In this document: piece by piece, positions 1-37,635 of the stretch
Numbering within the stretch: position 1 is the first letter of the stretch
How the letters are laid out: the number at the start of each line of letters is the position of its first letter
NCBI GenBank assembly: GCA_021776435.1
Contig: JAJFFW010000117.1
Span: 1-37,635 of the forward strand
Origin: Parvularculaceae bacterium
Lineage (GTDB): Bacteria > Pseudomonadota > Alphaproteobacteria > Caulobacterales > Parvularculaceae
Reading direction: 5' to 3'
DNA length: 37,635 nt
Translations under genes and position numbers: made by a program
Notes under the pieces: generated by a model
Databases searched by the model: none
Told to the model about the DNA's origin: nothing
What the model saw: only the letters and a program-made list of their open reading frames with translations

Positions 1-1
1 C

Positions 2-532
2 TGGTTATTGGAACCGATTCGGCAGCCGTCGTTTCAGATCGCGGTATTTGGTGCCGGGCACGTCGGCGCCGCCACCGTCGACTTGCTGGCAAAACTGGAT
101 TGCGAGGTTCGCTGGATTGATGGTCGGCGTAATGTGTTTCCCGAGCGACTGCCTGCGAATGTCACACCGATTGAATCGCCCGAACCCGCTCGCGAAGCGA
201 CCGCAAGGTCACCCAGCAGTTTCTTTCTCGTCATGACTCTCAGTCATCCACTCGATCTGGACATTTGTGTGCAGGTATTGCGACGCGACGATGCGGCGTA
301 TTGTGGTGTTATCGGTTCAGTTTCCAAGCGGCGGCGATTCGAACGCCTGTTGAAAAAGCAGGGCGTACCGGAGGCAGCCGTGCAGCGGCTCGTTTGCCCG
401 ATCGGCGTCTCGGGAATCAGTAGCAAGAAGCCAACCGAAATCGCTATTGGCGTTGTCGCCGAGTTGCTGCGGGCGCGAGAAGAATCCGCAGTCAGTTATG
501 CCAGTCAACCGTTTCTGAAGGTCAGCCAATAA
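2..532 (+). CDS. xdhC: XdhC, xanthine dehydrogenase accessory protein (5' truncated by window)
   Basis: The reading frame is open to the left edge, so only the C-terminal part of about 176 residues is present; the family is usually near 250-300 residues. What remains is the Rossmann-like XdhC domain, with the dinucleotide-type motif VFGAGHVG followed by an acidic strand end (WIDGR). It also has the family block CGVIGSVSKRRRF and a C-terminal CPIGVSGISSKKPTEIAI segment. XdhC proteins bind molybdenum cofactor and deliver its sulfurated form to xanthine dehydrogenase, so xdhA/xdhB probably lie just upstream. The TAA stop overlaps the puuD ATG (TAATG), suggesting translational coupling. A TTG at position 8 is in frame but is not a credible start, because it leaves out the N-terminal domain. 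Confidence 0.93.
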   Translation, partial: WLLEPIRQPSFQIAVFGAGHVGAATVDLLAKLDCEVRWIDGRRNVFPERLPANVTPIESPEPAREATARSPSSFFLVMTLSHPLDLDICVQVLRRDDAAYCGVIGSVSKRRRFERLLKKQGVPEAAVQRLVCPIGVSGISSKKPTEIAIGVVAELLRAREESAVSYASQPFLKVSQ

Positions 533-1734
533 TGGAAGCCTACATCGTCGAGTGGCTGAGCCTGTTCGCGCGCTGGATACACTTTATTACCGGCATCGCC
601 TGGATTGGATCGTCGTTCTATTTCATCTGGCTGGATAATCACCTGGAGGCGCCCAAGGTGCAGGCAGACGATGACAAAGGTGTTGGCGGCGAACTCTGGT
701 CCGTGCACGGCGGCGGTTTCTATCACGCGCAGAAGTACCGCGTCGCGCCCCGAAAACTTCCCGAGACCCTGCACTGGTTCAAATGGGAGGCTTACACGAC
801 GTGGCTCAGCGGCTTCGCGCTCATGATAATCGTGTATTATATTGGCGCCGATCTTTATCTAATCGACCGCGCCAAGATTGATCTGACACAATGGCAGGCA
901 ATTGCCATCGGACTGGGATCACTTGCAGGCGGCTGGCTGGTTTATGACTTTCTCTGCAAGTCACCGATCAGTAAAAATCAATCAGCGTTTGGAGTGATTT
1001 GGTTCGTCCTGTTGACTGTGAGCGCTTACCTGTTGACGCTTGTCTTTAGCGATAGGGGCGCTTTTCTTCATGTCGGCGCGCTCATTGGGACGGTGATGGC
1101 GGCGAATGTTTTCTTTGTCATCATTCCAAATCAGAGGAAAACCGTTGCAGCCATGATTGCTGGCGAGAAGCCAGATCCAACGCTTGGCGCCAAAGGCAAG
1201 CAACGTTCAGTTCATAATAACTATATGACTTTGCCGGTGTTGTTGATCATGATCAGCGGTCATTATCCAATGCTGGTTGGACATCGTTTAAACTGGCTTT
1301 TGCTCGCCGCCATCAGCGTTGCCGCATTGTTGACCCGTCATTATTTTAATTTACGAAACCAGGGGACGGAGCATAAGGCGTTACTGGCTGGCGCAGCGGC
1401 TGTGTTTGTGGCGACCATGGGGGCGGCGTCCATAAAACCCACACAAGCGCGCACTGACGATGAGGCGGTCAGCGAAATAAGCTTCTCTGATGTTCGCGAT
1501 ATTATCGATCGTCATTGTATTGCCTGCCATTCAGTGACCCCCTCGCATGATTTTTTTGATGCACCGCCAAAGGGCTTAACTTTTGACAGCGAGGCTGAGA
1601 TAAAGCGCGCCGCTGGCGTAGTGTACGACCAGACTGTTGCGACAAATATCATGCCGCTCGGAAATGAGACCGCAATGACCATCGAAGAACGCACACGGCT
1701 TGGAGCATGGATTAAACAGGAAGGTTTGCGATGA
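532..1734 (+). CDS. puuD: PuuD-type membrane urate oxidase with C-terminal cytochrome c
   Basis: This 400-residue protein matches the PuuD layout. An N-terminal polytopic domain (about residues 5-300, several hydrophobic segments, with family-like WIHFITGIAWIGSSFYFIW at the start) is followed by a short periplasmic cytochrome c domain with one CxxCH haem site (C329, C332, H333) and a distal Met in the IMPLGN segment. PuuD is known to oxidise urate to 5-hydroxyisourate and to pass electrons to the respiratory chain rather than making peroxide like soluble uricase. The gene lies between xdhC (makes the urate-producing enzyme active) and allA, with 1- and 4-base overlaps on its two sides, so it is almost certainly co-transcribed and coupled with both. 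The length is normal and no damage is visible. Confidence 0.93.
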   Translation: MEAYIVEWLSLFARWIHFITGIAWIGSSFYFIWLDNHLEAPKVQADDDKGVGGELWSVHGGGFYHAQKYRVAPRKLPETLHWFKWEAYTTWLSGFALMIIVYYIGADLYLIDRAKIDLTQWQAIAIGLGSLAGGWLVYDFLCKSPISKNQSAFGVIWFVLLTVSAYLLTLVFSDRGAFLHVGALIGTVMAANVFFVIIPNQRKTVAAMIAGEKPDPTLGAKGKQRSVHNNYMTLPVLLIMISGHYPMLVGHRLNWLLLAAISVAALLTRHYFNLRNQGTEHKALLAGAAAVFVATMGAASIKPTQARTDDEAVSEISFSDVRDIIDRHCIACHSVTPSHDFFDAPPKGLTFDSEAEIKRAAGVVYDQTVATNIMPLGNETAMTIEERTRLGAWIKQEGLR

Positions 1735-2249
1735 CCGAGATCCGCGATGACGCCAATGTTCTCGTTCCAAAGCCGCTGACGGTGGAAAAATTTGCACCGT
1801 TCGGTGATGTCATTGACGCTGAGGCCGCGACGCGTCGGTTGCCAATAAACCAGGGCTTTACGACGCGATTCGATGATCTGGCGGTCGTTGATGTGGAAGA
1901 TGAAAACGGGCGTGTTTGTGTCAGCATTTTTCGCTCCACGCCAATGGCGGCGCCGATCACCATCCGCCTTATGGAGCGCCACCCACTGGGCAGTCAGGCG
2001 TTCATACCTCTTGAAAGGCGGCCTTACTTGATCATCGTTGCGCCGCCGGGCCCGTTTGATGGCGCCAAGGTTCGCGCGTTCCTTGCGCAAGGCAGTCAGG
2101 GCGTCAATTACGCGAAAGGCGTTTGGCATCATTTTTTGCTGGCGCTGGAAGCCGAGAGTGATTTTCTGGTGATTGATCGCGCCGGCTCGGGCAATAACCT
2201 TGATGAGGTTACGTTTTCGGATGATGCATGTTTCAAAGTAGAGGTTTAG
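1731..2249 (+). CDS. allA: Ureidoglycolate lyase
   Basis: This 172-residue cytosolic protein has the features of the AllA family (PF04115): the central ERHPLGSQAFIPL strand-turn block, an LIIVAPPGPFD strand, and the GVWHHFLLAL motif with paired histidines expected in the cupin-like metal/substrate site. The family cleaves ureidoglycolate to glyoxylate and urea, the last step of allantoin breakdown. The start ATG overlaps the puuD stop as ATGA, a typical coupled junction. Hydroxyisourate hydrolase, OHCU decarboxylase, allantoinase and allantoicase are absent from the window, so the route from PuuD product to AllA substrate must be completed elsewhere, most likely just left of the window. Confidence 0.93.
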   Translation: MTEIRDDANVLVPKPLTVEKFAPFGDVIDAEAATRRLPINQGFTTRFDDLAVVDVEDENGRVCVSIFRSTPMAAPITIRLMERHPLGSQAFIPLERRPYLIIVAPPGPFDGAKVRAFLAQGSQGVNYAKGVWHHFLLALEAESDFLVIDRAGSGNNLDEVTFSDDACFKVEV

Positions 2250-2276
2250 ATCGGCCGGTGAACTGATGGAGTTTTG

Positions 2277-3602
2277 ATGACTGTCGCCGCTTATAGATCG
2301 CAGATATTACATGTCCGTGCAGACCCGCGTGTGGTCGGCGCCGATGAGGCCGTGCAGTATTTTGAAGATGGACTGCTCGTCGTTGAGGACGGGCATATTG
2401 CTCAATTAGGTTCGTTTAGCAAATTGGAGAAGACGCTTTCGAAAGATGTCAGTATAACGACATTTGAAAATACGCTAATCACGCCGGGCTTTATTGATAC
2501 GCACATTCATTTCCCCCAGACCGATATTATCGCTGCTTATGGGGAGCAGTTAATGGACTGGCTTCATTCTTATACGTTTCCCGCAGAGGCGGCTTTTGCT
2601 GATCCGGCTCACGCGAAAAGTTCCGCCAGGTTTTTCGTTGACGAGTTGTTGCGCAATGGAACGACGAGTGCAATGGTTTTTGCAACGGTCCACGCGACTT
2701 CCGTGGATGCATTATTCGACGTGGCGCTTGCAAAAAACATGCGCCTTATTTCTGGTAAAGTGTTGATGGACCGCAATGCGCCAAAAGAGCTGTGCGACGG
2801 GGCGGATCACGGCTATGAAGACAGCATAGCTCTCATCAAACGGTGGCGGGGAAAGGGACGTCTCAATTACGCCGTTACGCCGCGCTTTGCACCTTCGAGC
2901 TCACGCGAACAATTGGAGATGGCCAGCGCATTGATGCTTAGCGATCCTGAATTGCGTCTTCAAACGCATCTATCCGAGAACATAGCGGAAATAAAATTTA
3001 CTGGCGAATTATTTCCGGAAGCGAGAGATTATTTAGACGTATACGGTCGATATGGTCTCTTAACCGATCGCTCAGTGTTCGCGCACGGCCTGCATTTGAC
3101 AGATGATGCGTTTGAAAGAATTGCACAGGCTGGCGCCTCCATAGCGTTTTGTCCAACGTCTAACCTGTTTTTGGGAAGCGGGCTTTTTGACATCGGTCGT
3201 GCGGAAAAGGCAGGCGCTCATGTGGCGCTTGGCACCGATATTGGCGCCGGCACGACTTTCTCCATGCTGCAGACTTTGAGGGTGGCTTATAAGGTCGGAC
3301 AGCTCGGAGGGTATAGTCTCGACCCGTTTACGTCATTCTATCTGGCGACATTAGGCGGTGCGCAATCGCTTGGGCTTGCCGACAAAGTCGGGCATCTGAC
3401 ACCTGGCGTTGAGGCGGATTTTATTGTCATTGACCTTGCTGCAACGCCATTGATCGCGAGGCGAATGAACGCCACCAAGACACTCCTGGAAAAGCTGTTT
3501 GTTCTCACTGTGCTTGGCGATGATCGTGTTATTGCGCGCACTTATTTGGCTGGCGCACTCGCTCATGAACGCGATTCAGGGCGTAACGTAAATCTTGGTT
3601 GA
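2277..3602 (+). CDS. guaD: Guanine deaminase
   Basis: This 441-residue amidohydrolase converts guanine to xanthine and ammonia. Visible family signatures are the metal-binding PGFIDTHIHFPQTD block, the guanine deaminase block GEQLMDWLHSYTFP, QTHLSEN, FAHGLHL, and the metal aspartate in ALGTDIGAGTTFSML. I chose ATG 2277 over the in-frame TTG at 2274: GGAG at 2268-2271 sits 5 bases before the ATG but only 2 before the TTG. It follows allA after a short gap and is probably the last gene of the xdh-puuD-allA transcript. It feeds xanthine to the xanthine dehydrogenase that XdhC matures. The next gene is on the opposite strand and converges on it. Confidence 0.95.
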   Translation: MTVAAYRSQILHVRADPRVVGADEAVQYFEDGLLVVEDGHIAQLGSFSKLEKTLSKDVSITTFENTLITPGFIDTHIHFPQTDIIAAYGEQLMDWLHSYTFPAEAAFADPAHAKSSARFFVDELLRNGTTSAMVFATVHATSVDALFDVALAKNMRLISGKVLMDRNAPKELCDGADHGYEDSIALIKRWRGKGRLNYAVTPRFAPSSSREQLEMASALMLSDPELRLQTHLSENIAEIKFTGELFPEARDYLDVYGRYGLLTDRSVFAHGLHLTDDAFERIAQAGASIAFCPTSNLFLGSGLFDIGRAEKAGAHVALGTDIGAGTTFSMLQTLRVAYKVGQLGGYSLDPFTSFYLATLGGAQSLGLADKVGHLTPGVEADFIVIDLAATPLIARRMNATKTLLEKLFVLTVLGDDRVIARTYLAGALAHERDSGRNVNLG

Positions 3603-3682
3603 TGGACCCGAAGGATAGGAAAGATTATTTCTCGACGAACTATTCCTTCACACGCCTTTCTTTGTAGGTGTTCGAGTGAACG

Positions 3683-4528
3683 TCATGCCGTTGACCGGTT
3701 GTCTATAATAGGCGATCCGTTCATCAGAATGGGGAGATTATTTTCAGGATCATCAAGCATTTGTTTGCTCCCGTCCTTTTTTACCTGATAAGCGCCACTG
3801 GCGATGAATTGAACGATGTAGGCTTTGCGCGTGTCCTTGGTGAGATTCGGTCCCGTCATATGGGGCGTTAGGGATGAAAACACCACCACATCGCCAACAT
3901 CGACTGCGGCGCAAACGGCGGTTGCCTCGACCATGTCTTTGTTGATGCCTCGGATATGCAGCCCGTTCTCTGTATGCTCATGGGCATATGTTCCCTCACG
4001 ATGCATATTAGGCATGACCCAGGGGCAACCATTGTCTTTTGTGGTTTTGAGGAGTGGTAGCCAGCAAGTGAGATAATCCTGGGGCAGCGTGAAAGTGTAT
4101 CCATTATCTTGATGCCATGCGAACTCGGATGTCTGTCCAGGCTTTTTATAAACGCCCTGGTCCCAATAGAGACGCACGTCATCGCCGATCAGATCGTGAA
4201 CGAGCCCTTGAAATACCGGCCCGGTAATCAGGGAACGTAATATTTTCGATTGAGACGCCAGACCGCAGGCAAACGAAAGCTTTTGTACATCGAAGACCAG
4301 ATCGGACTGATCGTCCATGGTCAAGACGGTGTCAGTTTCTTGCGCTTCAAAAGCATCAATGACGGCTCGAACGTCTGCGATTTTTTGGGCGTCGAAGAGA
4401 TTTCGCAAAATAACAAAGCCATGACGGTTGTATTGGGAGATCTGATCCGATGTCAGAAGCCTCGGCTGTTCCGGCCAGTAGTTTCGCCAGACGAAGCCGT
4501 GGTTGAGTGGGTGAGGCTTTAGAGACAT
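3683..4528 (-). CDS. Phytanoyl-CoA dioxygenase (PhyH) family Fe(II)/2-oxoglutarate oxygenase
   Basis: The protein has 281 residues and a PhyH-type double-stranded beta-helix core. The iron ligands are visible as HQD (H139, D141) in the segment AWHQDNGYTF and a distal H223 in SLTPHMTGPN. R234 in DTRKAY is the likely 2-oxoglutarate carboxylate anchor. Further family blocks are TCWLPLLKTTKDNG and VVVFSSL. I chose ATG 4528 because GGAAAC lies 6-7 bases upstream; an upstream in-frame start at 4573 would add 15 non-conserved residues. The substrate cannot be read from sequence: PhyH enzymes act on acyl-CoAs, ectoine, amino acids and other small molecules. It sits between guaD and a purine deaminase and is divergently transcribed from the latter, so a purine- or nucleoside-linked substrate is possible but unproven. 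Confidence 0.85.
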   Translation of the reverse strand: MSLKPHPLNHGFVWRNYWPEQPRLLTSDQISQYNRHGFVILRNLFDAQKIADVRAVIDAFEAQETDTVLTMDDQSDLVFDVQKLSFACGLASQSKILRSLITGPVFQGLVHDLIGDDVRLYWDQGVYKKPGQTSEFAWHQDNGYTFTLPQDYLTCWLPLLKTTKDNGCPWVMPNMHREGTYAHEHTENGLHIRGINKDMVEATAVCAAVDVGDVVVFSSLTPHMTGPNLTKDTRKAYIVQFIASGAYQVKKDGSKQMLDDPENNLPILMNGSPIIDNRSTA

Positions 4529-4664
4529 GGCCGTTTCCAAAATTAAATTTTCTATAGCCATCGAGGGGCGCACCCTCCATTATCACAAATTCTGCGCTGT
4601 AGAAATTGTTCAACTTGTCTCGCCAAATCGTATTGCGGTTGGTGTTAAGCTTAGGATTACAACG

Positions 4665-5666
4665 ATGCCTGAAGTGGGAAATTCGTCCCAGCCGTTATTG
4701 CCTTTGGCGGAATTGCATTGCCATTTAGAGGCGACTGTAGAACCCGCTGACGCTCTTCGGCTTGCCAAGCGTCATGGCGTTGATATTTCGCCGGTTCTCA
4801 ATGGGGCCGGAGGATATCAATGGAATTCGTTTCATGAATTTCTCACCGTTTATGATGCTGTCAGCGAGGTGATCCGCACGGCGGAGGATTACTTTGAAAT
4901 CACCTATTCCTATTTCACGCGCATGGCGGCAAAGGGAATGATTTACGGAGAGGTGTTCGTTTCTCCGGCCCATGCGGGGCGATTTGGTGTGCCTTATCCG
5001 GCGCTTGTTGATGCCGTTGCTTCAGCGATGGAGGCGGCGGAAAATGACGCTGGCGTTGTCGGGCGGATCATCGTGACAGGCGTTCGCCATTACGGCGCTG
5101 AGCATGTTGTCGAAGTTGCGCAATCTCTATCAGATCATCCGCATCCATATGTTACAGGCTTTGGTTTGGCAGGCGATGAAGCTTCTGGCCAAAACGTTGA
5201 TTTTGCGAAGGCCTTCGCTATTGCGCGTGATGCGGGTATGGGCCTTACGACCCATGCAGGAGAAATTCTCGGTCCAGAGAGTATCCGTAGTGCGCTTGAA
5301 CATCTCGGCGTTTCACGTCTGGGACATGGAGTGCGAGCCATAGAAGATGAAGGGTTGTTGATGGAGCTTGCTGTGCGCGGCGTCGTTCTGGAAGTCTGCC
5401 CCACGTCGAATATCGCTATTGGTCTTTACGATTCGATCGCAGATCATCCTGTCGGCGTGCTAGTCGAAAAGGGTCAAACGGTCACTTTGAGTTCTGACGA
5501 TCCGGCATTTTTCGGGGTCGATCTTGCTGATGAATACCGGTTTGTCGCCGAGGCGCACGGATATGATGATGCAGCGCTTTGCGGCTTTACGAAAAATGCC
5601 ATTGAGGCCGCCTTTTGCGATTCGCAAACCCGGGAGCGGCTTCGCTCCAAGGTAGAAAAAACTTAG
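4665..5666 (+). CDS. Adenosine/adenine deaminase family protein
   Basis: This 333-residue protein is a member of the metal-dependent adenosine deaminase family. The zinc motif HCH (H18, H20) is in AELHCHLEA. THAGE (H197, E200), SRLGHGVRA, CPTSNIAIG and SSDDPAFFG (D278, D279) follow in the usual order. The reaction is deamination of adenosine (or adenine) to inosine (or hypoxanthine). The SSDDPAFFG stretch resembles bacterial adenine deaminases of this family as much as true adenosine deaminases, and HLEA replaces the common HLEG, so I leave the substrate open. The start is ATG 4665, with AGGA at 4653-4656 eight bases upstream; the in-frame ATG at 4527 would add 46 residues that do not look like family sequence. 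It is divergent from the PhyH gene over a 136-base shared upstream region. Confidence 0.88.
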   Translation: MPEVGNSSQPLLPLAELHCHLEATVEPADALRLAKRHGVDISPVLNGAGGYQWNSFHEFLTVYDAVSEVIRTAEDYFEITYSYFTRMAAKGMIYGEVFVSPAHAGRFGVPYPALVDAVASAMEAAENDAGVVGRIIVTGVRHYGAEHVVEVAQSLSDHPHPYVTGFGLAGDEASGQNVDFAKAFAIARDAGMGLTTHAGEILGPESIRSALEHLGVSRLGHGVRAIEDEGLLMELAVRGVVLEVCPTSNIAIGLYDSIADHPVGVLVEKGQTVTLSSDDPAFFGVDLADEYRFVAEAHGYDDAALCGFTKNAIEAAFCDSQTRERLRSKVEKT

Positions 5667-5758
5667 CACCGGATGGGGCAATCTGTTGTTTCGTCGCAAC
5701 ACCCTGTCTAAACCCGCGCGCCCCTCTGGCGCAAAGCGTGAGAGTGCGGTTATGTCGA

Positions 5759-5786
5759 TTGACTCAATAATCCGAGCGTTCATAAA
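5759..5786 (+). promoter_or_regulatory. Possible sigma70-like promoter for the TonB-dependent receptor gene
   Basis: In the 219-base gap before the receptor, TTGACT (5759-5764) matches five of six -35 bases. It is followed after 16 bases by CATAAA (5781-5786), which matches four of six -10 bases, within an A/T-rich stretch. The start codon is about 100 bases downstream, leaving a leader of roughly 90 bases. No clear operator repeat was found. This is a sequence match only. Confidence 0.35.
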
Positions 5787-5885
5787 AAAATTTATCATCT
5801 AATAAAAAGACTGCCGGGCGAAACACGCTATGCGGTCTCTAACATCGGAAGCGCCACGCCTGATAACTCATTGGAGGGAAAAACC

Positions 5886-8177
5886 ATGCAAGGGTTCGGT
5901 TCAATTTTGGATAAAAAGCAATTGCTTAAGGGGGCAAGCGCTGTCGTTCTCGCCGCTTTTATCGCGACGCCGGGTGTCGCATTTGCTCAAGATAGCGGCC
6001 TCGACACAATCGTCGTTACGGCTCAGAAGCGCGAAGAGAACCAGCAAGAAGTCCCGATTTCTATCGAAACAGTCTCAGCGGAACGTCTTTCGAATATTCT
6101 GGCTGCGGGTGAGGACATTCTGGCCTTGGCCGCTCGCGTTCCCAGCCTGTATGCGGAATCTTCAAATGGCCGTTTGGCGCCGCGTTTTTATATGCGCGGC
6201 CTTGGTAATGTCGATTTCGACGTTGCCGCCTCACAGCCAGTCTCGATCATCATCGATGACATTGTCATGGAAAACGTGCTTTTGAAAAGTACGCCTTTGT
6301 TTGACGTCGCACAGGTCGAAGTCGCACGTGGCCCGCAAGGCACATTGTTTGGTCGCAACACGCCGGCTGGTGTCGTTAAGTTCGATACGCGCAAGCCAAC
6401 AGATGAATTCGACGCTTTCGGTCAGTTCGCCTATGGCAGTCACGATACGATTACTGCGCAGGCTGGCGTCGGTGGGCCGATCATTAAAGATATCCTGTCG
6501 GTCCGATTCTCTGGCCTTTACCAATATCGCGACGATTACGTCGATAACGCTTTTACAGGCGTTAATGATGCGCTCGGCGGGTATGAGGAATTTGCCGGTC
6601 GTGTACAGCTTCTCTTCACACCGACTGACCAGCTTAGCATTCTGCTGAATGTCCATGGCCGCGATAATGAAGGCACTTCAGCGCTTTTCCGCGCCAACAT
6701 TCTAGAGCAGGGTACGGGAAAACTTGTTAAGGCGAATTTCGATCGCGATACGGTCTTCTTTGATGGTGGGCAGAACAATCCACAAGAAGCTGAAGGTTTG
6801 GGCGGTTCTGCGAAAGTTGATTGGGATTTTGGCGCCGTGACGCTAACCTCAATTACCTCAATTGAAGACGCAGAAAGCTCCAGTCGTGGTGACATTGACG
6901 GTGGCTTTAGCGACGTCACAACTTTCTTCCTTCCCACGAATCCGCCTTCTCCGCCGTTTACGCCTGGCACCAGTCGGTTCCCGTCTGAAACGCAAGACTC
7001 AGTCGATGATCTCGATCAGTTCACTCAAGAAGTCCGTCTCGCCTCCAATGGCGACAATGTTCTCGATTGGCAGGTTGGTTTCTATTATTTCGACTCCGAC
7101 GTCAGGGTTTCGACAATCGGTGTTGGCTTCCCGCCGCTGACGACGCTGCGCCACGAAAATGATAGCTGGGCGATCTTTGGGCAGGCCAGCTATGACCTGA
7201 CCGACCGGCTTACACTGACTTCGGGCGTACGCTATACCGAGGACGATCGCGATTTCAGCGCCATTCTTCTGCCGCCAGGCGTCACGGTGAACCCGACCCA
7301 CGCCGATGATGAAGATTTCAGCTGGGACGTCAGCGCGCTTTATCGCGTTCAGGATGGTTTTAATGTTTACGGCCGCGTCGCGCGCGGCTTCCGTGGGCCG
7401 ACCATTCAGGGACGCGATGTCGCTTTCGCGGCGTTCTCGGGCGCCGTCGATCCACAGACTGTCGCAAAGTCAGAGACAATCCTCTCCTTTGAAGGCGGCT
7501 TTAAATCCGAGTTCATGGATAACCGCGCACGCCTGAACGTGACGGGCTATTACTACGAAGTTGATGATCAGCAATTCTCGATCATTGGCGGCTCGAGCAA
7601 TTCCAATCAGGTGGTCAATGCTGACGAAGGTGTTGGCTGGGGTTTTGAAGTCGACGCAGAAGCGTTGCTCACCGACAATTTTTATGTTTCGTTGGGCTTC
7701 AGCTATAACAACACGGAAATCAACGACGATGATCTGGCGACCGCGACTTGTGGTTCGGGGCTGTGCACAAGCCTTGATCCGCGAAACAACATTATCGATC
7801 CGGTGACTGGTCTTGGTCAGGCGCTGGTTGATGGCAACCCATTCCCCAACGCGCCGGAGATCACATTTAATGCGTTCGCGGAATACACGATGCCATTCCG
7901 TAGTCATGGCGAGTTCTTCGTCAACACAGATTGGGCGGTTCAGGGAGATACAAACTTCCTGCTTTATGAATCTGCTGAATTCCAGTCGAGTGGTAATTTC
8001 GAGGGTGGGTTGCGCGCAGGCTATCGTGCAGATAGCGGTCGTTATGAAGCCGCATTTTTCTCCCGTAACATCACTGACGAAGAAAATGTCAAGGGCGGCA
8101 TCGACTTCGACAACCTGACCGGCTTTGTGAACGAGCCGCGCGTGTTTGGCTTCCAGCTCACCGTTCGCTCCAACTAA
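5886..8177 (+). CDS. TonB-dependent outer-membrane receptor
   Basis: The protein has 763 residues. A signal peptide (about residues 1-34, cut predicted after GVAFA) is followed by a TonB-box-like DTIVVTAQKRE at 40-50. The plug domain has the typical RFYMRGLGNVDF and EVARGPQGTLFGRNTPAGVV blocks, and a 22-strand-type barrel rich in aromatic/Gly strands ends in FGFQLTVRSN. ATG 5886 is the start: GGAGGG at 5873-5878 is 7 bases upstream; a TTG at 5871 lies on the ribosome-binding site itself. The family moves scarce ligands across the outer membrane using TonB energy. Its ligand is unknown, but it lies between a purine deaminase and purine nucleoside phosphorylase and ends in a strong terminator. 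This suggests a nucleoside, nucleobase or purine-containing substrate. No Fur-like site was seen upstream, which argues mildly against a siderophore role. Confidence 0.95.
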   Translation: MQGFGSILDKKQLLKGASAVVLAAFIATPGVAFAQDSGLDTIVVTAQKREENQQEVPISIETVSAERLSNILAAGEDILALAARVPSLYAESSNGRLAPRFYMRGLGNVDFDVAASQPVSIIIDDIVMENVLLKSTPLFDVAQVEVARGPQGTLFGRNTPAGVVKFDTRKPTDEFDAFGQFAYGSHDTITAQAGVGGPIIKDILSVRFSGLYQYRDDYVDNAFTGVNDALGGYEEFAGRVQLLFTPTDQLSILLNVHGRDNEGTSALFRANILEQGTGKLVKANFDRDTVFFDGGQNNPQEAEGLGGSAKVDWDFGAVTLTSITSIEDAESSSRGDIDGGFSDVTTFFLPTNPPSPPFTPGTSRFPSETQDSVDDLDQFTQEVRLASNGDNVLDWQVGFYYFDSDVRVSTIGVGFPPLTTLRHENDSWAIFGQASYDLTDRLTLTSGVRYTEDDRDFSAILLPPGVTVNPTHADDEDFSWDVSALYRVQDGFNVYGRVARGFRGPTIQGRDVAFAAFSGAVDPQTVAKSETILSFEGGFKSEFMDNRARLNVTGYYYEVDDQQFSIIGGSSNSNQVVNADEGVGWGFEVDAEALLTDNFYVSLGFSYNNTEINDDDLATATCGSGLCTSLDPRNNIIDPVTGLGQALVDGNPFPNAPEITFNAFAEYTMPFRSHGEFFVNTDWAVQGDTNFLLYESAEFQSSGNFEGGLRAGYRADSGRYEAAFFSRNITDEENVKGGIDFDNLTGFVNEPRVFGFQLTVRSN

Positions 8178-8203
8178 CACAAGGATATCAGGCTTAGTCA
8201 TCA

Positions 8204-8234
8204 GGCCCAGGAGGTTTCCTCCTGGGCCTTTTTT
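8204..8234 (+). terminator. Rho-independent terminator after the TonB-dependent receptor gene
   Basis: A perfect 11-base-pair GC-rich stem (GGCCCAGGAGG at 8204-8214, CCTCCTGGGCC at 8218-8228) with a three-base TTT loop is followed directly by six T residues. It begins 27 bases after the receptor stop codon. The downstream nucleoside phosphorylase gene has its own ribosome-binding site and probably needs its own promoter or read-through. Confidence 0.93.
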
Positions 8235-8290
8235 ATTTGGTGACTTTGTGCTTCATTGCGGGCCAAAGCGGAAGAGGAAAGGAACCCATT

Positions 8291-9109
8291 ATGGACGAGG
8301 CCGTTGCATCCGCCGTTGCGAGCATCCGCAAGGTCCACGGTTCAGCGTTTCCCGAAACCGTTCTTATTTTGGGCAGTGGCCTCGGTCGGTTTGGCGAGCA
8401 TGTGAAGGCTGAAACGATCCTTCCCTATGATACTATTGAGGGCTTTCCGGTCTCGACGGTCGCCGGTCATCAGGGCCGGCTGTTGATCGGCGAGGCCGGC
8501 GGCGCGCCGCTCGCCTGCATGCAGGGCCGTCTGCACGTTTACGAAGGCCACCCGATTCAGGAAATTGCCGTACCTATCCGGACGTTTCGTGCGCTTGGCG
8601 TCAAGCGCTTGATCGTCACAAATGCGGCGGGGAGCTTGCGCAAAAACATGGGGCCGGGTTCGCTGATGGTCATCGAAGACCACATCAATTTATCAGGGTG
8701 CAATCCGCTGATCGGCCCGAATGACGACGAAACGGGGCCGCGCTTTCCCGATATGAGCACAGTGTATGATGTTGAGTTACGCACCCGTCTACGGGCGGCA
8801 GGAGAAGCCGAAGATGTGAAACTCGATGCGGGGGTTTATCTTTATACGACCGGCCCGAGTTTTGAGACGCCCGCTGAAATTCGCATGTTTGCGAAGCTCG
8901 GTGCTGACGCTGTGGGAATGTCCACCGTTCCGGAAGCAATTGTTGCGGTCCATTGCGGCATGCGCGTGGTCGGGCTCTCGCTGATCACCAACCATGCCGC
9001 CGGTATTGCCGTGCACCCGATTACCCATACGGAAACCCTTGAGGAAGGTGAGAAGGCTTATGAAAAGATGAGCCGGTTGATGTTGCGTTTTCTCACGACA
9101 CTTGCGTGA
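8291..9109 (+). CDS. Purine nucleoside phosphorylase (trimeric type)
   Basis: This 272-residue cytosolic enzyme of the PNP/MTAP family cleaves purine nucleosides with phosphate to the base and (deoxy)ribose 1-phosphate. Visible family blocks are the phosphate-binding LILGSGLG, GHQGRLLIG with the following MQGRLHVYEGH, VTNAAGSLRKNMGPGSLMVIEDHINL, the GPSFETPAEIRM substrate loop, GADAVGMSTVPEAIVA and SLITNHAAGI. The Asn in ITNHA fits inosine/guanosine-type rather than adenosine-preferring enzymes by family knowledge. I chose ATG 8291 because AAAGGAA lies about 6 bases upstream. The gene is separated from the receptor by a terminator but shares direction and theme; it supplies hypoxanthine and guanine to the upstream catabolic enzymes. 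It converges on the next gene. Confidence 0.93.
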   Translation: MDEAVASAVASIRKVHGSAFPETVLILGSGLGRFGEHVKAETILPYDTIEGFPVSTVAGHQGRLLIGEAGGAPLACMQGRLHVYEGHPIQEIAVPIRTFRALGVKRLIVTNAAGSLRKNMGPGSLMVIEDHINLSGCNPLIGPNDDETGPRFPDMSTVYDVELRTRLRAAGEAEDVKLDAGVYLYTTGPSFETPAEIRMFAKLGADAVGMSTVPEAIVAVHCGMRVVGLSLITNHAAGIAVHPITHTETLEEGEKAYEKMSRLMLRFLTTLA

Positions 9110-9128
9110 TGATTCAGATATCGGTGAA

Positions 9129-9713
9129 TCAATTTATAAACTCGTCCAAGGTGGCTTCAATTTTTCGGACTTGGTTCGCTTTGTCGAAATAACGCTCTTC
9201 AGTACAAAGATCCGCGATCCCTAAGTGAATGTTTTTCCAGTCATCAGCCGCCAGAAGGCTGAGTGCTTGCGGAAAGAAAATTTCTTCCTCCTTTCGCATA
9301 TGGCGAGTAATTGTTTCGATATATTCCTTGGCGGTCCCAATCAGAAGCTCAAGTGGAATTTCCTGATCGTTCAAGACACCTTCAACTTGACGGGCGAAGT
9401 TTTGTACGAGGACTGAGAGTTTAATATGCTCAGTATGAAGCTCGTGCAAAGGCTCACAACGACCTGTGATGCGCTCAAAGACTACATCATAAACGAGATC
9501 CTCTTTTTTGTGGTGCATTTCGTCTGGAAACAAGGAAAAGTATTCACAAAGCAAGCGCAGAATTTCGTAATTTGGTGAATCGCCACCGGCCAGTTTGGCG
9601 ATTTCTATCTCGAAGCGATCGAGAAAGCGCTGAAATCGCACATGATCTTGCACTAGATCGTCTGTAATTGCTGTCATATATGAGAAGCTATCATTGGCTG
9701 ATAATAACGCCAT
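9129..9713 (-). CDS. Hemerythrin-like (HHE domain) protein
   Basis: The protein has up to 194 residues and is all-helical in character, with the spaced His/Glu ligands of a hemerythrin di-iron site. Numbering from the second Met, these are H12 (DHVRF), H55/H56 with E59 (MHHKKED), H81/H84 (HTEH) and H126 with E130/E131 (HMRKEEE). Hemerythrin-like proteins bind oxygen, sense oxygen or NO, or help with iron-sulfur repair; nothing here tells which. Two starts are possible: ATG 9713, or ATG 9677, which gives a conventional N-terminus just before the first helix. Neither has a convincing ribosome-binding site. It is divergent from mobA with a short gap and convergent with the nucleoside phosphorylase, so it is probably a single-gene unit. 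Confidence 0.85.
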   Translation of the reverse strand: MALLSANDSFSYMTAITDDLVQDHVRFQRFLDRFEIEIAKLAGGDSPNYEILRLLCEYFSLFPDEMHHKKEDLVYDVVFERITGRCEPLHELHTEHIKLSVLVQNFARQVEGVLNDQEIPLELLIGTAKEYIETITRHMRKEEEIFFPQALSLLAADDWKNIHLGIADLCTEERYFDKANQVRKIEATLDEFIN

Positions 9714-9762
9714 CGGTCACGCCGTCGCAGGTGTTTAGGTCGATGGCGAATGGGCGGGTCGA

Positions 9763-10389
9763 ATGAAAAAGAGCAAAACCAATCAAGGCGTTACTGGAAA
9801 AAAAGCACTTGTCCATTGCTTTATTTTGGCAGGCGGCCAATCGCAGCGTATGGGCGGTAGCGATAAGGCTGAGACCGTCCTGGCGGGGAAGCGGCTTTTC
9901 GACCACGTCTTCTCACGGATATCGCCGCAGGTCGACCGTGTGCTGATTTGCGGGCCGAAGAACTATGGAAGTGGTTTGATGGCGGTGAAGGATCATGCGG
10001 ACGGACCAAAAGGGCCGGTTGCAGGTCTTTATGCCGCCCATATATGGATGCGAGAAAACGCGCCCGATTGTGCTGGATTTTTCACTGTGCCGGTGGACGG
10101 GCCGTTTTTACCGCATGATTTGGTTGCTCGTCTTGGTGTCCGAGGGGGAGCAGCAATCGCTGCCGATGACCAAAGCGATCATCCGACATTTGCTTATTGG
10201 TCTCTAGCGGCGCTTAACAATTGTTGGCCTTCGCTAAAGGGCGCCTCTTCGATTTCATTACGTCAGATCGTTGATCTGTGTGGTGCGCGCCGCGAGATTT
10301 GGAATGATCCGTATGTGTTTCAAAATATCAACTCGCCCCATGATCTAAGATCGGCGGAGGCGCGTAAAAACAAGTCGGAGAAAGGGTAA
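9763..10389 (+). CDS. mobA: Molybdenum cofactor guanylyltransferase MobA
   Basis: The protein has 208 residues. The nucleotide-binding signature FILAGGQSQRMGGSDKA near residue 20 and the metal-binding VPVDGPFLP (usually VPCDxPFLP) identify the MobA family, which joins GMP to molybdopterin to make the MGD cofactor. The first 16 residues are polar and not conserved, but ATG 9763 has a G-rich stretch upstream and is kept. The gene runs tail to tail with the formate dehydrogenase operon (only five bases between stop codons). That fits its role: FdsA-type enzymes need bis-MGD, whereas the xanthine dehydrogenase served by XdhC normally uses a molybdopterin form without guanosine. No terminator separates the converging genes. 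Confidence 0.9.
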   Translation: MKKSKTNQGVTGKKALVHCFILAGGQSQRMGGSDKAETVLAGKRLFDHVFSRISPQVDRVLICGPKNYGSGLMAVKDHADGPKGPVAGLYAAHIWMRENAPDCAGFFTVPVDGPFLPHDLVARLGVRGGAAIAADDQSDHPTFAYWSLAALNNCWPSLKGASSISLRQIVDLCGARREIWNDPYVFQNINSPHDLRSAEARKNKSEKG

Positions 10390-10394
10390 TCCTT

Positions 10395-10625
10395 TCAAAC
10401 CGTATCCGAGAGAGTCTCGGCGGCGGATATCACCAGTGGATTCACCCCTTCGATGCTTTCCTTTAAAGTCGCCAATAAGTCGCGACGCATCCGCGGGGCC
10501 CAGAACATGCGAAGATGGTTGGCGACGCCTTTGACGGCCTCTTCCTCGCCATAGGGTTCAAAATACTGTGCGATCTGATTGGCCATTCGGATGAGGTCGA
10601 CACGTTCCAAGTTATTTTCCTTCAT
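10395..10625 (-). CDS. fdsD: NAD-dependent formate dehydrogenase delta subunit FdsD
   Basis: This 76-residue protein has the FdsD family core DLIRMANQIAQYFEPYG, EEEAVKGVANHLRMFW and PRMRRDLL. The small subunit is required for an active, stable FdsGBA complex; its exact role is less clear than that of the catalytic subunits. It is the last gene of the operon. The start is not settled. ATG 10625 overlaps the fdhD end by 14 bases; a TTG at 10610, one base after the fdhD stop, has AAGGA seven bases before it and would give a 71-residue protein. A longer N-terminal extension up to 10742 is in frame but lies wholly over fdhD and is unlikely. Confidence 0.85.
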   Translation of the reverse strand: MKENNLERVDLIRMANQIAQYFEPYGEEEAVKGVANHLRMFWAPRMRRDLLATLKESIEGVNPLVISAAETLSDTV

Positions 10626-11427
10626 CAAAATTGACGATGCATCCATTCGGTCCCCGGCAACGTATCGCCAGACCCGCAGCGCTGGCGAGGTCGAGGGCGC
10701 GTCCTGTCGGCGCCGATATTGTCGCCAGGAGCGGCGCCCCAAAAGCAGCTGCTTTTTGCACCAGTTCCATGCTGCAACGACTGGTCATAACGATAAAGCC
10801 ATCTTCGGGTTTTTCTTCGTTGGCGATGAGGGCGCCGATCAATTTGTCGAGTGCATTGTGGCGTCCAATATCTTCTCGCACCAAACTGATCTCGCCAGCG
10901 AGATGGCACCAGGCAGCCGCATGAACGGTGCAGGTGACTGTGTTTAGAGGTTGAAAAGTCTTGAGTGCATTAAAGGCGTGAATGATCGTGTCATCATTGA
11001 TTTGTGCCGGTAGGATGGGTCGTGCGGGCGTCTTGACGGTATCGGCGAGGCTCTCGACTCCGCAAAGTCCACATCCCGTTCGACCCTCGAGCGCTCGGAA
11101 TTTGTGGACGCGCTCCGTCAACGCATCAGGGGGGATCGTGATATCCACCGTCCAGCCCTCAGGATGAGCGCGCACGTCCATCTCTTCGATCTTGTCCACA
11201 TCCGAGACGACGCCCTCAGTGAAAGCGAGCCCACGTGCGAAGTCTTCAAAATCCATTGGAGTCGCGAGCATCACTACCCAGGGTCTGCCGTTAAACCCGA
11301 TTTCAACAGGTTCTTCCTCAGCGATCCCCCAATCAGAAAACTCGCGCGATCCGGCGCTGACGTCGCCGGAAACGGATCGCCGTCGCCAGCCTGGTAATGA
11401 GGAGAGATCGCGATTTTCGGCTGTCAT
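10612..11427 (-). CDS. fdhD: FdhD / FdsC formate dehydrogenase accessory sulfurtransferase
   Basis: The protein has 271 residues. The FdhD family hallmark CGLC (C119, C122) lies in GRTGCGLCGVES, followed by TCTVHAAAW, VREDIGRHNALDKLIG, SRCSMELVQKAA and the ISAPTGRALDLA block. FdhD/FdsC passes sulfur from a cysteine desulfurase to bis-MGD and hands the sulfurated cofactor to the formate dehydrogenase catalytic subunit. The start overlaps the fdsA stop as ATGA, and the order G-B-A-C-D is the classical fds operon order, so co-expression with the enzyme is clear. The domain is complete; the N-terminal 30 residues are variable as in other members. Confidence 0.94.
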   Translation of the reverse strand: MTAENRDLSSLPGWRRRSVSGDVSAGSREFSDWGIAEEEPVEIGFNGRPWVVMLATPMDFEDFARGLAFTEGVVSDVDKIEEMDVRAHPEGWTVDITIPPDALTERVHKFRALEGRTGCGLCGVESLADTVKTPARPILPAQINDDTIIHAFNALKTFQPLNTVTCTVHAAAWCHLAGEISLVREDIGRHNALDKLIGALIANEEKPEDGFIVMTSRCSMELVQKAAAFGAPLLATISAPTGRALDLASAAGLAIRCRGPNGCIVNFDEGK

Positions 11428-14261
11428 TCGGCGGGTTCACTGATAATGGTCATGGCCGGGCGGCGCTCTATGCGCTGAGCCTGCCACTCTGCGGGATGGT
11501 TGCTGAGCGTGACCTGGACGGCGGTGACTTTGTATTCCGGGCAATTGGTCGCCCAATCCGAAAGTTCCGTGGTCACCACATTTGCGCCAGTCGTCGCATG
11601 ATGAAATGTCGTGTAGACAACGCCTGGCGGCACTCGATCCGTAATTTCTGCACGCAAAGTGACCTGTCCCTTACGGCTCGTAAGCGATACCAGCGCACCG
11701 TCAGTGACACCGCGCAGTTCAGCATCAACCGGATGGATTTCAAGAAGGTCTTCACCGTGCCAGCGGATGTTTTCCGTGCGCCTGGTCTGGGTCCCGACAT
11801 TGTATTGCGAAAGAATGCGGCCGGTTGTCAGGATAAGCGGGAAGTACCGGTTGGCTCTCTCTTCTGTCGGTATGTACTGGGTGATCATGAATTGACCTTT
11901 GCCACGGACGAAGCCGTCCACATGCATTATTGGCGTGCCTTCGGGCGCAGTCTCGTTGCATGGCCACTGCACGCTTCGGGCTTGGTCAAGGTAGTCGAAG
12001 CTGACGCCCGAAAATGTCGGTGTCAGTCTTGCTATTTCATCCATGATTTCCGCTGCGCTGTTATAATGCATGGGATAGCCCATTGCTGTGGCGAGGCGGC
12101 TGGCGACTTCCCATTCCTGAAGCTCGCATTTCGGTTTCATGACAGGGCGGACGCGATTGATGCGGCGTTCTGCATTTATAAACGTTCCGTCTTTTTCAAG
12201 AAACGACGTCCCCGGAAGGAATATATGGGCGAAGGCCGCAGTTTCGTTCAAAAATAGATCTTGAACAACGACGCATTCCATGGCTTCAAGGGCCGCCATC
12301 ACATGTTTGAGGTCCGGGTCGGACTGGGCGATGTCTTCTCCCTGTACGAAGATGCCCTTGAATGAACCGTCGAGCGCTGCTGCAAACATATTGGGAATGC
12401 GCAATCCCGGCTCAGAATCGATCTTCACGCCCCAGTCGCCCTCGAATAAATCGCGCACGCCTGCATCTGAAACATGCCGATACCCGGGCAGCTCATGCGG
12501 GAACGATCCCATGTCGCACGAGCCTTGAACATTGTTTTGACCCCGTAGCGGGTTCACCCCGACGCCGACCCGGCCAACATTACCGGTGACCATTGCCAGA
12601 TTAGCCATGCCCATCACCATGGAGGATCCCTGACTATGCTCAGTAACGCCGAGGCCATAATAGATCGCGGCCGTGTCAGCATTTGCATAGAGGCGCGCGG
12701 CGGCCCGAATCTCGCTGGCTGGAACGCTGGTCTTGTTTTCAAGCGCTTCAGGTGAATTTGATGGATCGGAGATAAACGTTTTCCAACGCTCAAAAGAGTC
12801 TTCATCGCAACGCTCCGCCACATAACTCGAGTCAGCCAGGCCCTCGGTCACCACGACATGGGCGAGTGCGTTGACGACCGCGACGTTTGTGCCCGGCTTC
12901 AATTGCAAATGATGCGTGGCGCGTACATGCGGGGTTTCGACCAGATCGATCCGGCGTGGGTCGACGACAATCAGTTTTGCCCCTTCGCGCAGGCGCCGTT
13001 TCATGCGAGAGGCGAAAACCGGGTGCGCATCGGTGGGATTTGAGCCAATCAGCAACATGACATCAGCGTGATCGACTGATTTAAAATCTTGAGTGCCAGC
13101 GGATGTTCCAAAGGTTTGCTTCAGGCCGTATCCGGTCGGCGAGTGGCAAACGCGTGCGCAGGTATCGACATTGTTATTAGCGAACGCGGTGCGCACAAGT
13201 TTCTGCACGAGGAAGACTTCTTCATTCGTGCAGCGTGAAGAGGTTATGCCGCCTAAGGCGCCGCGACCGTATTTTTCTTGTATTATTTTAAACCGCGCCG
13301 CCGTGTGGGTGATCGCTTCGTCCCAGCTCACTTCCTTCCATGGGTCTGTTATTTGCTCACGGATCATCGGGTTCGTGATGCGATCCTTATGGGTGGCGTA
13401 TCCAAAAGCAAATCGCCCTTTGACGCAGGAATGTCCTTCATTGGCGCCGCCGTCTTTGTGGGGAACCATGCGCACAACGTCTTCGCCTTGGAGCTCGGCT
13501 TTGAAAGAACAGCCAACACCGCAATAAGCGCAGGTTGTGATAACGCTGCGGGTCGGCATGCCGTGTTCAACGACTGAGCGTTCCATGAGCGTTGCGGTCG
13601 GGCAGGCCTGCACGCACGCGCCGCAAGAAACGCATTCGGAATCCATAAAGGCTTCGCCAGCGCTGGCGGCGACTTTGGAATTGAATCCCCGCCCTTCGAT
13701 CGTCAGAGCGAATGTGCCTTGTATCTCATCACAGGCGCGTACGCAGCGCGAGCAGACAATGCACTTCGACGGATCAAAATCGAAATACGGATTGCTCAGG
13801 TCTTTTTCCTGGCTGAGATGGTTTTCGCCCGTAAACCCGTATCTCACATCGCGAAGTCCAACTTCGCCGGCCGTGTCTTGCAACTCGCAATCACCATTGG
13901 CGGCGCAGGTCAGACAGTCGAGAGGATGATCGGAGATGTATAATTCCATTACGCCGCGACGAAGGCGTTCCAGCCGTGCACTTTGGGTACGGACTTTCAT
14001 GCCGTCCCCAACAGGGGTCGTGCAAGATGATGGCGTTCCTTTGGCGCCGTCGATTTCAACAAGGCACATGCGGCATGATCCGAAAGCGTCTAGGGAATCT
14101 GTTGCGCACAGTTTGGGAATATCAACGCCGCATTCGCTGGCGGCGCGCATAACTGATGTTCCCGAGGGAACGGTGACCGATATGCCGTTGATCTCAAGCT
14201 GCACTTTGTGTTCAGCTTTGCTCTCCGGCGTGCCATAATCATGTTCTTTGATGAGAGGCAT
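11424..14261 (-). CDS. fdsA: NAD-dependent formate dehydrogenase alpha subunit FdsA (Mo/bis-MGD)
   Basis: This 945-residue catalytic subunit oxidises formate to CO2 in the cytosol. Domains in order: an N-terminal 2Fe-2S ferredoxin domain (C52, C63, C66, C80); a NuoG-like His-Cys cluster (H112, C116, C119, C125); two ferredoxin-type 4Fe-4S sites (C167/170/173/177 and C210/213/216/220); the 4Fe-4S site of the molybdopterin domain (C244, C247, C251, C279); then the bis-MGD oxidoreductase domain. The active-site metal ligand is C372 in CARVCHSPTG, so this is the cysteine and not the selenocysteine form. The C-terminal MGD-binding fold includes LTTGRILSQYNVGTQTRR. All expected cluster ligands are present. 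It lies between fdsB (12-base gap) and fdhD (ATGA overlap). Confidence 0.96.
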   Translation of the reverse strand: MPLIKEHDYGTPESKAEHKVQLEINGISVTVPSGTSVMRAASECGVDIPKLCATDSLDAFGSCRMCLVEIDGAKGTPSSCTTPVGDGMKVRTQSARLERLRRGVMELYISDHPLDCLTCAANGDCELQDTAGEVGLRDVRYGFTGENHLSQEKDLSNPYFDFDPSKCIVCSRCVRACDEIQGTFALTIEGRGFNSKVAASAGEAFMDSECVSCGACVQACPTATLMERSVVEHGMPTRSVITTCAYCGVGCSFKAELQGEDVVRMVPHKDGGANEGHSCVKGRFAFGYATHKDRITNPMIREQITDPWKEVSWDEAITHTAARFKIIQEKYGRGALGGITSSRCTNEEVFLVQKLVRTAFANNNVDTCARVCHSPTGYGLKQTFGTSAGTQDFKSVDHADVMLLIGSNPTDAHPVFASRMKRRLREGAKLIVVDPRRIDLVETPHVRATHHLQLKPGTNVAVVNALAHVVVTEGLADSSYVAERCDEDSFERWKTFISDPSNSPEALENKTSVPASEIRAAARLYANADTAAIYYGLGVTEHSQGSSMVMGMANLAMVTGNVGRVGVGVNPLRGQNNVQGSCDMGSFPHELPGYRHVSDAGVRDLFEGDWGVKIDSEPGLRIPNMFAAALDGSFKGIFVQGEDIAQSDPDLKHVMAALEAMECVVVQDLFLNETAAFAHIFLPGTSFLEKDGTFINAERRINRVRPVMKPKCELQEWEVASRLATAMGYPMHYNSAAEIMDEIARLTPTFSGVSFDYLDQARSVQWPCNETAPEGTPIMHVDGFVRGKGQFMITQYIPTEERANRYFPLILTTGRILSQYNVGTQTRRTENIRWHGEDLLEIHPVDAELRGVTDGALVSLTSRKGQVTLRAEITDRVPPGVVYTTFHHATTGANVVTTELSDWATNCPEYKVTAVQVTLSNHPAEWQAQRIERRPAMTIISEPAE

Positions 14262-14273
14262 GGCGTGCGTCCT

Positions 14274-15839
14274 CTATGGGGTTGCGCGCTTGCGCGCGTC
14301 AGGAATATCGAAATCTTCCGGAAATTTTTCTAACGCGCTTAAAACGGGCATCGGGGTTAGTCCGCCCATTGCGCAAAGTGAGCCGTCGGTCATGATCTCG
14401 CAGAGGTCTGTAAGGAGTGCGACATTCGCAGCGATGTTCTCGCCGTTGCGGATCTTGCTGATGGTTTCCGCCCCGCGCACGGCGCCGATCCGGCAGGGCG
14501 TGCATTTTCCGCATGATTCTTCGGCGCAAAACGTCATGGAGAATTCAGCCTGGCGCGCCATGTCAACACTATCGTCGAACACCACGACGCCGCCATGGCC
14601 GAGCATCGCGCCGGCGTCAACAAAGGCTTCGTAATCCATCGGCAGGTCGAGCTCGTCGGCAGTGAGGTAAGCGCCTAAAGGGCCGCCAACTTGGACAGCG
14701 CGCAAAGGCCGACCGGTGAAAGAGCCACCGCCAAATTCTTCGATCAACTCCCGTAAAGTGACGCCAAAGGCTTTTTCAACCAGTCCGCCGCGCTTAATAT
14801 TGCCGGCGAGTTGGAAAGGCTGCGTCCCGCGCGAGCGACCCATGCCGTAATTGCGATAGGCCGTTGCCCCTTCGGCGAGGATGAATGGAACAGCAGCCAA
14901 TGTCAGGACATTATTGACAATCGTCGGCTTTCCGAAGAGGCCTTTAATTGCCGGGATTGGCGGCTTTACACGGACTTCACCGCGTTTGCCTTCAAGGCTC
15001 TCAAGCATCGAAGTCTCTTCACCGCAGATATATGCGCCAGCGCCGCGACGCAGCTCGATACTAAACGCGCGGCCGGAATCCGCTATATTCTCGCCGAGAA
15101 GCCCAACGTCTTCAAAGGCGGTTATGGCATTCGTCATGATGCGGAGGGCGGCGGGATATTCGGACCGAAGATATATCAACCCATGCTCAGCGCCTGTGGC
15201 GAAGCCGGCAATGATCATGCCTTCGATCAGCGCAAATGGGTCGCCTTCCATGATCATCCGGTCGGCGAAAGTGCCGCTGTCGCCCTCGTCGGCATTGGCG
15301 CAGATGAACTTTTGATCGGAGGATTGCGCAAGCGCCGTTTTCCATTTGATCCCGGCCGGGAACCCTGCGCCGCCGCGACCGCGAAGGCCCGATTCGATCA
15401 TCTCTTCGACGATTGCTTCAGAAGTCATCGTGGCGGCTTTTTCCAACCCTTTGAGACCGCCATGACGGCGATAGGCGTCAAGGTCGAGCGGGTCGATAAT
15501 ACCGCAACGTGCAAAAGTCAGACGTTCCTGCCTTGCGAAAAATGGATGCTCGTCAACGATGCCGATACAGAGCGCGTTCTCACCGCCCTCGTAAAACCGG
15601 GATTCGAAAAGCGCGGCGACATTTGCCGTCGTGACCGGGCCATAACCAAGGCGCTTGCCATTCGCTTCGATTTCCACGAGTGGTTCCAGCCAATAGGCGC
15701 CGCGCGATCCGGTGCGGATGATCTTTACGTCAATGCCGGCACTGCGCGCATTTTGTACGATAACTTCGGCCACTTCGTTGGCGCCGACCGAACACGCCGC
15801 TGAATCCTGAGGAATATAGATAATGTACGGATCAGCCAT
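14274..15839 (-). CDS. fdsB: NAD-dependent formate dehydrogenase beta subunit FdsB (NuoF-like, FMN/NAD)
   Basis: This 521-residue protein has a thioredoxin-like N-terminal part (about 1-120) followed by a NuoF-type flavoprotein domain. GLRGRGGAGFP (about 151-161) and NADEGDSGTF bind FMN/NAD, and GAGAYICGEETSMLESLEG is the second nucleotide motif. Near the C-terminus, CAEESCGKCTPCRIG plus a later Cys hold a 4Fe-4S cluster. In the FdsABG complex this subunit takes electrons from FdsA and reduces NAD+. It overlaps the end of fdsG by 8 bases and is followed closely by fdsA. Length and motifs are complete. Confidence 0.95.
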   Translation of the reverse strand: MADPYIIYIPQDSAACSVGANEVAEVIVQNARSAGIDVKIIRTGSRGAYWLEPLVEIEANGKRLGYGPVTTANVAALFESRFYEGGENALCIGIVDEHPFFARQERLTFARCGIIDPLDLDAYRRHGGLKGLEKAATMTSEAIVEEMIESGLRGRGGAGFPAGIKWKTALAQSSDQKFICANADEGDSGTFADRMIMEGDPFALIEGMIIAGFATGAEHGLIYLRSEYPAALRIMTNAITAFEDVGLLGENIADSGRAFSIELRRGAGAYICGEETSMLESLEGKRGEVRVKPPIPAIKGLFGKPTIVNNVLTLAAVPFILAEGATAYRNYGMGRSRGTQPFQLAGNIKRGGLVEKAFGVTLRELIEEFGGGSFTGRPLRAVQVGGPLGAYLTADELDLPMDYEAFVDAGAMLGHGGVVVFDDSVDMARQAEFSMTFCAEESCGKCTPCRIGAVRGAETISKIRNGENIAANVALLTDLCEIMTDGSLCAMGGLTPMPVLSALEKFPEDFDIPDARKRATP

Positions 15840-16311
15840 TGGCCCCGTTCAACTTTCTTGTTGCCGTCTTGTTCAATGCGTCAGAAATGTTTTCTTTGTT
15901 GGCGCGGCCAATGAGTTGACCGCTAACCATCGCTGCGGGACCGAGCGCACAATTGCCTAGGCAATAAACAGTCTCGATTACAGATTTGACGCCATCGCTT
16001 TCTGGGGGACTTATCTCCAGCGCTTCCGCCAGAGTGTCGCAACCCATCGCCTGGCAGGCTTCACCGCGGCAAAGTTTGACGATTGGGCCATCGGGGGGCG
16101 CATCGCGGAAATCATGATAAAAAGAGGCGACGCCATGCACATCTGCTCTGGATAAATTCAATTCCTCAGCGAGGACTGGGATCGTCTCACGGGGAATAAA
16201 ACCAGCTTCTTCCTGAATATCATGAAGGATCTCGATCAGCGCATCCGGCCGGCTCGCCTGCGCCCGGCAAAGCGCTCTGGTTCTCTCAGTGAGGTCGGAT
16301 TCAGCGTTCAT
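15832..16311 (-). CDS. fdsG: NAD-dependent formate dehydrogenase gamma subunit FdsG (NuoE-like)
   Basis: This 159-residue protein is the first gene of the fds operon. It is a NuoE-type thioredoxin-like 2Fe-2S protein: a helical N-terminus with ILHDIQEEAGFIP and the VHGVASFYHDF block, then cluster ligands C81 and C86 (LCRGEACQAMG) and C117 and C121 (YCLGNCALGPA). It accompanies FdsB as the electron-transfer subunit. ATG 16311 has no obvious ribosome-binding site upstream. The 260-base gap before it contains a palindromic repeat element, and the promoter must be within or near that gap; I could not pick out a convincing -10/-35 pair. Confidence 0.93.
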   Translation of the reverse strand: MNAESDLTERTRALCRAQASRPDALIEILHDIQEEAGFIPRETIPVLAEELNLSRADVHGVASFYHDFRDAPPDGPIVKLCRGEACQAMGCDTLAEALEISPPESDGVKSVIETVYCLGNCALGPAAMVSGQLIGRANKENISDALNKTATRKLNGANG

Positions 16312-16414
16312 TTACAATGCTTAAACGGCGCGAAACGGGTCAGCGCGCAGTCTATCCCCGATGGCGCCCGGCCGCAATGCGCGTGGAGACCTGCGCGCGC
16401 CGCATCATTCATTA

Positions 16415-16539
16415 CACCCCCTCCGTCTCACCCGGATCAGATCCGGGCTCGCTGCCTCCCCCGTCAAAACGGGGGAGGCATAGGCTTGCGTTCGCTGCAT
16501 GGTGATTCTTCCCCGCTTGCGGGGGAGGCGAAGGGGGTG
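16415..16539. repeat. Compound palindromic intergenic element (REP/MITE-like)
   Basis: A 125-base element fills the middle of the gap between the aldehyde dehydrogenase and fdsG genes. Outer imperfect inverted arms (16415-16428 and 16526-16539, 12 of 14 bases complementary) enclose three hairpins: CCCGGAT/ATCCGGG (16431-16447, three-base CAG loop), a perfect 11-base-pair GCCTCCCCCGT/ACGGGGGAGGC stem (16454-16479, CAAA loop), and CTTCCCCGC/GCGGGGGAG (16508-16527). No open frame or transposase is associated. The structure resembles non-autonomous repetitive extragenic elements of alphaproteobacteria. Whether it is repeated in the genome cannot be seen from this window. It lacks a T tract in either direction, so it is not a simple terminator. 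Confidence 0.7.
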
Positions 16540-16571
16540 AAGGCAGGTTTATTCAGCATTGACGATAAAAT

Positions 16572-18002
16572 TCAGCTCACGGACTTGATTTGCTTGCGCA
16601 AAGCTTCCCGCACTGCATCCGAAAAAGGCGGCTGCATGGGACCGCGCTCGATCGGCGCTTCGTTGATTGCAAAGACCGCTCTGGCGTGACTGAATTGCTT
16701 GAAGCCTTCAAACCCATGATAACGGCCCATACCGCTGGCGCCCACGCCGCCAAAAGGCAGATCATGTTGGTGGAAATGACGCATGACGTCATTGATCGTA
16801 ACGCCTCCTGAAACTGTTCTTGATAGCACGAATTCGCGTTCGGGAGAATCAACGCCAAAATAATATAGCGCAAGCGGGCGTGGCTTGGCGTTCACATAAG
16901 TGATCGCGGCTTCAATATCTTCGTATTCATGAATGATGAGAATCGGCCCCATGATTTCTTCCTGGGCGATTTTCATATCCTCTGAAACGTTAAGAACAAG
17001 TGTTGGAGGAAATTTTCTGTGCGTTTGTGCTGAAAAATTCTCTTGTGACGGATTGATTTCTATGACTTCGGCGCCCTTCGACTGTGCGTTGTCCAAGTAA
17101 TCCGCCAATCGTTGATAATGGCTGTCATTGATGATCGCCGTGTAATCCGGATTGTCTAGAATGGTTGGGTATTGGCGTGCGATAATCTCGCGCGCTTCCT
17201 CAACAAAGCGCGCCGCCGAACCTTTCGGAGTCAACACGGTATCAGGCGCCACGCAAATTTGCCCGGCGTTCACTAATTTTCCCGAGATGATCTTTTCAAC
17301 GGCCACATCGAATTTCGCGCTTTTCGAAATGATCACCGGCGATTTGCCGCCGAGCTCAAGTGTCACGGGCGTCAAATGTTCGGCCGCACCACGCATAACC
17401 TCGCGCCCCGTTGCGGTCCCACCGGTAAAAAGGAGGTGATCAAACGGCATACGACAGAATGTTTCCCCGACCTCATCGTCGCCAGTGACAATCGCGACGA
17501 CGCTTTGATCAAACGCTTCTTCAATCATCTGCTTGAGTAGGTCGCTAGAACGCGGCGTGTGTTCTGATGGTTTGATGATGGCGCGGTTACCGGCAGCCAA
17601 TACGCCAAACAGGGGAGAGAGGGCGAGGTTGATCGGCGTATTCCACGGGCTCATGATGCCGACCACGCCGACAGGCTGGTATTCAATCCACGCCCGCGCC
17701 TCTTGATCCGGCGGGGCGTTAGATTTGCGCTCCTCGGGCGCCATCCATTCATGGACATGCGCCGCGCTATCTTGATAGGCGTTTATGGGCGCCATGACTT
17801 CGGTCATTAACGAGAGCACATCGCTGCGAGCGCCGAAATCGGCGTTCACAACCTGGCAGATTTCAACCTGATATTTGACGAGTTGTGAGATAACCTTGCG
17901 CATGCGCGCGATCCGTTCCTCTGCGGACGGTGGACCCTCGGCAAGCTGAGCTTCCTTCTGAAGTGCAATTAAGCAACGGAGTTCGATTTCTTGCTTTTTC
18001 AT
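16572..18002 (-). CDS. Aldehyde dehydrogenase, coniferyl-aldehyde-dehydrogenase (CalB)-like
   Basis: This 476-residue NAD(P)-dependent aldehyde dehydrogenase has a complete active site: N121 in PWNTP, K144 in IIKPSE, the FTGGTATG nucleotide loop, E216 in TLELGGKSP, catalytic C250 in NAGQICVAPD, and the EEIMGPIL and LPFGGVGASGMGRYHG blocks. The IEYQPVGVVGIMSPWN and QICVAPD stretches and the short length are typical of the coniferyl aldehyde dehydrogenase subgroup, which accepts aromatic and medium-chain aldehydes and is soluble or loosely membrane-bound. The physiological aldehyde is unknown. It lies upstream of the formate dehydrogenase operon on the same strand but is separated by the repeat element, so co-transcription is not assured. 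Confidence 0.9.
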   Translation of the reverse strand: MKKQEIELRCLIALQKEAQLAEGPPSAEERIARMRKVISQLVKYQVEICQVVNADFGARSDVLSLMTEVMAPINAYQDSAAHVHEWMAPEERKSNAPPDQEARAWIEYQPVGVVGIMSPWNTPINLALSPLFGVLAAGNRAIIKPSEHTPRSSDLLKQMIEEAFDQSVVAIVTGDDEVGETFCRMPFDHLLFTGGTATGREVMRGAAEHLTPVTLELGGKSPVIISKSAKFDVAVEKIISGKLVNAGQICVAPDTVLTPKGSAARFVEEAREIIARQYPTILDNPDYTAIINDSHYQRLADYLDNAQSKGAEVIEINPSQENFSAQTHRKFPPTLVLNVSEDMKIAQEEIMGPILIIHEYEDIEAAITYVNAKPRPLALYYFGVDSPEREFVLSRTVSGGVTINDVMRHFHQHDLPFGGVGASGMGRYHGFEGFKQFSHARAVFAINEAPIERGPMQPPFSDAVREALRKQIKSVS

Positions 18003-18077
18003 TGCACTTTTAATTCCGTAATAATTTCGATCGATGCACCCTATTATGTTCCCGCCTGCGCGCTGAGAACGCAGCTA

Positions 18078-19145
18078 TCAGGCGCCCGCTTTTTTTGCAT
18101 AAAACCATGCCAGCGCGGCGAGAGGCTTGATTTGCGTTCCCATCTTTATCGCCTGATCGGACGAGGCGTTGCCTTGTAAAGCGCGGGCATAGACACCCTG
18201 CGCAATCGCTGCGAGGCGGAACATATTATAAGCGAGGCAGAAATCGAGATCTGGCAGGCTCTGTCGCCCGGTCTTAAGGCAATAACGGTCGACTGCTTGT
18301 CCCAGCGAAGGAATGCCGAGCGCTTCAAGATCTCGTCCGGCGAGACCTCCGCGAACGTCCGGTGGAAAATGCCAGACCATCAAGAAGTACGTAAAATCTG
18401 CAAGCGGATGACCAAGCGTAGAAAGTTCCCAGTCAAGCACCGCAAGCGGTCTCGCTTCGCTGGGATGCATGATCACATTGTCGAAACGAAAATCACCATG
18501 AACGATCGTCGTCGCCGAGTCGCCAGGAATCGCCGTTGGCAGCCAGCCGATCAAGGCGTCCATTTCTTCTATCGGATCAGTCTCAGCAGATTTATATTGT
18601 TTCGACCAGCGGCCAATCTGACGCTCGAAATAATTGCCGGGTTTGCCATAATCGCCAAGACCGATTTTCTCATGATCAATGGTGTGCAATTGGGCGAGAG
18701 TATCAACCAGAGAGAAAAAGAGCGGACTGCGCTCTTCGCGGCCAACTTCTGGCAGGCTCGAATCCCAGAAGATACGACCTTCGACGAAATCCATCACGAA
18801 AAACGGCGTGCCGATGACGTCAGGGTCTTCGCAAAGGACATATGTTTTGGGCGTCGGGAAACCCTGCGCGTGAAGGGCGGTCATGACTTTGTACTCCCGT
18901 TCGACCGCGTGTGCTGAAGGCAACAGCTTGCCGGGCGGTTTTCGGCGGAGAACATATTTTTTTTCCGGCGTATCGATTAAATAGGTTGGGTTCGATTGTC
19001 CGCCCTTAAATTTCTTTACATTTATCGGGGCGGAGAACCCTTCCACATGCTCCGACATAAAGCGCTCGAGGACCGCTTCGTCGAATTTTAGATGATCAGG
19101 GGTTTCGCCAAGACCGGTAAAATCAGCGGTCGAATCGTTGTTCAT
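18078..19145 (-). CDS. APH-family phosphotransferase (ACAD10/FadE36-like)
   Basis: This 355-residue kinase-like protein has the aminoglycoside phosphotransferase fold. The N-lobe has GGQSNPTYLI and YVLRRKPPGKLLPSAHAVERE (lysine and helix-C glutamate), followed by PFFVMDFVEGR, the catalytic HGDFRFDN loop (H216, D218, N223) and metal-binding LDWELSTLGHPLAD (D238). This subgroup is related to the kinase-like domain of ACAD10 and to FadE36-type proteins often found near acyl-CoA metabolism genes, and is not an antibiotic resistance enzyme in known cases. The substrate is unknown. ATG 19145 has a strong AGGAG about 6 bases upstream. Neighbours are the aldehyde dehydrogenase downstream and a GDT1-type transporter upstream, all on the same strand. 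Confidence 0.87.
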   Translation of the reverse strand: MNNDSTADFTGLGETPDHLKFDEAVLERFMSEHVEGFSAPINVKKFKGGQSNPTYLIDTPEKKYVLRRKPPGKLLPSAHAVEREYKVMTALHAQGFPTPKTYVLCEDPDVIGTPFFVMDFVEGRIFWDSSLPEVGREERSPLFFSLVDTLAQLHTIDHEKIGLGDYGKPGNYFERQIGRWSKQYKSAETDPIEEMDALIGWLPTAIPGDSATTIVHGDFRFDNVIMHPSEARPLAVLDWELSTLGHPLADFTYFLMVWHFPPDVRGGLAGRDLEALGIPSLGQAVDRYCLKTGRQSLPDLDFCLAYNMFRLAAIAQGVYARALQGNASSDQAIKMGTQIKPLAALAWFYAKKAGA

Positions 19146-19162
19146 TATTTCTCCTGCTGTGT

Positions 19163-19444
19163 TCAGGCGGCGGTCTGGAAATGTTGGGCGACCATAAACC
19201 CGCCAATGGCGATAAAGCCAATCCCGGCGATGAGTTTTAACGGTAGCGCGGTGAGATGTCGCTCGGCGGCGGCGCCCATCAAAACGGCGATGGCGGTTGT
19301 CGCCAAGAGAGCGGCGCTGGCGGCCAAAAAAACAACAAATTTTGATCGTGAGCCGTCTGCGGCGAAAAGAAGGGTTGCGAGTTGCGTCTTGTCGCCCAGT
19401 TCGGCGAGGAAAACGGACAGAAAAACCGTAAAAAACGCGCTCAT
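19163..19444 (-). CDS. Half-size GDT1/UPF0016 (TMEM165) family cation transporter
   Basis: This 93-residue membrane protein has three hydrophobic segments (about 1-25, 35-58, 68-88). The family signature E-x-G-D-K-T (E15 to T20, ELGDKTQ) lies in the first. GDT1 proteins export Mn2+ or Ca2+; full-size members have two such repeats of opposite topology. Here only one repeat is present, so an active transporter would need an oligomer or a second half-size gene, which is not in the window. The gap to purD upstream is only a few dozen bases, too short for a Mn riboswitch. The N-terminus begins directly with the first helix, as usual for half-size members. Confidence 0.85.
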   Translation of the reverse strand: MSAFFTVFLSVFLAELGDKTQLATLLFAADGSRSKFVVFLAASAALLATTAIAVLMGAAAERHLTALPLKLIAGIGFIAIGGFMVAQHFQTAA

Positions 19445-19488
19445 TCTCGTGTGACTCCTGAAAGCGTGAAATCCGAATTTGAAACTAT

Positions 19489-20763
19489 TTATGGAGCCCG
19501 GTCCAGTACGCGCCAGCCGATGTCACTCCGGCAAAAGCCGCCCGGCCAGTCTATTGCGTCAACACCGTGATAGGCGCGTTCGATCGCCTCGCCAATCGTC
19601 GCGCCTGTTGCGGTTATATTGAGCACTCTTCCTCCCGCTGAGACGAGCACATCATTTCGTATGTCTGTGCCAGCATGAAAGACGACGACGCCGGGTAGCG
19701 CGTTGGCGGTATCAATACCTTTGAGTGGCTCACCTTTATCATAGGCGCCGGGATATCCATTCGCGGCGAGAACGACAAGCGCTGCTGCATCGTCAGACCA
19801 TTCCAGAGAGCGGCCAGCGAGGGTTCCGGTCGCAGTTGCGTAAAGCACGGGCAAAAGATCGCTCTTCAGTCGCCGCATAATGACCTGGCATTCGGGGTCG
19901 CCAAATCGAACATTGTATTCAATTAGCTTGGGTCCGTCATCGGTGATCATCAGTCCTGCGTAGAGCACGCCGCAATATGGCATGCCACGGTCCCGCATGG
20001 CTTTGAGTGTTGGTTCAATGATGCGCGCCATTGTTTGTTCGTAGACGGATTTTGAAAATATGGGTGTTGGTGAGTAAGCGCCCATACCGCCCGTATTCGG
20101 GCCAGTGTCGCCTTCTCCCACACGTTTATGATCTTGCGCCGCGATCATCGGAACAATCGTTTCACCGTCGGTGAGCACAAAAAAGCTCGCCTCCTCGCCC
20201 ACCATAAAATCTTCGATCACAACCTCGGCGCCAGCCGCGCCAAACTCCCCGGCGAACATCAAATCGACGGCTTCATCGGCTTCGGGGAGTGTTTGGGCGA
20301 TGATGACCCCCTTGCCGGCGGCAAGCCCGTCTGCTTTCACCACATAGGGCGCTGTGCGCTGACGTAGAAACGCCTTCGCGGCTACCGGATCCATAAAACG
20401 ACCGTAATCCGCCGCCGGGACGCCGATTTGCTTGCACAGGTCCTTCATGAACCCTTTTGACGTTTCGAGCTGAGCGGCGGCTTTTGACGGACCAAAACAA
20501 GGAATATCGGCGTCCCGCAACCGGTCAGCGAGACCTGCGGCCAAGGGCGTCTCTGGGCCGACAATGACCAAGTTGACTGATTTTTCGCGTGCGGCTTTCA
20601 CGATAGCGTCAGGGTCGTCGCCGTTAATATCTAAAGATTCACCAAGTGGATTGAGTCCTGGACCGCCATGCGCCAGATATAGCTTTGAAATTTGTGGACT
20701 TTGCGCGATTTTCCATCCTAGCGCATGTTCGCGTCCGCCGCCACCGACCAACAGGACTATCAC
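19489..20763 (-). CDS. purD: Phosphoribosylamine-glycine ligase
   Basis: This 424-residue ATP-grasp enzyme catalyses the second step of de novo purine synthesis. Visible blocks are VGGGGREHALGWK at the N-terminus, GPETPLAAGLADRL, PYVVKADGLAAGKGV (ATP-grasp), EDFMVGEEASFFVLTDG, AAQDHKRVGEGDTGPNTGGMGAYSP, GVLYAGLM and EYNVRFGDPECQ (metal-binding Glu/Asn). I favour GTG 20763: the AGGAG at 20773-20777 is nine bases upstream of it, but directly touches the ATG at 20772, and the GTG gives a usual VIVLLVGGGG start. The biosynthetic function contrasts with the purine breakdown block at the left of the window; the two are not adjacent. It diverges from the following membrane protein gene across about 55 bases. 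Confidence 0.95.
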   Translation of the reverse strand: MIVLLVGGGGREHALGWKIAQSPQISKLYLAHGGPGLNPLGESLDINGDDPDAIVKAAREKSVNLVIVGPETPLAAGLADRLRDADIPCFGPSKAAAQLETSKGFMKDLCKQIGVPAADYGRFMDPVAAKAFLRQRTAPYVVKADGLAAGKGVIIAQTLPEADEAVDLMFAGEFGAAGAEVVIEDFMVGEEASFFVLTDGETIVPMIAAQDHKRVGEGDTGPNTGGMGAYSPTPIFSKSVYEQTMARIIEPTLKAMRDRGMPYCGVLYAGLMITDDGPKLIEYNVRFGDPECQVIMRRLKSDLLPVLYATATGTLAGRSLEWSDDAAALVVLAANGYPGAYDKGEPLKGIDTANALPGVVVFHAGTDIRNDVLVSAGGRVLNITATGATIGEAIERAYHGVDAIDWPGGFCRSDIGWRVLDRAP

Positions 20764-20818
20764 TTGAGACATCTCCTAGTTTTGTCATCGCGTTTAAGCG
20801 TCGCGCAGGGCGGGATCA

Positions 20819-22240
20819 ATGGCGTCTGATACGGAATCGACTAATTCCTCATCCGAACAGGCGCCAGTTGAGGCTCTTAGTCGTGTGCGCCAGGCAGCGG
20901 CGCGCGCAAGAGAGCGTCAAAAACGCGCTCGTGATTTGAGGGCCGCAAAAGGCGGTTGGCGTGGCGCCATCGGTGGTTTCGGCGCTGCGAGCACCCGGTT
21001 TTTTGACCGGCTCGCAGCAAATGATCGCCGTCGGAAAAGCGCCGCCATTCTTCTCGCCATCGTCATCAATTTTAGCGTGCTCACTTCCCTTGCGGTCTTT
21101 GGGAGAGTGCGACTTTGGCATCCGGATGCGCCGCGTAACACCATATCGATTACATTGGTTGATATGCCGTCGGCGCCATTGATTCCTGAACTCCGGGATC
21201 CCGAAATCACCCCGGAACCGGCGCCGGAACCTGAGCCCGAAATTATTGAGGAGCCGGATCTTGAATTGGAACCTGAACCGGAACCCGAACCGGACGCAGC
21301 GCCGGAAGAACCGGAACCGGAAACCGTTCCGGAGCCCGAGCCAGAACCAGAACCAGAACCAGCTCTGGACCTCACCCCTGACGAGGTTTTTTCGGCTCCA
21401 GGCGAAGAGCAGCCAGAACCCCTGATTCCGGAAACAGCACCGGAAGCTGTCGAGGAGATCATTCCGGTGGCGCCTCTGGATGATCTTTCACAGCCAACGG
21501 ACCCTGATGTCGAGGACTCCCAGGCGCCTTCGGACGTTGAAACCCTGCTAGAAAAGGTCGTAACCGAAGACCAGCAGCCATCGGGCGTAGAAGACCTGCG
21601 TGAAGATGCCGATGATGGGGAAGACCGCGCTGGAGAAGAAAAAGAACTGGCGGGCACGGAAGAAGAGTTGGAAACCGCGCCAGACGAAGAACCTCTCACG
21701 GGCGATGATATGTTCGATGAGGAACCGCGATTTGGTCGGGTTATGGGGCGTTCGCGTCTTCCATTGCCAACGGTCGCGTTGCCGGAGGGCGAAGCCGTGA
21801 TCAATCCGGGTTCTTCGGGAGTCATTGCGGTTTTTTGCCCGGAACAATTTCAAAACGCTGACAAAGTGGCTGAATGCGCCGGCCGAACACAGATCCGCTC
21901 AGGATGGCGTCCGGGCTCAAGCGGCGAGGACTGGACCAAAGCCGCTCAGCTTTTGCGCAAAGACCGTGCAGAAGGTGTACTCGGTGGCGGTGGCGGTCTT
22001 TCAACAGTCATTGGTCCGGGCCCCGCCCGCCGAGTCGAAGACTTGCAACGCGTGCAAGACATCACGGATTTCCGGCGTGGTATCGATGAACAAACCGATC
22101 CCGTGGGATCGATCTCTGACGTTGATATTGGTCCCGCTTCGATAGAGCCGGGCTGGACTCTGCGCGACGATCCGGAGCTCACTCAAAAAGACCTAAAAGA
22201 ACTGGAAAAGGCGTTAAAAGAGGCAGAGGACAATAAATAA
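20819..22240 (+). CDS. Single-pass membrane protein with Pro-Glu-rich periplasmic region, TonB-like layout, unknown function
   Basis: The protein has 473 residues and I do not recognise it as a named family. An Arg/Ala-rich cytoplasmic segment (about 20-73) precedes one transmembrane helix (about 74-95) and a long periplasmic tail. Residues about 127-182 are near-continuous PE/PEPE repeats, followed by an acidic, disordered-looking region to about 315. The tail ends with a compact part holding two Cys (C340, C353, in VFCPEQF and AECAGR) that could form a disulfide, then a Gly-rich loop and a charged C-terminus. The N-in membrane anchor plus Pro-rich spacer resembles TonB-type transducers, but I see no canonical TonB C-terminal domain. 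ATG 20819 follows an AGGGCGGG stretch. It lies between purD (divergent) and xseA (same strand). Confidence 0.8.
21197..21364 (+). repeat. Low-complexity Pro-Glu codon repeat within the membrane protein gene
   Basis: Repeated CCG/CCA/CCT + GAA/GAG/GAG codon pairs encode runs such as PEPEPE. Codons vary between copies, so the repeat is kept at protein level and is not a fresh microsatellite expansion throughout; the longest uniform DNA run is the CCAGAA series near 21340-21360. Such tracts form extended rods able to span part of the periplasm. Confidence 0.8.
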
Positions 22241-22294
22241 ACCTGCCGTAACGCCGCCATTGAGGACGCCCGGGGTGATGTTCCAAGAAAGTTT

Positions 22295-23722
22295 ATGATG
22301 GACCCAAAAATCGGCAATATTCACGAATACTCCGTTTCGGAATTGGCGGGCGTCGTTAAGCGCACGATCGAGGAGAATTTTGGCCTGGTGCGTGTGCGCG
22401 GCGAACTGGGACGGGTGACCCATGCCGGTTCAGGTCACCTTTATCTCGATCTCAAAGACGCCAAGGCCGCTCTGTCAGGGGTGATGTGGAAAGGCATGGC
22501 GGCGCGCCTCAAGATCAGGCCTGAGCAGGGCATGGAGGTGATCGCCACCGGTCGCATGACAACCTTTCCCGGTCAGTCGCGATACCAGATCATTATTGAT
22601 TCGCTGGAACCCGCCGGGGCGGGCGCCTTGATGGCGCTTTTTGAGGAGCGCAAGAAAAAACTTGAGGCTGAAGGCCTTTTTGCGGCTGAACGCAAGAAAC
22701 CTTTACCGTTCCTGCCGGAGGTGATTGGTGTTGTGACGTCGCCGTCGGGCGCTGTGATCCGCGATATTTTACACCGCTTGCGCGATCGGTTTCCCCGACA
22801 TGTCATTGTCTGGCCAACGCTGGTCCAGGGGGAGGCCGCAGCCGAACAGATCGCGGCGGCGATTGCAGGCTTCAATGCATTGCCGGTTGATGGAGACATT
22901 CCGCGTCCTGATGTTTTGATTGTTGCACGGGGTGGCGGGTCGCTTGAGGATCTATGGTGCTTTAACGAAGAAAGCGTCGCGCGCGCAGCAGCGGCGAGCG
23001 AAATTCCGCTGATTTCAGCTGTGGGTCATGAGACCGATACGACGTTGATTGATTTCGTCTCAGATCGGCGGGCGCCAACGCCAACCGCGGCGGCCGAAAT
23101 TGCGACGCCGGTGCGGGCGGAAATCATCTCGGAGTTGTTGAACAAAGAGCGACGTGTTGTCAGCGCTCAGACCCGTGCGTTCGAAGGACGACGCACAGCG
23201 CTTATCGCCGCCGCACGCGGTCTTGGCCGGCCCGATGATCTTTTAGGTCCTGCGGTGCAGCAGGTCGATCGCGCTTCCGACCGATTGAGAGCAGGTCTTC
23301 GCGCGCGGCTTGACCGGGCGGCGACGGCCTTGGCGCATCTACGACTGTCCAGCCAGTTGATGGCCAGGCTTTCGGTGGACGGACGAAAACGTCTCGATAG
23401 CTTTTCCTTGCGCTTTGCTGCGTCTTCCCGGCGCGTGAGCGAGATATTCGCGACGAGGCTTGATGGAGCAGCAAAGCTTCTCAACGCACTCTCTTATCAA
23501 AACGTATTGGGGCGGGGATATGCGCTGGTACGAAATGACGCCGGTGATCTTATTCGGCGCAGGAGCGAGGCAAAAGAGGGCGCCTCAGGTGAAGTTGAAT
23601 TCTCAGATGGTGCGCGCGCAATTGTGTTTGGTGTGGTGAAAGGCCGACCATCTGCTCCAAAACCGCGTAAACGCACCAAAAAACGATTGACTCGTTCAGA
23701 CCAGAAGTCGCTTTTTGACTAG
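22295..23722 (+). CDS. xseA: Exodeoxyribonuclease VII large subunit
   Basis: This 475-residue protein has the XseA domain order. An N-terminal OB fold (HEYSVSELAGVVKRTIE, VRVRGELGRVTHAGSGHLYLDLKD) is followed by the catalytic domain with IGVVTSPSGAVIRDILHRLRDRFP, ARGGGSLEDLWCFNEE and ISAVGHETDTTLIDFVSDRRAPTPTAAAE. A long coiled-coil-like helical region (about 270-400) and a C-terminal segment with LGRGYALVRN complete it. Exonuclease VII degrades single-stranded DNA from both ends together with the small subunit XseB, which is not in the window. The start may be ATG 22295 or 22298; only a weak AAGAAAG precedes it. It follows the Pro-Glu protein by 54 bases, probably in one transcript. Confidence 0.95.
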   Translation: MMDPKIGNIHEYSVSELAGVVKRTIEENFGLVRVRGELGRVTHAGSGHLYLDLKDAKAALSGVMWKGMAARLKIRPEQGMEVIATGRMTTFPGQSRYQIIIDSLEPAGAGALMALFEERKKKLEAEGLFAAERKKPLPFLPEVIGVVTSPSGAVIRDILHRLRDRFPRHVIVWPTLVQGEAAAEQIAAAIAGFNALPVDGDIPRPDVLIVARGGGSLEDLWCFNEESVARAAAASEIPLISAVGHETDTTLIDFVSDRRAPTPTAAAEIATPVRAEIISELLNKERRVVSAQTRAFEGRRTALIAAARGLGRPDDLLGPAVQQVDRASDRLRAGLRARLDRAATALAHLRLSSQLMARLSVDGRKRLDSFSLRFAASSRRVSEIFATRLDGAAKLLNALSYQNVLGRGYALVRNDAGDLIRRRSEAKEGASGEVEFSDGARAIVFGVVKGRPSAPKPRKRTKKRLTRSDQKSLFD

Positions 23723-23787
23723 CGTCGCTCCTATGGGATAATTGGTGTTAATCGTAAAGCACGCGCGACAGAATGCAGGACAAGATT

Positions 23788-24018
23788 ATGAATCCTCTCG
23801 ACTCAACCGAAACCGGTAGTGAGGCCGTGATCGAATATCAGGATGGTGATTTCAGTGTCATCAAGCCGGGTGGTTATGTGTGCTGCGCGGTGACGGGCGC
23901 GCGCATTCCGCTGCAGGCCCTTCGGTATTGGAATGTGGACCGGCAGGAGGCGTATGTGAATGCTGATGCTGCTCTAGTGGGACACACACGAAAGCCGAAT
24001 GAGAAGGGGAACGCATGA
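23788..24018 (+). CDS. DUF2093 family protein
   Basis: This 76-residue protein matches DUF2093, a small conserved alphaproteobacterial family of unknown function. The family block is GDFSVIKPGGYVCCAVTG then IPLQALRYWNVDRQEAY. I chose ATG 23788 because AGGA at 23777-23780 is seven bases upstream; the ATG at 23773 would place the ribosome-binding site inside the gene. The two adjacent Cys plus TGARIPL suggest a small compact fold, but no metal site is proven. Its stop overlaps the start of the M23 lipoprotein gene as ATGA, and DUF2093 is often found downstream of xseA in this class. Confidence 0.88.
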   Translation: MNPLDSTETGSEAVIEYQDGDFSVIKPGGYVCCAVTGARIPLQALRYWNVDRQEAYVNADAALVGHTRKPNEKGNA

Positions 24019-25088
24019 AAAGCGTATTGTTTTTAGCGGGATTTATGCTTTCGGCCTGTGCAGGCGTGACAGATATGCAAACTGCGGACGCGCCAAAAGA
24101 AGGCCAGGCGTTGATCTTTACGAGGGCGCTGTCGTCTGGAGCACTGAAAATTTCGAGTGAGCCCCGGATTGAAATTTCCTCTGAGCTTTCAGCCCCTGAC
24201 CTGGCCCCAAATACGCTCGATGACAGCCAGAAGCTGGAACGTCAGGCCGAATACGCCGAAGTGATGCTTCAGGTTGAAGAGCGTCAAAAAGTCTTTGATG
24301 GCAAACCACAACACTTCAAACTCGACGGTCAATTCGTGCAGGGTGGACTTGTTTTTGGTCAGACCGCGCCGGGCGCCAAAGTGCGCCTTGACGGCGATGA
24401 GGTTATGGTCGGTGAAGACGGCCGCTTCGTTGTTGGTTTTGGTCGTGACAGCGCGCTTTCGGCTTTAATCAGCGTCACCTTGCCGAATGGAACAGTGGAA
24501 AGCAAAGCGATAGAAATTGAAGACCGGGACTTTCCGGTTCAACACATTGATGGGCTCGATCAGTCAAAAGTTTCAGGCTTCACCGAAGAACAACTCGCCA
24601 AGATCGCTATCGATAGCGGCAAGAAAAAATCGGCGCGCGCGACCACACAATCTACTGCCGATTGGGCGACCGGATTCGAGTGGCCGATCTTGGGGCGGAT
24701 CAGCGGTGTCTTCGGCTCCCAACGGATTTTGAATGGCGAACCCAAGCGTCCCCATTCGGGCGTTGACGTGGCCGCCCCTCAGGGTTCGATCATTCACGCG
24801 CCCGCGCCGGGGATTGTACGCCTGGCCGAGACCGGGATGTATTTTGAGGGCGGGTTGGTTTTGATCGATCACGGTCACTGGCTCGAAAGCGCCTTCCTTC
24901 ATATGTCCCGGATCGATGTGAAATCAGGTCAACGGGTAGAGAAGGGCGATGTCATAGGCGCTGTTGGCGCGACCGGTCGTGCGACAGGGCCGCACCTTCA
25001 TTGGAGTATGAAATGGACCGGACGTCTCGTTGATCCCCAGCTCCTTGTTGGAGCCATGCCTGAGGAGGAAGGGGCCGTCGGTCATTAA
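24015..25088 (+). CDS. M23 family peptidoglycan endopeptidase-like lipoprotein
   Basis: This 357-residue protein has a lipoprotein signal (LSAC lipobox, C15). A middle beta-rich region (about 105-165, VRLDGDEVMVGEDGRFVVGF) precedes a C-terminal LytM/M23 domain with the zinc motifs HSGVD (H247, D251) and HLH (H327, H329), so the metal site appears complete. M23 peptidases cut peptide cross-links of peptidoglycan; some members instead activate amidases, but those usually lose metal ligands. The protein should be anchored in a membrane facing the periplasm. It is translationally coupled to DUF2093. A two-residue Ala-Cys lipobox position followed by A-G does not suggest inner-membrane retention by the Asp+2 rule. 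Confidence 0.92.
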   Translation: MKSVLFLAGFMLSACAGVTDMQTADAPKEGQALIFTRALSSGALKISSEPRIEISSELSAPDLAPNTLDDSQKLERQAEYAEVMLQVEERQKVFDGKPQHFKLDGQFVQGGLVFGQTAPGAKVRLDGDEVMVGEDGRFVVGFGRDSALSALISVTLPNGTVESKAIEIEDRDFPVQHIDGLDQSKVSGFTEEQLAKIAIDSGKKKSARATTQSTADWATGFEWPILGRISGVFGSQRILNGEPKRPHSGVDVAAPQGSIIHAPAPGIVRLAETGMYFEGGLVLIDHGHWLESAFLHMSRIDVKSGQRVEKGDVIGAVGATGRATGPHLHWSMKWTGRLVDPQLLVGAMPEEEGAVGH

Positions 25089-25095
25089 CACTTTT

Positions 25096-25128
25096 GTTAT
25101 TGACAATCATTCTTAATTGCACCATTTA
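25096..25128 (+). promoter_or_regulatory. Fur-box-like operator overlapping a -35 element upstream of bfd
   Basis: The 19 bases GTTATTGACAATCATTCTT (25096-25114) match 14 of 19 positions of the classical Fur box consensus. They contain a perfect -35 hexamer TTGACA (25100-25105); a weak -10 candidate CATTTA lies at 25123-25128 after a 17-base spacer. The bfd start is about 30 bases further on. The position would let an iron-bound Fur-type repressor block RNA polymerase, so bfd would be expressed when iron is short. This reading uses the gammaproteobacterial consensus, and the local regulator may differ. Confidence 0.6.
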
Positions 25129-25160
25129 GGCGGAGTCGGCCAAAAAGGACCATCCCGCCA

Positions 25161-25355
25161 ATGTATGTGTGCATTTGTAACGCCTTGAAAGATAAAGAGC
25201 TTGAAGCGGCGGCCCGTGATAATTCGGGCACGGTTGCCGATGTCTTTCGTCGATGCGGACGCAAACCCCAATGCGGGAAATGTCTCCCTGAGATTGCGCA
25301 GATGATCGAAGATGCGCGCGATTTTGGTCAGCCATCCGCGCTCGCCGCCGAGTAA
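25161..25355 (+). CDS. bfd: Bacterioferritin-associated ferredoxin
   Basis: This 64-residue [2Fe-2S] protein of the BFD-like fold has its four cluster ligands at C4 and C6 (YVCICNAL) and C38 and C41 (QCGKCLPEI); C32 is additional. Bfd delivers electrons to bacterioferritin so that stored ferric iron is released as Fe2+. The gene sits 162 bases before bfr, behind a Fur-box-like promoter, and is followed by a weak hairpin, the typical arrangement for iron mobilisation under starvation. ATG 25161 has AAGGA about 11 bases upstream, a rather long spacing. Confidence 0.92.
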   Translation: MYVCICNALKDKELEAAARDNSGTVADVFRRCGRKPQCGKCLPEIAQMIEDARDFGQPSALAAE

Positions 25356-25370
25356 GATTCTCGCGCGAAG

Positions 25371-25408
25371 ATCCATCCCTGTTTTTCTCTGGATGGGTGT
25401 CATTTTTT
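25371..25408 (+). terminator. Weak terminator-like hairpin after bfd
   Basis: ATCCATCC (25371-25378) pairs with GGATGGGT (25391-25398) with one G-T pair and a 12-base loop; six T residues follow after four bases (25403-25408). The stem is modest and the T tract displaced, so partial termination is the most that can be claimed. Confidence 0.45.
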
Positions 25409-25420
25409 AGCCCTGTTCGC

Positions 25421-25458
25421 CTTATTTTTCGCAATTGCGAGTCGCTTGCAAAAATAAG
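25421..25458. promoter_or_regulatory. Inverted repeat between bfd and bfr, possible operator
   Basis: CTTATTTTT (25421-25429) and GCAA (25431-25434) pair with TTGC (25446-25449) and AAAAATAAG (25450-25458), giving a 13-pair dyad with one unpaired C. It lies about 60 bases before the bfr start. It could be an operator for an iron regulator or a structure in the bfr leader. It does not match the Fur box consensus. Confidence 0.5.
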
Positions 25459-25517
25459 CCTTGGTCCCGCGCGCGGATCATCTATTTTGGCGCAAGTCGT
25501 AAAGCATGGAGAGGTTT

Positions 25518-25997
25518 GTGAAGGGTGATTCAAAAGTTATTGAGCATCTCAATAAGGCGTTGAGGCTCGAACTGACCACCGTGAACCAGTATTTCCTTCA
25601 TGCACGGATGTATAAGAACTGGGGTTTCGAACGATTAGCAAAAAAAGAGTTTGACGAATCCATCGATGAGATGAAGCATGCGGATGAACTGATCGAACGC
25701 ATCCTCTTTCTCGAAGGACTCCCCAACGTACAAGATCTAAATAAGGTCTATATTGGCGAGACAGTCAAAGAGTGTCTGGAATGCGACCTTAAGGCCGAAA
25801 AGCACGCCCACCCGATCTATGTTGAGGCGATCGAATATTTCGAGCAGGCGCGAGATTATGTGAGCCGGGAACTTCTGACGCATATTCTAGAATCGGAAGA
25901 AGAGCATATCGATTTTCTTGAAACTCAACTTGAGCTAATCGATAAGATCGGCGCCCCTCGCTATATGCAGTCGCAGATGAAATCGGACGGCGATTAA
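25518..25997 (+). CDS. bfr: Bacterioferritin
   Basis: This 159-residue four-helix iron-storage protein assembles into a 24-subunit shell. With GTG 25518 as start, the di-iron ferroxidase ligands fall at E18, E51, H54, E94, E127 and H130 and the haem-binding Met at M52, the same numbers as in Escherichia coli Bfr. This strongly supports that start. GGAGAGG at 25508-25514 is the ribosome-binding site and overlaps the competing ATG at 25506. All ligands are present, so a working ferroxidase and haem-bridged dimer are expected. Bfd upstream is its partner for iron release; a Kazal lipoprotein follows after four bases. Confidence 0.96.
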
Positions 25998-26001
25998 AAT
26001 C

Positions 26002-26346
26002 ATGAAGCAATTTCTGGTTCTCGGAGTCATCTCGGCGGCCGTCTTTGGTTGCGCGGCGAATGATGACGACCAACCTGTGAAACCGGAAATTGGTGAAATT
26101 GGCGGTATGTGCGGTGGAATTGCGGGCTTTCCCTGCAATGATGAAGAGGCTTATTGTCATTTTGAACCGGGCGTTTGCACGAACGTTGCGGATGCCGCAG
26201 GGACCTGCACCAAGCGGCCTGACGTGTGTATCTCTGTCTACAGACCGGTTTGCGGATGCGACGGCAAGACTCATTCAAACTCCTGTAAGGCCGCTTCTCA
26301 CGGTGTCAGTGTCGCCTATGAAGGGGAATGCAAAGCGACTGAATAA
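26002..26346 (+). CDS. Kazal-type domain lipoprotein
   Basis: This 114-residue secreted lipoprotein has a signal of 16 residues with the lipobox-like VFGC (C17). A Cys-rich segment (MCGGIAGFPCNDEEAYC, then VCTN and GTC) is followed by a Kazal domain with the typical VCISVYRPVCGCDGKTHSNSCKAA and a final GEC. Kazal domains inhibit serine proteases in animals; bacterial lipoprotein versions are widespread but mostly uncharacterised. The Cys number and order are intact for disulfide formation in the periplasm or on the cell surface. The gene begins four bases after bfr and ends before a good terminator, so it is probably co-transcribed with the iron-storage gene. Confidence 0.87.
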   Translation: MKQFLVLGVISAAVFGCAANDDDQPVKPEIGEIGGMCGGIAGFPCNDEEAYCHFEPGVCTNVADAAGTCTKRPDVCISVYRPVCGCDGKTHSNSCKAASHGVSVAYEGECKATE

Positions 26347-26418
26347 GGCGCTTAACGTGGTTCCCGGGTGTGAAGCGAACGATCAAAAAATTATTTGATT
26401 CTGGATTCTATCCGACAC

Positions 26419-26456
26419 CTGAACGCGGCGTCTTATAAGGCGTTCAGCCTTTTTTT
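26419..26456 (+). terminator. Rho-independent terminator after the Kazal lipoprotein gene
   Basis: CTGAACGC (26419-26426) pairs perfectly with GCGTTCAG (26440-26447) around a 13-base loop, followed after two C residues by seven T residues (26450-26456). It closes the bfr-Kazal unit. The rest of the 259-base gap to lpxL, which ends at 26606 on the other strand, shows no gene I can support. Confidence 0.8.
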
Positions 26457-26605
26457 CAGAAAGTTATCCCACCCCATTCGGGGGGCTTTAAGATGAGCGG
26501 ATGTTTCTGTTCTTACACCCGTTCATTTGCGCTTATATGCTTGTAAAGCCATATCAGCAGATAAGCCGTCGCCGCCGCTCCAGTATTTGGGGGGGCTTCG
26601 CGGGC

Positions 26606-27565
26606 TTACGACTTTTTCGGCCAGCGGCGGTGAAGCCAAAGCCATTGACCGGGCCGGGCGCGAATATCACGTTCAAGGGCCTGGTTTATCCGTATCGTGA
26701 GGTCTTTGACGTCTTTTGTCATATTGCCGCTGGGCGTGAAATCGATGGGTTCACCCATGGAGGCATGAAACTGCACTCCGTCTTTACGTTCGACACTCGC
26801 AGGGATGACGGGTGCATTAAACCGCAACGAGAGACGCGCGGCTGCTTGCGCCGTCATCGCTTCACGTCCGAGGAAGGGAACGGAAATTCCTTCATTCAAT
26901 TTTTGATCGACGAGCATGGCGATCGAACGCCCCCCTTTGAGGGTTTCCACCAATGCCCTGGCACCGCGCTTATCTTTTGGTATTTGCCAGCGGGTTGTAA
27001 CTTCAGCGCGACGTTTGATGATCAATTCATCCACCAACGGATTATTGGCGGCGCGGTAGACAACAGCGAGATCGATTCCGGCGCTGTGTGCGACAATCGA
27101 CAAGACTTCCCAATTGGCGAAATGTCCGGAAACAAAAATCACCGGTCCGGCGCCAGCAGCGATTTCTCTCAGTTTCTTTTCGCCCGTGACCTCGACACGC
27201 CCGCCGTCCTGGAATGGTTTAAGCTTTTTCAAAAAGGCGAATTCGGCTGCCGTGCGGCCAAGGTTTTCCCAAACCTCTCTTGTTGTCCGGCTGATTTTTT
27301 CTTCATCCCAGTCTGGAAAAGCCAATCGCAAGTTTTCTTCGGCCCTGCGCGATATGCCTCGAAGCAAAGGGCCGACACGTCTCGTAAACCCTCCGGCAAT
27401 CGCCGAAGCGCGCTCAATGCCCAAGGGCTGAAAGGCTGCGAAAAGACCCCGTATAAGAATATATTCAAACCGATAGGCGAGCGTAATGGGCCGGTTCGAA
27501 CGGCGTTCAGGCAGTTTTATTTCAAATTGGTTTTTCGCGTCTTTTTCTGTCTCGCGGGTTTGCAT
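26606..27565 (-). CDS. lpxL: Lipid A late acyltransferase (LpxL/HtrB family)
   Basis: This 319-residue inner-membrane-associated acyltransferase has the catalytic HX4E motif at H148-E153 (SGHFANWE), then VYRAANNPLVDELI, SIAMLVDQKLNEGISVPFLG (the VPFxG block) and a C-terminal PGQWLWLHRRW, as in LpxL/LpxM proteins. The family adds secondary acyl chains to Kdo2-lipid IVA. A hydrophobic segment around residues 35-55 may be the membrane contact. Its start is two bases from the lpxK stop, and it is the last gene of the DUF374-waaA-lpxK-lpxL operon. Whether it transfers laurate, myristate or a very-long-chain acyl group cannot be told. Confidence 0.93.
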   Translation of the reverse strand: MQTRETEKDAKNQFEIKLPERRSNRPITLAYRFEYILIRGLFAAFQPLGIERASAIAGGFTRRVGPLLRGISRRAEENLRLAFPDWDEEKISRTTREVWENLGRTAAEFAFLKKLKPFQDGGRVEVTGEKKLREIAAGAGPVIFVSGHFANWEVLSIVAHSAGIDLAVVYRAANNPLVDELIIKRRAEVTTRWQIPKDKRGARALVETLKGGRSIAMLVDQKLNEGISVPFLGREAMTAQAAARLSLRFNAPVIPASVERKDGVQFHASMGEPIDFTPSGNMTKDVKDLTIRINQALERDIRARPGQWLWLHRRWPKKS

Positions 27566-27567
27566 CG

Positions 27568-28614
27568 TTACGCTCCGCTTATCCGACGTTTCTTGTCCAG
27601 AACATCCAGAACTTTTTCAACAAGCAAATCTGTCTTATCGCAATACATAGCGACTGGTAATGTTCGGATGCCCTCACGTTGGTCGACTGACAGGCGCGTG
27701 AAATCTTTTTCTGTTGTGATAAGGTCAGCATTTTTCTCGCGCGCTTGCAGACGCATCCTCTTTAGATGGTTTGGTGAAAGACGGTGGTGGTCAGGAAATG
27801 CAAAGCGTTCCACGACCTCAAACCCCTGCGTTTTCAGAAGCGCAAAAAACCGGTGCGGCTGGCCGATGCCGCAAAACGCAACAACCCGGCCAGGAGGGCT
27901 GTTATTTGGATTATTTGTTACTTCGTCTGCCTCAGTTGTGATGGTTGGTTCGAGCCAAACGCGCAGCGAAGGTCGATCTTTCGCCAATGATTTCGTTTCT
28001 GGTGAAACGACAGTCTCGCGATTTTCAACAACGAACGCCACAAGATCCGCGCGTCTAACTGCCCGCGATAAAGGTTCGCGCAAGGGTCCGGCGGGAAAAA
28101 TACGACCGTTTCCCTGGGGGTCGGCGGCGTTGAGGAGGAGGATTGAAAAAGATTTTTCGATGGAGAAATTCTGATAGCCATCGTCCATGATGATGAAATC
28201 GGCTCCTGCTGTCACGGCGGCTTGAACGCCAGCCGCACGGTTGCGGGCAAGCCATGTCGGTCCTTTAGATGCGAGAAGCAAAGGTTCATCTCCGACTTCA
28301 TCGGAACTGTGCAGCGAGGGGTTAATCTGCATTGGACCCGACGCCCGTCCGCCATATCCCCGGGTCAGAAATGTTCCCGTCATGACCTTTTCAGCGAGCA
28401 GGGCGTGCAACATGAGGGCGAAGGGTGTCTTGCCGACGCCGCCGAGAGTTGCATTTCCAATACAAATAACAGGAACAGGCGAGCAGGCCGATTTTGCGCG
28501 ATGGGCTGATAGGCGTTGAATGGCGTCATAAATGGCTGCTACTGGTGAAAGTCCTGCAGCGAGAAAGCGCGCCGCCAGTGAAGATGAGCGCCAGAACCAG
28601 GGCTCATCTATCAT
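27568..28614 (-). CDS. lpxK: Tetraacyldisaccharide 4'-kinase
   Basis: This 348-residue membrane-associated kinase phosphorylates the lipid A disaccharide precursor to lipid IVA. It has the LpxK P-loop GNATLGGVGKTPFALML (from about residue 53), FLTRGYGGR, DDGYQNFSIEKS with its Asp pair, and PAGPLREPLSRAVRRAD. A short hydrophobic N-terminal region (about 12-30) is the expected membrane anchor. The start overlaps the waaA stop as ATGA, so translation is coupled. All key regions are present and the length is usual. Confidence 0.94.
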   Translation of the reverse strand: MIDEPWFWRSSSLAARFLAAGLSPVAAIYDAIQRLSAHRAKSACSPVPVICIGNATLGGVGKTPFALMLHALLAEKVMTGTFLTRGYGGRASGPMQINPSLHSSDEVGDEPLLLASKGPTWLARNRAAGVQAAVTAGADFIIMDDGYQNFSIEKSFSILLLNAADPQGNGRIFPAGPLREPLSRAVRRADLVAFVVENRETVVSPETKSLAKDRPSLRVWLEPTITTEADEVTNNPNNSPPGRVVAFCGIGQPHRFFALLKTQGFEVVERFAFPDHHRLSPNHLKRMRLQAREKNADLITTEKDFTRLSVDQREGIRTLPVAMYCDKTDLLVEKVLDVLDKKRRISGA

Positions 28615-29924
28615 TTTGCGGGCGTTTCTTCAGGCATATGGGCCAGCAATGCGTCACAAATTTCAACAAGCACGCGTTCAGCGCTTTCGTTAGCAGCGTG
28701 GCGCGCAGTGTGCGCCATCGTGTTTCGCGTTTTCTGATCAGTCAATAGGCGTCGCACCGCTGTTGCCAACTCCCGGTCGTTACGGATGAGTGCAGCGCCG
28801 CCGGCGCTCCGCATATCGCCATAGGTTTCCACAAAGTTAAACGTATGCGGACCATGTAAAATTGCGGTGCCCAGGCGTGCCGGTTCAAGAGGGTTATGCC
28901 CTCCTTTCGGATTAATGCCGCCCCCGACGAATGCAATGTCGTTCACCCGATAGAAAAGGCCAAGCTCGCCGAGCGTATCCGCGAGATATATATCCGTCGA
29001 AGAATGTATCAATTCATGCTTCGAGCGCCGCGTAACATTGAGACCCGCCTCTTGGGCAAGCATCGTAACTTCTGCGCCGCGCTCGGGATGGCGTGGTGCA
29101 TTGAACGTCAAAATGTTCGGAAAATCAGATTTCAGGATCTGGTGCGCTTTAAAAACGATTTCCTCTTCACCTGGATGTGTGCTCGCGGCGAGCCATATTG
29201 GGCGATCGTTGATTTGATCGTTGAGGATTTTGATTTCATTTTCATCAGCGGGTAATGGCGGCGCTGCATTCTTCAAATTGCCGAACATCAAGACCCGAGA
29301 GTTTGATAACGCTTCCAGTCGATCCGCATTCTGATGGTCTTGTGCGATTATGAGGTCGAAAGCCGAGAGCAAATGTGAAATGGTCTTTGGTTTTCGGGAC
29401 CATTCGCTAAAGGATTTTGGCGACACCCGCCCATTGACGACGGCCATAAACTTCACCCGCCGCCGGGCTTCGATAATCAGATTCGGCCAGAATTCTGATT
29501 CGACGAAAAACGCCGCTTGCGGGTGCCAGTGCTCGAGAAACGAATTCACATAATGTGGGTGATCGAGCGGAATGAACTGATGGATTGCGCCTTCCGGCAA
29601 TCTCTCCTGCATGAGTTTTGCCGAGGTCACGGTACCCGTCGTAATGAGGAACTTTATATCGGGTCGGCGGTGACGGAGCTGTTTGACGAGGGGCAGTACT
29701 GAAAGAGATTCGCCAACGCTTGCGCCGTGTATCCACACGAGTGTTCCCTCAGGCCGCGCCTGCCCGGCGATGCCTTGTCGTTCAGTGATACGGGTCGGGT
29801 CTTCCTTACCGGCTTTCAACCGTTTTTGCAGTATCAACGACGCCACTGCGCCCGCGCCCCGACTAAAGGTGCGATAAAATTTCAGCCCCAAAGGCTCGTG
29901 AGGAATTGCGGCGTTCTGCGTCAT
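28611..29924 (-). CDS. waaA: 3-deoxy-D-manno-octulosonic acid (Kdo) transferase
   Basis: This 437-residue GT-B glycosyltransferase adds Kdo to lipid IVA. Family features are an N-terminal hydrophobic anchor (about 15-32), WIHGASVGE with the catalytic Glu E72, TTGTVTSAKLM, ESEFWPNLI, NGRVS, ASTHPGEEE, and the donor-site FVGGGINPKGGHNPLEPA block. The protein should sit on the inner face of the cytoplasmic membrane. It overlaps lpxK downstream and the DUF374 gene upstream by four bases each. The number of Kdo residues added is not predictable from sequence. Confidence 0.95.
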   Translation of the reverse strand: MTQNAAIPHEPLGLKFYRTFSRGAGAVASLILQKRLKAGKEDPTRITERQGIAGQARPEGTLVWIHGASVGESLSVLPLVKQLRHRRPDIKFLITTGTVTSAKLMQERLPEGAIHQFIPLDHPHYVNSFLEHWHPQAAFFVESEFWPNLIIEARRRVKFMAVVNGRVSPKSFSEWSRKPKTISHLLSAFDLIIAQDHQNADRLEALSNSRVLMFGNLKNAAPPLPADENEIKILNDQINDRPIWLAASTHPGEEEIVFKAHQILKSDFPNILTFNAPRHPERGAEVTMLAQEAGLNVTRRSKHELIHSSTDIYLADTLGELGLFYRVNDIAFVGGGINPKGGHNPLEPARLGTAILHGPHTFNFVETYGDMRSAGGAALIRNDRELATAVRRLLTDQKTRNTMAHTARHAANESAERVLVEICDALLAHMPEETPAK

Positions 29925-30646
29925 CTGTGCTCTTCAGGAATTTCGGGCGAGATGCGTCCGGCAAGTCTGTCGGCGGTCGCTGTTACCATTTTCAAAGCTG
30001 CTTCGAGTTCCTGTCGTTTCTCCTCAAGTTTTTCGGGGCTTTTGTCCGTCGGTGCTTCGATCGGCGGACCTCCTACGTAATAGCCCCGCGAAAAGGGCGC
30101 CGCCAAGAAAAACCTGTCCCAAGTCTTTAGAAACCATCCATTCGATGTCGAATAGGCGGTGGGTAGAATGGGCGCGCCCGAAAAGAACGACAGCTTGATA
30201 ACGCCTATTTGGGCTTTCATGCGTGGTCCACGCGGGCCGTCCGGCGTAATGCCGACGAAGGATCCATTTTTGAGTACGGCGATCATTTGCGTAAGCGCAG
30301 ACGCTCCGTTCTTGTCCTTGAACCGCTTTTTTGGATTTGCTGCGGATCCTCGAATGAATTCAACGCCGAAGGGTCTTACGCCCTTGGCGATGATTTCGCC
30401 ATCTCGATGGGCGGAAATCAGCATGAAGACGCGCTTTTGTGTTTGCTTGCGAACGTTTGCGCCCATCAACAGGCGATTGTGCCAGAACGCGAAAATTATA
30501 CCCGTATTCCGTTCAGCCAGGGCGTCATAATTCTCCTGGCCGACATAGGTCCACCGGGTGGTCGCGTGCACCAAGCGGATATAGGTCGAGACCAAAAAGC
30601 CCGCGATGAGGGTTACGACCTTACTCTTGACGATCCGTTTGAACAT
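29921..30646 (-). CDS. DUF374 lysophospholipid acyltransferase-like protein
   Basis: This 241-residue protein of the DUF374 family, related to LPLAT/LpxL acyltransferases, has an N-terminal hydrophobic segment (about 10-28), the FAFWHNRLL motif with a candidate catalytic His, GVEFIRGSAANPK, VGITPDGPRGPRM and a short C-terminal region. The family often sits beside waaA in alphaproteobacteria and has been linked to lipid A or phospholipid acylation; the precise substrate is not known to me. ATG 30646 is chosen, with AGGA 11 bases upstream; a TTG at 30673 would add nine residues. It is the first gene of the lipid A operon and diverges from the ABC exporter across about 130 bases, which should contain both promoters. 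Confidence 0.88.
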   Translation of the reverse strand: MFKRIVKSKVVTLIAGFLVSTYIRLVHATTRWTYVGQENYDALAERNTGIIFAFWHNRLLMGANVRKQTQKRVFMLISAHRDGEIIAKGVRPFGVEFIRGSAANPKKRFKDKNGASALTQMIAVLKNGSFVGITPDGPRGPRMKAQIGVIKLSFFSGAPILPTAYSTSNGWFLKTWDRFFLAAPFSRGYYVGGPPIEAPTDKSPEKLEEKRQELEAALKMVTATADRLAGRISPEIPEEHR

Positions 30647-30780
30647 CCGCAGGGGTTTCCTGTTGTCTGTCAATAGTTTGCGCGTAACGGACTGCTTGCA
30701 CAGTTGCGCGGCCGCCGCAATGATGGCCTTTCGCTGCGGGGCTTGGCTGTGCGGCGCTAACCCATGAGAAAGCCGGGACT

Positions 30781-32595
30781 GTGTCGAGCCCTACTCCCTG
30801 TGAGAGAACAGATCTGAAGCCAAGTGAACCCGGCGCAGCCTCAACATTTGCGTTGGCGGGGCGCCTTTGGCGCGATTATCTTTTGCACTATTGGCCACGG
30901 CTTTTGGCCTCTCTCCTCGCCATGAGTATCTACGCTGCCTCCACGGGTGCAATTCCGATGGGCATTGAATGGATCAATTCCGCTTTTTCCAACAATTCCG
31001 AACGGTTTAACGCTCAGGCGAAGGAGGTTCTTTTCTGGGGACCGGTTCTCGTGATCGGGCTGGGAGGTGTGAATGCGCTCGCTCAATATACCCAATCACG
31101 CTTAAACCTTGGGGCTGCGTTATCGGTCTTGAAGGATTTGCAAACGGCAATGTTCGCCCGGTTGATGTGTCTCGATTACGCCCAAGTGCGCGCCGACGCT
31201 TCTGGTCAAATCATATCACGGTTCACCAATGACGCACTTGTTCTTCGCGAAACGCTGACGCGCGCGGCTAACGCCATCCGGGATGTGCTGACTCTCGCCG
31301 GGCTGTGCGCGATTATGATCTACTATGATTGGGCGCTCTTTCTTGTCGTATTGATTGTGTACCCCCTGATCGGTTGGCCGGTTGCGCGGATTGGCAAATA
31401 TCTACGTCGAACATCGGCGCGAGCGCAGGATCAGGCGGGTGATGTGACCTCGTTGATCAGTGAAACTGTGACCGGCGCGCGTATGATCAAGACTTACGGC
31501 CTTGAAATGAATGAGCGTGCGCGTGCGGATGCGTCTTTTGAAAAACGTCTGAGCCTGCTCAAGAAAATAGCCTATATGCGCGCGTTAAATGAGCCGTTCA
31601 TTTTCTTTGTCGGATCAATAGCGCTCGGCGTTGTCGTCGCAGTGGTTGCCTTACGGGTGATGGCCGGCGCCATCGACGGCCCCCAATTCATCGCTTTCAT
31701 CGTCGCGTTGCTATTACTGTCACAACCCGCACGCGGGTTGGGCACGTTAAATGCCGTCGCGCAAGAAGGCTTTGCGGCGTTCGAACGCATGTTAGCGCTC
31801 ATTGATGCTGAGCCGCGTATTGTTGACAGACCTGGCGCAAATCCTCTGAAAATAAATGCCGGTGAGATTTCTTTCCGTGATGTTCAGTTTTCTTACGAAC
31901 AAGGAGTTGCGGCGCTCAATGGCTTCTCTCTCAACGTTCCGGCCGGCGCCATGGTAGCGATCGTCGGCGAGTCTGGTGCGGGAAAGACCACTGTATTCAA
32001 TTTGTTACCACGGCTCTACGAAGCCGATTCAGGTGAAATCCTGGTTGACGGTCAAAACATTCTGGAGACGACGCTTGCCTCCCTTCGTGATGCGATTGCG
32101 GTTGTCAGCCAGGATGCAATCCTATTCAACGACACCGTAAGGGCCAATATCGCGTTTGGTCAGATGCGCGCGGGAGATTCTGACATCGTCGAAGCGGCTA
32201 AAGCAGCGGTGGCGGATGAATTCATCCGGGCTTTGCCTGAGGGATATGATACGATCGTCGGTGAAGGTGGAGCCAACCTTTCTGGCGGTCAACGCCAGCG
32301 TATTGCCCTTGCTCGCGCTTTTCTGAAAGACGCACCCATTCTCCTTCTCGACGAAGCGACTTCCGCACTTGATGTGGAATCAGAAGTTAAGGTTCAAGCT
32401 GCGTTGGGTCGTCTTCAAAAAGGACGGACGACACTTGTCATCGCGCATCGGTTATCGACCGTCAAAAATGCCGATCTTATTGTAGTTATGGACAAGGGTC
32501 GGGTGATCGAACAAGGCAGCCATGACGCCCTGACGGCGCAAGGCGGCGTTTATTCCCGTCTTGCCTTATTACAGTTGCAAACGCCGGCCCGATAG
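30781..32595 (+). CDS. MsbA-like ABC transporter (fused permease-ATPase)
   Basis: This 604-residue half-transporter has an N-terminal ABC transmembrane domain (about 35-330, six hydrophobic segments) followed by an ATPase domain. The ATPase shows Walker A GESGAGKTT (396-404), signature LSGGQRQR (500-507), Walker B ILLLDEATSALD (from 520) and an H-loop AHRLSTV. It would work as a homodimer. Its position next to lipid A genes suggests it is the MsbA-type flippase that moves lipid A-core across the inner membrane, but related multidrug exporters look alike. GTG 30781 is the only start that keeps the whole N-terminus, and its ribosome-binding site is weak. Confidence 0.9.
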   Translation: MSSPTPCERTDLKPSEPGAASTFALAGRLWRDYLLHYWPRLLASLLAMSIYAASTGAIPMGIEWINSAFSNNSERFNAQAKEVLFWGPVLVIGLGGVNALAQYTQSRLNLGAALSVLKDLQTAMFARLMCLDYAQVRADASGQIISRFTNDALVLRETLTRAANAIRDVLTLAGLCAIMIYYDWALFLVVLIVYPLIGWPVARIGKYLRRTSARAQDQAGDVTSLISETVTGARMIKTYGLEMNERARADASFEKRLSLLKKIAYMRALNEPFIFFVGSIALGVVVAVVALRVMAGAIDGPQFIAFIVALLLLSQPARGLGTLNAVAQEGFAAFERMLALIDAEPRIVDRPGANPLKINAGEISFRDVQFSYEQGVAALNGFSLNVPAGAMVAIVGESGAGKTTVFNLLPRLYEADSGEILVDGQNILETTLASLRDAIAVVSQDAILFNDTVRANIAFGQMRAGDSDIVEAAKAAVADEFIRALPEGYDTIVGEGGANLSGGQRQRIALARAFLKDAPILLLDEATSALDVESEVKVQAALGRLQKGRTTLVIAHRLSTVKNADLIVVMDKGRVIEQGSHDALTAQGGVYSRLALLQLQTPAR

Positions 32596-32621
32596 GCATT
32601 CGTTCAGCGTCCAGGGGCGAG

Positions 32622-32651
32622 CCCTCTATTCTCGACCCCTCTATTCTCGAC
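32622..32651. repeat. Perfect 15-base tandem duplication at the phosphatase gene end
   Basis: CCCTCTATTCTCGAC occurs twice head to tail (32622-32636 and 32637-32651). The second copy contains the stop codon and last three codons of the phosphatase gene; the first lies just past it. It looks like a recent slippage duplication that did not alter the protein. Confidence 0.85.
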
Positions 32652-33336
32652 GAAGTATTTTTTCGGTCAACAACGTGCCCCACCATGATGCTATAAAAGT
32701 CTTTTTGATCGCTTGCGGATCATAATCCGTTTCGACCCAGTCAAAGAATGCATCAACCGAAGACAGGTCTATGCCTTTGCGTTCCGCATGATCCAGATAT
32801 TGTTGGAACGCATAATCAATGACACCGGTCTTGCCGTGCTTTACGTGCCCGTATTTGAACGAGAGTTGTTCCAACGCTTCATTAAGCGGTACGCCTTTGT
32901 GGAAGAAACGGAACAATGTCGCCATCAAGCCAGCCCGGTCTGCACCGGATTTACAGTGCATCACAGCCGGATATTGAATTTCGTTGAACAGTTTTTGCGC
33001 ACCGTGCAGCACTTCTTTAGACGGCGCCTCACGCGAAAATACGCGGAAGGTGACGAGGGTAAGATCAAGGCGTTCGCAGGTTTCTTCTTCGAGGCGATAA
33101 TATCCGTTTGGCTGATCCCCACGCAGATTGATGACCGTTCGAATGCCCTGGTTCTTCCAACGCTTCAGACGGTAGGGGGAGGGTTGAAAACTCCGCCACA
33201 TCTGGCCGTGAGCAACTTCGTGCGTATTGTCATAGAACAGACGCACGAACCCATGATCGGCGAACATCAGCGATGACCAGGCGCGCCGCCGCCCGGCGCG
33301 TGTTTTTAGATCATCACGAGAAAAAACATCAGTCAT
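32641..33336 (-). CDS. Dual-specificity/tyrosine phosphatase family protein
   Basis: This 231-residue protein has the CX5R phosphatase signature HCKSGADRAG (C128, R134) and an upstream TVINLRGDQPNGYY block with a general-acid candidate, typical of bacterial atypical dual-specificity phosphatases. There is no signal peptide, so it is probably cytosolic. The substrate may be a phosphoprotein, phosphoinositide-like lipid or other phosphate ester; the sequence does not tell. It lies downstream of DUF4170 and pmbA on the same strand and converges on the MsbA-like gene, so a role linked to the cell envelope is conceivable but only by location. The C-terminal 60 residues are not part of the phosphatase core. 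Confidence 0.85.
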   Translation of the reverse strand: MTDVFSRDDLKTRAGRRRAWSSLMFADHGFVRLFYDNTHEVAHGQMWRSFQPSPYRLKRWKNQGIRTVINLRGDQPNGYYRLEEETCERLDLTLVTFRVFSREAPSKEVLHGAQKLFNEIQYPAVMHCKSGADRAGLMATLFRFFHKGVPLNEALEQLSFKYGHVKHGKTGVIDYAFQQYLDHAERKGIDLSSVDAFFDWVETDYDPQAIKKTFIASWWGTLLTEKILRRE

Positions 33337-33356
33337 GAGGGCTCACGCCTGGCGGG

Positions 33357-33587
33357 TTACATTTTATCGTCGCCATCGGGGTTTAGCAGGCGGTGCAGAT
33401 GGACAATAAAATAACGCATTTGGGCATTGTCTACTGTGGCTTGCGCTTTCGCACGCCATGCTTTTTCCGCCTCAGCGTAACTTGGAAAAACACCGACCAC
33501 ATCGAGCTGTGACAGGTCGCGGAAATTCACATCTTCGAGATTATCGAGCTCGCCCCCAAAGACGAGGTGCAAGAGTTGTTTTTGCAC
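33357..33587 (-). CDS. DUF4170 family protein
   Basis: This 76-residue protein matches DUF4170: an N-terminal LHLVFGGELDN strand-turn, the central VGVFPSYAEAEKAWRAKAQATVDNA helix and the family end block YFIVHLHRLLNP. It is a small cytosolic alphaproteobacterial protein of unknown function, usually found near pmbA, cysQ-like and LPS genes. Here it sits 50 bases after pmbA and 20 bases before the phosphatase on the same strand, so the three are probably co-transcribed. Confidence 0.9.
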   Translation of the reverse strand: MQKQLLHLVFGGELDNLEDVNFRDLSQLDVVGVFPSYAEAEKAWRAKAQATVDNAQMRYFIVHLHRLLNPDGDDKM

Positions 33588-33637
33588 GAATTGACTCCAT
33601 CATTACTGCATTCAGCACGGCATGCTGAATTTGATTG

Positions 33638-34981
33638 TTAATCACCGGCAATCGTCATTTGCGGGATAAATATGCTCGGCGCATTTATGGCGCCGCGAAA
33701 TTCAAGATCGTCTGCAGGGACAAGATGTTCGTACATGTCCAGAATATTACCTGCAATGGTGATTTCACTGACCGGATAGGCTAATGCGCCATTTTCTATC
33801 CAAAAGCCTGAACACCCTACAGAATAATCCCCGGTGTTTGGGTTTACTTGCGGCCCGAACATATCGGTTACACACAAACCCTCGCTTGCCTGTTCGAAAA
33901 GGGCCTGGCGCGTACAATTACCTGCTTCGAGATACAAATTCGTTGAGCCTGCGCCCGGATTACCACCGGCGCCGCGTGTCGCGCGACCGTTCGATTGAAG
34001 GTTCAACTGACGTGCATGTGAGGAATTCATGAACCAATCCGTCAGTACACCATCGTCAATCAGTTTCAACCGTTCATTGGCGACGCCCTCACCATCAAAG
34101 GGGCGAGAGCCATGGCCGCGGCGTATATGGGGATCGTCAATGATGTTGATCGCTTCGGGGAAAATGCTTTTTCCTTTTTTGTCTTTTAGAAAACTCACGC
34201 CGCGGGCGATCGCGCCGCCATTCACTGCGCCAGCGAGGTGCCCCAAAAGCGAATTCGAAAGACGTTTATCGAAAACAACCGGCGCCGCCTGGCTCTTGAC
34301 CTTACGAGGTGACAACCGGCGCACGGCTCTATCGCCAGCTTTTCTGCCAATGACGGCGGGACCCCGTAAATCTAAAGCGTGCGTTTTTGAATCATAGTCA
34401 TAATCGCGCTCCATCCCCTTATCATCCTGGGCGAGCACGCTCACAGAAACGGAATGGTTCGAGCCGCCTGACGCGCCGAAGAACCCGGCGGTCGTTGCGA
34501 ACCACTTTCGACCTTCGCTGTATCCGGCGCCGGCGCCGCTCGAATTGACGACACCTTCCACCGAGAGAGCGGCCTCTTCGCACTCTGCGGCGCGTGCTTT
34601 GAGTTCCTCCGTTGACGGTTCAATATAATCGCCGAGATCAAGTTCAGGAAAGGGGGCCGTCGCCAGTCGGTCGTTGGGCGCCAGACCGCAATAGGGATCT
34701 TCGGGGGCCGCTTGCGCCATCGCCGCACATCGCTCGGCCAATTCTTCAAGAGCGGAGGTTGCGAAGTCTGTCGTCGAAACTGAGGCTTGGCGGTTGCCGA
34801 CAATAATACGCAGGCCCAAATCACGGGCTTCGGAACGCTCAACGTCTTCAAGCTTTCCTAGGCGCCAGGAAACACCGTGTGAAACGGAGTGGAAGATGAG
34901 TGCGTCAGCTGCGTCAGCCCCAGCCGCTTTGGCGCGGTCGAGAAGCGTATTCAGGATGTTTTGTGCTTCAGTTTCTTGCAT
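33638..34981 (-). CDS. pmbA: PmbA/TldE-type metalloprotease-like protein
   Basis: This 447-residue member of the TldD/PmbA (U62) family has blocks including DALIFHSVSHGVSWRLGKLEDVERSEARDLGLRI in the N-domain. The C-domain has VVFDKRLSNSLLGHLAGAVNGGAIARGVSFLKDKKG, RPFDGEGV, and GNPGAGSTNLYLEAG with VTDMFGPQVNPNTGDYSVGCSGFWIENG. PmbA (TldE) lacks the metal motif and works as partner of TldD, degrading unfolded peptides and maturing some modified peptides; the TldD gene is not in the window. ATG 34981 starts at MQETEAQ; TTG 35008 or GTG 35002 are possible longer starts and none has a clear ribosome-binding site. Confidence 0.92.
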   Translation of the reverse strand: MQETEAQNILNTLLDRAKAAGADAADALIFHSVSHGVSWRLGKLEDVERSEARDLGLRIIVGNRQASVSTTDFATSALEELAERCAAMAQAAPEDPYCGLAPNDRLATAPFPELDLGDYIEPSTEELKARAAECEEAALSVEGVVNSSGAGAGYSEGRKWFATTAGFFGASGGSNHSVSVSVLAQDDKGMERDYDYDSKTHALDLRGPAVIGRKAGDRAVRRLSPRKVKSQAAPVVFDKRLSNSLLGHLAGAVNGGAIARGVSFLKDKKGKSIFPEAINIIDDPHIRRGHGSRPFDGEGVANERLKLIDDGVLTDWFMNSSHARQLNLQSNGRATRGAGGNPGAGSTNLYLEAGNCTRQALFEQASEGLCVTDMFGPQVNPNTGDYSVGCSGFWIENGALAYPVSEITIAGNILDMYEHLVPADDLEFRGAINAPSIFIPQMTIAGD

Positions 34982-35029
34982 GCGGCGGGAATAGACAGTC
35001 ACCGCCAAAGGTGCAACCGCAAGAAGGGA

Positions 35030-35668
35030 TTAAAGCGCGGTTTCGGCAGTCGCGCTGGCCCCCCAGGCGCGCATCGCCGGTAAAGACCATATCGTATCCA
35101 TATACGCACGGATGGGGGATGGCAGTTCCAACGGCCCATAAGTGCGAAAGCGCGATATGATCGGGGCGTACATGGCGTCTGCAATGGAGAATTTGCCAAA
35201 GAGGAAGGGTCCATCTGCATCAAAGCGCTCAAGGCAATTTTGCCAAATTGTGCAAATGCGCTCGATGTCGCGTGTGACTCCAGGCGACGGTTGACGGCTC
35301 AACCCCTCTTGGACAAACGCCATTGGCCAGTCTTTTCGTAAATGCGAAAACCCTGAATGCATTTCTGATGAGACGGCGCGGGCCAACGCTCTCGCGGCAG
35401 AGCTGGCTGGCCAGAGGTGGTTTTCCGGGAAAATCTCGTTGAGATATTCGGAAATGGCGAGCGAATCCCAGATGACGATGTCACCGTGATGAAGGCATGG
35501 CACCAACCCGGAAGGCGATTGCTGTTTGATCGTCTCGTAGGTTGCCGGTTCATCGAGCCGGATCAGGTGCTCGGTAAATGAAATTTCCGCTTGTCGCATC
35601 AACAGCCAGACGCGAAGCGACCAGGATGATAAGTTTTTATTGCCGATATAAAGGTGAAGGTCACTCAT
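35030..35668 (-). CDS. Glutathione S-transferase family protein
   Basis: The protein has 212 residues. The thioredoxin-like N-domain begins LHLYIGNKNLSSWSLR with serines (S14/S15) in the catalytic region, followed by PSGLVPCLHHGD (cis-Pro) and IWDSLAISEYLNE (Glu/Ser glutathione contact). The helical C-domain contains FLFGKFSIADAMYAP. The substrate is unknown. ATG 35668 has GGAGA seven bases upstream and overlaps the stop of the upstream amidotransferase gene as ATGA, so the two are translationally coupled. It lies in tandem with pmbA on the same strand. Confidence 0.92.
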   Translation of the reverse strand: MSDLHLYIGNKNLSSWSLRVWLLMRQAEISFTEHLIRLDEPATYETIKQQSPSGLVPCLHHGDIVIWDSLAISEYLNEIFPENHLWPASSAARALARAVSSEMHSGFSHLRKDWPMAFVQEGLSRQPSPGVTRDIERICTIWQNCLERFDADGPFLFGKFSIADAMYAPIISRFRTYGPLELPSPIRAYMDTIWSLPAMRAWGASATAETAL

Positions 35669-36384
35669 CTGACATCTCCATGATGAAGCAAGAAATTTGC
35701 GATCCATTCCGCCAAGACCGCTCTATCGCTCGGTCTTTTCAAGCTTTGAAGGCCTTCCTCCACGAGGGGCGCGGGAAAACGACCGGCCCGTACATTAATC
35801 AGGGCTGTGGCAAAGTCATGATCGAACTCCGGGTGCATTTGGAACGATATTGCAGGACCCTGAGCGTATTCGATCATACTGGAAGGGCAAAATCCCGACC
35901 CCGCCAACAGCTTGGCGCCCGGTGGGATAGACGTCACCTGATCTTGATGGGAGACCGCGCATGCGACCCTGGCTTGCTGCGGGACCATCCATTCGCGAGT
36001 GCTGATCATGTCATATGCATGGAGGCCAATTCCCCAACCCTTGTGGGATTTCTCCACCTTGCCGCCGAAGGCCTGGGTCATAATTTGGTGACCAAAGCAT
36101 ATGCCGACTTGGGGTTTGCCGGCCGCCGCCGCATCACGGATGAGCGTTTCAAGCGGCTTTATCCATCGGTGATCTTCGTAAACCCCTGCAGGAGACCCAG
36201 TGAAGAGCAGGCCGTCAACATCGCTTAACAATGGCGGCAGGTAATTTTCTTCTATTGTGAGGCGTGAGAACTGAAAACAGTTGGAAATAGGGCCGAGCAT
36301 GCGCTCAAACATCCCGGCATAACTGCCATATTGATGTTGTAGCGCTTGAGGAGGCGCGCCGGTTTCAATAATGCAAAGGCGCAT
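35665..36384 (-). CDS. Class I glutamine amidotransferase-like protein
   Basis: This 239-residue stand-alone GATase1 domain has nucleophile C96 in VGICFGHQ and the downstream His-Glu pair H184/E186 in FQMHPEFDHDF, so a catalytic triad is complete. Related stand-alone proteins include GMP-synthase-like amidotransferases and gamma-glutamyl hydrolases of the PuuD/YvdE kind; the partner or substrate is unknown. The start may be ATG 36384 (MRLCIIETG, chosen because the strand starts directly) or ATG 36399. It is coupled to a GST gene, which hints at glutathione or gamma-glutamyl chemistry, but this is inference. Confidence 0.88.
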   Translation of the reverse strand: MRLCIIETGAPPQALQHQYGSYAGMFERMLGPISNCFQFSRLTIEENYLPPLLSDVDGLLFTGSPAGVYEDHRWIKPLETLIRDAAAAGKPQVGICFGHQIMTQAFGGKVEKSHKGWGIGLHAYDMISTREWMVPQQARVACAVSHQDQVTSIPPGAKLLAGSGFCPSSMIEYAQGPAISFQMHPEFDHDFATALINVRAGRFPAPLVEEGLQSLKRPSDRAVLAEWIANFLLHHGDVR

Positions 36385-36462
36385 GAAGCGTACTTTCATC
36401 AGAATTACGGATTTGCCTGGGACTCGGAAGAACCATCAAGCCAGACTTCGAGCTGACGTCGT

Positions 36463-36732
36463 TTATTCTGCCGGAACCGTGGGATGCGTTCTGTCGATGG
36501 TTTTCTTGATGATCGTAGGGAAATGGTGACGGTATTGGCGCAATGACTGGTCCAGATTTGGCCATTTATGACGCATCTTTCGGATCAAGCGCTGCATGGC
36601 CGGGATATAAGGAGCCAGAAGCGCCAGCCCGACGACGAGCATAACCAACCCGAGAGGAATCGGTAGCGGTAGAATAATCAGGCCCGCAATTATAAGCGTG
36701 CCTCCTACTAACTGATGGACAACCGGCAGCAT
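36463..36732 (-). CDS. Small two-helix membrane protein (PGPGW-like), unknown function
   Basis: This 89-residue protein has a hydrophobic hairpin (about residues 7-42, with LPLPIPLGLVMLVVG between the helices), then a basic amphipathic tail (MQRLIRKMRHKW and a His/Arg-rich end). The hairpin resembles small transmembrane PGPGW-type proteins, but I cannot assign a function. ATG 36732 is chosen, with AGGGAG about 12 bases upstream; a GTG at 36777 would add 15 polar residues. It is on the same strand as the amidotransferase gene, 78 bases before it. Confidence 0.65.
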   Translation of the reverse strand: MLPVVHQLVGGTLIIAGLIILPLPIPLGLVMLVVGLALLAPYIPAMQRLIRKMRHKWPNLDQSLRQYRHHFPTIIKKTIDRTHPTVPAE

Positions 36733-36970
36733 GCCGCAACGCAACTCCCTAAAACGATCCCCTGAGGCCACGATCACCGGAAAAAAAATCGCATTAACGG
36801 GACATTTCTTCCCTTTTCTTTGCTACGCGGGCCTATGTCATTCGTAAAGGGTAGCTTGCAAAATCAGGTTAAAAACCACGCTCACAATTTCGTAATCATC
36901 TCAATGTGTGCGGATGCCATCGTCTGCCAGCATGCGTATAAGTCTTAATCAGAGCAGGAAAGCGCACAGA

Positions 36971-37635
36971 ATGTCTCACAAATCCCTCCGGGAATTTATC
37001 TCAACGCTTGAGGACGCAGGCGAACTTGTTCGCGTCGTCGAACCCGTGTCAACCGTGCTCGAGATGACTGAGATCCAAACCCGGCTTCTGGCGGAGGGGG
37101 GTCCTGCGGTGCTTTTCGAGAAAACCTTAAGAAAGGATGGCTCGATCTCTCCAATACCCGTGCTGGTTAATCTTTTCGGGACTCTTCGTCGTGTTTCAAT
37201 GGGGATTTCGATCGGTGGGAATGGTCAACACGATGCGGAAACCTTGCGTGAAGTCGGTAAAACGCTCGCATTCCTGCGTCATCCTGAGCCGCCCGCAAAA
37301 TTTAAAGATGCACTTGAGCTTTTGCCTTTGGCGAAAACAATTCTTTCCATGAAGCCAACAAGCCGTGATTGGGGCGCCCCCTGCCAGGAGGTTGTGCTGA
37401 CTGGAGACGATGTCGATCTTGATGACCTGCCGATTCAGACTTGCTGGCCAGGCGAGCCGGCGCCTTTGATCACCTGGCCTCTTGTTGTGACGCAAGGCCC
37501 ATCGGGTGAAAAGGAAGATAATTTCAATCTCGGCGTGTATCGAATGCAGCAGTTGAGCCGCAACAAAACAATTATGCGGTGGTTAAGGCACAGAGGTGGC
37601 GCCCAACATCATGCTCGATGGAAGCAGGTAAAAAC
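36971..37635 (+). CDS. ubiD: UbiD family decarboxylase (3' truncated by window)
   Basis: The frame is open from ATG 36971 to the right edge (221 codons); the family has about 490-500 residues, so roughly the first 45% is visible. The sequence begins MSHKSLREFISTLEDAGEL and includes GGPAVLFEKT, NLFGTLRR, IQTCWPGEPAPLITWPLVVTQGP, and the prFMN/metal region FNLGVYRMQQLSRNKTIMRW followed by RHRGGAQHHARW. UbiD enzymes remove carboxylate groups using prenylated FMN; the closest textbook role is 4-hydroxy-3-polyprenylbenzoate decarboxylation in ubiquinone synthesis. The partner UbiX gene is not in the window. The 190-base gap upstream shows no other gene; a GCAGGAAA lies about 12-15 bases before the start. 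Confidence 0.93.
   Translation, partial: MSHKSLREFISTLEDAGELVRVVEPVSTVLEMTEIQTRLLAEGGPAVLFEKTLRKDGSISPIPVLVNLFGTLRRVSMGISIGGNGQHDAETLREVGKTLAFLRHPEPPAKFKDALELLPLAKTILSMKPTSRDWGAPCQEVVLTGDDVDLDDLPIQTCWPGEPAPLITWPLVVTQGPSGEKEDNFNLGVYRMQQLSRNKTIMRWLRHRGGAQHHARWKQVK

Follow-up and report, generated by a model that had tools for sequence, protein, structure and literature searches.

We analysed a stretch of 37,635 nt from a Parvularculaceae bacterium (contig JAJFFW010000117.1 of assembly GCA_021776435.1), referred to here as the window. Near its beginning a gene for a PhyH-family Fe(II)/2-oxoglutarate (2OG) oxygenase is located within a cluster of purine catabolism genes:

8-532 (+), xdhC, xanthine dehydrogenase accessory protein, truncated by the contig end
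532-1734 (+), puuD, membrane urate oxidase (Urate_ox_N, 443 bits)
1731-2249 (+), allA, ureidoglycolate lyase (family-profile scan)
2274-3602 (+), guaD, guanine deaminase (NF006679, 634.9 bits, cut-off 351)
3683-4528 (-), PhyH-family Fe(II)/2OG oxygenase, probably 281 aa (Pfam and alignment of homologues)
4529-4664, divergent region between PhyH and add, 136 bases
4665-5666 (+), add, adenosine deaminase family (TIGR01430, 299.5 bits, cut-off 216.55)
5871-8177 (+), TonB-dependent outer-membrane receptor (family-profile scan)
8237-9109 (+), purine nucleoside phosphorylase (PNP), inosine/guanosine type (TIGR01700, 313 bits, cut-off 293.35)
10612-16311 (-), fdhD and formate dehydrogenase subunits (labels by eye)

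The PhyH gene and the purine operon run on opposite strands; PhyH is convergent with guaD at a distance of 80 bases and divergent from add, whose likely start at 4665 leaves a gap of 136 bases. This confirms the position between guaD and a purine deaminase, with a divergence of 136 bases, that the original prediction had given; its span of 3683-4664 takes in the intergenic gap at its end.

The PhyH protein and its purine neighbours

The open reading frame of the PhyH gene (3683-4573, minus strand, 296 codons) opens at a GTG at 4573. Because homologues align from an internal ATG at 4528, with most close relatives beginning at or near that residue, this is the likely start. The protein matches the PhyH profile PF05721 over its whole length (99.3 bits, cut-off 22; E 4.7e-28; profile positions 1-213 of 213), which is the sole Pfam match at E<=0.001; TauD is absent. 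All 23 subfamily members in the alignment have H139, D141, H223 and R234, in agreement with the complete Fe(II)/2OG oxygenase predicted earlier from these residues, whose numbers are those of the 281-aa protein. In line with the family, the first three would be the iron ligands and R234 the 2OG ligand. A further 47 columns of the same alignment are invariant, among them R119, Y121, D123, Q124, F136, Q140, N142-G143-Y144, G167-C168-P169-W170, S218-S219-L220, P222 and T225-G226-P227-N228. The best NCBIfam model, NF052437 (methylphosphonate hydroxylase), scored 60.2 bits against an equivalog cut-off of 500, and the ectoine hydroxylase equivalog TIGR02408 scored 27.8 bits against 336.5. Besides the window gene the genome (2.96 Mb, 142 contigs) contains no second PhyH match. 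An AlphaFold model built from three sequences reached a pLDDT of 33.8 and was unusable, the helices at the cavity mouth included.

Regarding the neighbouring genes, add scored 390.7 bits with its best subtype model, NF006848, under the cut-off of 426, and its nearest solved chain is 3ou8, labelled adenosine deaminase (160.8 bits). PuuD is extended at its C-terminus and carries there a haem motif of the CxxCH type (HCIACHS), as expected of a cytochrome-linked membrane urate oxidase. Another contig of the same genome (C118, locus L111, 3197-10447) carries a second purine cluster with puuE, HIUase, xdhA, xdhB, xdhC and puuD; this puuD is truncated by the contig end and 49-51% identical to that of the window. 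The tetranucleotide profile of L111 is slightly nearer to the family relatives G021 and G044 than to the window, and the cluster may represent a further operon of the genome or an error of binning.

Extent, placements and history of the subfamily

The subfamily comprises 31 sequences, with homologues at 38-51% identity, which fall into clade A (n=18, with the window) and group B (n=13). In a scan of 398 genomes of the order, 143 match at E<=0.001 and only 14, the own genome included, at E<=1e-62; the next match listed has an E of 1.7e-22, so the subfamily is sharply bounded. It was found in 1 of 62 genomes of the own family (E<=1e-62), in 7 of 385 of the class (E<=1e-40) and in 2 of 398 of the phylum sample, the own genome being counted in the latter two; the samples overlap. 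Family f5 contributed 15 of 137 genomes, all from one genus, and the small family of genome G597 2 of 5 (E<=1e-25). The genome_contigs scan added two Myxococcota MAGs at 42-43% identity; a 31-residue match from the same scan was dropped. No relative was present among 25 pattern matches in viral_contigs, and no member was found on plasmids at E<=1e-20.

In the tree of the 31 sequences clade A and group B are split at 100/100. When outgroups were included, clade A (10 sequences at that stage) stayed together at 90/90 and the remainder lacked resolution, with some long-branched outgroups landing among the sequences outside clade A; for this reason we speak of group B and not of a clade. Five residues in the loop near residue 195 are present in the 10 clade A sequences of the 23-sequence alignment and missing from the 13 of group B.

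The arrangement guaD>PhyH<add was found in three of the 18 clade A genomes: in the window and in two genomes of one genus from another order of the class (locus L064 in G597, L071 in G778). The PhyH proteins in this slot are 46% identical between the two orders. In L064, which also carries xdhA-xdhB-xdhC, add is followed by a TonB-dependent receptor 48% identical to that of the window, and this is the only syntenic contig to reach the receptor position, the L071 contig ending inside add. Among 20 labelled loci, relatives of the window receptor occur only in L064, beside PhyH. In G021 and G044, which belong to the own family and have the guaD closest to that of the window, guaD, add and PNP are contiguous, and this stretch contains neither a PhyH gene of the subfamily nor a relative of the window receptor. 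The remaining clade A genes (15 of 18) lie outside purine clusters.

Two other placements are both limited to one genus of f5. In five of five genomes PhyH overlaps by a few bases the end of cysQ, the gene for 3'(2'),5'-bisphosphate nucleotidase, and all four products scanned pass the CysQ equivalog cut-off. In ten genomes of the same genus PhyH is located behind trmFO and shares its strand; the two genes adjoin in nine, and in L138 one open reading frame lies between them. Here trmFO is split over three frames in L053, the L141 contig ends inside it, and the one product scanned passes the cut-off. The f5 genus also has a protein of membrane type, about 203-213 aa long (L051 15727-16338, L139 12127-12768, L140 8242-8853), with a partial match to the Urate_ox_N profile that exceeds its cut-off; NCBIfam gave no match for the L051 copy. 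Its gene adjoins secF and is convergent with PhyH in L053, L056 and L140. The genes lying from PhyH to secF in L051 (10936-15692) and L055 (10623-15391) include, by eye, those for a TonB-dependent receptor, a BKACE-like enzyme and a class III aminotransferase.

Clustered homologues of the window xdhC, puuD, allA, guaD or add were found at no group B locus (n=13), in stretches several of which are short (8 kb in L063). Labelled by eye, with L056 read except for its end and L057 except for its start, the group B neighbours are genes for F420 cofactor, sulfatase, TetR, P450, glycosidase and carotenoid oxygenase, among others, and no nucleoside context was recognised. The original prediction had named homologues in unrelated loci as evidence against itself, and by this measure the 15 clade A genes outside purine clusters count against it, as do the 13 group B loci in the stretches examined. 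In L067 (6336-10264) and L069 (1771-5617) the group B gene lies near the F420-like genes npdG, cofE and cofD (by eye) and a formate dehydrogenase.

The scan of the window gap (4529-4664) gave no sigma-70-like promoter, and the divergent gaps of the three syntenic loci contain no common 10-base word; one 9-base word is common to the window and L064 and one to L064 and L071. Two terminator-like matches against 1.3 expected are near chance, both being located within the PhyH coding sequence, and Rfam at gathering scores yielded nothing in five loci scanned.

The three PhyH genes in the purine slot do not form one clade (constraint rejected in the 31-sequence tree, p-AU 0.0089). The window gene joins those placed behind trmFO at 100/95; the forks among the f95 genes (L064, L071), the cysQ-placed genes and the group of the window show no resolution. 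Given this branching, the guaD>PhyH<add slot would most simply be ancestral to clade A, with the gene moved twice, a history that needs 2 changes, the minimum for the three placements; alternatively the gene arrived in the slot on two occasions, with gap and orientation the same both times. Either history argues for a functional tie between PhyH and the purine genes. The guaD tree joins the window gene with those of G021 and G044 (100/99), so that the window operon looks vertical within the family, and the f95 guaD genes are sister to these at 86/91. Unlike the guaD tree, the PhyH tree places the f5 genes next to the window; as the two are not fully congruent, loss or transfer must also have occurred.

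All 10 clade A genomes searched, a set without the eight found later, have a full PuuD (Urate_ox_N, E below 1e-120), as do 4 of 11 in group B, without the two Myxococcota MAGs. Across the order PuuD is found in 47 of 398 genomes and 9 of 59 genera, and clade A accounts for 8 of the 47. In the seven f5 genomes of clade A that were inspected, the xdh-puuD-guaD cluster is elsewhere, with no add or PhyH in the fetched stretch. The link with PuuD is supporting and not decisive, as it comes from three or four independent lineages only.

Known PhyH demethylases and solved relatives

A paper of December 2025 (PMC12709175) describes PhyH enzymes that demethylate free 2'-O-methyl nucleosides. According to its accessible text, the active enzymes are the bacterial FJS, human PHYHD1 and PhyH-like proteins of Sphingomonas, Poribacteria, Acidisoma, plants, a fungus and a giant virus. 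FJS and PHYHD1 convert 2'-O-methyl-adenosine, -guanosine and -inosine to adenosine, guanosine and inosine, with formaldehyde shown as a product for FJS; mono- and triphosphates and the RNA tested were not accepted. The enzymes tested there also include inactive ones, human PHYH among them, and one that was active on 2'-O-methylguanosine alone (its Fig. 2 legend). The same text calls the breakdown of 2'-O-methylated nucleosides largely unexplored. FJS originates from a metagenomic screen (insert of about 1200 bp with an 858-bp open reading frame); the one mention of a gene cluster in the accessible text concerns a nucleoside hydrolase and an aldolase, and no FJS neighbourhood is described there. 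Compared by this description, the window protein resembles FJS as a PhyH-like Fe/2OG oxygenase of similar length (281 aa) with a tyrosine at the base-stacking place, as reported for bacterial demethylases, and products like those of FJS would suit the neighbouring genes.

Of 40 solved sequences ranked by the subfamily profile, EvdO2 scored best (79.9 bits), followed by SnoK (72.3) and PHYHD1 (70.7), with human PHYH (66.6) behind them, and in sequence there is no special closeness of the window protein to PHYHD1. EvdO2 (4XAB), an enzyme of orthosomycin antibiotic biosynthesis, is also the best solved match with the single sequence (67.5 bits), in an alignment that spans about half of the chain; no antibiotic genes were recognised by eye near the window PhyH gene. 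PHYHD1 (3OBZ, 2OPW) has the NGCxW..PGxH stretch in common with the subfamily consensus. Of the nucleoside contacts docked for PHYHD1 (K102, H105, Q139 and W277; S154; F161, which is Tyr in bacterial demethylases; PMC12709175, accessible text), Q139 and S154 are replaced in the window protein by W122 and A137, and K102, H105 and W277 lie outside the alignment used. Tyr144 (H+5) occupies the place of Phe161, where EvdO2 and human PHYH also have Tyr.

Proposed function and alternatives

We propose, at a probability of about 0.5, that the window PhyH protein is a 2'-O-methyl nucleoside demethylase feeding purine catabolism, a reading drawn from its family, from products that match the substrates of its neighbours, and from the gene neighbours themselves. 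With Fe(II), 2OG and O2 the enzyme would hydroxylate the methyl carbon of a 2'-O-methyl nucleoside, and the unstable product would break into the plain nucleoside and formaldehyde. Adenosine would then pass to Add, inosine and guanosine to PNP, and guanine to GuaD, followed by xanthine dehydrogenase, PuuD and AllA to yield glyoxylate and urea; these downstream steps are textbook purine catabolism. The formaldehyde may end as CO2 via the formate dehydrogenase encoded at 10612-16311. Of 22 loci, only the window, L067 and L069 have such a gene within 10 kb of PhyH, and two of these three are from one genus; as a one-carbon sink thought of after the fact it is only suggestive and carries little weight.

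The reaction is known for other PhyH enzymes (PMC12709175, as far as its accessible text goes), and for clade A we infer it. The basis within our analysis is the family, the catalytic residues, the gene order, the conserved slot and the link with genomes that have the urate pathway. The reaction fits the cluster: its purine products are what the enzymes encoded by add and PNP act on, genes that use them stand on both sides of PhyH, and the overlapping nucleotidase gene cysQ elsewhere in clade A fits a salvage of RNA. Counting against a demethylase are the 15 of 18 clade A genes outside purine clusters, the restriction of the cysQ and trmFO placements to one genus, the group B loci with their lack of a recognised nucleoside context, the opposite strand, the replacement of the PHYHD1 contacts Q139 and S154, the profile ranking, in which PHYHD1 follows EvdO2 and SnoK, the H+5 Tyr of EvdO2 and human PHYH, the inactive family members of PMC12709175 and the small number of lineages behind the PuuD link. 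Taken as a whole the original prediction is partly supported: the idea that a modified purine or nucleoside is oxidised gains from the slot conserved in another order, from the cysQ and trmFO contexts and from the precedent in PMC12709175, as far as its text is accessible, while XanA-like oxidation of a free purine base is unsupported here.

Among the literature matches listed, a set judged by titles and abstract openings and with few subscription papers, PMC12709175 is the only one to connect PhyH enzymes in bacteria to the breakdown of nucleosides or purines, or to CysQ. Nothing was found pairing PhyH with guanine deaminase or CysQ, and the only match pairing it with adenosine deaminase is unrelated by its abstract opening. 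The window gene is therefore probably a further case of a reaction already described, in a new pathway context. 2'-O-methylated nucleosides derive from RNA of all domains of life. If our proposal is true, their demethylation gains a pathway and candidate partners in Add, PNP, the TonB-dependent receptor and CysQ, its physiology becomes testable, and a PhyH subfamily without function is given one. Tentatively, clade A might even be an ancient and dedicated component of purine nucleoside catabolism in bacteria, a demethylase with its own receptor for the uptake and use of ribose-methylated RNA fragments or, more boldly, an enzyme whose substrate is a modified purine nucleoside for which no degrading enzyme is known.

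A nucleoside context does not reveal the position that is oxidised, and the same gene-context evidence applies if PhyH acts on another modified purine nucleoside or base, be it an N-methyl purine, a cytokinin-like adenine or a deoxynucleoside hydroxylated at C2'. The adenosine-deaminase-type family of add includes enzymes for N6-substituted purines, and a 2OG-dependent nucleoside 2'-hydroxylase from Neurospora is mentioned in PMC12709175. We consider this reading doubtful: no PhyH enzyme with such an activity is among the literature matches listed, and the nucleic-acid N-demethylases named in the introduction of PMC12709175 are AlkB-type. It is unlikely, too, that the gene is a passenger for an unrelated small molecule, present in the purine cluster by chance. 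All 13 group B members are found elsewhere, for example near the F420, sulfatase, P450, glycosidase and carotenoid oxygenase genes, the window gene runs opposite to the operon, and PhyH is missing from the clusters of the two family relatives; however, slot and orientation are kept across two orders at 46% protein identity, and in one of the other placements PhyH overlaps a nucleotidase gene in all five genomes. A xanthine hydroxylase replacing xanthine dehydrogenase, like fungal XanA (the xanthine/2OG dioxygenase, likewise an Fe/2OG enzyme of purine catabolism), would account for a 2OG oxygenase inside a purine cluster but is highly improbable, since XanA is TauD-type, the window protein has no TauD match, XdhC is encoded in the same cluster and the syntenic L064 carries xdhA-xdhB-xdhC.
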